Of a stretch of DNA of 64,000 nucleotides, positions 1 through 64,000 are shown piece by piece (position 1 is the stretch's first letter; the number at the start of each line of letters is the position of its first letter). This stretch comes from Brachionus manjavacas (taxonomy: Eukaryota; Rotifera; Eurotatoria; Ploima; Brachionidae). The position numbers were made by a program, and so were the translations under genes. The notes beneath the pieces were generated by a model that was not told where the DNA came from, ran no database searches, and was given only the letters and a program-made list of their open reading frames with translations. The stretch lies in assembly GCA_019054805.1 (NCBI GenBank), contig JAHQIY010000004.1:4774001-4838000 (forward strand), written 5' to 3'.

Positions 1-257
1 GATTTTTCGCGTCCTCCGTCAAGCAAAAAAATGGCGTTTATTTTACATTTTTTTAATGAAAGAAAAATTTCGCTCAGTTTGTCTGCCAATTCGTCATAAT
101 TACCACCATGGACGGATTGGAGACTGATAAGTGAGTGAACCTGATGTAAAAAACTATAGCCATCTATTAGAATGGTGCAGTTTTTAAGGTTGACCTGTTC
201 CAATACTTGATCTAAAATTTCGCCATGCATAAAAGTGGTTAAACCAAGTATACCCAT
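1..257 (-). CDS. ASTE1: Asteroid/ASTE1-like protein, N-terminal exon (partial, runs off the window)
   Basis: Reading leftward from an ATG at 257-255, an open frame of 85 codons continues past base 1 with no stop. It opens with MGILGLTTF, the XPG/FEN1-type start in which the N-terminal glycine-rich turn sits next to the active site. It then shows an IDGYSFLH strand at about residues 33-40, a GGNYDELADKLSEIF segment at about 53-67, and LLDGG near residue 79. This order (MG-x-x-GL, IDG-x-x-L, GG-x-YD, LDGG) matches Asteroid homologue 1, a PIN/XPG-fold family thought to be a structure-specific nuclease or a catalytically altered relative. Only the first ~85 residues of a ~600-700 residue family are present, so catalytic acids cannot be judged. 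The exon end is unseen. A generic FEN1-family protein is less likely because of the Asteroid-type GG-x-YD spacing. Confidence 0.72.
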   Translation of the reverse strand, partial: MGILGLTTFMHGEILDQVLEQVNLKNCTILIDGYSFLHQVHSLISLQSVHGGNYDELADKLSEIFLSLKKCKINAIFLLDGGREK

Positions 258-1158
258 TTTTTTAAATTCTTTTTTAAATTTTTTTAATAAAAATATTGAT
301 GAACGTGTGGTTCTTGATTTTTTTTGGTAGCAAGTTGCTTAATTTACATGACAAAATAATTTGAAAGTATTAGGCCTATTGTTTTAAAAATAGGAAATCA
401 TGAATGACATCCTAATAAAAGTCATAGCTTTAACTTAAATTTTAAGGACTTTGACTTAAAATTGTTACTTTCTTTAACAATAACTCTAGTCACTATCCAT
501 GTTTCAAAAAAAATTAAAGTTAGCATTGATGTATAAAATAAATCTCAAACAGACTACAAGTCTTTTTTTATAAATTTTTTAACAGTTTTAAATCATTTGA
601 CTTAGTTTTAATTTCAATTTTAACTATTTTAAAATAAAAAATGGGCCACCTTTTAAAAAATTTAAAATATTTAAAAATCTGAACCCTCAAACTTTTTAAT
701 CATAAATTATATTTGCTTTGATTTAATAATATTTTTAGGTTTTAGCCCGGAACTTTGCTTTAATTTCAATCTATTTAAATAAATAGAATTCTTATAATCA
801 AAAATTTACAATTCGGCAAAATATCCGTATTTTATTTTAATTTTTACCAAAATTTTAGATTTAACTTCCGCTTTTTAGTCTAGAAATTACGATATAAAAA
901 CAATTTATTAAACCAACATTGAGGGTGAAAAAATCTTCAAAATATCTCTGCAATACGGGGCGAATGTCTTAACCCTTTCATTAAAAAAAGGGACCGGTTT
1001 CGACTGGGTAATAAATTCAGTATAGAAGATCAGCTCTATGCGGGACATATGTGCCAGGTCGGACCCGTTGCTCAAAAAGTTACTAGAAAAGGAGATGAGC
1101 ACCTTCCCATTATCAGCTAGGATAGAGAAAAGACAATTTTTATTAATTATAATCTATA
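258..1158. other. Non-coding AT-rich flank upstream of the ASTE1-like exon
   Basis: This stretch should hold the promoter and 5' UTR of the minus-strand ASTE1-like gene. I see only AT-rich sequence with long A and T runs. The short open frame at 908-1102 has no recognisable domain and I do not treat it as a gene. Confidence 0.5.
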
Positions 1159-1160
1159 TA

Positions 1161-1852
1161 CAGTGAATTCTCGATTATCGAGACTCGTTTGGGAAACAAA
1201 AATATTAGTCTCGATAATTCTGTCTCTTTATTCGATATTCGAGACTTTTTCAATTTTAAATAAAAGTCTCGAAAATTTTTATATAAAAATATTATTAAAA
1301 AAAAAAATAAAAAATTTAAAGTATATTATACAAATTAATATCATTTAGATTCAAAATCAAAAAATGAAGTTATCAATTTTTGAGATTTGTTTGTTTCTAG
1401 TTATATGTTTGAAACCAAATTTTTTGGCAAACTTAGCAGCAATTAAAACATGAGTCTCTTTTGGATTGGCTTTAGCATATTGAACTATTTCAATTTTTTG
1501 TGAAATGTTTAAACGTTTCTTTTCAAGATTCATTTTGAAAATTAATACCAAAGAATAAAAGAAATAAAAATGGTGCTTTTAATTATCAATTTTTCGATAT
1601 AACATAGAAAATTGACATTTGAAAAAATATTCAATAAGACATAATTTAGGTCTCGAAAATTAAGCAAACTTTACATTAAAAGTCTCAGTTTTATTATAAA
1701 ATATGGTCTCGATAATAAAAAAATTATCGAGACTCGAGTCTCGATAATCAATTTTTTTTACGTGTAAAAGGATTTAATAAAGGGAAACAAAAATTTATAT
1801 AAAAAGTCTCGAGTCTCGATAATCATGGGTCTCGATAATCGAGAATTCACTG
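1161..1852 (-). mobile_element. Tigger/pogo-like DNA element, deleted, with TA target duplication
   Basis: Perfect 24-bp terminal inverted repeats lie at 1161-1184 and 1829-1852. They begin CAGTGAATTCTCGATTATCG, and each is flanked by TA (1159-1160 and 1853-1854), the usual Tc1/mariner/pogo target duplication. Inside, on the minus strand, a 64-codon open frame (1357-1551) reads KRLNISQKIEIVQYAKANP followed by an AAKFAKKFGF helix. This resembles the N-terminal psq/CENP-B helix-turn-helix that Tigger/pogo transposases use to bind their ends. No DDE catalytic domain remains, so at 692 bp this is a non-autonomous derivative. Many copies of GTCTCGATAAT or its complement crowd both ends, including a 26-bp perfect palindrome at 1723-1748. 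Confidence 0.85.
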
Positions 1853-1854
1853 TA

Positions 1855-2444
1855 GTATTGAATTTTTGAAAAATTGCAGATTTTCAAAAAATGTTTAAAA
1901 CAGTACAAAATTCTAATTTACCTTTTTTAATATTAAATATTAAAAATAATATTTCATTTATGTAATTTTTAAAAAAATAATTATTACAAAATTAAAAAAG
2001 ATAATTGATTTTTTTTAAATCATTTAAAAAAGTATAACATTGAAATATCTAAATTGAATTTTTTTAATTTTTAAATCTAAAAAATCAAGTTGATATTATT
2101 GAATATACAATGCCTGAATAGTACAAACTTCAGCATTGATCTCGTATTACATTTTCACTAGCAGTTTGAATTGTTAATCGGAATAATTTATTTTATAAGT
2201 ATTACTTCTACTCACCAAAAAGATTAAAATTTATAAAAACTAAATATTCCAATAATATTATATATTTTAAATTAACCTCAAACGCTGGTTAAAATTGTTT
2301 TATTTCAAATATAAATATTTACTGATAATGCTTATATTTTTAAATAGACTAAGACGTTTTTTTTAATTAAAATTTAAAAAAAATGTAAATGATTTATCAA
2401 GTTAATAATGTAAAAATGATTGTTTTTTATTTTCATGTCAACAA
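1855..2444. other. AT-rich spacer, nothing recognised
   Basis: No open frame, repeat or motif could be supported between the Tigger-like element and the next miniature element. Confidence 0.5.
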
Positions 2445-2446
2445 TA

Positions 2447-2510
2447 CAGTAGCGCTACGCCACTTGGATTTTACGTAAATTTACGTAATTTTTGTGGCGT
2501 AACGCTACTG
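2447..2510. mobile_element. 64-bp miniature inverted-repeat element with TA duplication
   Basis: The left arm CAGTAGCGCTACGCCAC (2447-2463) pairs with GTGGCGTAACGCTACTG (2494-2510). TA flanks both sides (2445-2446, 2511-2512). The ~30-bp centre repeats TTTACGTAA-type words. CAGT...ACTG ends with a TA duplication are typical of Tc1/mariner-superfamily MITEs. With such a small core the element is close to a bare hairpin and carries no coding sequence. A diverged relative lies at 18180-18248. Confidence 0.75.
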
Positions 2511-2512
2511 TA

Positions 2513-3025
2513 TCCAATTTCAAATTAAACTTTATTGATTGTTAAGTTTTTATTTCAATTTTTTTTGAAGAGTCGCTTTTTAAAATATCTATAACTCGCA
2601 AAAAAATTAAAAAATTACAATTTAGTTTTAAATTAAGGTTTTTAAAATTTATATTCTCGGTTAGAAATTACTTTGAACATTTTATTAGGTGACACCTTAG
2701 TTTTCATGAAATTTTTTTTTTCTAAGAAATTTTTCAATTTTGATGATGATTCTTGAATAATTTGATACTCAAAAATAAAAATGCTTTAAAACTAAAATTT
2801 TTCAACATTTGAGCAACGCAGCTTTAATGTTTCTTTTTAAAATCTTTCAAAATAATTTCATGTAAAAATAAATTTCTTAATTTTTATAAAGATAATTTTA
2901 TGAAATACGATGCAGAAAGAACAAAAAAAATTTAAAACATTTTCTATAAATAAGACTCAGATTAGAAATTAATTACATTGTCATTTTAATCCTTGTTTGT
3001 TTATTTCTAAATCATAACTTCCGTT
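2513..3025. other. AT-rich spacer, nothing recognised
   Basis: No gene or repeat can be supported here; only A/T-rich sequence without extended open frames. Confidence 0.5.
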
Positions 3026-3027
3026 TA

Positions 3028-3818
3028 CCCTTGCAAATGAAGCCCAATGGCTAAAACCGGATTTTGTCCCTAGGGTTCGGTCTCGTTTTATAGAGACTCT
3101 AATTCATCAATCATGTTCTTAAATCATATATTTTGGTTTTTAATCAGAGTTGTTTAAGAGTTACAAATTAAAGTCAACGACTGTAATTTTTAGTTCCGAC
3201 AAATGAATTTCTTGCCGTTCCAGGTAGTTAAAATGAAAGTCATTAAAATAAGTCTAAGACCGGACTGTTCAAAATATAAAAAACCAGTCTTTGGCTCGGA
3301 CTTGACTTGAGATTTGTGACTTTTGACCAACTCTGTTTTAACGCCGAGTTAGAAAACGCAAATCGACAATAAAATAATGGTTAAATTAAGTTTTAAAATT
3401 TTTTAAATTTTTTAATAAATAATTAATGCGGCAATAAAATTTGAAATTTACTATGTTAAATATAAAAAATGTTCAAAATTAAGCCTCGATCGATTCACGA
3501 TCTGTAAAATAAGTAAGTACTTAAATAAATAAGTAATAAAAGCAAAAAAAAGTTTTTTAATAATTAGCTATTCCGATATAATTTGCATTTGCAGCTCGTG
3601 CGATGACGATGACGATGATGATGGTCCAACATGTTTTGATCGTAACCCGTATGAGGATGATTGAGGAGCAAAAGGTATAAAGGAAATTTTCTTTCTCGGT
3701 AAAACATTCAATTTTTCAATAAATAAAAGTTAAAAAATATAACATGGGTTCGATGGTATATACCCCTAGGGACAAAACCGGAATCTTTGATTTTAGCCCT
3801 TAGACTTCTTTGCAAGGG
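3028..3818. mobile_element. 791-bp TA-flanked inverted-repeat element (non-autonomous)
   Basis: The left end CCCTTGCAAATGAAG (3028 on) and the right end, whose complement reads CCCTTGCAAAGAAG (from 3818 leftward), are imperfect terminal inverted repeats about 50-55 bp long. Both arms share GGCTAAAA and an inner TTTTGTCCCTAGGG block. TA lies immediately outside (3026-3027, 3819-3820). The interior has no coding capacity; it includes a short GATGACGATGACGATGATGATG run near 3603-3623. CCC termini recall piggyBac, but that family duplicates TTAA, which is absent, so a Tc1/mariner-type MITE is more likely. The superfamily is inferred only from the TA. Confidence 0.65.
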
Positions 3819-3820
3819 TA

Positions 3821-6800
3821 TGCGGCAAGGTGAAGAGAATAAATAAAATTAGAAATCTATTTTTGAGTAGTACATTTTGCCGATATAATGAAAGTGTTTA
3901 GTTACTATTACACTAAATGAAAAATTATCTGTTGATTCTTGATGCATTCACAGAACAAATTTTTAATTTTTAGAAAAAAATTAAAAGATATTATAGTTTT
4001 TTCTTTTTTTTTGGACCTAATTTCATTGAATATTAATTGAATGTATTAGTTGAATTTTTTGTTTCAATTTTATTTTATTTTAAAAAAATTTCACTGTAAG
4101 CAATTTAAAAATAATAAAAAAGAAATTACTTGAAAATTCTTATTGTTTTTAAAAAAAATGTTTCATTTAATAATAGTAATAACTTAGAGTTTTAAAATCT
4201 AAAAATTAAACAAACACCAAAGTGTATGATTAATTTATAGCCTTCAAGGAAAATAACACAAATAATTTCTTTGGCAGGAAAAAAAAATCTTATTTTATAT
4301 TTCAAGTAAATTCGAATTAATAATACTTTTATTTTCTGAATGACTCAAAATATTAAAAATTATGTTTTATTCATTTGATTGAATTGTTTAGCTTTTTGGA
4401 AAAGTGGAGTCATTGAGCAATTAAACTAGCTTTGCTAATTGCGTAACACGATTCAATGCAAGTTTTTTATGCTCATTTAGAAGCTTACCTTTTAATTTAA
4501 CAATTTTTTTATTTAATTTTTTTGAAAAAATTTAATTATATTGAAATCACAATAAATTTTAAAAAAAGTTTTCTTTTCGCTTTTATCTTCTTTTGATCCA
4601 AAAATAAAATATTTTTAGTACTAAAATTTTTGGTTTAATTTATTCACAAATGCATTCTAATGATTTATAAAAAAGACTATTTTAAATTCTTAAGAAAATT
4701 TCCAATATCAATTTGATATTTATTTTAAAAATTGGTTTAATTTTTATTTAATTAATTTGACATTAAATCACGTATTATTTCTTTTGAGATTTTTTTCAAA
4801 TCCAAAAAATTTAATACAAGGCACAGTCATAAACGACTGCTCATTTGCTTAGGTTATTAGATTCACATAAAAAAATAATCTATACAAGAGAATTTAAAAT
4901 GTTTCCTTTCTTTCAAGCTTACAAAAAATCTTATTTTAAACTACCATTAAAAGTAAAAGATCGTGGCGAGGCATGAGAGCTTAGTTTTTCGACAATTGAA
5001 GCCATCAAATAGTCCAATTGAACTTTACAAAAAGCTTTAGAGCATCTATTAGACTAAATTCAAATATCAATTTCAAGTCGAGCTTCTCACTGTTTTAATA
5101 GACTAGCTTGTATTTAAGAACAGGTTTAAATGAACAGTCAATGGTTAATTCACCTTTTTGGCAAAAGAATTTTAAATTTTAATATCATAATAAATAAAAG
5201 AAAATTAGTAAACTCCAGGACCATCAAAATATATTTATTCAAATCTAGTTACTTGTTTATTGTTTTTAAATCAAGAAGAAATTCAGAAATTGCTTTGCGA
5301 ATAGGAGAATCCGCCGGAGCCGCATTATTTTCAAAATCTAATCTTTAGAATACAAAAACTACAATTTGCTTTATCTATTTGTCAAAGACAATTATTCCAA
5401 ACAAAACGTTTAAATATCCAAATCAATCAAATAGAATCTATCGGGATTTTGCTCTGAAACATATCAATCAAACTTTTTTTTTCTATGAAACTATCAAATG
5501 GTTAGTGTCTTTTTGCCAAATTTTATCTTGAAGCTTGTATAAACTCTAAAAATACTTATTACTTAGATAAATAAACAATTATGTAATTTAAAATTTATAA
5601 TAAAAAAGTTTACAATATTATGGGCTCACACGCATTCAATGCATAGATTAAGGAGTCAAATTTTTCAAAGCAAAGATTGTATGTTGTATAATTTTGTTAT
5701 TATGAAAATTTTTCTAACAAACAGATTCACCTTATTTAAATATTGAACCAAAATGTTTTGACTAATTTATCGAAAAAGGGAGTAAGCGCCGATCTTGATA
5801 GTCACAAGATCAGCCAGTGGTTTCGCTACAGAAGGTGTTTTAATTTTGATGAAATTTTTTTTTGTTTATTAGACTATCTAGAGTATGGTGTAAATTTTTT
5901 TAATAATTTTATCATTCGCACAACAAATTAGCCTTATGCAAATTTATCTTTTGGCTATTTAGATAAAAGCTAATAAAGAACAAATCTAATTCAAATGTTC
6001 CTTGGTTAGTTAAATAAAAACATTGGTATCAGAATTGCTATATTTAGATTTATAGACCAATTTTTCTTATTTATTTAAGATTATCTTTTTTTAACTTAAG
6101 AATACTAGATAATTTACTTCCAAAAAATAGATTCTCATTTTGCTATTGTTTGAAAAATTATTGGTAAATTTTAAAGTTTTTATTAAAAGCTTAAAAGCTA
6201 CGAATCTTTGGTAGCTATTTTTATTTTCAAATTTGAAAAAATATCCAGAGCAAAGTCCTAATTTTTTAAGGAAATTTACAAATTAAGGCACTAAAATTAA
6301 GTCCTCGAAAAATCTATGAAACCTTTATGTTGGTTTTAGATTAAAACCCTTTTGTTGAAACTACAACAAATTTTTCTTACTCTTTTGTAGTCAATGATTT
6401 TAAGAGGCTTATTTTCTTGTTTTTAATGAAAAAATAAGATGAATATTTTGAATATTAGATAGGTAGGTCAAAGTTTAGATCATAGATAAAGAATTCGCAG
6501 TTTCAAGCCCTTTAAATTCCAAAAACTATCAAAATAAATTACACTATCGAGTTCACTTTTGACAGCTTTTTTATTTAAGCTATTTTTTTTTAAATTAAGA
6601 GAAAATTTATTACAGCATCATTCAAAATATTCATTTAAAATCTAAACTGAAAACTAGATTATTAAATTAAGATTTTAAATTAAAAATTGAAAAAATATGA
6701 TTTTTAAAAAAATTATCTTTTATCTAGTATTACAAATTAAGTATCATATACATATTAAACAAAGAAAATCAAAGTATTTTTTTCATTTGGTGCATCAAAA

Positions 6801-8065
6801 TCATGGCTAATCCCTTCAAATTTTTTAAACAGATATCAAATTTTTAAATTAAAGTTAAAAGACACAAAAAATTAATATTTTTTTTAACAAAGTCTTCCAA
6901 CTATTTAATTAAGTCACTGGTCTTTGAGTCTATTGATTTTATTCGAAATATGCCAAGCCATACAAGTCGGCACCAAGTTATGTTTTACTTTAATAAGCCA
7001 AAGAAAATTACCAAAAATAAATTATTTTTAAATACTTGGTTTTCAATTCTTCGAGTGTCCTGTAATAATTTTTTTTAAAAGTTTTTTTCTTTCAAAGTTA
7101 ATACGATATGAGTATCAAAAGATTATCAAAAGGAATTAGCTTTAATTAGACCCTTTCGTAAAGGTCAATCTGAAACACTTAGTTTAAATCGGTTTTTGTT
7201 AAACAATGCTAATTTTCAATTTTATCTATTTTATTTCAAGTTCTAAACTAACATAAAAAGCTATAGAAACATTGTATTTTATTCATCAGAGCGTTTAATT
7301 AGTTTGATAAAAATAATTACTTTAAGTAAAGAGCTGGAAAAAATTGGACAAATTGGGGTCCAATTAAGCAATCGCAGTTAGTAGGAAAAAAAATTTTATT
7401 AGGGAAGTTTCAAGTCAAATTTTATGCAGTTCACATTAAGATTTAACAAAAAAAATTATAATTTTACACAATTTTTTAATTTTAATTTTATTTCGAGTTC
7501 TATTTTGAAAATTAAATTTAAATCAATTTTTTTTCGAATTCCATCGAAAATCAGCAAAAGCATTACAAATAAATTATTAAAATTGGCATTTAAGCACATT
7601 TTCAAACAGGGTCTTGGACCGATATAAAATCATAATTTTGTTTATCGTCAAAGGTAAAAAAAATAAATTAGAAATGTGATTTTAAATTGAAAATTTTCGC
7701 TCTAAGATTTTTTTTTATTTGGCTTTGCTTGAATTCAACGAATAACCAAAAAATTAGAATAAATTATTTTTAGTCTTGATTTAAAATTATAATTTACCTA
7801 GGATAATATTTTATTGCTTAGAATATTTTTTTACCTTTATGACACTTAATTGAATCTATATTTTTCGTTAGATATTTTTATCATCAAAATCATAGATCGG
7901 ATTTTATTGTCCCGTGACAGTCATTCGGAACAAAGAATTATTTTCAAAAAATAACATTCTCTAATTATGCTCAAACAAGGATCATTACCTGAAACCTTAT
8001 AGGATGTTTTTTAGATGAGCGAAACAATTAAAATAAGTAGTTAAAAAAATAAACGAAAAAAAATT
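3821..8065. other. 4.2-kb intergenic region, no supported gene
   Basis: This AT-rich region ends at the EVI5 start codon and should contain that gene's promoter and 5' UTR. Two short open frames stand out only because they are less AT-rich than their surroundings. The one at 5130-5348 has no recognised motif. The one at 5743-5931 contains KISQWFRYRR, which looks like a homeodomain third helix. Neither has supporting exons nearby, so I do not call genes. Confidence 0.45.
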
Positions 8066-11000
8066 ATGCCAATGTGTCCCATAGATACTTCATCGCTGTC
8101 AACTTCGTCCACATCATCGTCATCATCGAATTTATGCAACATGGGACAAAATTTGAATTCGAGCAGTTCGGACACAAAAGAAAATTTTCAAAATGTATCA
8201 GACACCGACCTTATACCATTGGCAAATAATGAACTAGACTTGTTGATCAAATTAGAACGAGCTAACAAGTATGAATTGTTTTTAAATTAAAATTTTTTAA
8301 TTTAGGTGAAGTTTTAATATTAGTTTAGCTTTGGTTTTATAATTTCTTAAAATTTTAGTTATTAAAAATTTTCATAATTTTTCTCTTGTTCTGAATTATT
8401 CATTTAAAAAATTCATTTAAGAGAAATGGAGAACAATTCCAGATCGGCTCAGTCGATATTGTTATCCAACAATAGTATTGGTAGTGGCACAGCTAACAAT
8501 AACTCATCACCCACATCACATTCCTTATCACGTCGAGCTTCATTTACCAGTTGCGAAGTTCAATCATTGAACAATGATGACAATAGTAACTAAAAGCTAA
8601 TATAAGTCTAAATTTATTTTTTAAATTATGCTTTTAAGTTAGCAAGATGGATGAAATTAGTTGGGAACTTTGGAATCAAATAATTTCGGAATGGACATAT
8701 TGGTCGAAAAAAAAGCCTAATCAATTAAAAGAGTACATTCGCAAAGGGATACCAGTGTTCTTGCGTCCGATCGCTTGGCAATACTTATGTGGTGCTAATG
8801 AAACAGATCATAAGGAAAAATTTAAAGAATTCATGAAAAAGCAGTCATCATGTGAAAAAATCATACGTCGTGACATTGATCGCACATATCCGGATCACGA
8901 ATATTTCAGAAACACTGCTGGTCAGGAAAGTCTTTTTAACATAATGAAAGCGTATTCGATTCACGACCCAGAGGTTGGCTATTGCCAAGGAAGTGCATTT
9001 ATTTGCGGTTTATTACTCATACAGGTACATTTTTTTTAAATGATAAAATTTTTTACTTCAATGAAAATAAAGGAATATTAAATCCTAGAGCCAAAAAAAA
9101 ATGAACATTTCATAACTTAAACTCTTATTCTTTTATCCTAAACCATTTTAATTTAATTAAAATAAGCTATTCACTCAAATTTTTATATTTTAGAAGCTTT
9201 AAATTTATATTAATTTTATTTACTTAATTTTGTTAAACATTTTTGCATTTAAATTTAATCAAAAATTTTCAAGCAATGGAGCTGAAAATAGGTCTCTTTA
9301 CCGCTCGAAACCGCCCCGGAGTCTTACTCCTAAATTATTTTTCGAAGAAAAATAATATTCTAAAGGTCTTAAATTGTGTTAATTGAATCAGCTGATTCAT
9401 TAAATACTTCGTTTAAATCCAGCTTTTGCTGTATAGGAATATTTATAAAATTTTAAATTATTATTTATTATTTTATTTGTACAAAAGCTAGAAAAAGTTG
9501 ATGTATTTGAATGAATCAACTAAATGATTCAATTTATATTGTATTCAAGTTTTTAGAAAAAAAATTATCTTAATTCAGTAAGATATTGTTAAATTCCGTA
9601 AAAAAAGGTATGAAATTTTGTGATTATTTATCTAGTTTTAAGATTTTTTTTAATAAGCTAGATTTCAATTAATTTTTAGATTTACATTTTTTTGGTATAA
9701 TATTTTTTGTATAAAATTTAATAAAAGCAAAACAGATGGAAAGGCAAAAATAAAGGATTTTTTTCTCGAAAAAAATTTAATTTTGAGAAAATTATACTGA
9801 GCCTCGAATTATCGTGAAAATAGCATGTTTTCATAAAAGGTAAATTTTCAGCGTTTTTCTAGGAGTTGTGAAGTTCGTTTCAATTCACTAAAAATTGAGT
9901 ACTTTGGCATGCAAAATGTAGAAAACTGCAGATATTTTTACAGACTAATATTAATGATGAGTCTTTTGACAGCATATTTCAATACTCTTTGTGATGCCTT
10001 TAGTTACCTTTTTTAAACATTTTAACAAATACTTCTCTTTTTGATTCTCGGGAAGTTTAAAATATGGCTTCTGCTAAAATAGTCATATCGTTATATGTTT
10101 TCCTCGCTCTTTTATAACTTTTTTGTCTTTGACTCGAATGCTTGAGTAACATTTACTGAAAACAAATCACAGATACAAGTCCTGAATTTGTTGGCTCCAC
10201 AAAAGGCACAAAAAAATACTTTCCGATATAATTTTAGTAAGTGGGTAGTAATTTCACTTAAGTTTAGAATAAATTTAAAATGACATTAATTTCTTTTAAA
10301 AGGGAAATATTCATTTAATAGTTTTGCAAATGATAGTATAAAGAAAACTCAAATAATAGATTATTGAATAAAAAATTGATTTTAATTAAGTCAATTAATG
10401 AAAATAAATAATAAATTATTTTTATTTATTTATTTTTTATTTTATTATTTATAAAAAAATCAAGATTATTTAAATTTGAAATAATGTCGTCTAGATAATC
10501 AATTAATTTATTTTTGTTGTTTTAATTGAGCAAATATTTTTTTTTCTATCATTAATTGCTTGTTGTTTATTACGTATTTTATAAGTGCCACCTAAATTGA
10601 TTTGATCAAGAATAATATCAGTTAAATTTTTCTCAAGTCAAAATGATTAATTGTGTAAAGTTGCATGCGTTTTACACAAGTTAATTAATCATACTTTAGT
10701 TAGTAAATTTTATATTAACAATTTTTCTAAGTCCAAAAATATTATCTTACCCCATAAACTTTGCTTAATACTAATATTTAATTTATATTATTTGAACAAA
10801 AGACTATTATTTAATATGAAGCCTTTTTATTAGTTTCTTAATTTAAAAATTAAAAAATAAAATTTAAATCCTCGTTAAATTTTTAACAATAATTTCGTTT
10901 AGTTAACAATAATAATAATAATAATAATTATCTACTGCATGAAACTTGCGGAGAAGTCTTACACGAAAGACTTCTACGGTAGCTTTTACAACGTTTATTC

Positions 11001-14000
11001 AACTGAACATTAGGCTAAAATCTTAGATAAATACCTAATAAAGCACAATACAAATAAAAAATAATTCATAATTATTTAAAATAAATAAATTATTATAGTT
11101 CAAAAAATTCCCAAAATGGATCCCAAATTTCGACATTTATTTTTTGAAATTAATTTACAGTAAATCAACTAAATTGTCTCTTTTAGTAAAAAATTAATTT
11201 ATTAAACATTAAGTTTTTCTGAATAGAAATGGCTGAATTGAAACGAAATTCACAACTCCATTCTTCAATCAGAAATCGGTTTAAATATTCAAAAATATTC
11301 TTAAAATATCTAGTGAAAAATTTTTAAAGCATTTTCAATTTAAAAATATAGAAAAAATACAAATTGAAATTTATAAGATACAATTAAACGTAATTTTTTT
11401 GAATTAAACATCAAATTATGGGATTGAAAATAGAGACCCTGAAAACAGCCATTTTTCTTATACGCTTAAAAATTGGCTACAAAGAATCTTTTTTCAAATT
11501 TAATTCAATTAAATATTTTTAAATACATCAATAATCAAGTAAAAAATCGTCTTAATTTAATGATTACTTTTGAATCAATCAAAGTTTATTCTTATTTTTC
11601 ATTAGATCAAATTGAAAATAAAAGTTTATATTTATTTTTACACATATTTGTTTTTGTCAATATTAAAATTTTTTAATGATAAAAAGTTTTTTATGCTAAA
11701 AACATATTTTAATTTTTCAATTAATCCAAAATTTCTTATTTAAATTAGAATTTACCAGAGGAAGAAGCGTTCGCCATATTTGTTCAAATAATGCAAAAAT
11801 ACAATCTTAGAGAGATATACAAACCCAATATGTACCATTTAGGATTGTGCATGTTTCAACTGGACAATTTAGTACAGGTAATACTTTTTATCCAAAAATT
11901 TTTATTTAGTTTGTTCAAAATTTTTTAAGGAATCGTTTCCAGATTTACATCATCACTTTAGTTCTCACGCATTTCATTCATCTATGTACTGCAGCAGCTG
12001 GTTCCTAACTTTGTTCACTACTTCTTTGCCATTGCAGCTTGTCTGTCGTATATTTGATATATTTCTTAGCGAGGTAAAATTTAAATGAAAAAAATAAATA
12101 TTTGCAAGTAATTAATTCAAAAAGGGTATTGAAATTGTGTTTCGAGTCGGTCTAGCTATCCTTGAATATCACAAAGACAATTTGTTAACACTGGACATGG
12201 AGGGAATGCTAAAAGTGAGTAAATATTTGAGTAAAAGAGCAGGTTTTGTCATATTAATTTTATCAACAAACTCACCTGATTCCATTTTTGAACGATTTAC
12301 GACAGATATTAGAGTAAAATATTTTACAAGAAATTTAAGCTGATTTATTTTGCAAGAAAGCCTAAAACTTAACTTAGAATAGTTTATAAAACGATTTTTA
12401 ATTTTTGAATAGTTTTTTAGAAGCTTTTGAATAATTTTATTTAAAAAAAAACTTAAATGGTAGCAGTATTTTAGTAAATTTAAATCACCGACCCAGATTA
12501 AAAGTTTAAGTTTTTATTATTTCGACTTAGTTTTTTGTTTATTTTTGAGTGTGTGATTACGCGTGTAAATGCGGCTTTTAAGCAAATTAAATGACTGAAT
12601 CCTTACGAAAGTTAACTACAAAATTTCAAATTCAAATTAGCTGCTATTTGTTTTGGCAATGATTCTATTTAAACAAAATACCAAATTTTCCTTCAAATAA
12701 ATAAATTTGATCCTCGAATTAATTTCTTAGCTAAAACGCTTAGTAAAAAATTTGAAAATACCATTAAGTTGACATAAATTTAACTGAATATTTTCGAAAA
12801 GATCATTTAGAAAATTAAGTATACTCAAGTTAGTTTATTAGATGCTAACTGAACAAGTATTCAGATAAAATTAAAGAAGACTTTTGAGCAGTTGGTTTAT
12901 ATTTTTGTATTAGAACCTTAGCTTGCGTCATTCGTTCAAATCGTTAGACAAAAGCACAATAAATAATATTTGAAAACGCCACTTAGTTATTTAAGATTTA
13001 AAAAAAAATTCAAAATTATATGGCTTTGCTATAAATCAATCTTTGAAAAGATAAATATTTAAGTCTGAGTTTTTGTATTTCAATATTTTTCAGGCCCAAA
13101 GTCATTAGTTAAAAAATTAGATTTTCAAAATGGGTTAATGTTTTTGTTTGAAGAATTTTTCAAGTTAACTGCGGTTTTTAAAGTATGATCGAAATTTTTA
13201 AGTTTTTGTCATAAAAATTTTATTTGATTGTCCGAAATGACTACATTTAGATTCAACATTTTTATCTTAAAATTAAATTTAATATTTAATTGGAACGAAG
13301 GTTACTATGACTAAAAGCAATCGACTTGGATTTTTTAGTATCAAGATCAATTTTTAAAAATATTAGAATGTAATTTTTTGAATTTTTTTAGGGTCGATTT
13401 TTGACAAGTGTCCTAAAAATTTGGAAATTTTTTTGTAAATTTTTAGATTAATCATTAAAATAATAAAAAAACAGATTTAAGAGAAAAACTTCAAAATGAA
13501 TACTTCTGTAACAACAAAAAATCAAAGTTTTAAAAAAATGTTACTTAAAAAAATTACTACGATATTTATTTTTTTAGATAGATTTAAAAAATGATCATAA
13601 CAAATTGACTTAGTTTGCCAGCTATTAGAGTATCTTGATTTCGAGATTTGAAGTTTCATTCGGCACAAATATTGTCATCAAATTCAGTTAGATTTTTTTA
13701 AGTGACCATTTTTTTATGCGAAAAGAGCATTAAGCATGTTTGTCTAGATATAGGTATTAGAAAAAGTTTTATTACAACTTGAATTTAGGTCATTTTAGCG
13801 CTATTGCACTTTGGAGAAAAAGAAAACGAAAAGCCCATTTGATTAGCCAAGTTGATTGAGTTTTTTTTATATTATTTTCTCTTAATTAAATTTTTTTAAA
13901 GATTACTACCGAGTAGTCTTAATTTTTCGTAAATTATTGTTTTCTTATTAGATTTTCAAAAAACTAAAAAACAAAGCCAGAAAAAAAAACAAAAGAAAGG

Positions 14001-17000
14001 CTTAACGAATTTATTTGACTGCAGTGCTATGTATGCTGGTGCCCTCGGACTTCTAATTTAAAAAATAATTATTTTGTTCCAAATCGAATTTTGTTTAACG
14101 ATAAAAAAAACAATATGTGTCTTGGTTCTTTTAATTAATTTCTAATTGTATCATTATTTGGTCATTTTAATTTAAGATAAAAATATTAATTTATGGAATT
14201 TTTTAATTTTATCTTATCTGTAATTTAAACAAAAAAACAAATGGATCGGATTAAGGACTTTTATAACGTAAGACATTTGATTTTCAAAACCTGCTTTTAA
14301 TTTTTAATCATTGACAATATTAGGTTATTTCAATTTTGTTTTTTTAAGTATTTTCAAAAAGAACTTCCCGTCAAACACGAAAACGATCATGATGGACTTC
14401 TAAACAAAGCGTTGGCTATCAAATATAACCAGAAAAAAATGAAAAAGTAAACTGATCAATTTGCTTATAAAATTTGAATTTCTTATAAATAATTTCAAAG
14501 TTTTACAATAAGAGTGAATATTTTATTTAACAATATTTTTGAAATTTTGAAAAATAAAAAAAAAAGCTTTGAATTGAATAAAAATAATTTTTAAGTTTTC
14601 ATTCATTTAAGATAAAATTTAATTTTTAATTTATTTAAATTTCAAGACTTGAAAAAGACTATTCAATATTCAAAAAAGAAGAACAAGAAGAACAAGTTGA
14701 AACTCGGGTAAGATTTTAAACTAAGTTTTTTTTCACTTTGTTTATAAAAAAATAATTTTTTTAGCGTTTAAGAGCTGAAAATAAGCTACTTAAACAGAGG
14801 ATTGACAATTTAGAAAAGGTAAATATTTTATGTGCTTTTATTTAACCTAGATAAGTTTGCTTATTTTTTGTGCCTGTAAAGTCACAGTTCAAATTAAATG
14901 CACCCAAAAAAAAATATTTATTTTCTTTACTAAATCTAAAGAAAGTAACTATCTAATTTTATAGTTTGACTTCAAATCTCAACTTCCAAAAAAAATTTCT
15001 TTGCTTTAAAAAAGAAAAATCTGTATTCTCTCATTTACTATAAGTTGCATTTTTATTTTCTAAAAAATTGATTCCATTCTTCGGGATATTATTTTTAGTT
15101 AAAGCATAAACGTATTTTAAGAATTTCTTATGCCTGAATAAACTTGAAGATTTATAAAAATAAATAAATAAATTACAAAAATTCCTCAGTTACAAGTCAC
15201 GGCTTTGGCCTGTTTAAAAAAGTTTAAAATTCGAAAATAAATGTATGAAAATCTCAATTCATTAATAATTATGGAACTCTTAATCTTGAATTTTTATTTT
15301 TTTAATCTTTTTATAGTTCTTTTGTTTATAAATTCATAAAACCAAAGAATATTATTATTTAATTATTCAATTTTTCCAGTTCTTGACCTTATAAAAAGCT
15401 AAAGAGGCAAAATTCAAAAAAGTGAACAAGATTTTATTTTTTTTAATTTCTCCATCAATGATTTTGCGATTTAATACAAATTAAAAATATTCTGGGAATT
15501 CTTTAAATTATAATTTTGATCATAAATTTTGTTTTGCTGAAAATAAAGAAAATTTTAAAGAATGAAACAACAAAAGAGAATTACATTTAAATTATCCAAA
15601 TTTTAAACTAATTTTTTTTAAACTTGAACAAATTGATATTAAAAAATTTTCAATTTTTTTCAAAAAATAAAAAAACAACCTTTTTTCGGTAGCTTTCTGA
15701 GATGGTCAGGTCCCAATTTCAAAATTTAGATTCAAGTGAAGTTTCTAATTTCCATTTTCATTTAATTTTTCCATCAATTTCTCAACTTTATAACAATTTT
15801 TTAATTATTTATATTCTAATTATTAGACTTTTTTTGGCTTAACCGATGTAAGTTTTAATTTTATTTTTTTATCGGCCATAAAATGGTTTTGTTTTATTTT
15901 TGCAATTAAAAATTATTTGCTTTATTCGTTTTTTATTTTTATTGTTTTTTTGACCAATACTGTGTTTAGCTTAAATTAAAATGTTCCTTAAAATTTACAA
16001 TAAATTTTAATTTTGTTATGTGATTAAAAAGGAAAGCGCTCAATTAGCCGATCGTTTAATTAAGGGTCAAGTAATAAACGCTCAGCAACAAGAGAGCATT
16101 GATGTGCTTAAAAACGAGAATCAAAAGCTTAAAGACAAAATCAAAGAAATGGAAATCGAATATGCCAATTCGGATGAGCTACGAAAAAAGGAGTTGAACG
16201 AAAAAAACATAAACAATTATGAAAAAGAGATGCTTCATGAAAAAGTAAGCATGCTTTTGGAAGAAAACAGTAAATTAAGAGATACGCCAGATGTGCAGCG
16301 TTTGGAAGAAGAACTAGTCCAAGTCAAAATGAGGGAGGCCGAGGCTCAATTGGCCATCAAAGAACTTCAAAAAACAATTCATGTTCTTAATTTGGAATAC
16401 CAAGAGTTTCTAAACAATCGAACTGCAGTGGTAACAACTCTAAACAATAGCTCAGGCACCGAAAATAAATCGATTTCTAGCAATGAAGCCCATTCTTTGG
16501 AGGAAGAGCTTCTTAAAGTTAAAATGCGTGAAGCCGAGACCCAGTCCGAAATGAAATCGGTCAATTTAAAGTTGATGCAGCTTGACACCGAGAAACAAGT
16601 AGCCTATAATCAAATAAAGCGCCAGGACGAAGAGATTAGAAAATTGAACGCTCAGATCACCCAAATGTGCGAGAAGGAACTAGACAGCAAGAGCCATCTG
16701 ATGGAATACAGACGCCAGTTGGACGACAAAGAAGCCTTACTCAAAGAATCAGTGATGACTCACAAAATTCAGGAAATAGAGGATGCCAGTTTAATAGCCG
16801 AGTTGAAGCAGCGAGTGGCCTCGTTAGAAGTTCAAATTCAAGAATTTCTTACCACAGGCCAATTGAATGATACTGGAAAAAGTCTCGACTTGTATAATGG
16901 CATGTCAGGCTCAATAGATAAATTAATAGATATGAATGACGATTTAAAAAATCTCATGTCCTCACAAACTTCTTTATTATCCGACAAAATATCCCTGATT

Positions 17001-17465
17001 CGCACCAACAGTTTTAAGCCAGATTTGATAAACCCTGTGAACAAATCGTTGAATAGCACCATTAAGAATGGCAACAGTGGACCTCTTAACTCACTTAATG
17101 ATCCGAAAAAATTTTCCAGAAGTCAAAGCGAAGAGTGTAAAAAGAAAAAACTGTCTGAGCCAGATCTCAAAGCAAATATGAACTTAATTCCAGACTCAAC
17201 TCCTAATCATGTTATTGCTGAATATTTGGATAGCGATGAAGATAATATGGACGAGTTAGACAGGTCATATTTGTCATCTGTGAATGATAAGTCCAATTCA
17301 TCAGAAAATGTCAGTGTAGATAATTCAAATTCGTCCAAAGAGTTAAAATTGATGAAAATCGAAGATGTTGATCCAGCACAAAGACCACTTGAAATCGAAG
17401 ACTTCGGAACAGTCAACCACTCCGACTTTGTTAAGACCAATTTTGATGATGAGGCTGAAAATTGA
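8066..17465 (+). CDS. EVI5: EVI5-type TBC-domain Rab GTPase-activating protein, 10 exons
   Basis: Exons: 8066-8268, 8422-8585, 8639-9024, 11749-11877, 11930-12073, 12125-12214, 14349-14446, 14647-14707, 14765-14818, 16032-17465. All introns are GT-AG; 2763 nt gives 920 residues. A Ser-rich N-terminus leads to the EVI5-type ELDLLIKLERANK block. The TBC domain covers about residues 157-365, with the arginine finger in RRDIDRTYP (Arg204) and the glutamine finger in GYCQGSAF (Gln239), so GAP catalysis looks intact. A long coiled coil follows (about 405-730), including ESAQLADRLIKGQV, then an acidic, Ser-rich tail. Human EVI5 has the same order at ~810 residues and acts on Rab GTPases (Rab11, Rab35) in endosome traffic and cytokinesis. 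EVI5L is the only close alternative. The 2.7-kb third intron holds retrotransposon debris. A likely poly(A) signal AATAAA is at 17715-17720. Confidence 0.93.
9266..9350 (+). mobile_element. Short retrotransposon 3'-end remnant in EVI5 intron 3
   Basis: The hairpin GGAGT-CTT-ACTCC (9318-9330) is followed by TAAATTATTTTT. The same layout, with different stem bases, ends the better preserved element at 61.9-63.3 kb (AGGGG-TCCT-CCCCT followed by AAATTATTTTA). I infer a severely 5'-truncated insertion. No coding sequence is left, so the call rests on the 3'-end resemblance alone. Confidence 0.4.
10905..11000 (-). mobile_element. Retrotransposon 3' end with ATT-repeat tail in EVI5 intron 3
   Basis: Read on the minus strand, an AAGCTACCGTAG block leads into a hairpin with arms AGAAGTCTT and AAGACTTCT (10952-10960 and 10967-10975), then a (TTA)n run at about 10907-10928. 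The plus-strand element ending near 19.72 kb has a similar GCTACTATAG block, a hairpin and an ATT tail, so both appear to be 3' ends of one non-LTR family. Confidence 0.5.
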
Positions 17466-17889
17466 AAAAAATAAATCCGTTCCTTTTATATTTATTAATT
17501 TTGAAGCGTAAAAAATTGTTATATTTATTAACTAGTAGAATCACCGTATGCTTTTTAATGTACTTGCTCCCGGTTCTTATAGAACTTTGCTGCTCTTATA
17601 AGACAGTCTAATTAGGGAAGCATTTGACTGCTATTGAAATCTTAAAAATATTTTGAAAGCTCTTTGATAAATTTATTTTTTTCTATAAAATCCGACGAAT
17701 GTTTTTTTTTTGTTAATAAATTGTACTGAAAAAGAACGAATGGTTTGAAACTTGATTTTTATTGTTTTGCTTTCAAAATTAAAATTTATTTTTATATAAA
17801 TATTTTTAAAAAATAAAAATCTATAGTTAAGTTGATTTATTGTATTTTTTTAAATTAAATGACTTGTTTTATTTTTGAATTACTATCAT
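17466..17889. other. EVI5 3' UTR and flank
   Basis: AT-rich sequence after the EVI5 stop, with a candidate poly(A) signal AATAAA at 17715-17720. Nothing else is recognised. Confidence 0.5.
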
Positions 17890-18102
17890 TATTTGAAAAA
17901 CCAGATTTATTGTGTAATTTGAAAATCACGGACAAAAGATCCTAAATTTTTTTTAAAAAAAAACTTTTCCAAAAAATGTCATCCGAAATAAAAAAAAAGT
18001 CGAATGCTCTAAGAAACAAAAATTTTATTTAAGTAAATAAGAAATTTTTTTTCTAAGTAAATTAAAATTCAATAATTCTTTAAGCATTCTAAATGAGAAA
18101 TA
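17890..18102 (+). repeat. 213-bp direct repeat, copy A
   Basis: This segment recurs almost unchanged at 19232-19444, 1342 bp downstream in the same orientation. Shared words include ACCAGATTTATTGTGTAATT, GTCATCCGAAATAAAAAAAA and GCATTCTAAATGAGAAATA. It has no coding potential. It could be a terminal repeat of a small element or the trace of a local duplication. It lacks clear TG...CA ends, so an LTR is not demonstrated. Confidence 0.8.
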
Positions 18103-19231
18103 CTAGAAAAATTAAAAAAATCAAAAGATTGTTTTGACGAAAATCAAATTAGCAGGTAATTTATTTTATATTAAAAATACAGTAACGCTTTATCATATGG
18201 ATTTTACGTAAACGACGTAAAATTACGAAATTTGACGATAAATTACTAGAATTTACGTAAAACCAAAATTCGACAAAAAGCGAACATTTCATATTAGTAA
18301 TTCTATTTAGCTTATTTAGGTCCCCTCTTGAACTGTCTTCGTTTGCCTCGCTAGCACACCGGTATATAAAGTTTCTCTTATCACGTCTTACTTCTTTCTT
18401 TATAATTTTTTTTTCATTTTTTTCACTCAGATTTTTTCTGTTCATTTTTGCTTTGATTCCCCATTTTCACTTATCTTCACACTACTTGCATCAAATATCC
18501 ACTTCGTTATTAATGTTCAATGCATATTATCCATTTCATTTTAATATTTTTTCCTTTCTTTTGTACTTTACGTATCCGAAATCATTTTCTGCTGTTTTGC
18601 AGTAGATATCTCTAAATCCATTCAGTCTTTCAGCTTATCGAACTCTTTTCGACATCAAGCTTCTGGAAACTCTTTCTCAGGTTCGTTCTAATTTTAAATG
18701 AATTAATTATTTTGAATAACAAGGGTCAAAATGGTTTTTTGAAATTTCTAAAAGAGAAAAATTGTGATCTTATAAAAATAAAATAATGAAATTTTACGAG
18801 TTAATAAGAAAACTTATATTTTTCAAAATAATAAGCTTTTTTTTAAGTATATTTTTTTAGCATGTTTCAGACTCACGAAAAACACATACTCTTAGAACTT
18901 TTTGTTCTCATAAAACTTCGAAAGCTAGTTGAATGCATTATTTTGTAGAGAATTTTATGCTGATTAAATTGAGCGATAATTTGTTTTCTTCGGAGGTCTT
19001 TCCACAAGCAATGGTGAAAAAATTTCAAAATTTGAAGGATTTTTAAAAATTGAAATTTCGATTTTTTCTTTACATAATTTGATCAAATGAATTCATTAGT
19101 TGTATTAAATTTTACCCTTCGAACAGAATACCTCCGAATAAAACAAATTATGGTTCATTTTAATAAGGATAAAATCAGGATCATCCATTTATTTTTCACA
19201 AATGCGATCACAAATTTTTGAAATTTTTGAA
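18103..19231. other. Segment between the two 213-bp direct repeats
   Basis: This 1.13-kb segment holds a diverged miniature element at 18180-18248. It also holds a less AT-rich, pyrimidine-rich strip at about 18316-18680 with a TATA-like TATATAAA at 18363-18370. That strip ends at a possible donor site (CAG followed by GTTCGT near 18679). It could be a promoter plus 5' untranslated exon of an element or an unseen gene, but no coding exon could be attached to it. Confidence 0.4.
18180..18248. mobile_element. Diverged copy of the 64-bp miniature element
   Basis: It starts TA-CAGTAACGCTTTATC and shares TGGATTTTACGTAAA with the element at 2447-2510. Its right end (GATAAATTACTAG) is a decayed match to the expected inverted repeat. 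The left half is convincing, the right boundary approximate. Confidence 0.5.
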
Positions 19232-19444
19232 TATTTGAAAAACCAGATTTATTGTGTAATTTGAAAATCACGGACAAAAGATCCTAAATTTTTTTTTAAA
19301 ATAAACTTTTCCAAAAAATGTCATCCGAAATAAAAAAAAAGTCGAATGCTTTAAGAAACAAAAATTTTATTTAAGTAAATAAGAAATTTTTTTTCTAATT
19401 AAATTAAAATTAAATAATTCTTTATGCATTCTAAATGAGAAATA
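19232..19444 (+). repeat. 213-bp direct repeat, copy B
   Basis: Second copy of the repeat at 17890-18102. The offset is a constant 1342 bp at both ends, with a few substitutions and compensating length changes in homopolymer runs. It abuts the retrotransposon 3' end that starts near 19465, so it may belong to that insertion. Confidence 0.8.
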
Positions 19445-19464
19445 TTTTTGACTAAATATTTTCA

Positions 19465-19720
19465 ACCAACGTGAGCATTTCATTCTTAACAGAGTAGTAG
19501 ACAACTGGAACAGACTGCCTCCTGAAGTAGTCAAAGCAAGTTCAAAGAATTTGTTTAAGAAAATGTTTGACAAAATCAATACGTCGCGATAGTTAGAGGA
19601 ATATTCATCACTGTCTGAAAGCTACTATAGCGTTCCCTATATGGGTTTTCGTTTGGTGGGACAAACCACCGTAGCTCATTATTATTATTATTATTATTAT
19701 TAGTAGTAGAAGTAGTAGTA
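19465..19720 (+). mobile_element. Non-LTR retrotransposon, 3' end of the RT frame plus tail
   Basis: In one frame the sequence reads LNRVVDNWNRLPPEVVKASS, then SKNLFKKMFDKINTSR and a stop at about 19592. This is the end of CR1/jockey-type reverse transcriptase proteins (family consensus: RVVN-W-LP-VV-A-S-N-FK). About 60 bases later a hairpin GGTGG-CCACC (19655-19670) leads to an ATT microsatellite (about 19678-19704) that grades into AGT repeats. It is heavily 5'-truncated and not functional. Confidence 0.72.
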
Positions 19721-20080
19721 GTATTTAGAAAAAAATCTTTTATTGGTTTTGTTTTTTTTTGAATAAAGGGTCTATGTTTTTGGAATAGTTTTGAATTGAA
19801 GCTATTTCTAATATTTTTAAAATGTACGCATTTAAACCATCACAGTGGCCAGAATACATGACAAATGAGAAAATTATGATTTGGGGAGTATTTTTTTGAC
19901 CCTAAATTAAGATAATCAACTTGAACTTGATTCCTTAAGATATTTCCTAAGATATTTCGTCGTTGAGTAGTTAAAAATTCATCGAAATAGAAGAAGATCG
20001 TTTATTCAGAATTACATAAAATTAATTTACAAAAATTTTCAATTAGATTTGAGGTAAGTTTCACAAGAATTTTTCAAAGA
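19721..20080. other. Spacer after the retrotransposon fragment; MFSD8-like 3' flank
   Basis: AT-rich sequence with no recognised gene. It lies downstream of the stop codon of the minus-strand transporter and probably includes its 3' UTR. Confidence 0.45.
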
Positions 20081-21520
20081 TTATTCTTCAATCGGTTTAA
20101 ACCTTTTGAAAAAAAACAAAAATATTAAAAAAATTAAGCTTATTATAAAAAGAATAATTGAAACCAGAATTAATGGTTTGTAAATAAGGGGACCTGCGCA
20201 TAGAGGGCCAATGATGGTCCCAATACCCAAAATTCCCCTCTGTATTCCTTGACCAAAGCCTTGAAATTTATTGTCAATCATCTTGGTAAATAGTGAAGAA
20301 CTTGTGATAGCTATTGCTGGCAAGCCGATTACATCAAAAATGACAAATACGACAAAAGCTCCGAAAAATACTCCATCCGAATTTTGGTGCACTTCGATTG
20401 CAACTGCAGTGGAATTTTTAATATTAAAAGATTGATTTTTTGACTGAAAAGCTTTATCAAATTTATCCACAAAAGGCAAGAATATACAAGCAATTAAAAG
20501 GCCAATTATTATACTTAATAAACCAATTAAAAGTATAACTCTATCTTTAAATTTTTTTGATAAAATCCTTATAATAACAAAGCTGATTATAATGATTACT
20601 CCTCCACAGCAAAACAAAATTGAATTTTCCAACTCGTTCCAATCAAACATTATCTCTGTGAATGGAATAACCATTGTTTCCAAGCTTGTCTGATTAAAAT
20701 ATGTAAAAAATGTCATGGCCAGAAGCAAAAAAATCTCTGCTCGCCAAAATTGACTTTTTCTGGAATGAATTCTTGCGTTGTTTTCCGTTTGCTCGTCATC
20801 AGTTCTTTCCTGGTTAAAATTTAACTCTTGGAAAAGGAAAAAAAATATGAAAAAATACAGAGACCATGTAAAGGCCATGAAAAGTCCTGGAATTGATTTT
20901 CTATCAACCAAAAATTTTCCAAACAAATAAAAATTAACCTGTCTTAAAACGATATTAAATGCCGGACCGAACATTAGGCCAAATTGCCGAGAAGCCATGA
21001 CCATGGACAAAATTGCTGTTCTTTTTTTCTCTGAAGTTGTTCTAGCTATAAAAGCGAGTGCCACTGTTGAAGCCCCAATTGATATTCCACTTAAAGTTCT
21101 AGCTAGCAGGACAAAATATTTGTTTATGCCAAAAAAATAAAGAATATGACCAATTACGCCGAACACAATAGAGAAAAGCATAAAAATTTTATTTTTTTTA
21201 CATTTGTCTGATATTTTCCCCATAACTAAACCAGAGACAACTCCACTAAATGAATATGAACTAATCACCAAACCCATAAACGAACCACTTGCCGAATAGT
21301 CAAAATTTAAACGATCCCATAGAGTCGGAATAATCACAGCAAAATCAGTTCCAGTCATAAACGCGTAAAAACATAGGCAAAAATAATTTAGCCTTAGTCT
21401 TCCCTTGTCATTGGATTTTTCGTTACCATCTTTTAATTTACAAATATCTTCTTTGGAATTTATTACATTTTCAACAGATACTTCTATCATCCCTCTAAAA
21501 ATTAAAAAATATATCTTCAT
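20081..21520 (-). CDS. MFSD8/CLN7-like major facilitator superfamily transporter, single exon
   Basis: An uninterrupted 479-codon frame from an ATG at 21520. I count twelve hydrophobic segments, from FYAFMTGTDFAVIIPTLW to the final LFIISLIFLIFLFFF. The loop after helix 2 has GKISDKCKKNK, the MFS motif-A position. Helix 4 and its loop read ARTLSGISIGASTVALAFIA. The long loop between helices 9 and 10 carries two N-glycosylation sequons, Asn362 (NQS) and Asn369 (NST). Human MFSD8, a lysosomal MFS protein, is glycosylated at two sites in the same loop, which supports the assignment, as does the ~500-residue length. The substrate is not readable from sequence. It sits 309 bp downstream of MGAT1 on the same strand. 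It has no introns, unlike its complete neighbours, so retrocopy origin is possible, but the frame is intact. Confidence 0.78.
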   Translation of the reverse strand: MKIYFLIFRGMIEVSVENVINSKEDICKLKDGNEKSNDKGRLRLNYFCLCFYAFMTGTDFAVIIPTLWDRLNFDYSASGSFMGLVISSYSFSGVVSGLVMGKISDKCKKNKIFMLFSIVFGVIGHILYFFGINKYFVLLARTLSGISIGASTVALAFIARTTSEKKRTAILSMVMASRQFGLMFGPAFNIVLRQVNFYLFGKFLVDRKSIPGLFMAFTWSLYFFIFFFLFQELNFNQERTDDEQTENNARIHSRKSQFWRAEIFLLLAMTFFTYFNQTSLETMVIPFTEIMFDWNELENSILFCCGGVIIIISFVIIRILSKKFKDRVILLIGLLSIIIGLLIACIFLPFVDKFDKAFQSKNQSFNIKNSTAVAIEVHQNSDGVFFGAFVVFVIFDVIGLPAIAITSSSLFTKMIDNKFQGFGQGIQRGILGIGTIIGPLCAGPLIYKPLILVSIILFIISLIFLIFLFFFKRFKPIEE

Positions 21521-21829
21521 TTAAACTGTTTTTGTTTATTACTTAATTTATGGGATCGTCTAAAATAAATGATAGCTAACATTTGAAAAATTTAGCAAAT
21601 TAAAATTTTATCATAAAATTTTAAAAAAATAATAACTGTTTTAATTTGGTATTTTATTACCATTAATGAAAAAAAAGAACTAAATTTGATTTGATTAATT
21701 TTTATTTTTGGCATTAAATCAAGATAATGGAAAAATTTCAAAACAAAAGAAAACGATTGAAAATTAGAAATAGAAATTAGTTTTATCAAATTCTTTTGGT
21801 AAATTTTCAAATTTCAAGTCTTTTTAATT
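21521..21829. other. Spacer between MGAT1 and the MFSD8-like gene
   Basis: A 309-bp AT-rich gap that must contain the MGAT1 3' end and the transporter promoter. The open frame at 21592-21810 is low-complexity and not supported as a gene. Confidence 0.4.
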
Positions 21830-24161
21830 TTACTTGTAGCTCTGATCATATTTTGACCAATTTTTTTTCTGCTTAGGCGCGATGTATATCACCCGAGATT
21901 TGAAAAAAATTCTCACTACTCCTAAATAGGCAGTTCTTGCAACACCGCTCTAAATCAAAATATTTATTGGAAAAAATTTAAAAAATTTTCCACTTTTACT
22001 TTAAAATCATTCATTATGCCGAAATATTTAGCAAACTTCAAAAATTCCTGTTTTGAGTTGTAAATTATTAAGATTGATTTTTTATTTTTGGAATCTGTTG
22101 AGTTAGAAATTTTCAAATAGTCCACAAATGGCATCTCCTCAGAATTATCGTAAACATCAGCTAAATATTTGGGATCATACTTTTCTTTTCGTAGAGTTGT
22201 TGTGTCTATTTTGGACCAGTCAAGGGGATTTTTGTTAATGATTATAAGTTTCAAATAATTATCAAAAAATTGACCCCTTTTAAAAACCATAATTTCAATA
22301 TTACAAAAGCATTTTTTTAAATTTACATGCTAACGCCTTTTTTTGCATATTGAATTGCCATGTCAGTTCTTGAAATCTCTGGCCTTAAACATGACCGATC
22401 TTTTCTTTGTTCTGGTTCTCTCAGCCAGTCATCCCAGAAAGCCTGAGGCCATTTTGGTCTTAACTCGTCGATCCAAAGACTCCTAAGCATCATCCAACCT
22501 AAGCCCGGAAAAAAATCAGTCCTGTGAACCAATTCTAGAAATTTAAATTTTTTTCTAAATTTTTGGGTCAATAATTCAATATTCTAAATGCTACCTGATC
22601 TAGAAGTGTCTATTAAAGATTGTTTTCCATTATCATTCCATGCTGATACACAATAAAGAGATTTATCTTTCTCTAAAATCGACAACATTGATTTGAAATA
22701 ATCAAAAAAATCAACGGCAATATTTAGATCATCTTCGGTGATTATGACACTTGAAAAATTAAATTTCACAAAAACTTGATCCAAGGCCCATTTATAATGC
22801 CTGGATATTTTAAAATAGCCTCTCATGTGTTGGGCTATTGGACCTGTTTTCGATTTTGTAATATCTGTTTGATCAGGTTGTCTAATAATTGCGTATAGAT
22901 TATTTGAAAATTTATTTATTGAATTTGTGGTCTCTTGATGTCCACAGTCTTGACTAACAATAATTGGAAAATTATTTGAGTTAAAATTTGACGAGGCTCT
23001 TTTTTCAATTAATTGTCTCAAATGGTTTTCTACTGACTCGGGTCTATTACAAGCCATAACCAGAACAACTGTTTTGTCACTGTTTAAATCATTCTTTTTC
23101 TCTTGATGAGATGCTTTATTTTTTGAAGACAACCTTTTCTGGGATATTGAATGATGATTTTTTATTTCATTTTTTAAAACTATTGCATTTTTGTTTAGAT
23201 TATCAAGTGAATTCTCTAGTTTGCCAATACGATTTTCTATGTCTTTCTTTTAATAAAAATTTTTAGTTAATTTTTAATTAATTTTAAAAAAATTAAAATT
23301 CGAAATTAAACTATAAATTGATTACTCAAGGAAATGAAAATAGAGTTTTTATAATGAAAAAAATGTGCCTAAATTAATTATTGTTGTTTAAATATTAAAA
23401 GACACCTAGAGTTTTGTTATTAAAAATATTACTCTATCTTTCTTGTAAAAATTTTAATTATGTAGTTTAGATTTTTATCTAAAAAATAATAAAAATTGAT
23501 TATAAAGAAGTTCATTCAAATTTAAATTATGAAAAAAAGAACTTCAATATAAATATTCAAAACCAACAAACATGACATTTAATTTATCAAATAACTTTTT
23601 AAAAACATTATATTTAGAAAACACTATTTGTAGTCTATTTTTTGTCTCAAGTTTAAACTGAGTTACTATAAAAAATTTTTAATGACAAATCAATAAAAAA
23701 TTGTTTTTTTCAAAAAGGGTCAAAATGATAACTGCAATAAAGTTTTATAATTAGTACGGAACAGAATATTTTTTTATATTTCACAAGCTTAAATCTTAAA
23801 CATGTTTTAATTTTAAGAGGGAAATAATTTAGTATTTAATTAATAAAAATTTAAATTTTTAAAATTGAATTTCGAGAATTTTTGTCTTTAAAAATTTCTT
23901 TTCTTTAAAATTTAAACAAAGACTTACAAAATTTTTATTAGAAAGCTCATCGATCGGAATATTTTGAGGATCTTTCAAATTTGCTTGATTCGATAGAATA
24001 GCCGAAGTATTTATGTAAATTAAAAGTGTGAAAAAAATAATAATTAATACGATTATTAATTTTGAGCGAAAAATTCGTTTTATAATACTCAAGCAAATGT
24101 TACGAACAGATAGACGAGAGTTCTGAAAGTTCGAATGATCATCAATTGTTATATAATACAT
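21830..24161 (-). CDS. MGAT1: Alpha-1,3-mannosyl-glycoprotein 2-beta-N-acetylglucosaminyltransferase (GnT-I), 5 exons
   Basis: Exons in transcript order: 24161-23928, 23246-22595, 22534-22327, 22276-22000, 21949-21830. Sites are GT-AG and 1491 nt gives 496 residues (human 445). GnT-I transfers GlcNAc from UDP-GlcNAc to Man5 N-glycans in the medial Golgi, opening the hybrid/complex pathway. It has type II topology: a ~34-residue cytosolic head, a membrane segment at about 35-53, then a stem that looks coiled-coil at about 79-106. The GT13 domain starts near 137 ([10 protein letters not shown]) and shows [12 protein letters not shown], the metal-binding EDD at 249-251, [19 protein letters not shown] and AFWDDW at 327-332 holding the catalytic-base position. 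The final exon ([16 protein letters not shown]) matches the human C-terminus and shows that reading through exon 4 to the TAA at 21964 would be wrong. All key residues are present. Confidence 0.95.
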
Positions 24162-25029
24162 TGATCAAACAATTTTTGACTGATTCGAAAAGAATTATCA
24201 AAATTTGAGGTATGTTTCGAGTGAATTTTGTTTAATTAAATTTTTTAAAAACCATTTTATTAAATTACTACAAAAAATCAAAAACATAAAATTCTATTTG
24301 AGAAGAAAATTAAGGGAATATTAGAATGATGCAATGAATGAACACGTAGCATTTTGTCGATGGGTTAAAATGTTTACAAACAATTAAATAAAAAATTCAT
24401 CACTGCAAATAATAAAAATAATTAATGTAAAAATTGAGTAAAAATATAAAATATCTAATATAAACTGAATTAAAAAATTAGAAACTTTTTTGTCAAATTT
24501 TATTTTTATATGAAAAATTATTTAAGTAAACTATATAAAAAATGCATGAATTTTATTTTTAGTTTGAGCAAAAATTTTGTCTGATTGATTAATTTAAAAT
24601 CTAACCTGCCCAACATTGAATCAAAAATTTTTAATTTTTCTTAATCAATTGTTTTTTTTCAAACGATTGATTTTAGATTTAATAAAATTGTTTTGCAAAT
24701 ACATTTTATTCCTAATTTAAAAAATTTCTATTCAAAAGCTTATTTGAACATTGTGTTAGTTAAAAAAGGTGAATTTTAGTAATTTATTTATTTTACCAGT
24801 TAAATATGAATTTTTAAAATTTTAAATGATCTTTAAACAGAAATAAAATTCTTGAATTTATAATCATTATTTATAAAGTTATTTTTAAGCAAAGAACCTC
24901 TTCATTATTTGATAATTCAAAGCAAATTAATTTGAATTTCTTTTTGCTCAAAATTTCGATGAAGAATTTGTTGCAAAAATTAAATTATTTATCTTGAATA
25001 CCTTTTTTTTAATTTTTTCAAGCAATTAT
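24162..25029. other. MGAT1 upstream flank, nothing else recognised
   Basis: AT-rich sequence that should contain the MGAT1 promoter. No gene or repeat can be supported before the retrotransposon relic begins. Confidence 0.45.
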
Positions 25030-25770
25030 GTAATAAAAGCATTATTTTTTGAGCTAAATGATGTCTGCTATATCCTCGAAAACTCACAAAGTGAACCCGA
25101 CCTAGGAGTATTAATTCAAAACAACCTCAAGTGGGACTCTCAAGTTAACAGTGCAGTCGCGGAAACAAGAGCCATTTAAGGCAAACTTTAAAAAAGCTTT
25201 AAAAATTGGGACTTGAAAACTTTTAGACTCCTGTTCACATCTTAAGTAAGTCCAATTTTGGAATATGGATCATCAGCTTGGAACCCTTACCTTAAAAAAA
25301 AGACATCAAAAAATCGAAAAAGTGCAGCGAAGAGCTACTGAGCTTGTACCACAATTACGGAACAAGAGCTATGATTTGCATTTAAAATTGCTTGAACTCC
25401 AATTTTTTAGTTTGAGCAAAAATTTATTCCAAACTCTTGAGGAAAGAAGGATTAGAGGTGACCAAATCCAACATTTCAAGTCAAATTATAACATTAATAG
25501 TATTAAGTGGTATCATCCGATTTCACTGTCCCAATCCGGATCAGTTAGATCAATGAGAAACCAAAACCAACTTTATCGCCAGCTTGTCAAAATTGCTCTC
25601 TTCGCGACAACTTCTTCACCAACCGAATCATTTCGTATTGGAATGCGCTACCCCATGATGTTAAACATGCACCAACAGTCAGTCAACATCTTCAAGAACA
25701 GTTTGAATTCGTCTCAAAGAAACTCTCAAATCTAAATTTTTCTGCCATTGCAGATTTTTTTATAATAATA
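25030..25770 (+). mobile_element. Decayed CR1/jockey-type retrotransposon, C-terminal RT region and 3' end
   Basis: Pieces of one reverse transcriptase appear in different frames. EPDLGVLIQNNLKWDSQV (about 25090-25145) is the post-catalytic LGV-I-NLKW motif. About 25250-25275 reads SPILEYGSSAWNP in another frame, and EKVQRRATELVPQLRN follows at about 25315-25365. The frame to 25735 carries the family's typical tail (QLYRQL, NIFKNSLN). At least one frameshift and one stop separate them. Directly after the stop is a perfect hairpin TCTGC-CATT-GCAGA (25741-25754), then a T run and ATAATAATAAAA. Confidence 0.75.
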
Positions 25771-26247
25771 AAACAACTTTATATGATTTTTTTATATTCA
25801 TTATTTTATAATGAATTATAATGATTTTTTAACAAAATGATTGTCTCGATATTAGTGACATGTCATTATCCAAAAATAAATTGTAAAAAAAAACAATTAA
25901 TGAATTTTGTTTTAATAAAAAAGGTAGCTTCATTGTCCAATCTACATACACAGTAACATGTCCTTAAAACCGAGAATACGATAAAATTAATTTTATTATT
26001 TTCATGCATTACAAATTTTCGATTCTCCTGATTCTTCGGACTAAAAATAAGAATTTGAATTCTAAATGACCTAAGATTCTTTCTGTGATTATTTAAATAA
26101 AAGAATTTAAAGAAAATAGAAAATTTATCAATTAATAATTGTAATTATTTTTACTCAAAATTAATTTTTAATTCAAAAGACAAATTTTTCCTGATAAAAA
26201 TTAAAATTAAAAAAAAAACACTTTGGCATTAAAAAATTAAAGTGGTA
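25771..26247. other. AT-rich spacer, nothing recognised
   Basis: No gene or structured repeat could be supported in this gap. Confidence 0.45.
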
Positions 26248-26618
26248 CAGTCGACTCGCATTAATCCGAACATAACAAAAATAAACAAACATATTTCTCA
26301 TGCAAAGATAATCGATAGGGTAAAAAACAAAATTATCAATAGACTCCTGATTTAGATTATTAATTTTTTTATTCAAAATTTTTTTCAATTTTATTAATTG
26401 GAATCACTATGTACACTTTTTGATGATCCTTTGTATTTTTACACTGTTTCCAACAGAATTGTTTAAAAATCCTAAGTCACAAGTCAATGCCATGACTTGG
26501 ACATGTCGAAAAAAACTTAAAAATTACGAGTCAAGACTTCTTTCACTTTCTTGACTTCATAAATTTCAACAAAATTCGAATAAACCACATTCGGATTAAA
26601 TAAAAAGCGGATCGATTG
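26248..26618. mobile_element. Decayed pogo/Tigger-like miniature element
   Basis: The left end TA-CAGTCGACTCGCATTAATCC (from 26248) has the classic pogo/Tigger form. The complement of 26590-26618 reads CAATCGATCCGC, then TTTAATCCGAATG, a degraded partner end. No transposase remnant is seen. The right boundary and target duplication are uncertain. Confidence 0.45.
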
Positions 26619-27656
26619 TTTAGATAGTTAGAGAAAAAAGCAAATAAATTTGTTATAATTCAGAATTTCCTAAAAATTAAAATAATGGTTTGATTACCAA
26701 TTTAAAAAAAAAAAATTAAAAAACTAAACTAATTTTTGAGTCACAAACAAACTACAAATATTACTGTAATCATATTTAATCAATAGTATTTGAAAATGAA
26801 TTTTAAATATTTTGATAATCTTAAAAAAATTTATTAAAAAAAAAAAACATTTTTTTTTTATTAATATTTAAAATGCATTTAGTAGTTATAACTATTATTT
26901 TCAAAATGACAATAGACCTAACTAAAATGTCGGCTCAGTAGATAGACGAGTGTTAGCATCCGCAAAAATTTTCTGAAAACCAGAATGAAGTATTCTCCAG
27001 TTAAATGATTTAAAAAAATTAAAATAAAAATTGTGAACTTTTTTTTTAACAAAAAGCCGATGAGATATTTTTTAGTGTTCATAAAATTTATTAGAGAGGC
27101 CACCATTTTACATGATATCTATAAAAAATATTTTACTAATTTTAGATTAATTTTTTAGATGCTTTTTTATTTAAAAAGAAAATAATTTTGATAACTTAAG
27201 TTCTAAAAAGTGTGTTTTATTTAATATGTCCTAAACTTTTGGGACTATCTTTTCGTTTTCAGATGGTGAACTTAAATTTCGACCGGCAGTTAAAGCGGCC
27301 AAAATTTTCTTGGCCCCAAGACTACTCCTAATTTCAAATACATGTGCACTCTTTTTCGAAAAAAGTTTAATTCTTTACCAAAAACTCAAAATCAAACCTT
27401 CGGCACCCTCTTTTTAGCGTTAAAACTTTCTAAATGAGCTAAGACTTTTCTTATTATTCTTTCAACACACAAATCTAATTTAAAAATTCTGTACACAGTA
27501 ATAATAAATTATAATAAAAAAAATGAATAAATAATCACTTCAAAGCCAAATCATACAAAAAGAATCTAATTTTAATCTTAGATTACTTTGGTATGCAGTT
27601 TTTTTCTATATTATTTTCATTCTGCATAATATAATTGTTATATTGAAAAGGCAAAA
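26619..27656. other. Upstream flank of the BACURD gene
   Basis: Mostly AT-rich with no gene. A less AT-rich patch at about 27255-27420 (GACCGGCAGTTAAAGCGGCC and following) could be promoter or 5' UTR of the gene starting at 27657. This is inferred from composition and position only. Confidence 0.35.
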
Positions 27657-30047
27657 ATGTCTGGCAGCGATCACTTACCAAAGTTGAGCTTAAATTCTCC
27701 AACATCTTCGAATTCATCGAGCAGCCAATCTCTGGCTCAAACTGGCACATCGAAACAAAATAACATCCTAAATCCATCTAACTCAGTCACAATACCTACC
27801 ACGACCATATCTTCCCAATCCATAATGAACAACAATCACCGCTACGTTAAATTTAACGTAGGCGGACGTCTATTCACCACCAGTTTGGACACTCTTTTGA
27901 AGCAAGACAACATGTTTAGAGCTATGTTCTCGGGTCGAATTGATGTATGCACCGATATGGACGGCTATATTTTGATAGATCGAAGTGGAAAGCATTTTGA
28001 ATTTATTTTAAATTATTTAAGAGATGAGGACACTCACCAATATTTGAACCAATTACTAGATGACCAGATAAATGTACAATTCAATCCTTTGCTAGCATCA
28101 CAAAAATCCCACACCAACTCTGCTTCAGTTTCGAGTTCCGGCAGAAATTTTTTTTCTGATTTCGATTTATACGAGTTGCTGAAAGAGGCAAAATTTTACT
28201 GTATTGCTCCTTTGGTTAATTTAATTGAGCAAAAGTTAAAGCTCATCCAGCATTTGACAATTGTGCTCAATCAATCTAATTCAAATGAAACCTACTTTGG
28301 ATCGTCAATTGTAAGCATGGTAACATCCAAAACTGATTTACATAAAATTTTAAACTCAACAGATAAAGTAAAAAAATTAAACACTTCAATAGTCAATTTT
28401 GTGACCCAAGATGTCAAATTGTTTGTTTTTGTGAAGTTAAATTTTATGATCAAAAAAATAAGAAAGTTTTTTTAGATTTAGATTTTTTGTCCTATTAAAT
28501 AATACAATTTTAGCCGACAAGATTCTTGGTTAAATTTTACAAGCATGATGGAATGTGAGTAAAGTTAAGAACTTATTAAATAGATCATTTTGAAGGATAA
28601 AAATCTCATGTTACTAAATTAATTGATTCGAAGAACAAATTGAATTTTTTTTGAAATTTTTTTCTAATTAAATAACTTAAGAAAAAATACCGTAACTCGT
28701 GTTGAGGACTCTAAGAGTAAAGCCCAAATCAAACCTTTTTTCTATTAGAGTTATTTACATAGTTTATATGTTATAAAAATTAAAATTAAATTAGCTAGAA
28801 AATACCTTGAGTATGGAATATTTTCTAAAAATAAAGCAAAAATTTAACTTTTACTCTAACAAGAGTTTAAAATTTGGGCTTTAGTTTTGGAAAATATTCC
28901 ATATTCAAGGTATTTTCTAGCTAATTTAATTTTAATTTTTATAACATATAAACTATGTAAATAACTCTAATAGAAAAAAGGTTTGATTTGGGCTTTACTC
29001 TTTGAGTCCTCAAGACGAGTTTATAGTAATTAAATATTGTCAATTTTCTGACCAAATCATTATTTAATCTAAAAAAATTGTTTTGTTATATTAATTGAAA
29101 AGTTTATTCGGAAAAAAAATGTGACCAATTGGTCCCAAAATTGACCAGTGCCCAAAATTTAAGAAAATATTTTATTTACTTTTTTAATTCGGTTTTAGCC
29201 TTGTATTCGTTTTTTGATAAATAGACACAACAATAAGTATTCGTATACTAATAATTCGGACGACAATTTATTAAAAAATATAGAACTTTTTGAGAGAATG
29301 GCTATAAAATTTAGAAATCGTATAATGTTCATCAAAGACACAACAAGCAATGAGGAAATATGCTGCTGGTATTTTCACGGAAATGGAAAAAAACTAGCCG
29401 AAGTTTGCTGTACAAGCATTGTTTATACAACTGAGAAAAAACAGACTAAAGTTGAATTTCCTGATTCTAAAATTCTTGAGGAAATTTTTGTCAACGCTGT
29501 TCTTTTTGAGAGCAAAGAACAGTCATCGAATTCGAATAGTTCTACAATGATTAATGCTAATTTAAACGATGCACAAGGTTCTAGTCAGTACAACGATCCT
29601 GACTCAAGCGAAAGTACGGTTACTACACCAGTATTTCTGGAAGAACAAATGCCCAGGCTAAGTATAGGCTCAATTCAGCAGCAGTCATCCAACGGCAATC
29701 CAATAGTTAATAGTGCACTGAATGCTGTTTCATCAGTGATAAACAACATGAATTTGGCATCAGCTGGATCAAATTCATCCAATTTTTCATCATCAAACAC
29801 CACAAATCCTCAGATTCATTTAAGCCAGGTGCCGAGTCATCAGTCTTTTTATTCACAATCGAATCCGTCAGGGTCCGGTCATAACCATAGCCATTCAAAT
29901 TTTTGTCATAGCAGCAACAGTAATGCCACAAATTCAGTTAATAACAATTTGATATCATCTACATCGTCTAATTTGATTTCAATTGCTAATAGCTTAGCAA
30001 ATTCAGCTCGACGTGCCAATTCTGGGGCAAATAGCTCTTTAAGATGA
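27657..30047 (+). CDS. BACURD-type BTB/POZ (KCTD10/KCTD13/TNFAIP1) Cullin-3 adaptor, 2 exons
   Basis: Exons 27657-28367 and 29199-30047 (GTAAAA donor, TTTTAG acceptor) give 1560 nt and 519 residues. The splice joins KILNSTDK to [17 protein letters not shown], matching human KCTD13 across the junction; reading on to the stop at 28475 would be intron. A Ser/Asn-rich leader of ~60 residues precedes the BTB domain ([40 protein letters not shown], about 62-122; [12 protein letters not shown], 171-182). The conserved C-terminal domain holds [20 protein letters not shown] and [16 protein letters not shown]. The family recruits CUL3 ubiquitin ligase to RhoA and links to DNA replication. Unusual points: a ~43-residue insertion inside the BTB domain (about 126-168), and a long Ser/Asn-rich tail replacing the usual end with its PCNA-binding QQIVFKD motif. 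One ancestral gene probably stands for all three human paralogues. Confidence 0.93.
28691..29026. repeat. 335-bp near-perfect palindrome inside the BACURD intron
   Basis: The arms run from 28691 to about 28852 and back from about 28865 to 29026, centred near 28858 on ACTCTAACAAGAGT, with almost no spacer. Example: GAGTAAAGCCCAAATCAAACC at about 28715-28735 is mirrored by its complement at about 28980-29000. Mismatches are few and concentrated near the centre and tips. This looks like a foldback-type insertion. No clear target duplication was found. Confidence 0.85.
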
Positions 30048-30615
30048 TTAAGATTGAGATGAATTTTTTTTTAATTTTCAACATAACGATTTGATTAGGA
30101 GTTAAGTTTAAAATTGTTAATATTTTTCAAAGTAAAATCTAAAATTTTTGTCTAACAATTTAAGTTTTATCAAAATATTTTATTTAAAATTTAAAATTTA
30201 TTTTTTTTGGAAGACTGTTGCTTATTTATTAAATAAATAAAATCTAATTTTTATTCAAAACTATGAAATAATATCTTCTAAATTTTTTAAAAGACATGAA
30301 CCAACTTTAAACCTTAATTTCTTTTGACAATTTTCAATTTTCAGTATTGTTTATATACTTAAGAATGATATTTGCACTTTCTCTATCAACATCTATGCAT
30401 ATACAATAACTTTTAATCTTAAATTTTTAACATGAAGAAATCAAAGAAATTATTGAGTCATACAACAACGCCACAAATAAACCAACGAAATCAATACTAA
30501 AGATTTTGAATTAAAAACAAACAAAAAAAACAATTTTCATTTTCATAATTTTAAAATTATCTAACATTTAATTTTTCTATTTTTTGTAAATAAGACATCA
30601 AAAAAATTTTTTATA
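30048..30615. other. BACURD 3' UTR and flank
   Basis: AT-rich sequence downstream of the BACURD stop with a candidate poly(A) signal AATAAA near 30230. The canonical KCTD C-terminus was not found here in any frame. Confidence 0.4.
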
Positions 30616-30700
30616 GCGCTTAATTTGCTGAAAGGGGAGCGTGCAATCTCCAAGCAGCTGGCCTTAATTGGCTATTTGTACAATAAATAAATAAATAAAT
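30616..30700 (+). mobile_element. Retrotransposon 3'-end remnant with AAAT tail
   Basis: A GC-richer island (GCTGAAAGGGGAGCGTGCAA, then CTCCAAGCAGCTGGCC) forms a nested stem: GGAG at 30636-30639 pairs with CTCC at 30648-30651, enclosed by GCTG/CAGC. An (AATA)n run follows at about 30683-30700. The layout matches the other stem-loop-plus-tail 3' ends in this window. No coding part is left. Confidence 0.5.
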
Positions 30701-31717
30701 AATCTTAAATTTTGCCATTAAATTTTATCAAGTAAAAAAAATTTTGGGAAAGTAATTATTTAAATTTTAAAAAGGTGTTTTTTGCAAAAAATAATTTAAT
30801 TTTCAACTAAAAAATAATTGATATTTAAAAAAAAAATTAAATTAAATTTTATTTTTAAAGAATTAAAATACTTAAAAAATTTACATAAATAAATTCGATG
30901 ATCATTCTTATAAGTGATGCTTTAATATAATTTCAAAATAAGTTTCTAAATAAAATTATATAAATATTAAAAAAAATTTAAAAATGAAATATAAGATTTT
31001 ATTTAATTAAATTCCAGCAAAAAGAAAAAAAATTAAAAAAGTGTTTGAATTTTCGTAATAATTGATTAGAGCAGTTAAAGAGAGTTAAGTTTTTTATTTT
31101 TTTATTTCGTTCTACCGAATACTTTCATTAACTAATTCCAAGCTGTACCACTTAGAGCGAAAATATTTTCATATTAATTTTTGTTCAATGTAAAAAAAAA
31201 AACATATTCAGACTTTTTGAAGCTAAAAACCAAGCGGATTTACTTTAGATCTCTTATTGCTGTCGAACAAAAAAAATTTAAAAATCTCTTCTCAAACAAA
31301 AAATTTTTAAAAACTATATAAAAGTATAAAATGACAGATTACAATTTTACGTATGTGATAAGGAAGTTTTTGAATAGAAAAATAGCCAAAGTATACAGTA
31401 CAAAATAAATTTGAGCACTTTTAGCAAAATGTTCTAAAACAGATTAGTTTTGTAGGCGCTGTTTAATTTTGGTTAAATCACCTTAAGTACCATTTGCATT
31501 GAGAGTTTCAATCGTTTTAAAACTCAGCGAACAATTCATAATAATCTTGCTTCACCATTCATCTTATCTATCACCCAAAATATCATCGATTTCTTCTTCT
31601 AATAATTTTTTTAACAAATACTTATTTCATTGAATATTTTTTCAGAATTTTTTTAAGAATTTTAAATGTTTAAATGAAAAAAAAATTAGTGGTTTTGTGT
31701 TGCACTAAATATAGTCC
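30701..31717. other. Convergent spacer between BACURD and the PP2A B subunit
   Basis: AT-rich 3' flank shared by two genes that point at each other. No further gene or repeat is supported. Confidence 0.45.
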
Positions 31718-34700
31718 TCACAGAGACATGGTCGTGTTCTGAGACGACGTTTGTTGTGTTTGTACATTCGGTGTGTTTGAGAAGCCACTTGAAGGTGCTG
31801 TATAAAATGATGTGTTCAATTGAATTTGGCTCAGTTGATTCTGAGAATTTTGAATTTGTGCCGTATTCTGAGAGTTCATGGGTGTCGTGCTAAACGTGTT
31901 GTTCGATAGAGTGTTAAAGCAATTCATAGACGAATTAGATGAGATTGTGTTACAAGATGAAATGTAAGAAGCCATAGAGCTAGTGGGGCTGGTATTCTCT
32001 TTGTTGTAGAAGAGATAGAGATTATTTGTGGCGGCTATGGCAATTATGTTATCTTTTGGGTGCCATGACGTGTGTAGGATTTTTTTCGTAAAGTCCAAGT
32101 TGTCCACATTGACCTCGTCTTTGTAGGAATTTGTTTTGCCGTTCATTAGGTTATTTCGCTTTGAATTGAGAAGAGGTGATGAATTTCCATTTGTTTGCCC
32201 GTTCGACAGATTTGAATTTGTAACTCGCTTGGGTCTTAGCAGTTGTCTTGGCTTTGTCTGCTCTCTGGAGCACTCGAACATCAGCTCCTGCTTGGAATTT
32301 CGATTAAACGATTTGAAAAAATTGTTATAAGAACCTGTTAAAATATGGCTTTAAAAAAAATTAAATTCTTTTTCTTAACTTAAAATTAATTGATGCTCAC
32401 TCATCGTTCGAACTCCAGCTACATTCAAATTTGTCAAAGATGCAGTCATTTTCATACAAGACACAAAGCTTGTTCCTCAAGTAGTCGTGGACATTGTAGG
32501 TTTCGACCGGACGATTCTCCATATTCAAGTCCCATATTTTGACATTTAGGTAATCTCTTGTACACAGATAACGACCCGAATGACTAAATTTAACATCCGA
32601 TATTGAGCTTATGATTTCGGAAAAAAAGTTCTTGGTCGTAGGATCTTCTCTTTCCTCAAAAACTGGACAAAAAGTAAATATTTTATTTTGTTTTTTTTAT
32701 ATTCTAAATATTTACTTTTAGCTTGACTGTCACACAAAGCTGATTGACGCATATCGCACAGGCGTATTATTCCTTTACTACTACTGTAAACAAAAAGATT
32801 GCATTCTTTTGGATGGAATTCAGCGGCTGTAATTACTTCGGTCAATTCTTCCATATTAGCTGGTTTTATATCAACAATATCTTTTTTTTTTTTAAATTTT
32901 ATTAATTTTAAATTAATTTTATTTTTGTTAAAATTCTAAAAAATCTAAAATTTAAAAAAAAATAATATTTTTGACCCTCATGAATCAACAAAAAAATGTA
33001 AATTTTTCATTAAATCCAATACATAAAACAAAAAGACGACTGATCATTGATTTTTTTTATTCGATATCAAATTAATGAAATTTGTCATTTAAATTTTTTT
33101 ATTTTAAAATTAAGAATTGGTATAAACCAAAGTTACTTTATCAAATTTTTGGCACCAAGACCGAATGCTTAAAATAGAAAGTCCTCATTTTTGAGTCTTG
33201 TCTCTTAAAAATATTGATTTAATCATTTTTTAATTTATTTGAGCGCTTTTCTGCTATTTGATTAAATTCGAATCTAAGATTTTTGGGTTTAAAAAAGAAT
33301 AATTTTCATATTTTTTATTAGATAATCAATGGATAAAAATGGCATTTTTTCAAAGCTTTAGAAATTTTTAATGCGTTGCTAAATTATTTAATTTTCTAAT
33401 TTAAAATAGAAAAAATTAGGACGTAATTGTAAAAAGTTGTCATTACAAGATGTTCAGATATACACAATTATTCAAAAAGTATTTAAAAGTCAAATAAAGT
33501 AAAAATATAAGTATTTTTTTTGTTATTTTGAACGAAGTTTGAGAGATTATTTAAATCTTTTTTTATCTTAAAGGAAAAAAAATTTCCTTCTAAGATTTTC
33601 TTCATAAGAGAAAAAGTTAGGAGCCCATTTGCAAACGTCGAGCATTTGTTTCAGCAATATATTTTATTTTAAATTTAACTAGTAAGGAAAAATAAATCAA
33701 TAAATTCAAAATAAGAAAAGCATAAAAAATTTTGTCTCTTTAATTTTATAATTAGTGCAGTCGATTTTTAATTCTTAGCTTAAAAAATTATTTTTATAAA
33801 CTTTTTGTTACAAAAATGAAGTGTTTTTCAAATTAGTTAATCAAAAAATTTCTACCATCATTATTTTTTAAATTTGCTTTAAAAATCGACTTGGAAAATT
33901 CTATTTTTGAAAAGCTTTTTGTTTAAAAAAATACTCTAATTTAATAAAAAACTTGAATTGAAAATTAGAGTAAAAATTATTTAAACCTAATTGAAACTTA
34001 ACAAACCTAAAACAAATTTTTAGTTCTAATTGCTTAATTTTAAAAGAAAAAAAAGCCAAAATTTAAATTTTAGATTTCGATCTGACCAAAAAGGTGATAA
34101 AATTTTAAATGTGGGTTTTAAATGACTCGAATAGTCATCGAAAATAAATATGAATACTCACTGAATGATTGATTGGTAATCTCAATGTGCCAAAGATTTA
34201 TGCGTAAATCGTCAGCGGACATGAATGTTTCTTGGTCACTGTTCAACGAAATGGAATTAATGTGATATGTGTGTGCATTGGCAAATACACGTTTTGGTAT
34301 TGCTTCGACCTCAATTCTGTCCATATATTTTACCACAGGTATACTTACTGTTCTAATGAAGCCGTTTATGTCATCGCGCACGGTTATATTACCGTTCATA
34401 AGACTAGTATGATTTTGATAATGACTGTATTCAGTAGAGGCCGCCGATGACTGAATTATGGCCCGCTTGTTCCGCTCTCTAATCTTCCACAGTTTTACTG
34501 TTTTATCATTTGTGGAGAGGAGAAAATGTGCCATGTTCTTTCGTCTCAGCCACTTGATTTTGTTGATTTTCTCCTCGATTTCCAAGCTCTTCAGGTAGTC
34601 GAACTCGGCCTCGTGGCTCTGAAATGTACTATATACATTGTACTCGGTTCTCAGGCTGTTGAAGTCATTCAGTTGGAGCTGAGACTTGGTCGGTTGTTCG

Positions 34701-34993
34701 CGCTGAAATATGACAATACGACCGCCCTTGTCGCCAGTCGCCAGCAGCTCTCCGTCCTCGTTGAACTCAACTGTGCTAATTACATCCGCTTAAAATTGCT
34801 ACTATTAATCAAAATGGAACCCAAGGCCGTTTCTAAGAGTATATACCTTCGTTGACCTCGTCCTCCATGGTGCCCTTGACTTGCGAGAAGTACCATTGGG
34901 CCTCGCCACCGGACTCTAGTAAAGGATTAGAAACTTTTTCAAAAAATTTCATTTTATTCCAAAAAAAAAAGCAAAATTTTACGCACCAGTCAT
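31718..34993 (-). CDS. PPP2R2: PP2A regulatory subunit B (B55 family, PPP2R2), 6 coding exons
   Basis: Exons in transcript order: 34993-34987, 34915-34847, 34788-34162, 32880-32716, 32662-32401, 32348-31718. Sites are GT-AG; 1761 nt gives 586 residues (human PPP2R2A 447). The first coding exon is only 7 nt (ATG-ACT-G). The WD40 protein matches B55 alpha throughout: [133 protein letters not shown] and [15 protein letters not shown]55 is a seven-bladed propeller that recruits substrates to the PP2A A/C core. Differences from human are an Asn/Ser-rich insertion at about 420-455, before the last blade, and a ~94-residue Ser/Thr/Gln/Asn-rich tail after [10 protein letters not shown]. The 1.3-kb third intron is plain AT-rich sequence. 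Confidence 0.95.
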
Positions 34994-37989
34994 CTCGGAT
35001 TCGTATGATTCCCAATCCAGTTTTGACGCTTATTTTAGACCAACAATTTAGATCAATACTTGATATATATCTACTAAAAAAGTACCCAATTACACCGATT
35101 GATTAGTGTGTTAGTTGCAAAAAAATTCAATTTTTTTTTTCTCTCAATGACACAAAAACTTTGAAATACAAAAAATATAAAAAAACAAAATTAACAAACA
35201 AAAAGTGCTGTTAGGACGCTTTTTTTGGCGAATGTCGGCTACAAAAATTTCTTGAAGAAAAAAAAAGAAAAAAAGTTAAATAAAATTCAAATTTGATTTA
35301 AAAAGCCGAAATTTGAAAATCTTTGTTGATGATTGTTGCAAGAAATGCATTCATTAAGTGAGAGCAGCATAAATGGGTAATAGAGACATACTCGCTGAGC
35401 GTTTACTGCCAATCTTAGCTTTTAACAATGCCCCCCTGGCGCAAATTTCGACTTTAGCGAGAGTGTGAGAGTTTTTTTTGAAATTATTCATTTGAAATCA
35501 TAATTTTGAAACATCTCTTTGCATTCGACTCCACACGCTCACCACACACTTACACACTCATCCACATTTTGAATATTTTAAGCTGAAATTATACATAATA
35601 AACTTGCAATATGAATTTTGCTGCTCGCAAATAGATAAATAGAATGTTCAAGGAAATAGGGGTCTTTGTTCAGTGACTGGGATCTGGGAACAAAATTGTT
35701 TACTTATCGATTTGTTGCGGGTGTTCGATAAATCTATTTGCTAATTATCATTTTTTATTATTAATCAATGATAAATATTAAATAAAACGCAATTTTAAAA
35801 TGCTAATTAAAATCAACTATCAGTAATTGTCTCTAGCATTCTAACAAAAATATTATCTTCTTTAATATTAAACAAAAACTTTAAAAGCATTACTCGCTTA
35901 TATTTTTTTCCTAAAAAAAAATAAATATAAAATAAAAAAGAAATTTAATCTCAACTGCACATGCAAGAAATAGAAAATAATTTTGAACAAATTTCTAAAC
36001 AACGCTAAATACATATTCACGTTGTATTTAAATTTTGATGTTCAAATTTATCGGAGGGGAAGATATTGGATTTTCAAAAATAATTCAAATTAATAAACTT
36101 TTTGTTTTTGTTTTACTAATTTAAGAGCTTTAAACGTGTGAGCGTTTGCTCAACGAAATAAAGATATTGAAATTGAAAAAAAATGAAACTTGAAACTTGA
36201 AAGAACGGCTAGAATAAATTAGATCATCTTCATTAATGAAATATTGAAATATTTTTAAATTTCAATTAGTTTTTTTTTAATAAGATTTTAATATTTTATG
36301 TAAATTTTACATAAAATAAACCGGAATGTTTTTTAATTCTAGTCTTGAAAATCAAGCATTTTTCTCTCGTAATAAGTAATTTGTTTTAATTAACCATTAT
36401 TTATTTTTTAATTAATTATAATAATCAATATGGCTTTTAATTAAATTTCGATTTGATCAGCTTTTAACTAATTTACTTTTAAGACTGTAATTAAAATATT
36501 ATATCACAAAGATTAGTCGAAAGGAGCATTTTTGTCGAAAAGTATTAACCGGATATCAAGGTGGCTGACATCAAGGAATATATGCATTTCTGTACCATTC
36601 TAAGAATCATGTGTCTTACTTTTGAATCCATCATACATTTGTTTTCTAACTGTTAATTAAACTAAAATTAAATTTATCAAAAAATATTTTCAAAATATTT
36701 TTTAACTCATCCAGTCGCTTTTTTATTATTATTTATTTAGTTTTTAAATATTTTTGTATATTTTACGAATGATGAATTTTTTAAAAATAAAGATCTAATA
36801 TAAAAAAGCAGTTTTTTTTTAATACTAGAATGCCTGGTAAATTTTTTAGACCTTTATATAATAAATAAGATTATTAACGTTTTCTTACAAGAAATAATCT
36901 TTGAAAAGCTTTAGGAATTTTTTGTTTAACAAAAGAAACAAAAAAAATTCAAATCGTTAATTGATCAAAAGATAACCCATCGTTAAGAGTGATTAATAAA
37001 ATGTGAATATAGTTTGAAAACTTATTTCATTTAATCAACACTTAACTCTAAAATAAATTTTTCTTAGTTTATTTTTCAATTTCTTTTAAAATTCAGAAAT
37101 TTTCAAGTAAAACTCCTTCGAAGACAGAAATACTAAAAGGCGGAAATTCTGTTATTTAGTAAGTGATTTACGGGATAAAAAAAGTGTTTTTTAAAATTTT
37201 ATATTTAAAGTTTTGGACACAGAATTCCGGATTCCAATATTTAGGAACAAATAAAATTGGTTTTTAAATTTTCTGACCGCACGTTTTAGAGCTAAATAGT
37301 TTAGTCTATTGTTTGGCAAATAAAAATTTTGTTTAGAATTTATATAGACTTTTCGTTAATTTTCACAAGCTTAATTTTTTTTTAATAAGTTTTTTAATTA
37401 ATTTTATCAAAACATTAAACCTGTTCTGTTCTGTTCTGAAATTGAACAGGACTTAAAAAATGATCCTAAATCCTAATTTTTATTTCAAAATTAATTTTTT
37501 CAAATAAAAAAAATCTAATTTATTTATTAATCAATTAATAGTCAATAGCAAATTAAAAAAATACAAATAAATCTAGTAAATATTTTCATCATTCCTTAAT
37601 AAAGAATTGTAAAACTGTTTTACTATAAATTCTTAATTAGTTATGTGATTCCAATAAGTCAAAAAATGTGAAACTTTGCAAATTTAGCAGAAATTGGATT
37701 TCAAATATAAGAAGAGATGTAAAATAAAAAGAGATAAAAAGAGCAGTAAAATTATGTTTGAGTATTAGTAGTTGAAATTTAGGGTGTTTAAAAGAGAATC
37801 ATAAGTATATCTTACCAAAATTGAAAACAAAGAACTTTTTATAAAATACTGGGTATATAGTAAAATAATTTATTTATCTTGTAGCAAATGAATACGATTA
37901 AAGAAATCAAATTTGGAAGGATATACCTTATTGATAAAATAGACTTTTATTATGCGTAAATTTTAGGAATATTATGAACCTTTAAAACA
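34994..37989. other. Intergenic region between the PP2A B gene and the MRLC duplication
   Basis: About 3 kb, mainly AT-rich. A less AT-rich patch at about 35340-35590 (ACTCGCTGAGCGTTTACTGC, AATGCCCCCCTGGCGCAAAT, CACACGCTCACCACACAC) may be the promoter or 5' UTR of the PP2A B gene, judged only by position and composition. A short 3'-end remnant lies at 36120-36195 and a TTCTG triplet repeat near 37424-37438. Nothing else is recognised. Confidence 0.4.
36120..36195 (+). mobile_element. Possible retrotransposon 3'-end remnant
   Basis: A perfect hairpin TGAGC-GTTT-GCTCA (36139-36152) is followed by AACGAAATAAAG and short TGAAA/CTTGAAA repeats. This resembles the other stem-loop plus simple-tail 3' ends in the window. 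No coding sequence supports it, so confidence is modest. Confidence 0.4.
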
Positions 37990-38333
37990 CCTAATAAGGA
38001 ACTGAAAAAATGATTTATGAATAAATTATCTTTAACTTAAAGAATTTTCTTTCGAATAGATAGAAAATGCAAATTCATTAGCTTCTAGTTTGAACATAAA
38101 GCTATTATAGATTCCTTAGATTTAATCTATAAAAAGTTAAAATGAAAACAAAAAATAAAATTCATAGTAATCAGTTAACAAATTTCAGGAGCGTTTTTTT
38201 TCATATTCATATTTTGATTATACATAAATACATGATATTTTACACTTTTTTTTCTTAGATCTTGTATTTAAAAACCTGTACAAGAGACTATAAATTATAA
38301 TTTTAGATAAATTTTTGACTTTGAAATTTGAAA

Positions 38334-40660
38334 ATGGCTGATGTAAGTTTTTCGACTATTTTTGAGTAGAAAAACAATCAAAAAATAATGGATTTTTTTT
38401 TAAAGAAAAAAGGAAAGAAGAGAGCCCAAAGAGCTACTAGCAATGTATTTGCAATGTTTGAACAAAGTCAAGTTCAGGAATTCAAAGAGGTAAGAATTGA
38501 AATATTTTAAAATAAATTAAACAAAACAAGACAAATTTATAAGATTTTATTTTACTTTTTATTGTGAAAAAAATGATTTAAAATCGATAAATTTTTAACT
38601 AAACTATCCAAAGGCTTTCAATATGTTTGACCAAGACAGAGATGGAATTATAAGTGTTGATGATTTAAAAGAGATTTACACATCTCTAGGTTAGTTGAGA
38701 CAAGAATAAGCTTTATTTTGAAGTGTTTTTTTTTTAATTTTTGATTTTTTTTTTGATTTTAAATTAGGTGTATCTGTAAAAAAACAAAACTTAAAAACAA
38801 CAAGCCTAAATTTAATTAAGTATATTGTACAAGATAGGCATAATTTCGAGCCGAATTCTATTTTTCAATACATTTTTTTTAATCAAAATGATTGTTAAAG
38901 GCATTCGGTCTTATGGATCAAGACAGAGATGGAGTAATCAGTGTCGATGATTTAAAAGAAGTTTACAATTCATTGGGTAATTGAAGGCATCAAATTAGAC
39001 ATCCCCTTTTACCTTTGCTCACTTTTTTCAAATTACACAAACCCTGATATGATAATACTAAGACAATGCACTTTTTAACTATTTCCTAGAATACCCGTTA
39101 AAAAAAACTTCCCTTTTTTCCAGAAAAACTTGCATGAATGATCTAATGAATGATGAATTAAATGTTTCAATTGATTTTGATTACTTTTAATTTTGTTTTG
39201 AATGAAATTAATCAGAAAATAAACAATAAATAATTTTAATTTTCAATTTGATTTTTTAGGCAGAATGCCAAAAGATGCTGAATTAAAAGCCATGGTGGAG
39301 GAGGCCCAAGGACCAATTAACTTCACAATGTTATTGACTTTATTCGGAGATCGTCTAAACGGTAAACCTTAATTGATTTAAATTAAGCCATGATGAGCCT
39401 GAAATGCATGAATATATTTAACTTTTCCCCTCCTTATTTTTGTTTTAAACCATGAATGAAACCTTTTGACAAATAGGAACTGATGAAGAAACAGTAATAA
39501 TGAATGCTTTTAAGTTGTTTGATGATAATGGATCTGGAATTATAAATTCCCAAGCGTGAGTATTTATTAGATAAAGAATAAACAACAGATTTATTAGTCA
39601 AAACGATATTAAAAATAAAAAAATAAAAATTATTTTAAATCTGTTGAATCAATTCATTGCATCCATCCATTACCCTAAATCAAAAATTTGAATTCCCTCT
39701 TTGCATTTCAAAATAATGTAATCCTTTTACCCCTTAACCAAGCCTATACAGTATTTTTCGACCCTTTTAGTTTATTCTAGCTTACTTTTATTCAAAAAAT
39801 TAATTTTATTTTTTGGTTCCAATTAAAAATAAACAGGCACTGATGAAGAATCACATATCATGAATGCTTTCAAATTGTTTGATGCTGATGCCAAAGGAAC
39901 ATTACACCGTGATGTGTAAGTATTTTCAATTTTAATACAATCATTTATTAAGACACAACATTCGCTTATTTATTTTTATCTTGAGTTTTTTTAGAAAAAA
40001 GTCATCAATTTGAACAAAAATTATTTAATTATTTTATTGATAAAAATTGAATGAATTATCTTGTTAGGTTAAGAGAAATTCTCACAGCTCAAGGAAATCC
40101 AGCTGAAAGACTAACAGATCAACAAGTAAGATAACAGAAAAAAAATATTCTAGTCTTATTATTAGCTTATCTGTAAAAATTGGCTTACCACTTTGAAAGC
40201 TAGTAGTACCTTTAATTTTGACGAATTCTTCCCTAAAAAATGGATGCAGAGAAAAAAAATTCTTGTTTTTATTTATTTTTAATAAACGCTTTTTCCCTTG
40301 TGCTTAAAAAGGTTGCGTGAAGTTTTAGTTCACCAAGGCAAACCAGATGAACGACTTACCGATCAAGAAGTAAGAGATCTGATATGATCGTGTATTAATC
40401 ATTACTAACACTTAATAGTAAAAAAATGTTAACAAAAAAATAAAATTTAATTGAACTAAAGCATCAATTGATTGCATGTATTTCTATTTAGATTGATTTT
40501 AATTAAGTAGTTATACTATGAATTTAATTTAATTCTAATCGTTTTAACTTTTTACAAGTTCAACCAAGTTCTTGAAGGTGCTCCAATCGATAACAAAGGC
40601 AATATGGATTATGCAACATTCGTTCGTATAATCAAAAGAGGCAAACAAGACGATGAATAA
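38334..40660 (+). CDS. MRLC: Myosin regulatory light chain (smooth/non-muscle type), copy 1, with three mutually exclusive exon pairs
   Basis: Exons: 38334-38342; 38406-38489; 3a 38614-38689 or 3b 38901-38976; 39260-39361; 5a 39477-39555 or 5b 39837-39915; 6a 40068-40125 or 6b 40312-40369; 40559-40660. Any valid choice totals 510 nt, 169 residues (human MYL9 172). The N-terminus [18 protein letters not shown] carries the Thr-Ser pair phosphorylated by myosin light chain kinase and ROCK in homologues. EF-hand 1 ([12 protein letters not shown] in 3a, [12 protein letters not shown] in 3b) keeps metal-ligand positions 1, 3, 5 and 12. EF-hand 3 (5a/5b) has lost position 12, as is usual for this family. 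GPINFTM and the [18 protein letters not shown] end match MYL9/MYL12. MRLC binds the myosin II heavy-chain neck and controls motor activity. Each alternative exon is 3n+1 nt with the same phase as its partner. Poly(A) signal AATAAA at 40788-40793. Confidence 0.95.
38614..38976 (+). other. Mutually exclusive exon pair 3a/3b of MRLC copy 1 (EF-hand 1)
   Basis: Exons 38614-38689 and 38901-38976 are both 76 nt with the same split-glycine phase at the donor (GTTAGT, GTAATT). They encode 26-residue alternatives that differ at six positions (AFNMF versus AFGLM at the start). Using both or neither would shift the frame of exon 4, so the sequence itself argues for one-or-the-other splicing. The corresponding pair in copy 2 is 52793-52868 and 53080-53155. 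Confidence 0.88.
39477..39915 (+). other. Mutually exclusive exon pair 5a/5b of MRLC copy 1 (EF-hand 3)
   Basis: Exons 39477-39555 and 39837-39915 are both 79 nt, each opening with GTDEE and sharing IMNAFKLFD. They differ mainly in the loop: [11 protein letters not shown] in 5a, [11 protein letters not shown] in 5b. Donors are GTGAGT and GTAAGT. In copy 2 they are at 53657-53735 and 54017-54095. Confidence 0.88.
40068..40369 (+). other. Mutually exclusive exon pair 6a/6b of MRLC copy 1
   Basis: Exons 40068-40125 and 40312-40369 are both 58 nt, encoding [19 protein letters not shown] and [19 protein letters not shown]. Both end in phase 0 at GTAAGA donors and join the same last exon. In copy 2 they are at 54248-54305 and 54492-54549. 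Confidence 0.88.
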
Positions 40661-40858
40661 ATCAAAATTGGTTTTACACATACCTTTCATTTTTTAATTA
40701 GAAATAGAATTAAAATTTGTTTTAAGCCCAACAATTTATTTATTTTAATTGTTTAAATTTTTTTTCATCTAAGAAAAAATATTTGTCAATAAATATTTTT
40801 CAAATTAATTTTTAATTTACAGTTTCAAATAATAGAGGCAATACGCCAAATATCTTTA

Positions 40859-42350
40859 CCTTTACGAAAACCATGCTGCCGATTAAAGAATAAATTATTA
40901 TTTTCAAAATGATCTACTAATAGCTTTTCAAATAGATTGGAGACTGGGGAAAGGTCGGAAATCCTTTTGTAATTGTTTAATGAATTTTTAAAAAAATTTG
41001 GTAGCTCTTCAATTATTTTTGTATCAATTGTAACTGTCCCAACTGAGCTGTTATCTGGGAATTCTTTTGAGACATCTTCTTTGTCATTATTACTAAACTC
41101 CTTAAGTGTGATCAAGCGAGTCTTATATTATCTTTATTTATTAAATTCTTATAATGATCAAAAATATATTTTGCTTTAAGTGGGGTAAGTTAATGAACAT
41201 GTCAACTTTTTCATTAGATTTTTCAGCTTTTTTGAGTCATAACTTATTTCGAAATTATCAAGATCCTAAATTGAAACGTAGTTTTTAATCTCGATAGATG
41301 ACTTGTAAAAGTTCCAAAATTTTTTTTTTCTTTAAGTATGTAATACACTTGTGAGAAAAAAGATCTTTCTTTTTTTGTCAGTTCATGGATTTAGATTCTT
41401 TTCTAGCCAGCTTTTATTCTTCAAAATGAGTTTGATTTTTGGATTCGATTAAAAGATGATACAACCCTTAAAAATAGCTTCAATAAACGCCTGTATAACG
41501 TGAACATTTTTACGCGTGAAAACTCCTGAAAAACGCCAAAAAAAGCTACAAAAACGGCTTTTTTTTTAATTTTATTTTTTTTTAAGGTAAAAAAACTTGT
41601 TTTTAAAAATTTTAAATTAATGGTTTCAAAAAAAATAAAGATCGATTGAATTAAAAAAAAAAATACGTTTTGGGACTTTCCAGTGATATCGACAAAGATG
41701 TCGTTATATCACACATATAAATATAATTCTTTCCAGTAACTTTCCTAAAAAATTCGTTATGCTAATTGGTCTATTATTTAAAGGATCTTGTAAAGTAGAG
41801 GCCTTTTTTATGAATCATTGTAATGTTCTGAGTTTTTCACGCTTTCGGGACTTTTTCTCTCGAAGAGATAAATTATGAATTATGATAACTCCCAAAGAAT
41901 TCAGAGTTAGAATTAAGAAATTCGGTATCTTTTTCAATATCATTCAAATCAGAATAAGGACTAAATATTGAAGATAAGAGTTCTCAGAAGTGAAGTCCCT
42001 TATCTTCATTATTTTAAATTCATTGTTATTTAAAATCAAGTTTGGAATTAAATTTGATTCTTATTTTATTCTAAACTTATTTACTGTTTTCCAAAAAGGT
42101 CTATCTATCAGTGAGTTTTTTCCAATCTTCTCAATAAAATCAAAACAATTTTTATTCAAGAATATTTTTTAAACTCAAATGTAAGTTGTTTAATTTTCTG
42201 GAAGTTTCTTCTTACTTTCCTACGTTCTTTTATCAAATTAATAATGTTCGGGGGAAAACTGGTTTTGTAGATTTTCTGAGAACGATAAGAAATGCTTTTA
42301 TGTGAAGCAGAAATGATTTTTTCTTTAATTTCATCTCTTACCAATTCAAC
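40859..42350 (-). mobile_element. Decayed jockey-like retrotransposon, linker and 5' part of RT
   Basis: On the minus strand, 42344-42156 reads FPPNIINLIKERRKVRRNFQ, the endonuclease-RT linker seen in jockey-type proteins. Near 42090 comes FWKTVNKFR. Then 41115-40859 gives the start of RT (YKRISDLSPVSNLFEKLL, FFNRQHGFRKGKD). Stops and frameshifts lie between these pieces. The element is cut exactly where the MRLC duplication ends (40858), just before the catalytic region would begin. Confidence 0.72.
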
Positions 42351-42439
42351 TAATTTTTACAGAAAAATTGTTAAACTTTAATTGATCTTTAAAAATTCTA
42401 GTAATATTCTATAAATATCATATCTATAAATTATAATTA

Positions 42440-43585
42440 ACGGGTGACAACTTAAAATCTAGTCGAATTTTAAGTATCATTTGCAATGATATTTTAATTT
42501 AATTTTTAAATCTCTATAGATATTCTTTTATTAAATTTAATTTTAAATACAAAAAAAAAAATATTCAATTTGAATTAATTTGAATGTTAGGCATTTTATG
42601 ACAGAAAAAATTCCAAGGAGTACTGTTAAACGAATTTTAAGACGTAGTGAATATTTTTCACCAGAAAGGAAACAAGGATCTGGTCAAACACCGAAAAAAA
42701 TGACTAAAATACAACTCAATGATCACAAAGACAACATCAGTCAGCGTCAAGCAGCAAAAAAGTTTGATATAAGCCAGCAAATAGTCTCAAAATTGTTGAA
42801 GAAGCTTCTAATAACACCTAGATAATAGATCAAAATCCCTAACAGAACCGAAACGCAAAATAAAAGAGCTAGAGTTAAATGTAGAAATTTATTTTTAAAA
42901 ATTGTAGACGATGAATCCAATTTCACTCTCAGTCATGGTAAAATGAATGGAAATGATATATTTTACTCAAGTTACATTGCTGCAACTCCAGCAAGTACAA
43001 AATATACCCCATTTAAGAAATTTGAGCAGAAATTACTTGTTTGGTTGGTCATTTCTGAGAGCGGTATTTGAGCGCCAATCAATCGAAAAAGTGGACTTGA
43101 AGTCAACTAAATTGTCTATTTAGACTTTAAAAAGCGTGGAGTCATTCCGTTTATTAAAAAGCATCATTCAGACGCCAACCATATGTTCTGGCCCAACTTG
43201 GCGAGCTCTCATTATGCCAATACAGTGGTCAAGTTTTTGATTGATTAAAATATCAAATATGTAGAAAAATGCAAAAACCCTGCAAATGTGCCAGAAGTAC
43301 GACCAATTGAAGATTTTTGATCCATTTTAAAGGATAAAGTGTATGAGAATGGCTGGTGAGCAAAAAACTTTAGGGATAAAATACGATTTTGTTCAAGAAG
43401 TATGGAACATAATCTCATACAGGATCTCAATAATATTCAAAGAAATTACTTAATGTAAAAAGATAAAAGCATAAATAAAAACAAGAATAAAAATGCTATA
43501 TTCTCTCAAAATTTCGTTTCATTTTGATAAATTTTAAAGGAGAAATAACCTTTTAAAGTTCGTCTCGATTTTATGTTGTCACCGT
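42440..43585 (+). mobile_element. Tc1/mariner transposon, inactive
   Basis: Terminal inverted repeats begin ACGGGTGACAAC (from 42440) and, on the complement of the right end, ACGGTGACAAC (from 43585). Both continue with similar AAAATC-AG-CGAA sequence and are flanked by TA (42438-42439, 43586-43587). The interior encodes a transposase in broken frames. A helix-turn-helix (IPRSTVKRILRRS; ISQRQAAKKFDISQQIVSK) is followed by VDDESNFTLSHGK (first catalytic Asp), FWPNLASSHYA where the family normally has Asp (here Asn), and NPANVPEVRPIEDF (final Glu). Stops and frameshifts make it a relic, 1146 bp long. Confidence 0.85.
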
Positions 43586-43587
43586 TA

Positions 43588-44606
43588 ATTTTAAAAATAC
43601 CAGAGTCAAAACCATAAAATTTTTCCGAAATCTACTTTCGACTTGTGACTAATAAGCTTTTATTAAATATACAAATTATTTAATTTTTTCTTATTTTTTA
43701 GACTGCAAATTTTCTTTAGAATTCCACTTGAAAATCAAATAAAAAGACTCTTTATGAAAAAAGCTTTACCAGTTCAACTAAAATGGAAACAAATCACGAT
43801 TTAATTGAAGTTATACCATTGTGAAATCTTTAGAAACTTTGAAAATCCATCAAAAAAATCAAAAAGAAACACTGAGAATAAATTAATTTACGGCTTTATT
43901 TTAAATACTGACGGAATTAATTTATCCTCAAAATCAAAAATATCTGTTTGGCCTGTGTATCTGGCTATAAATGAACTACCAATAGAAACCAGGTGTTAAT
44001 TGTCAATTTTTATTAGGTAGGTAAAATAAATTTTAAAAAAATTGTTAAATTTTTGTGTTTGAATTACAAAAAGTATCCAATATTGAAATAACATTGAAAA
44101 AGTGCGGTGTTTCAAATATTTTTATGATATTGCAAGCATCTTCAAATTTGAAATTAAATTCTTTAGTGAAATAGCATGAGATTAAATATTAATTGAAAGT
44201 TTGAAAAGAATATTAAAAATTATTTTAAAACTTTTTGAACAGATTTGTTTTTTTAAAGTCACAAAATAAAGTTCAAGTTGAGAATTAAAAATTTTTCTTT
44301 TTTAAAATTTAAGGTTCAGACCTTTTAATTTATTTTCAAAAAATTGTCGAAAAAATAAATTTCATACCGTTTCTGGTAGTAAATCTGGAGGTTTACTAAA
44401 AGTCAGGATTTAAATAAAAAAATAAAAATAAAACTCTTTAGTTCTGTCTTTTGAAAAAAAAAAAAGGAACCGGAGTTTGACTTGACATTATACATGTGCC
44501 TATTTAACAACTCTGCTTTTTAATAATTCATTTAATTTTTTAAATATTTTTAATATTTTTTTCTCTTTTATAAATTTTGACTCTTGGTATGTTATATGAT
44601 GATCGT
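43588..44606. other. AT-rich spacer, nothing recognised
   Basis: No gene could be supported. The open frame 43805-43999 shows no family motif. Confidence 0.4.
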
Positions 44607-44691
44607 AGCGTAGATAGTACTTAAAATAAAAATTTTTATCCCACGAATTCTGCACGACCGCTAAATTTTTATTTTAAGTACTATCTACGCT
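44607..44691. repeat. 85-bp inverted repeat (29-bp perfect arms)
   Basis: Arms 44607-44635 and 44663-44691 are exact complements, beginning AGCGTAGATAGTACTTAAAA, with a 27-base centre (ATCCCACGAATTCTGCACGA...). It resembles a miniature inverted-repeat element. No flanking duplication is evident. Confidence 0.8.
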
Positions 44692-45237
44692 CTGCTATCC
44701 ATTTTTTATAAATCGAGTTTTTATTGAAATAAAACAAACGTATGTAAAATTTGACTAAATTCAAAATTAAAAGGAAAAAAAAAAAGTTTTAAAAAGATTA
44801 AAGTTGAAAGTTAAATAGTTAAATATTTTCAATATTTTTTTCAAATTTTCTAATAAAAATTTACTCATTCTTTTTAGCTAATGAGTTTAATTTCAGATAT
44901 GAAAATGCTTGAAATATTAACTTAAAAATACTTGAAATTAAAAAAATATTTAAACAATGCACTTTTTCAATGTAATTTCAACAGAAAAAATATACCTAAT
45001 TTTATTAAAATTTATTTTTTGGATAATTTTTTTTGATCTACATAAAAATTTTTTCGATTAATATATTTTTTTGATTAACATAAAAAATATTCTTATTAAC
45101 CGAAAATAATGTTTTTAAATCTTAAAAAAATTTATTGTTTACTATTAAATAAATTAAATGAGTTGTTTTAAAAATAAAATTTTCATTATTTATTGAATTT
45201 AATATTGAAAAAAATACAAAATTAATATCTGAAAAAA
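44692..45237. other. AT-rich spacer, nothing recognised
   Basis: No gene or repeat can be supported in this stretch. Confidence 0.45.
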
Positions 45238-45800
45238 TTAATTATATTTTATTTTTCGAACCCTTTTGTCTACCTGGTCTTTTTTTAACAATTGGCTGAG
45301 TGACTGATGACTCTTGTGCGTTACCAGAAGTAGATGGTTCTTCCGAATTTTTGTTGAAGTTTTATCTATTTGATTACAAGCAATTCTCTTAGTTGGTGTT
45401 TCTTGGATATCAACTTCATCTTCATTCGATTCATCCTCTATTACCATCTTGAAATTCAAAGGCTCTTTTGGCTTTAGTAGGTCTTCCACGTTTTTGCTTC
45501 TCTCCTTTAGGGACATTTTTAGCTTCTATCGGTATTTTTACCGAATTCAATCTAGCTGATATACCGATTATATGTTTGCACGTATGTCATCAATCAGCCA
45601 TTTTAAAAAAGTTTCATTAAAGTTCGTTTATTCCAGTTTTTGTATGCTGTTCTAATATTTGTTCATGTGTGTGCTGATTACCATTATAAATAGAGTAAAC
45701 TTAACGATGTGACTGTTGTAAAGTAAACATATTTCCGCTTGACATTGTGGCTGAAGAATATGTGCTTGATTGCTCGAATTCGTCTGACGATTCCATAGTA
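45238..45800 (-). pseudogene. Decayed reading frames, possibly the C-terminus of a Mutator-like transposase
   Basis: On the minus strand around 45545-45430, one frame reads VKIPIEAKNVPKG and, after a shift, KRGRPTKAKRAFEFQ. An AT-hook-like RGRP-KAK-A ending of this kind occurs at the C-terminus of some SWIM-domain MULE proteins. A second frame gives a Lys/Glu-rich 92-codon open frame (45516-45238). Frames alternate and stops intervene, so this is a relic at best. I cannot exclude an unrelated broken gene. Confidence 0.3.
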
Positions 45801-46904
45801 ATTTTTTTGCTTGAATCAATATTAATTAAATTCTTCAAAGAAAAACTTAATTTAAAAAAATATTTTTTTGGTTAATTGTTTAGTCAATCAAAAATTAATT
45901 TGAAAAATAATTTAATTAAAATTGATAACTAAAAGATTAATTTAAACACTTAAAAATAAGTGAATCTCATTTTAATTAGATATGTATATCGTTTGTTAAT
46001 TATAGAAATCAATTATTTCTTTTGTTTAACAAAAAATTATTTTTGATGATTTTTTTATTATATTATATTTTACAATTAATTATTTATGTAGATCAAAAAA
46101 AAACAAATCTTTATTTTAATAATTTAAAAATATGGGCTTTTGTTTTGTGAAAGTAAACCAGATAATATTGAAGATTTTTATTCCCAATGATAATCGGTCT
46201 TGAGCTACTTGAAAAAGGCTTATCAATAGATTATGAAAATAACCAGTTTTTTTCAAATCTAGAATATTTTACAAACCTGCATGACCACTTATTAATAACA
46301 TGAATGGTTCCAATGGATATTTTGGTTGCCTAAAATTATGTGTCTTTCAAAAATCGAAGTCAGATTATTTTTAGACCAGAAACCGGAATTCTTAGTAGAA
46401 CACCTGAGAAATATTTGACAGACATGGTATTACAATTTAAGTGGTTCAATGATAAGGGGAGTTAAAGGGAAAACTCCTCTAAGTCAGCTAAATTTTTAAG
46501 ACCGACGAAATAAATTGTAATTGATCTAAATATTTTTCTTGGTGTTGTAAAATATCTTTAAGTTATTGGCTTGATTGCTGCATTTTGTTGATTGAGTAAA
46601 AGAATGTTTTCCAGTGAATATACTATCATGCTATCAATTCTTTCGAAGAGATTAATTACAACTATGATTAAAAGCAGGGATCTAATCGCCGATGAATTTA
46701 TCAAATCATGCAATGTATCACAATGCTTTTCTATATATATTAACCAATAAAATTATGATGATCAATACTTTGATTTTATTAAGAAAAATTGAATGCTGAA
46801 TCAGATATTAAATTTTTTCAAATGATTTAATTAAAATAGATAATTTAGATTATAATCTCAAAACTTTTCTGGCCAACTATTTTACTATCTTATTTTTTCA
46901 GAAA
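45801..46904. other. Spacer upstream of the 46.9-kb retrotransposon
   Basis: The stretch at about 46130-46760 has short open segments and is less repetitive than its neighbours. It may be eroded mobile DNA, but I could not match it to a family. Confidence 0.35.
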
Positions 46905-48185
46905 AAATTTTTGTTGGCTCTAGATCATTTACATTTGAAAAAAATAATACACGGTATTGTACTAGTTTTAAAAATTTATAGACAAATGTGGATACATTAC
47001 TTTCTTAAAGCTTTCGATAAAGTTATAAGAGAAATCATGCTTAAGGACATGATAGGGAAAGTAGAACCAGAAATATGGAGAGTACTGAAAAAATACTATC
47101 AAGACTCGTGGGCCCTTGCACAAAACAAAGACGAAATTTCCTCAATATTTAAAACATCAGTGGGAGTAAAACAAGGTGGTCCACTCTCACCAAAACTTTT
47201 CTCGATATACGTTGAAGACCTAATAACTGAAATTATGAAAACAGACTTAGTTGCAGAAATTGAAGGAATTAAAACGGGTATCCTAATGTATGCGGATGAC
47301 CTACTACTCATAACTGAATCGACCAAGAAAATGAAAAAAGTATTACAAATGTGCGAAGAATTTGGGATTCGTAATGAAATAAAATTTAACCCATCTAAAA
47401 CTCAAATAATGCGGATAAATGGAACAAAAAAAGACGAAGTTGAACTTGAATTATGCGGTGAGGAAATAGAGTGGGTCAAAAAAATAAAATATTTAGGTTT
47501 TTGGATAGATGGTAAAAGTTTTAGCAAGGAACACTTGAGAGAAAGAAGAATGAGTACTTGGAGAGCTTTTTACCTATTAAAAACTAACTTAGACATTAAT
47601 AGTAAGCAGTTAAATCCGCACTTGAAAGCTTACTTACTTAAAACTTATGTAAGACCTATAACTTACTATGGAATAGAAAATTGCAGGATTAGCAAAAGTG
47701 AAAAAAAGAAAATTCAAACAATGAAAGGCCTAATGGTAAAACAAATGCTATCATTAGACAAAAGGTCCCGTACAACAAATCTTCTGTACGCACAAAATAT
47801 AGAACCTGTCGACTCTAAAAAAAAAAACTAAACTGAAATTCGCCAATAGATTAATAGAAAATGAGTTTACTCAAAAAATACTTCAAAAAAGAGAAGCAAA
47901 TTTAACCCACACCAGCACATTTTTTGAAGAAGTAAAAGAAATACTAGGGTGTCGCGACACATTGCAAAAAGAAAATTTGAATAGTTATGTAAAGAAAATT
48001 AAAATGAAAGATTTGGAAAACAGCAGGAATGGTATATGTGAGACAATAAAATTCTGCCTTGATAACCTGGAGGAGAGAAGAGAGCAATTAAAGTTAATTA
48101 TTAAAGCGTACATACCTTGAAATTGACAAGATTTTTACCACGATTTAAAATGCTACGTAATTAGATAAAAAAAAAAAAAAACAAC
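46905..48185 (+). mobile_element. Non-LTR retrotransposon, 5'-truncated, reverse transcriptase nearly intact
   Basis: A 306-codon frame (46911-47831) covers the RT palm and thumb: LKAFDKV, then VGVKQGGPLSPKLFSIYVED, the catalytic YADDLLLI near 47290, IKYLGFWID, and LKTYVRPITYYGIEN. It ends early in an A11 run (47817-47827). From that point another frame continues for about 97 codons (KLKFANRLIENEF to LKLIIKAYIP, stop at 48120), so the break looks like one slippage error. An A-rich tail follows at about 48165-48185. This RT type (GVKQGGPLSP, YADDLLL) differs from the jockey-like elements elsewhere in the window. No endonuclease is left. Confidence 0.85.
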
Positions 48186-48377
48186 AGAACAAACAACTGA
48201 AATAACTATTTTTTTGAATAAATAATTTAAGTTATGAAAAAAAAAATTCTGTATATTTTGTAAAAAAACTAAATTTTATTTTAATAATTTATTTTATAAC
48301 TACTTTGTACGTATATATTTCATCTTATTTGTAACTTGAAACAAATATTAGTTAACAAATGTCATTTAAACTTTTAT

Positions 48378-48380
<3 letters not shown>

Positions 48381-48414
<34 letters not shown>

Positions 48415-48480
48415 ATCGCCAAGACAGGCGTAATTTTATGAAATAAATGAATGAATGAATGAATGAATGAATTACAATTT
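48381..48480 (+). mobile_element. T30 run and retrotransposon 3'-end remnant with AATG tail
   Basis: A T30 run (48381-48410) precedes AAACAT and a hairpin CGCC-AAGACA-GGCG (48417-48430), then (AATG)n repeats at about 48440-48470. The layout matches other 3' ends here. No coding sequence is attached. Confidence 0.5.
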
Positions 48481-49735
48481 TTTGCAGATTAAGGTCACAT
48501 GCTTTCGATACTTTTGAGCAAGCAGTTTTATATTGATAATCCATTTTATACTAATTGTAACAAGCGGTTTCTAATTTTTTCTAATTTTATAATTTCTAAA
48601 AATTCAAATGAACAGTTTTAAGTTGATGATCTAAAAAAAATTAAAATGAGGTTCAATCATTAGCTTAATGAGAGAAAAGCCTTGTTTTATTACCTACAAG
48701 AAATATTAATCAAAAAAAAAAATGAAAAACTTAAAAATCATGTTTTGAAGCAGTTATTCAAATTTGTCTTCAGAAAACGCGTCCCACGAATCAGACGCCT
48801 CAAATTTCTCTGATTTTGAAGCACCCTTAGAAATTTTTTTAAAAGCGACCTAAAAAAGCGTTATATCAAGCATTTATCTTCCTAAAATAAAAGAAGATAA
48901 AGAATGGGTTGAAAACAGGCGAATAGAATGAAATTTTTTATGGAATTTCTTGTGAAATTTCTTACGATAAAGATTGGGTTTTTGTTAGTGTTGGGATCCG
49001 TACAAGCGGACACTTAACCGGCCATAATTTTCAAGAACCGTGACCGTGTCTGCATTAGCCAGACAACCTTTAAACGGGCGGTCAAATTTTTAGACCGCCA
49101 AAATAAACGGTCACTTACATTTATCTTTGCCTTTGTCTAAATTCTTTTTAAACTTTCTTTTTCGTCGCATTAATTATTTGTTCTTTTTCTTTTGTTCTGT
49201 TTGCTTAATTCAAATAGTCGGCGACAATAACTTGAACTTGCTTAAAAGATCGATCAAGCCCACAATCAACCAAAAAATATACAGCATGCAAAAGCAATTC
49301 CTTGGTATTTCTACTAAGGGTCATTGCTGAACCAGCACTGTTACTCAAAATATTTTTATTGATACGATTCTCTAAAGTTGAAAAAGATATCTTAAAATTT
49401 TGTTTCGTTCGACTTAATTTTTTTAAAAGCTTCTTGGATACTTTGTTCGGTATTAATTTTGTCTATTGAAATGGTTTCTTCGTTTGAAAAATGGTCACTA
49501 GTCATATCCTGGCTAAAGAGGACATTAAAAACATTTATTAATGTTCTGACTCATCGTTTCGTTTCAGGAAAAAAATATCAAGAATTTCCTAATTGCAGGT
49601 TAAATTAACTCATTGATTTAACACAAATAACCTTCGTAAATTTAGTTCGATACAAAGGAGTATGTATGGCGTTACCACTAGAAGAACTCGACTTTTAATA
49701 TTTAAATCACCTTGCTTAAATTGTAGGAGAGAATG
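48481..49735. other. Spacer with inverted-repeat-rich patch at about 49000-49115
   Basis: A GC-richer patch contains two small hairpins: TGTCTG/CAGACA near 49047-49065, and GCGGTC/GACCGC near 49078-49098. It also contains ACCGCCAAAATAAACGGT (49094-49111), whose exact complement recurs at 59466-59483. It may be the end of an unclassified element. The rest is AT-rich without a supported gene. Confidence 0.35.
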
Positions 49736-51490
49736 ATTTAGAAATAAAGAACTGACCCGTCTAAATATCGACCAATTAGTGCTACTAGCTGTCTTGGAAA
49801 AGTTCTTGAAAGAATTATCACAAGTATGCTCTACAATTTCTTTGAAGAGAAGAGTCTTATCTTCAAAGAACAGTCTTGTTTCAGGCAGCACCGACGTACC
49901 TCCGACAATTTAGTATTTTGAACTCAAAAGGTCTCTGAGACTTTGGTAATAAAGAAAAAAGTATGTTCCTTCTTCTTCGACATCTCTCGGGCTTTTGACA
50001 AGGTATGGCACAGTGGTTTAATCTACAAACTTTACCAAAATTGGGGCTCCTCTCTATATTCCGGAGTAGGTTGTTAATTTTTAAAAAAATCGAATTATTT
50101 TGTGAAAATAAATAACTTTTTCTCGGATTCAGGTCCCATAGATACTGGAGTTCCCCAAGGTGCAGTCATTCCTCTACTCTTTACTATTTTTATTATATCA
50201 CCAAGCAAGACCAAAAAAAACAGTCATATTCCTTGTTATTTGCGGATGACCTGGTGACCTTTTTTATCTTCAAGGAATATAGGAACTTTGCAAACATTAT
50301 AAATAACTATCTTAAAAATTGCAGCTGTGGCTACAAAAATGGAGGCTAAAGATGCCTCCAGAAAAATTTAGCTACATTTTTTACTCTGGAAATCCTTCAA
50401 AAAACAACAAGCTTAGTCTAAAACTTTTTGGAAAGCAAATACCCTACACTGACTCCCCAGTCTTCATTGGAATAAAATTTGACCAAAGTCTTTGTTTCAA
50501 CTGGCAGGTTGAATTCATTCGTTCTAGATGTCATGATCGCGAGAATAAAATTAAAATTAAAATTCCTTCAATGGAATCTATAATGCCCTTATAGGTTCCA
50601 TTATAGACTATAGTTTTTTCATCCTATCCCGTGTCTCCCAGACAAGTATTCAAAAACTGCAAGTAATTCAAACTACATGTTTTAAGTCAATCTATCACTT
50701 ACCATATGACACACCGTCTATTCAACTTTCAGACCTTCTCGACGAACACAAGGTAGATAGAATTGAATCAAGACTCAGAGTTCTGCTTGAAAAGTACATA
50801 AAAAAAGTTTAATGTATAAAAACACACTCATTATTTCACTCATACAGGATCATATTGATGTTTTTGTTGAAAGCTCAAGAAGTCTGAACTTAAAATCCTC
50901 CTTCGTAAAGTCTAAAATGAGCTTTTCCAATGGAAAACAGTTTTTCTGAAACATTTCTAATTTCTCTTTAAAATTCTAATTAATTTAACATAACTTTTTT
51001 ATGGACACTTTTTTTAAATTTTAAATAAACTATTAAAAAAAATTTTAAAATAACTCTTTGTTTGATTATTTATTGAATATTTATAGAATGAATTCTTTTT
51101 ATAAAAAATATAAGTTTCATATTTATAGGCGATTGGTTTCTTTGGATTGTCACTTAGGCCTAAACATTAATCTTCATGTTTTGAACAAGTTCTGTTCATC
51201 ATTCTCTGTTTAATGAGTTCTTATATCAAGATGTAAAAAGGTTACAAAGGTTGAATTATCTTTAATGAAAATAATTAACTATTTGAAATAACTGAAAAAC
51301 ATTTAAGGAATTGATTTGAATATCATATATTTGATTTCAATAATTTAACTCTCTATTTTAATTGATCTTTTTTTTAATATTCTTATCATTTTATTTTATT
51401 TAACTTTATTTTTTATTTTATATTTTGTTCCGGAAGAGCTTTAGCTCAGTCCAGAGGACAAATGAATAAATAAATAAATATTAAATAGAT
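49736..51490 (+). mobile_element. Decayed jockey-type retrotransposon
   Basis: From about 49750, SKYRPISATSCLGKVLERII, EQSCFRQHRRTSDNL and FFFDISRAFDKVWHSGLIYK show RT motifs in one frame with an internal stop. After shifts come GVPQGAVI near 50150, LFADDLVTFFIF near 50235, and a 91-codon frame (50319-50594). The 3' end has a hairpin GAGCT-TT-AGCTC (51436-51447) followed by AATAAATAAATA. It belongs to the same family as the minus-strand copy at 57.9-58.8 kb (FADDLATFFIFK there). Several frameshifts make it non-functional. Confidence 0.8.
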
Positions 51491-52168
51491 ATGATTAAAT
51501 ATAATGTAATTTTGAATTAAAACTTTTTTTGTTAACTCAAAATTTTTATAGAAATTTTCAAACAAGATTGTTAAAATCGACTCAGTTCTGCTTTCGAATT
51601 GATGGAAAAATCTTATTTTATGTGGATCATCCACCGTGAATAATTTAATATGGTATAATGGCATTATACTTTTTTTATTTCTATAATTAAGATTTATCAA
51701 TGTTCACCTGTCCTTATGTAATACTCAATGTAAAATTATCGTCATTTTTAAAGAGTTCCATTATTTAATAGGAAATGCATTGATTAGCATTCAAATCCGG
51801 ATCGATGCCCTTATGCCAAAACAATTAAAAGTAAACCATAGTTTAGTGTAAGTGAAACACAAAAAATAGTATCTATAGCTTTTGAGTTAATTTTTTTAAG
51901 TTTATTTACTTAAAAATTAACGATTTTTTTAAAATTTTTTCCTTTATTGAAATTTGAAATCAAAATAATCAAAGTAATTTTCTGAATGTAAGAGAAATTG
52001 AAAACTTTATTTTCTGAAATATAATAAATTATTAATATTGAAAAACTAAATTGGAATAACAAATATATCAAAACGAAGGATTAAATTACAGGTAGTTCGT
52101 CCATAAAAAAATAAGTATGCAAAATTTCTTAATTTTTTGATTTACAATTTTGGACTAAAAAAATATTT
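51491..52168. other. Spacer before MRLC copy 2
   Basis: AT-rich with no supported gene or repeat, ending at the left boundary of the duplicated segment. Confidence 0.45.
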
Positions 52169-55034
52169 CCTAATAAGGAACTGAAAAAATGATTTATGAA
52201 TAAATTATCTTTAACTTAAAGAATCTTCTATCGAATAGAGAGAAAATGCAAATTCATTAGCTTCTAGTTTGAACATAAAGCTATTATAGATTCCTTAGAT
52301 TTAATCTATAAAAAGTTAAAATGAAAACAAAAAATAAAATTCATAGTAATCAGTTAACAAATTTCAGGAGCGTTTTTTTTCATATTCATATTTTGATTAT
52401 ACATAAATACATGATATTTTACACTTTTTTTCTTAGATCTTGTATTTAAAAACCTGTACAAGAGACTATAAATTATAATTTTAGATAAATTTTTGACTTT
52501 GAAATTTGAAAATGGCTGATGTAAGTTTTTCGACTATTTTTGAGTAGAAAAACAATCAAAAAATAATGGATTTTTTTTTAAAGAAAAAAGGAAAGAAGAG
52601 AGCCCAAAGAGCTACTAGCAATGTATTTGCAATGTTTGAACAAAGTCAAGTTCAGGAATTCAAAGAGGTAAGAATTGAAATATTTTAAAATAAATTAAAC
52701 AAAACAAGACAAATTTATAAGATTTTATTTTACTTTTTTATTGTGAAAAAAATGATTTAAAATCGATAAATTTTTAACTAAACTATCCAAAGGCTTTCAA
52801 TATGTTTGACCAAGACAGAGATGAAATTATAAGTGTTGATGATTTAAAAGAGATTTACACATCTCTAGGTTAGTTGAGACAAGAATAAGCTTTATTTTGA
52901 AGTGTTTTTTTTTTAATTTTTGATTTTTTTTTTGATTTTAAATTAAGTGTATCTGTAAAAAAACAAAACTTAAAAACAATAAGCCTAAATTTAATTAAGT
53001 AAATTGTACAAGATAGGCATAATTTCGAGTCGAATTCTATTTTTCAATACATTTTTTTTAATCAAAATGATTGTTAAAGGCATTCGGTCTTATGGATCAA
53101 GACAGAGATGGAGTAATCAGTGTCGATGATTTAAAAGAAGTTTACAATTCATTGGGTAATTGAAGGCATCAAATTAGACATCCCCTTTTACCTTTGCTCA
53201 CTTTTTTCAAATTACACAAACCCTGATATGATAATACTAAGACAATGCACTTTTTAACTATTTCCTAGAATACCCGTTAAAAAAAACTTCCCTTTTTTTC
53301 CAGAAAAACTTGCATGAATGATCTAATGAATGATGAATTAAATGTTTCAATTGATTTTGATTACTTTTAATTTTGTTTTGAATGAAATTAATCAGAAAAT
53401 AAACAATAAATAATTTTAATTTTCAATTTGATTTTTTAGGCAGAATGCCAAAAGATGCTGAATTAAAAGCCATGGTGGAGGAGGCCCAAGGACCAATTAA
53501 CTTCACAATGTTATTGACTTTATTCGGAGATCGTCTAAACGGTAAACCTTAATTGATTTAAATTAAGCCATGATGAGCCTGAAATGCATGAATATATTTA
53601 ACTTTTCCCCTCCTTATTTTTGTTTTAAACCATGAATGAACCCTTTTGACAAATAGGAACTAATGAAGAAACAGTAATAATGAATGCTTTTAAGTTGTTT
53701 GATGATAATGGATCTGGAATTATAAATTCCCAAGCGTGAGTATTTATTAGATAAAGAATAAACAACAGATTTATTAGTCAAAACGATATTAAAAATAAAA
53801 AAATAAAAATTATTTTAAATCTGTTGAATCAATTCATTGCATCCATCCATTACGCTAAATCAAAAATTTGAATTCCCTCTTTGCATTTCAAAATAATGTA
53901 ATCCTTTTACCCCTTAACCAAGCCTAAACAGTATTTTTCGACCCTTTTAGTTTATTCTAGCTTACTTTTATTCAAAAAATTAATTTTATTTTTTGGTTCC
54001 AATTAAAATTAAACAGGCACTGATGAAGAATCACATATCATGAATGCTTTCAAATTGTTTGATGCTGATGCCAAAGGAATATTACACCGTGATGTGTAAG
54101 TATTTTCAATTTTAATACAATCATTTATTAAGACACAACATTCGCTTATTTATTTTTATCTTGAGTTTTTTTAGAAAAAAGTCATCAATTTGAAAAAAAA
54201 TTATTTAATTATTTTATTGATAAAAATTGAATGAATTATCTTGTTAGGTTAAGAGAAATTCTCACAGCTCAAGGAAATCCAGCTGAAAGACTAACAGATC
54301 AACAAGTAAGATAACAGAAAAAAAATATTCTAGTCTTATTATTAGCTTATCTGTAAAAATTGGCTTATCACTTTGAAAGCTAGTAGTACCTTTAATTTTG
54401 ACGAATTCTTCCCTAAAAAATGGATGCAGAGAAAAAAAATTCTTGTTTTTATTTATTTTTAATAAACGCTTTTTCCCTTGTGCTTAAAAAGGTTGCGTGA
54501 AGTTTTAGTTCACCAAGGCAAACCAGATGAACGACTTACCGATCAAGAAGTAAGAGATCTGATATGATCGTGTATTAATCATTACTAACACTTAATAGTA
54601 AAAAAATGTTAACAAAAAAATAAAATTTAATTGAACTAAAGCATCAATTGATTGCATGTATTTCTATTTAGATTAATTTTAATTAATTACTATGAATTTA
54701 TTTTAATTCTAATCGTTTTAACTTTTTCCAAGTTCAACCAAGTTCTTGAAGGTGCTCCAATCGATAACAAAGGCAATATGGATTATGCAACATTCGTTCG
54801 TATAATCAAAAGAGGCAAACAAGACGATGAATAAATCAAAATTGGTTTTACACATACCTTTCATTTTTTAATTAGAAATAGAATTAAAATTTGTTTTAAG
54901 CCCAACAATTTATTTATTTTAATTGTTTAAATTTTTTTTTCATCTAAGAAAAAATATTTGTCAATAAATATTTTCAAATTAATTTTTTTTTTTACAGTTT
55001 CAATTAAGAGAGGCAATACGCCAAGTATCTTTAT
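52169..55034 (+). repeat. Segmental duplication, copy 2 (contains MRLC gene 2)
   Basis: Matches 37990-40858 at an offset of about 14,178 bases, differing by scattered substitutions and a few short indels, one of which removes several bases from the intron before the last exon. At the right end the shared GAGGCAATACGCCAA joins a plus-strand RT fragment, whereas in copy 1 it joins a minus-strand one. Confidence 0.95.
52512..54834 (+). CDS. MRLC: Myosin regulatory light chain, copy 2, same three mutually exclusive exon pairs
   Basis: Exons: 52512-52520; 52584-52667; 3a 52793-52868 or 3b 53080-53155; 53440-53541; 5a 53657-53735 or 5b 54017-54095; 6a 54248-54305 or 6b 54492-54549; 54733-54834. 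Length (169 residues), splice sites and phosphorylatable RATS motif are as in copy 1. I found only three coding differences from copy 1, all changing the protein. In exon 3a the EF-hand loop is [12 protein letters not shown], replacing the near-invariant sixth-position Gly with Glu. Exon 5a begins GTNEE instead of GTDEE. Exon 5b has Ile for Thr just after the loop. The alternative exon 3b is unchanged, so transcripts using 3b would keep a normal first EF-hand. Poly(A) signal AATAAA at 54963-54968. The gene looks intact; whether it is expressed cannot be seen. Confidence 0.93.
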
Positions 55035-55605
55035 AAAAACAACCTTAAGTTTATCCCCACGATTTCTAGTAACAGCAACCTCTCCCAACTTCAGCTTGAC
55101 CTTTACGAACTCTTCGAGTGGTTAAACAATACGCGCATGCTTTTCAATTTGGACTTGTGCAAGGTGATGGAGTTCAGAAGGACCGGCAAGATCCACTCCG
55201 CTGAGTAGGAGCTACTAATGGGGTATTTTGACATCTTGAGTGCACATTTTTACTTTGTCAAGTGTAACTTTGTCAAGTAATCTTAAGATCACTTCGAACA
55301 TAACTCGAAAGAGAAATGAGTATCCTCGTTCAGCGAACGCACAGTAAATAGCAGCTTATTCTCCTAGTTTAGAAATAAAGGGGCACAAGAAGAGCCTGGC
55401 CGATCAGGTCTCAACCAAATGTACGAAGAGAGCTAATTTCTTTACGAACAAAGTTGTCAATATGTGAAATGCTCTCCCCGATGAGGTAAAAGAACCCGAC
55501 TCATTAAATTAATTCAAGAATCGCAACGATGTCTTCATGACCGGAAATCCAGTTCTTGCACTATACTTCAAAAATAAAGATAAAATCAATAAGAAATAAA
55601 ATAAA
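55035..55605 (+). mobile_element. Decayed CR1-like retrotransposon fragment
   Basis: About 55060-55205 reads SNLSQLQLDLYELFEWLNNT, then FNLDLCKVMEFRRTGKIHS, the segment just after the RT catalytic motif. About 55430-55540 reads TKCTKRANFFTNKVVNMWNA, then LPDEVKEPDSLN, the C-terminal RVVN-W-LP motif. Stops and shifts lie between, with an AT-rich tail after 55560. It is less AT-rich than surrounding DNA. It is fused directly to the right edge of MRLC duplication copy 2. Confidence 0.68.
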
Positions 55606-56329
55606 AGTAAAAAAAAGTTAAAATCTGATATTAAAGAAAATTAAAATAGCATGAGAAATTGATGACAGGTGCAACATATTTAAGAATTGAATAGATAAGT
55701 AAAGAAAGAAGAAATAATAAGGTAGCTTTTACATAATGGAGTAGGTTATTCGATATATCTTTGTATTCTTCCACCAGTCTGATAGCCTAAGGAATAGAAT
55801 GACTTAGTCCAGCCCTAACATACCTCCCTAACGCTTAGCTCAAAAAGTCGATTCGAGACTATTAGTAATTTAAGTTTATTTAAGGCATCGTGACTAAAAT
55901 TGCTACAACCTCTCCAAATTTTTTTTTCAACTATTGTTTGTATTTTTTAAAGTCTTAGTCGATCGGATCGATTTTTATTTCATTGAGTAATATGATTTCT
56001 AGAATGAATTGAGACAAAAAATTTTCGAATAATTTAACTTTACATGGTAATTGAAAACAAAACCTGGACTTTTGTAAGCATATTTTCTGAAAAGAAAATT
56101 TAATGATTTCTTTTAGATTTTTCGAACAAAGTGGTTGTTTTGTAACTGTATTCTTAAATTGATTTGATCCTTGAAGAAAATTTATGGTCATACTCATTGT
56201 TTTTATTTCGAACAGATTTTCGTCTTCATTTTCTTAAACTGAAAAATCTTCTATCAGATCGTCTATTTGTGGCTCGGATTCAGATCTTTTTTTAATTTTC
56301 GGTTTTCTGTACGTAAAAACTTTTGGACT
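55606..56329. other. Spacer with a small retrotransposon scrap at about 55835-55935
   Basis: On the minus strand, GCTCAAAAAGTCGATTCGAG and neighbouring sequence closely match the 3' part of the jockey-type copy at 57.9 kb (the SNRLFELS coding region). That marks a ~100-bp fragment of the same family. Nothing else is recognised. Confidence 0.45.
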
Positions 56330-56338
56330 TATTTATGC

Positions 56339-57612
56339 GGGTGAGGTTTAAAGTCAAATAAAAATCTGGGAAACTCATACGAAAAAAAATTTTTTTTGCC
56401 CAACCGATAAAATCATAAAAAAGACTTTTTTTTCTGGGAAAGTAGTACAAAAAATTCTTAAATCTGGTAAAGTCATATAATACTCGGGTAAAGTCAAACA
56501 AAAATAATTTTTTTTTTCAAATTTTTTAAGAATTTTGCAAGCGTTTAATTTAAATTTTTCAAATTTATTATTCAAGTTTACTACAAAATAAGCTTGCAAA
56601 ATTGTTTGGAAAAAAAATTTTGAACAAAAGAAAGTCTCTTTTTTTAATTTGTTTTTTTTTCTTTAAAAAGATTTTATTATTGCATCATTTTAAATCTCCC
56701 CACCCTCTTTCTTACTTTGAAAAAGAAAAATACTTAGTGAATAGATTTTTTGAACAAGTCATCGATTTTGAAATAAGCTTTAAGTATAATTTAAAAACTA
56801 ACTATAAAAACGACTGAAAAATTTAAAAAAAATTATAGATTTTTTCAAAAAGCCATAAATATTAAAATGAAAATTGATTCAAACTTGTGAAAATCAAAAT
56901 GCTTATAATGATTACTTTATGTCTTTGAAAAGTTGGGTATTTTTGAAAAATGCGTTAAATTTGAATCAATGAATTCAAAAGCTCCTTGTTGGTTTCCCAA
57001 AGTGGGTAAAATGCTGTTGAAAGACTGTGAAAGAGTAATTAAATCGAATAAACTTGAATTGTTAAATGATTCAAATGATGGTTCAAATGACTTATATATT
57101 TTTAAGTATAAACATAAAAATGGAGATATTGATAATGTAGAAATAACAAATGAGGACTGTAGTTGTATTGAATGCAATAAATGTTCTTGTTCACCCTATT
57201 TGGATAAAGGTATCTGTAGCCATATTTTGGTTGGCTGCGTTATGATAAAAAAAAAATACAAAGGTTTAAATTTGGAATCAAAATTTGTAAATAAATCAAA
57301 AAAGAAAGTAGGAAGATATAGCTTAGCTAAGTTTTGTTTAAAAAAAGATTAAAGTTATTTTTGTATTCGTTTATTTCTGTGTCAATTTTTTATCCGTAAT
57401 TTAATTAAAAATCAATAAATTTTGTATTAAATAAAAAACAAAATTATTTTTGTTTGACTTTACCCTAGTATTATATGACTTTACCAGATTTAAGAATTTT
57501 TTGTATGACTTTGCCAGAAAAAAAAGTCTTTTTTATGATTTTATCGGTTGGGCAAAAAAAATTTTTTTTCGTATGAGTTTCCCAGATTTTTATTTGACTT
57601 TACCCTTTACTC
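56339..57612 (+). mobile_element. Mutator-like element (MULE), internally deleted, with 9-bp target duplication
   Basis: Terminal inverted repeats of about 170 bp (56339-56510 and 57440-57612) share AAAGTCAAATAAAAATCTGG and GGGAAACTCATACGAAAA. Both sides are flanked by TATTTATGC (56330-56338, 57613-57621), a 9-bp duplication typical of Mutator. Between the arms an open frame to 57352 (about 139 codons) encodes a SWIM-type zinc finger: CSCSPYLDKGICSH fits C-x-C-x(n)-C-x-H. SWIM domains sit C-terminal to the catalytic core of MULE transposases. The DDE core is missing, so the element is non-autonomous unless the catalytic part is supplied elsewhere. Long arms, target size and SWIM domain agree. 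Confidence 0.88.
56933..57352 (+). CDS. SWIM zinc-finger protein fragment inside the MULE
   Basis: The open frame extends upstream to a stop near 56911. The first in-frame ATG is at about 56969 (SMNSKAPCWFP), so the true start is uncertain. Visible features are a basic N-terminal half (KVGKMLLKDCERVIKS), a cysteine cluster ECNKCSCSPYLDKGICSHIL that fits the SWIM consensus, and a lysine-rich end. In intact MULE transposases this follows the DDE core, which is absent. It may be a residual exon or a stand-alone DNA-binding protein. It is not broken within the span seen. Confidence 0.6.
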   Translation: MGIFEKCVKFESMNSKAPCWFPKVGKMLLKDCERVIKSNKLELLNDSNDGSNDLYIFKYKHKNGDIDNVEITNEDCSCIECNKCSCSPYLDKGICSHILVGCVMIKKKYKGLNLESKFVNKSKKKVGRYSLAKFCLKKD

Positions 57613-57621
57613 TATTTATGC

Positions 57622-57889
57622 ATGCTTGAATTTGTATTAAATTTTCCTGGTTGTAAATTTGCTTAAAATCTCTCGTTTTGTATAAATTTTAAAATATTTT
57701 TTTCGATTTTCTCTTTGACTATTTGCTATTGTATGAGAATTTGTTAACACTAGAAGCACCTTTTCGATTTTTGGCCGCTAAATTCTAAGTCAATTTTTGT
57801 TATTTGAGCATATTTTTTTTTTCAGCATAAAAATAAGGATAACTTTCTAAATTAACTAAATTCAAATTAAAAAATATTTTCTTTGTACA
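57622..57889. other. AT-rich spacer between the MULE and a retrotransposon
   Basis: No feature recognised. It may include the 3' UTR of the minus-strand retrotransposon that begins at 57890. Confidence 0.4.
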
Positions 57890-58810
57890 AAATCAAGCAT
57901 ATGCTAATCTCTCACTCAACTCAAAAAGTCGATTCGAGACTGTAAGTAGATTAAGTTTATTGAAGGCTTCTTGGTGCATAATATTGGAGGGGATATCATA
58001 TTTGAGCTTCAAAATAGATCGAACTGCTGAATTTTGAATAACTTGTATTTTTTTAATGTTAGTTTCTGAGAATGAATTTAAACAAGGAAAAGAATAATCC
58101 AAAATTGATCCTATTAAGGATTTGTAAAAATTACCAAATGTTTCTGGTTTAAGACCCCATTTTCTATTTGAAAGATATTTTATTAAAATTAAGTCTAGAG
58201 TTACAGCGTTCTTTTAATTCATCTACCATTGGACTAAATGTAAGTTTTGATTCTAACGTGATTCCTAAAAATTTCACTTTTTCCTCGTTATTTAAACTGT
58301 TACCATTAATTTTAAGGTTAAGATTGGTTTTAACTTTTGTTTTTTTCTCAAAAATCATGTAGCCTGACTTTTCAACAGATATTTTCATTTTCCATTTAAA
58401 AAGCCATTTTTCAATTTCGTTTAGATACTTATTAATCACGTTTTCAAGATTCCCTATCTTTTTGAAAATAAAAAAAGTAGCCAAATCATCTGCAAAAAGA
58501 AGAGAGTACTGGCAGTTTGTTTTGTTCCTTTTTGGTATGTCATTTATAAAAATGCTAAAAAGAATTGGACTAATTACTGACCCTTGTGGGACTCCTGCTT
58601 TAATAGGGTATTGATCACTCAGATGACCATTTACATTTACTCTAAAAGATCTTAAATGCATAAATGATCTTATCCAATAAATAATATAAGGAGGTAGGTC
58701 AATTTTAATTAGCTTGTAAATTAGTCCATTGTGCCAAACTCTATCAAAAGCTTTAGAAATGTCAAAATATAGAAAACATACTTTTTTCTTAAATATATAG
58801 GTTAAGGGGT
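57890..58810 (-). mobile_element. Jockey-type retrotransposon, 5'-truncated, RT largely readable
   Basis: Reading leftward from about 58800: CFLYFDISKAFDRVWHNGLI, then YKLIKIDLPPYIIYWIRSF, VNGHLSDQYPIKAGVPQGSV, the catalytic LLFADDLATFF (about 58480), KWKMKISVEKSGYMIF and VKFLGITLESKLTF. A break near 58165 is followed by a second frame ending ASNRLFELS-type sequence (58102-57893). At most two disruptions separate the parts, so this is the best preserved member of its family here. It lacks the endonuclease and the RT N-terminus. Confidence 0.85.
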
Positions 58811-58950
58811 TTGCAAAAAAGTAGATCTTCCAATAAAAGAAGGCTTTATCTTTTCCAAAACTAACATAATTAAAAAATTTTATTCAAAAAAAAAGGAAAA
58901 TTTTTATTTAAAAATTAAAAAGAAAAATTAAAAATTTAATTAAAATATAA

Positions 58951-59215
58951 AAGTAAAAAAAAAAAGAAACTGGTTGTTTGTTGTTTGTTATTGGTTTTCG
59001 CCCGTTTGAGGTTGTTGGCCGTTGGAAGTTATTTTTTTTTGGTTTTTGGGAGTTGGAGGTTGTTGGTATTTGGTGATTGGCCGTTAACCAACAATCAATA
59101 TCCAACAACTTCCAACGGCTAATAAACAATAAAAATAACTTCCAACTACCAACAACTTCCAATGGGCGAAAACCAATAACCAAAAACAAACAACCAGTTT
59201 CGATTTTTTTTACTT
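58951..59215. repeat. Foldback element with GTTGG-type internal repeats
   Basis: The left arm begins AAGTAAAAAA, then GAAACTGGTTGTTTG (58966 on). The right arm ends CAACCAGTTTC (59191-59201), then a T run. In between, arms carry TTATTGGTTTTCGCCC and several copies of GTTGGAAGTT or its complement, so the strand can pair with itself in more than one register. There is no coding potential. The flanks on both sides are A-only or T-only runs. Confidence 0.75.
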
Positions 59216-59440
59216 CTATTATTTAATAAAATTTTTAATTTTTCTTCTTTTATTTTTTAATAAAATTTTCTTTTTTTTATTTTTTAAATAAAATTTTCTT
59301 TTTTTTATTTTTTAAATAAAATTTTTAATTTTTAATTTTTTAATAAAATTTTAATTTTTAATTTTTGTTTTTAAATTAAATTTTTATTTTTTTATTCTTT
59401 AATAAACATATTAAATTATCAAAAATTTAATTTTTTTTTT
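59216..59440. repeat. AT-rich tandem repeat, unit about 27 bp
   Basis: Several consecutive copies of a unit like TTTTTTAAATAAAATTTTCT followed by a T run are visible at about 59250-59400, with variants (AATTTTTAATTTTT) on either side. It borders the foldback element and may be part of it. Confidence 0.6.
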
Positions 59441-59512
59441 CTTATCACCAGACCGCATAATTTATACCGTTTATTTTGGCGGTGTTAATTGATCTTCGAA
59501 TCCATCGAATCC

Positions 59513-59620
59513 ATCTTCGAACCGGTTCACCAAACCGGTTCCATCTTCAATCCGGTTCACAAAACCGGTTCCATCTTCAAACCGGCTCACAAAACCGGTT
59601 CCATCTTCGAACCGGTTTCC
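59513..59620. repeat. 30-bp minisatellite containing ACCGGT palindromes
   Basis: About three and a half units with the pattern ACCGGTTCACAAAACCGGTT then CCATCTTCAA, starting near 59520. Each unit holds two ACCGGT sites, and the unit is a multiple of three. The plus-strand open frame 59476-59718 therefore reads a ten-residue repeat (FHLQTGSQNR-like). That frame is probably incidental, because nothing else supports a gene. The array is markedly GC-rich for this window. Confidence 0.8.
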
Positions 59621-59717
59621 CACCCCTATCTGCACCTATTTTGATTTCAACAGTGGCACGTTTCATGAACAATTCGAAGATAAAATTGCATGACTCACAA
59701 GCTGAGAGTTTTTTTTA

Positions 59718-61265
59718 ATGAATGGAGATTTTAACCCCAAAAATGCCATGTGGCACTTCTCTTCAACTGGCCTTAAAGGAGAATTACTTGAATAACTTAA
59801 AATTTTTAAATGAGTCTACTTTCAAACTTTAAAAAAGAAAAATTGGCCAAAATACAATCCAGAGTTAGTTAATTAAGTTAATTAATCTCAGCAACAGAAG
59901 CTCAGGTTTTGAGAAGTTCAGTACAAAAGAACAGAACAAAGTATTAAAAAATTTAATAACTTTTTATCTAAAATTTTAAAATAAATTCTGTAAATGCAGC
60001 ATGGTGTAACATTCAAAGTTGATCAATTGTAAAAGACTGCTAATGGTGTTCAGAATCTCTGCAAAATGCACCACGCTCGATTATTTTGAAATTTAATTTC
60101 TGCATAACTCTGCAAATTTAGCAGGCTTTGATATTTGATGGAACTTTGCAAATTGCACTATGTTGCATTTACAGAACTAAGTTTAAACCTTTAGAAAAAA
60201 AGTTATTCAATTTTTTTACATTTTGTACTGAATCTCACAAAACCGAAGCTTATTCTTCGAATCGATTTGCAATAAAAGACCTAGCTAAATTCAAACAAAA
60301 CGAGACCAAATGTTGGAAAACGTAAAAAAAATCGACTCAAACGCATTCAGAAAAAACTTTCACAAAACCTATTCAAACTAAAAAGACTAAATGGATCCAA
60401 AAATTTTTACCAATCGAATAAAAAAAAATGTTTTTGTCATTTTTCATCACCACTGCTGTACCTCAGAGAAGCTGTTTATCACCTACTCTCTTCTTACTAT
60501 TCTTTTGCTATATAGCAAGTACTATACCAAAGAATGTTTAGACTGACCTCTTTTCCGACGATTTGTGCATCAGGTTTTCAAATAAATCGCTAAAAGTATT
60601 TAAAAAAACATTGAACCTCATTATTGACCGCATAAAAAATACTGTGTAGATTGGGCGCTTTCAATAAGCATCAACAAGACCCAACACTCAGTTTTCACAA
60701 CGGCTGGTTACCCAAAAAACTACGAATCGAAATACAAACTCAACAATAGGCAATCAACCAGTCCGTCTAGATCCTTTTCCAATATTCAAGGAGCCTAATT
60801 CAACCTGAAGCTAAATTTTAAAAGCTTAATAGATTACGTTAAATCAAACTTAATGCCTAAAATCAACCTTTTTGGGAGAATAAGAGGACTTAAGCTAAAA
60901 AAAATTAATTGAACTGTGCAAAATTATCTACAAAAACTTCATCCAACCTCGTCTGGATTACTCATTTATTTCTATTTCAAGTTCGACTCAAAAAAATACC
61001 TACAAAAAATCCAAAACAAGTTTTTGAGATACATCTCTTTTTGTAGAATTCTAAAATGTTAAAAAGGAAATAACAAGCTAATCAATGCTCAATAATCTGA
61101 ATACAATAACTTTTCCTTAAATTTAATTAAATTATTTTTACTTCTTTTTTGCTATTATGTATAAAATTTTAAACTTAAATTTTTACACTTTTTTTTTTAA
61201 ATGTAAAAATCTAAGTGGCCTGAGGTATTTCCTCAAACTATTTAATAAACAAATAAATAAATAAA
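59718..61265 (+). mobile_element. Decayed non-LTR retrotransposon with endonuclease and RT traces
   Basis: At 59718 NGDFNPKNAMWHFSSTG matches the GDFN-x-K-x-x-W motif of AP-type endonucleases. After many stops, about 60610-60900 reads FTTAGYPKNYESKYKLN, LNFKSLIDYVKSNLMPKINL and FGRIRGLKL. These align with FTTAGHRKNFHIKYKLK, HLIELENKLNSKTNLIRRIK in the next element downstream, so both belong to one family. The 3' end has a perfect hairpin TGAGG-TATTT-CCTCA (61221-61235) and an AAAT tail (about 61244-61265). Confidence 0.7.
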
Positions 61266-61735
61266 AAGTTTAATTTTACTTAATAGTTTATTAATTCATG
61301 ATTCGAAATGCAAATGAAGTTAGTCCTAGGCGAAGATCGAATAGCAATTCAACGACCAGCAGTCGATCTAGCTCGAGTAGCAGTAGTTCAAGTAGTAGTT
61401 GTAATTCAAGTGATTCATCTAGTTGTAGCAGTTCAGATACGAATGAGCTTGAGAGCTTGCCCAAGATTAAAAAAGCTTTTCTCAAGCATCGGTTAATTCA
61501 GTGATGGTGATGGCACACACCATGACAATTAATATTACTGATACCAGATTTTAATATTCTTAATGTATCAATTTATTCACTTGGTAAAGAGTTCCTTACA
61601 GCTATGAGAGCACACAGAGATATTGGTAAACAGTGCCTTTGCTAGCGTCCGACAACCATGGAAATCAACCAGCTACAGCAAGGAAAAAAAACTTAACAAC
61701 ACTGTAGTATAAGCAACACTGATGTAGGGTAGCGA
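61266..61735 (+). other. Spacer with a short serine-rich open frame (61298-61504)
   Basis: From an ATG at 61298, 68 codons read RSNSNSTTSSRSSSSSSS-type sequence and end PKIKKAFLKHRLIQ. The run is mostly AGT/AGC/TCA codons, so it may be a coding-like microsatellite. It could be a leftover of a retrotransposon ORF1 or a small real exon; no neighbour decides this. The rest of the spacer is unrecognised. Confidence 0.25.
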
Positions 61736-61889
61736 ATGTTAGGGGTTTATGAACCTGACACACCTTTCACACTAGAAGCCTGTGGTCGATCCTCTGAATA
61801 TACTGGCGATACATTGTCAAATGCTGATTTATACACAAGAACAAATACAGAGCCATTAAGTCAATGCATTACGAACAATAGGTTTTACA

Positions 61890-63065
61890 AAAAAAATAGT
61901 AATGAAATGTTTAGACTGCTCTCTTTTCAGACACGTTATTTATTCAAAATTAAATGGAATTTAATTTTGAATTCACATAAAAAATTTGAATTCCAAAATT
62001 TAATTCACATATTAACTCAATCGATATGTGACGGTTTTAACAAAGGTTTGCTAACTGGTGCTGTATTTTTCGATGTCAAACAAGCTTTCGATAAAACATC
62101 CCACTCAGGTATTATCAATAGGCTAAACGAAATAAACTTCAGCGAACTTCTAACAAAATGGATCTCAGACTTTCTTTCAAATCGATTTTTCAGGTCAGTA
62201 TCAACAATCATCTTTCAAGTACCAAACCAATCAAATGTGGTGTACCGCAAGGTAGCTCTATCTCCCCAACGCTCTTTATTTTATACTTCAGTAAAGTCGT
62301 AAACAACTTACCGAAACACATCAAGGTAGCAATATTTGCAGACGATCTCTGTATTTGGATAACATGTAAATCCACAAGATTAATCGAAGAAAATCTTCAA
62401 CCAGCTATCAATAAAATAATCGAATTCTGTAACACCTGGGGCTTCACCATAAACATCTCAAAATTTTGCTACACCACCTTCACAACTGCTGGTCACCGCA
62501 AAAATTTCCACATTAAGTACAAACTGAAGCTTACAATTTTAAATCAGGATATTCCAATTGATCCGTTTCCCACCTTTCTTGGAATCAAGCTTGATCCTAA
62601 GTTATCCTTCAAACCTCACCTCATAGAGCTTGAAAACAAACTAAATTCAAAAACCAACTTAATCCGTCGTATCAAAAATTTCAGATGGTCAAACTCTCTA
62701 TCAATTAATATTATGCTGTACAAATCACTCATTCGCTCACTTTTTGATTATTGTTTCGTGATTCTAAATAATGGCACCGAGAAAATCAGTTCATCCCTCC
62801 AAAAAATCCAAAATAAAATTTTGCGAATCATCAAGTACTTCCCCTACAAAACCTCGATCCGTACAATCCACAAAGTTCTCAAACTCGAAACTATTGAAGA
62901 ACGTGCAAACAATCTATTCCTCAAATTCCTAACCAACAAATCCAAACAATCATTAATCGCAAAAGAGATCGAAATATACATGTTATCAGAACGTCCAAAC
63001 TTAAAAAGATTTATAACTCCATTTGATAAAATTATTGTCTAATTTAAAACTAATTTTTTGTAGAC

Positions 63066-63099
<34 letters not shown>

Positions 63100-63229
63100 C
63101 CGATTTTTCACCAAGTTCCTTTTTAATACTTTTGTAATCAATCAATTTTTATACTAGCATAGATTTTTCATGAGGGCTTAAACGAAGGTCTAGAACCATT
63201 CGGACGTGCCCAGGGGTCCTCCCCTAAAT

Positions 63230-63263
<34 letters not shown>
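61890..63263 (+). mobile_element. Non-LTR retrotransposon, 5'-truncated, with single frameshift in RT
   Basis: The frame to 62302 gives FDVKQAFDKTSHSGIINRL. A one-base shift near 62190 moves the reading into the frame 62158-63042, which holds IKCGVPQGSSISPTLFILYF, IFADDLCIWI (catalytic), FCNTWGFTINISKF and PTFLGIKLDPKLSF. It ends with KIQNKILRIIKYFP-type thumb sequence and a stop at 63042. A T31 run lies at 63068-63098, then a hairpin AGGGG-TCCT-CCCCT (63212-63225), AAATTATTTT and an A28 tail (63236-63263). Only one disruption is visible in about 370 codons, so it is relatively young. Confidence 0.87.
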
Positions 63264-64000
63264 TAAATGGAATTTAATTTTCTTTATTTTAATAAATTCA
63301 CATAATCAATTTGTTTGCTTTATTCAATTTGTTCACATAATCTAAAAATTGGTTGTTTTCGACGTTCGCACTTGGTCTTTGCTGCTGAGTTTTTCAGGCT
63401 TTGGGGAGTGTCGGAGTGCCTTTCGATTGAGTCGTTTATCGAACCAAGTTTCTCGTTCTTCGTTCCTTTTTGTCATTATTTTTTAAATGACTTCAAATTT
63501 ATTCTTGATAATTTGGCATTTTTATTTTTTTAAATAAACAAGCCGCTCAATCGACCAACATCTAAATGTACCTTCAATTAGGCTAAATTTTTTTGCTTAT
63601 TACATATTTGAAAAGTGCTCCAAATAATTAACTGTAGTCAGAATAATAATAATTTTCTTTTTAAATTATAGATGGTAAATTTCGTTACAATTTGGGTAAT
63701 ATTTTTTTTATGCTATCTAAGTGCAAAATTTTTAAATGCAAAAAAAAAGATTTTATTCATAAAAAATAGAAATATTTTTAATACATCAGTCTTAAATTAA
63801 ATTAAAATCAATAAATTTTATTTGAAATACTGATAGTGGTATGATTGAAAAAGTCCGTATGTATACTTCAGTTATTTTTACCTAATTTACCTAATTAATC
63901 CTTTCTAGATTTTAATTTCTTTTTTTTGATAACACATTCTCGATTTTGTTCAACTTTATTTTTTTTGAAAAAGTCACTATTTTTTTTTAAATTTCTGTTG
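63264..64000. other. Right-edge region, no supported gene
   Basis: A less AT-rich patch at about 63350-63460 (ACGTTCGCACTTGGTCTTTG and following) stands out but has no recognised coding motif. The rest is AT-rich. It could be the 5' UTR of a mobile element or the edge of a gene outside the window. Confidence 0.3.

Follow-up and report, generated by a model that had tools for sequence, protein, structure and literature searches.

A rotifer muscle-type myosin regulatory light chain gene with three tandem exon pairs that are probably used as alternatives

Vertebrates obtain isoforms of the myosin regulatory light chain (MRLC) from separate MYL genes. Alternative splicing is known for the essential light chain, in Drosophila Mlc1 and vertebrate MYL6. 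These genes share with the rotifer gene described here the use of alternative exons in a myosin light chain, but they encode the other light chain, and we know of no set of three internal EF-hand cassettes in them. Mutually exclusive exon clusters are well known in myosin heavy chain (Mhc) genes (PMC3912159, PMC6537884). In these reports and in that on Lethocerus Mhc (PMC5660136), the Mhc genes, like the rotifer MRLC gene, carry tandem homologous exons in several clusters and produce combinatorial isoforms of a myosin II subunit; in the Mhc systems the heavy chain is spliced, whereas in the rotifer it is the regulatory light chain. OGDH exons 4a and 4b also arose by duplication, are mutually exclusive and belong to a calcium-related part of the protein, as described in PMC7969005. 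In OGDH, distant branch points enforce exclusion, and the intron is 118-131 nt long in birds and mammals, whereas the corresponding introns of the MRLC gene span 186-281 nt and have short AG-free zones. Unlike OGDH, both members of the first rotifer pair, exons 3a and 3b, retain DQDRDG at the start of the EF-hand 1 loop. Tarantula muscle MRLC belongs to the same family; PMC2674065 describes two RLCs of 56% identity from two contigs of 196 and 235 aa, which suggests separate genes. The initial annotation of this DNA knew of no triple-cassette MRLC gene, and our literature search, which covered few subscription papers, likewise found no report of mutually exclusive exon clusters in an MRLC. None is reported in the accessible portions of PMC2674065, PMC5963113, PMC6537884, PMC3912159, PMC7969005, PMC9177970 and PMC5840707, and the words 'rotifer', 'Brachionus' and 'light chain' do not occur in the main text of PMC3912159.

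The window, the whole stretch of DNA that was analysed, comprises 64,000 nucleotides of Brachionus manjavacas (G000:C4:4774001-4838000) in a genome of 114 Mb and 61 contigs. On its plus strand lies a complete MRLC gene of 169 aa (gene A, 38334-40660), with ten exons distributed over seven coding positions. Positions 3, 5 and 6 are doubled, and the exon lengths are 9, 84, 76/76, 102, 79/79, 58/58 and 102 nt, the two members of each tandem pair being alike in length. The exons, in window positions, are as follows.

38334..38342, plus strand: exon 1 (M-A-D), donor GTAAGT; with its donor, 18 of 19 bases match the first exon of a third copy of the gene (copy C, below)
38406..38489, plus strand: exon 2, constant; carries RATSNVF, also found in the best PDB MRLC chains
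38614..38689, plus strand: exon 3a, EF-hand 1, phases 0-1; EF-hand match E 1.6e-5; 3a-like cassette in P0008 and B. plicatilis P0028
38901..38976, plus strand: exon 3b, EF-hand 1, phases 0-1; EF-hand match E 3.6e-4; 3b-like cassette in P0007 and others
39260..39361, plus strand: exon 4, constant, from the gene model
39477..39555, plus strand: exon 5a, EF-hand 3 region, phases 1-2; 5a-like cassettes in P0001, P0010 and P0015
39837..39915, plus strand: exon 5b, EF-hand 3 region, phases 1-2; 5b-like cassettes in P0002, P0013 and P0012
40068..40125, plus strand: exon 6a, between EF-hands 3 and 4, phases 2-0; cassette 6 is the sole difference between P0007 and P0009
40312..40369, plus strand: exon 6b, between EF-hands 3 and 4, phases 2-0; one of the two alternatives to which the same P0007-P0009 contrast applies
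40559..40660, plus strand: exon 7, constant, EF-hand 4 region and stop, from the gene model

The product is, judged by its sequence, a muscle-type myosin regulatory light chain, with predicted binding to the heavy-chain neck and a predicted effect of phosphorylation on activity. Among the best 60 of 402 structure-database matches, the top one pairs residues 4-168 with MRLC 12B at E 4.4e-57, and the first calmodulin follows at E 2.9e-27. The RATSNVF of exon 2 aligns with the RATSNVF of 9z3w, and we take the motif that bears it to be the phosphorylation site, as in the rest of the MRLC family. As read from the sequence, the last residue of the EF-hand 3 loop is not acidic in either member of cassette 5.

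All nine introns between genomic neighbours are GT-AG, and both members of every pair have equal phases and valid splice sites. The paired exons encode homologous but diverged protein, with 20/26 (3a/3b), 15/27 (5a/5b) and 13/19 (6a/6b) identical residues. Chance resemblance is ruled out, as none of 100000 shuffles of one member reaches the observed similarity in any of the three pairs. All six cassette exons are 3n+1 nucleotides long, and exons 1, 2, 4 and 7 are 3n. Omitting or doubling a cassette therefore breaks the frame, so that productive mRNAs would hold one member per pair. When each cassette was skipped or used twice, in one background each, all six wrong combinations reached their first stop after 39-140 residues. 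Loss of frame is thus what penalises wrong splicing of gene A. On these points the initial annotation holds: it had named the gene an MRLC, described the three tandem pairs with their splice sites and phases, estimated the identities by eye at exactly the computed values, noted the frame-shifting lengths, and took the phosphorylation site to stay constant, and exon 2 is indeed undoubled. Its proposal of up to eight MRLCs stands only as the coding capacity of each locus, since all eight cassette combinations of gene A keep the 169-aa frame with a single terminal stop, but no relative is seen with more than three combinations and 3a is rare among them.

We read this locus, with a probability of about 0.85, as a muscle-type MRLC gene of a rotifer in which three tandem exon duplications have created diversity, their members being used as alternatives, that is, as mutually exclusive exons. 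The choice of 3a or 3b would exchange the helices around the first EF-hand and keep its metal-binding loop. Choosing 5a or 5b would exchange the degenerate third EF-hand, and choosing 6a or 6b the stretch ahead of EF-hand 4. All isoforms would have in common the exon with the N-terminal phosphorylation site, exon 4 and the C-terminus. The members may be selected by cell-type splicing factors acting at competing sites, while frame loss and decay would eliminate the errors. The isoforms might then tune the seating of the light chain on the heavy-chain neck and on the partner head, rather than its phosphorylatability.

Proteins of related animals bear on this reading. A homologue search over 5.8 billion proteins gave 1701 matches, of which the best 120 were taken, and two regional searches added lists of 34 (aimed at 3a) and 29 proteins. 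Among the best 120 of 1701, many of the closest relatives have 165-169 residues, and their frames lie complete on contigs that mostly measure 0.9-1.6 kb. For the nine proteins compared in pairs below, the longest contigs listed are 917-1551 b long and contain the entire frame, as spliced RNA would. Because they are short and hold the whole frame, these contigs look like assembled transcripts. For the cassette comparison we used 21 proteins, each 169 residues long and bearing the exon-2 signature, with cassette bounds set by the exons of the window gene (cassette 3, residues 32-57; cassette 5, 92-118; cassette 6, 119-137). P0001 and P0002 differ at 14 residues (94-117), all in cassette 5; P0007 and P0008 at 10 residues (34-54), all in cassette 3; and P0007 and P0009 at 6 residues (121-134), all in cassette 6, with no difference elsewhere in any of the three comparisons. 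The differences between P0008 and P0009 are confined to cassettes 3 and 6. The cassette-5 contrast is repeated by P0010 and P0013 (10 differences in cassette 5, 2 outside the cassettes) and by P0012 and P0015 (12 in cassette 5, 4 in cassette 6, 3 outside). These comparisons support alternative use of each of the three cassettes in relatives, as well as the earlier suggestion that the cassettes change independently, since a protein pair differing in one cassette only was found once for each cassette. Paralogues or assembly chimeras may nevertheless lie behind the relatives' isoforms, which are known from proteins alone.

In full-length relatives, each position also shows one member. Each of the 26 full-length monogonont-like proteins (165-169 aa) has one EF-hand 1 loop, one cassette-5 signature and one cassette-6 signature, a count that is biased because out-of-frame products would be too short or too unlike to be listed and because the list covers the best 120 of 1701 matches. 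This set was derived from 131 proteins, 37 of them with the signature and 30 of those with at least 160 aa; P0107, P0112 and P0114, which lack rotifer features, and P0050, which is cut short, were dropped from the 30. The nearest named relative of the window protein among the best 120 of 1701 matches is the short P0028 of B. plicatilis, in which 3a is joined to 3b with three extra residues. It differs from the window gene at 2 of 57 residues over exons 1-2-3a and at 1 of 86 over 3b-4-5a, which points to a Brachionus close to B. plicatilis, and we read the join as a mis-predicted gene model. Four further proteins, P0122-P0125, depart from the family sequence right after exon 4, which would fit a retained intron. 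Bdelloid, Seison and acanthocephalan MRLCs also appear among the matches listed (for example P0024, P0039, P0045 and P0059). In viral contigs, 7 stretches of DNA matched a pattern and none of them encodes a relative.

The cassettes of relatives can be assigned to types. Cassette 3 of P0008 is nearer 3a (20 vs 16 of 26 residues), and that of P0007 is nearer 3b (25 vs 20 of 26). In cassette 5, P0001, P0010 and P0015 are 5a-like, with 19, 19 and 18 of 27 residues matching 5a vs 14, 16 and 15 matching 5b, and P0002, P0013 and P0012 are 5b-like, with 19, 19 and 20 matching 5b vs 15, 14 and 15 matching 5a. Cassette 6 favours neither member clearly, the matches to 6a and 6b being 10 and 11 of 19 in P0007 and 10 and 13 in P0009. 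Pairs 3 and 5 thus look orthologous between species. Because their members sort by type, both duplications are probably older than the divergence of these rotifers. The 3a type is rare, being found only in P0008 among the 26 full-length relatives, and in P0028. A search aimed at 3a listed 34 proteins and no further 3a-type sequence.

Alternatively, the pairs might be alternative with a loose and unregulated choice, in which the exon spliced first wins, frame loss clears the errors and the isoforms mean little functionally. We consider this unlikely, though a real contender. No enforcing device was found, and 3b greatly exceeds 3a in the relatives listed, both of which a loose choice would accommodate. 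The introns between pair members measure 211 (3a-3b), 281 (5a-5b) and 186 nt (6a-6b), and intron 1 is 63 nt. AG-free zones extend 50-79 nt before the six cassette acceptors and 36-79 nt over all nine introns, so branch points are probably close to their exons. Introns between members that are well above 63 nt, together with such short AG-free zones, speak against hindrance by distant branch points as in OGDH, and no distant branch point enforcing exclusion was found at the introns of gene A. Duplex tests of nine intron pairs for competing intron pairing gave, at the lowest, 2 and 5 of 100 shuffles with energy at or below the observed one, which is not notable among nine. The pyrimidine fraction of the acceptors is 0.48-0.64 in the cassettes vs 0.72 in exon 4 and 0.68 in exon 7, and exon 2 also has 0.48. 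Within our main reading, the best guess is that exclusion works through weak competing sites picked by trans-acting factors, with frame loss clearing the errors. What weighs against a loose choice is that the cassette 3 and 5 types persist in proteins only 73-82% identical to the window protein, where neutral noise would hardly keep them.

The initial annotation treated the locus as one gene that makes its isoforms by splicing alone. This description needs correction, as the genome holds three loci of the same structure, among which the 5' region and first exon come in two kinds, as well as two diverged MRLC-like frames. 'Splicing alone' is too simple because of these three near-identical loci, of which the initial annotation had reported gene A. 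Apart from gene A, the relevant features are the following; positions without a contig name are those of the window.

37990..38333, plus strand: 5' flank common to A and B, 344 nt, with no match at copy C
52512..54834, plus strand: copy B, whole gene, ten exons; bounds, splice dinucleotides and 4 of 8 combinations checked
52512-52520, 52584-52667, 52793-52868, 53080-53155, 53440-53541, 53657-53735, 54017-54095, 54248-54305, 54492-54549, 54733-54834, plus strand: exons of copy B
G000:C4:4887953-4890306, minus strand: copy C, 73 kb away from gene A, running from a start codon at 4890306 to the end of the stop at 4887953

Copies A and B share 98.7% identity along 2873 nt, a stretch that takes in 344 nt ahead of the gene and about 200 nt beyond it. 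Between A and C the identity is 98.1% over exons and introns alike, beginning near the start of exon 2 and ending at the stop codon; the upstream region, intron 1 and 3' end of copy C are unrelated to A. Exon 1 is an exception: it reads ATGGCCGAT/GTAAGT in copy C vs ATGGCTGAT/GTAAGT in gene A, both encoding M-A-D, and blastn of the two 5' regions returns this exon match (E 0.002) and no match longer than 19 bases. The 3' flanks of A and C share no match longer than 16 bases. In addition, a 15-base AT-rich word occurs at 38021-38035 and upstream of copy C, about 310-370 nt before the start codon (E 0.002); it could be chance or a control element. An assembly artefact is unlikely as the source of the copies, which occupy separate positions on one 8.9 Mb contig and have distinct outer flanks. 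A DNA search of the genome found only short matches beyond A, B and C. The two diverged MRLC-like frames lack introns; one at C1:5846166 is 174 residues long and has 56% identity, and one at C1:1145399 has 50% identity with a stop inside the matched stretch.

Apart from exon 1, the near-identical body of A/B and C thus lies between unrelated flanks, as is characteristic of gene conversion. Either the A/B type seems to have replaced the body of an older paralogue, giving copy C, or the replacement ran in the opposite direction. A mosaic of site patterns was not detected, with 17 runs among 15 A-only and 23 C-only sites and 5690 of 20000 shuffles giving as few or fewer. Perhaps the body was transferred in a single block, or perhaps a partial duplication came to lie under the first exon of an older paralogue; conversion is a candidate explanation. 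The unit is present three times under two different 5' regions, and either recent duplication or gene conversion would account for the likeness of the bodies. Reverse-transcriptase (RVT_1) frames lie near the gene copies, at 46911-47831, 58164-58661 and 61736-63042, and may have had a part in the duplication of the MRLC gene.

Because this genome contains three near-identical copies and the flanks of one are unrelated, exchange between MRLC copies is plausible in this lineage. It could therefore be argued that the relatives' isoforms are separate, recently homogenised copies, each fixed for one member, and that the second members in the window are leftovers of unequal exchange. This is improbable. 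In A, B and C alike, both members of all three pairs are present, their splice dinucleotides intact and their frames open, and the 3a/3b and 5a/5b contrasts sort by member across species, which points to both members having been kept since before the split.

Relative to A, copy C changes the protein only by T to I in 5b, and copy B by the same change, by G to E in the EF loop of 3a and by D to N in 5a. The I common to B and C is probably derived, because P0058 of B. calyciflorus has T in 5b. Both exon changes peculiar to copy B alter residues, and the two peculiar to copy C in exons 2-7 are silent. The EF-loop G of 3a (38645 in A; 52824 in B, which reads E) is present in all 63 relatives checked, and exon 3a of copy B may be relaxed or decaying. 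That one member of a pair is in general a decaying, unused duplicate, as these changes of copy B could hint, is likewise improbable, since A and C lack them, the own changes of C are silent, and 3a survives in B. plicatilis and in the species of P0008, so that such decay would fit copy B at most.

Matches to the motor and tail of class-II heavy chains coincide at eleven loci of the genome:

C8, 3790849-3878293: six heavy-chain loci
C22, 273465-302165: three heavy-chain loci
C7, 3995333-4001220: one heavy-chain locus
C16, 1452402-1461968: one heavy-chain locus

Two of the eleven were read. In the C8 gene (G000:C8:3875700-3878600), a tandem exon pair lies just 3' of the P-loop exon, both members followed by GTAAGT, and this pair looks mutually exclusive. 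The C22 gene shows a single exon of this kind. The heavy chain thus combines many gene copies with at least one exon pair. Monogononts might, tentatively, have reversed the arthropod plan, diversifying the heavy chain mainly by gene copies and the MRLC by a splice code of three switches in which the N-lobe and two parts of the C-lobe are each tuned separately, with two promoters, bodies homogenised by conversion, and all eight isoforms made and differing between coronal, body-wall and mastax muscles. We hold this extended picture to be possible but doubtful as a whole. The rotifer gene suggests that phyla may differ in which myosin subunit is diversified for muscle by gene duplication and which by exon duplication.

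Studies of light-chain isoforms usually compare entire, different genes, a comparison in which the contributions of EF-hand 1, EF-hand 3 and the region between EF-hands 3 and 4 to speed, resting state and stability cannot be told apart. An MRLC gene that swaps these three parts separately and keeps the phosphorylation exon constant would be a natural mutagenesis panel. Gene editing in a rotifer has been reported (PMC10395877), and the MRLC switch should therefore be testable in a whole animal. Elsewhere in the window, neighbouring frames encode an MFS transporter (20081-21520), a GNT-I family glycosyltransferase (22584-23132) and a BTB domain protein (27657-28475). An inverted repeat at 56349-57602, with 169-nt arms that are 97% complementary and 916 nt apart, is perhaps a DNA transposon or a foldback element.
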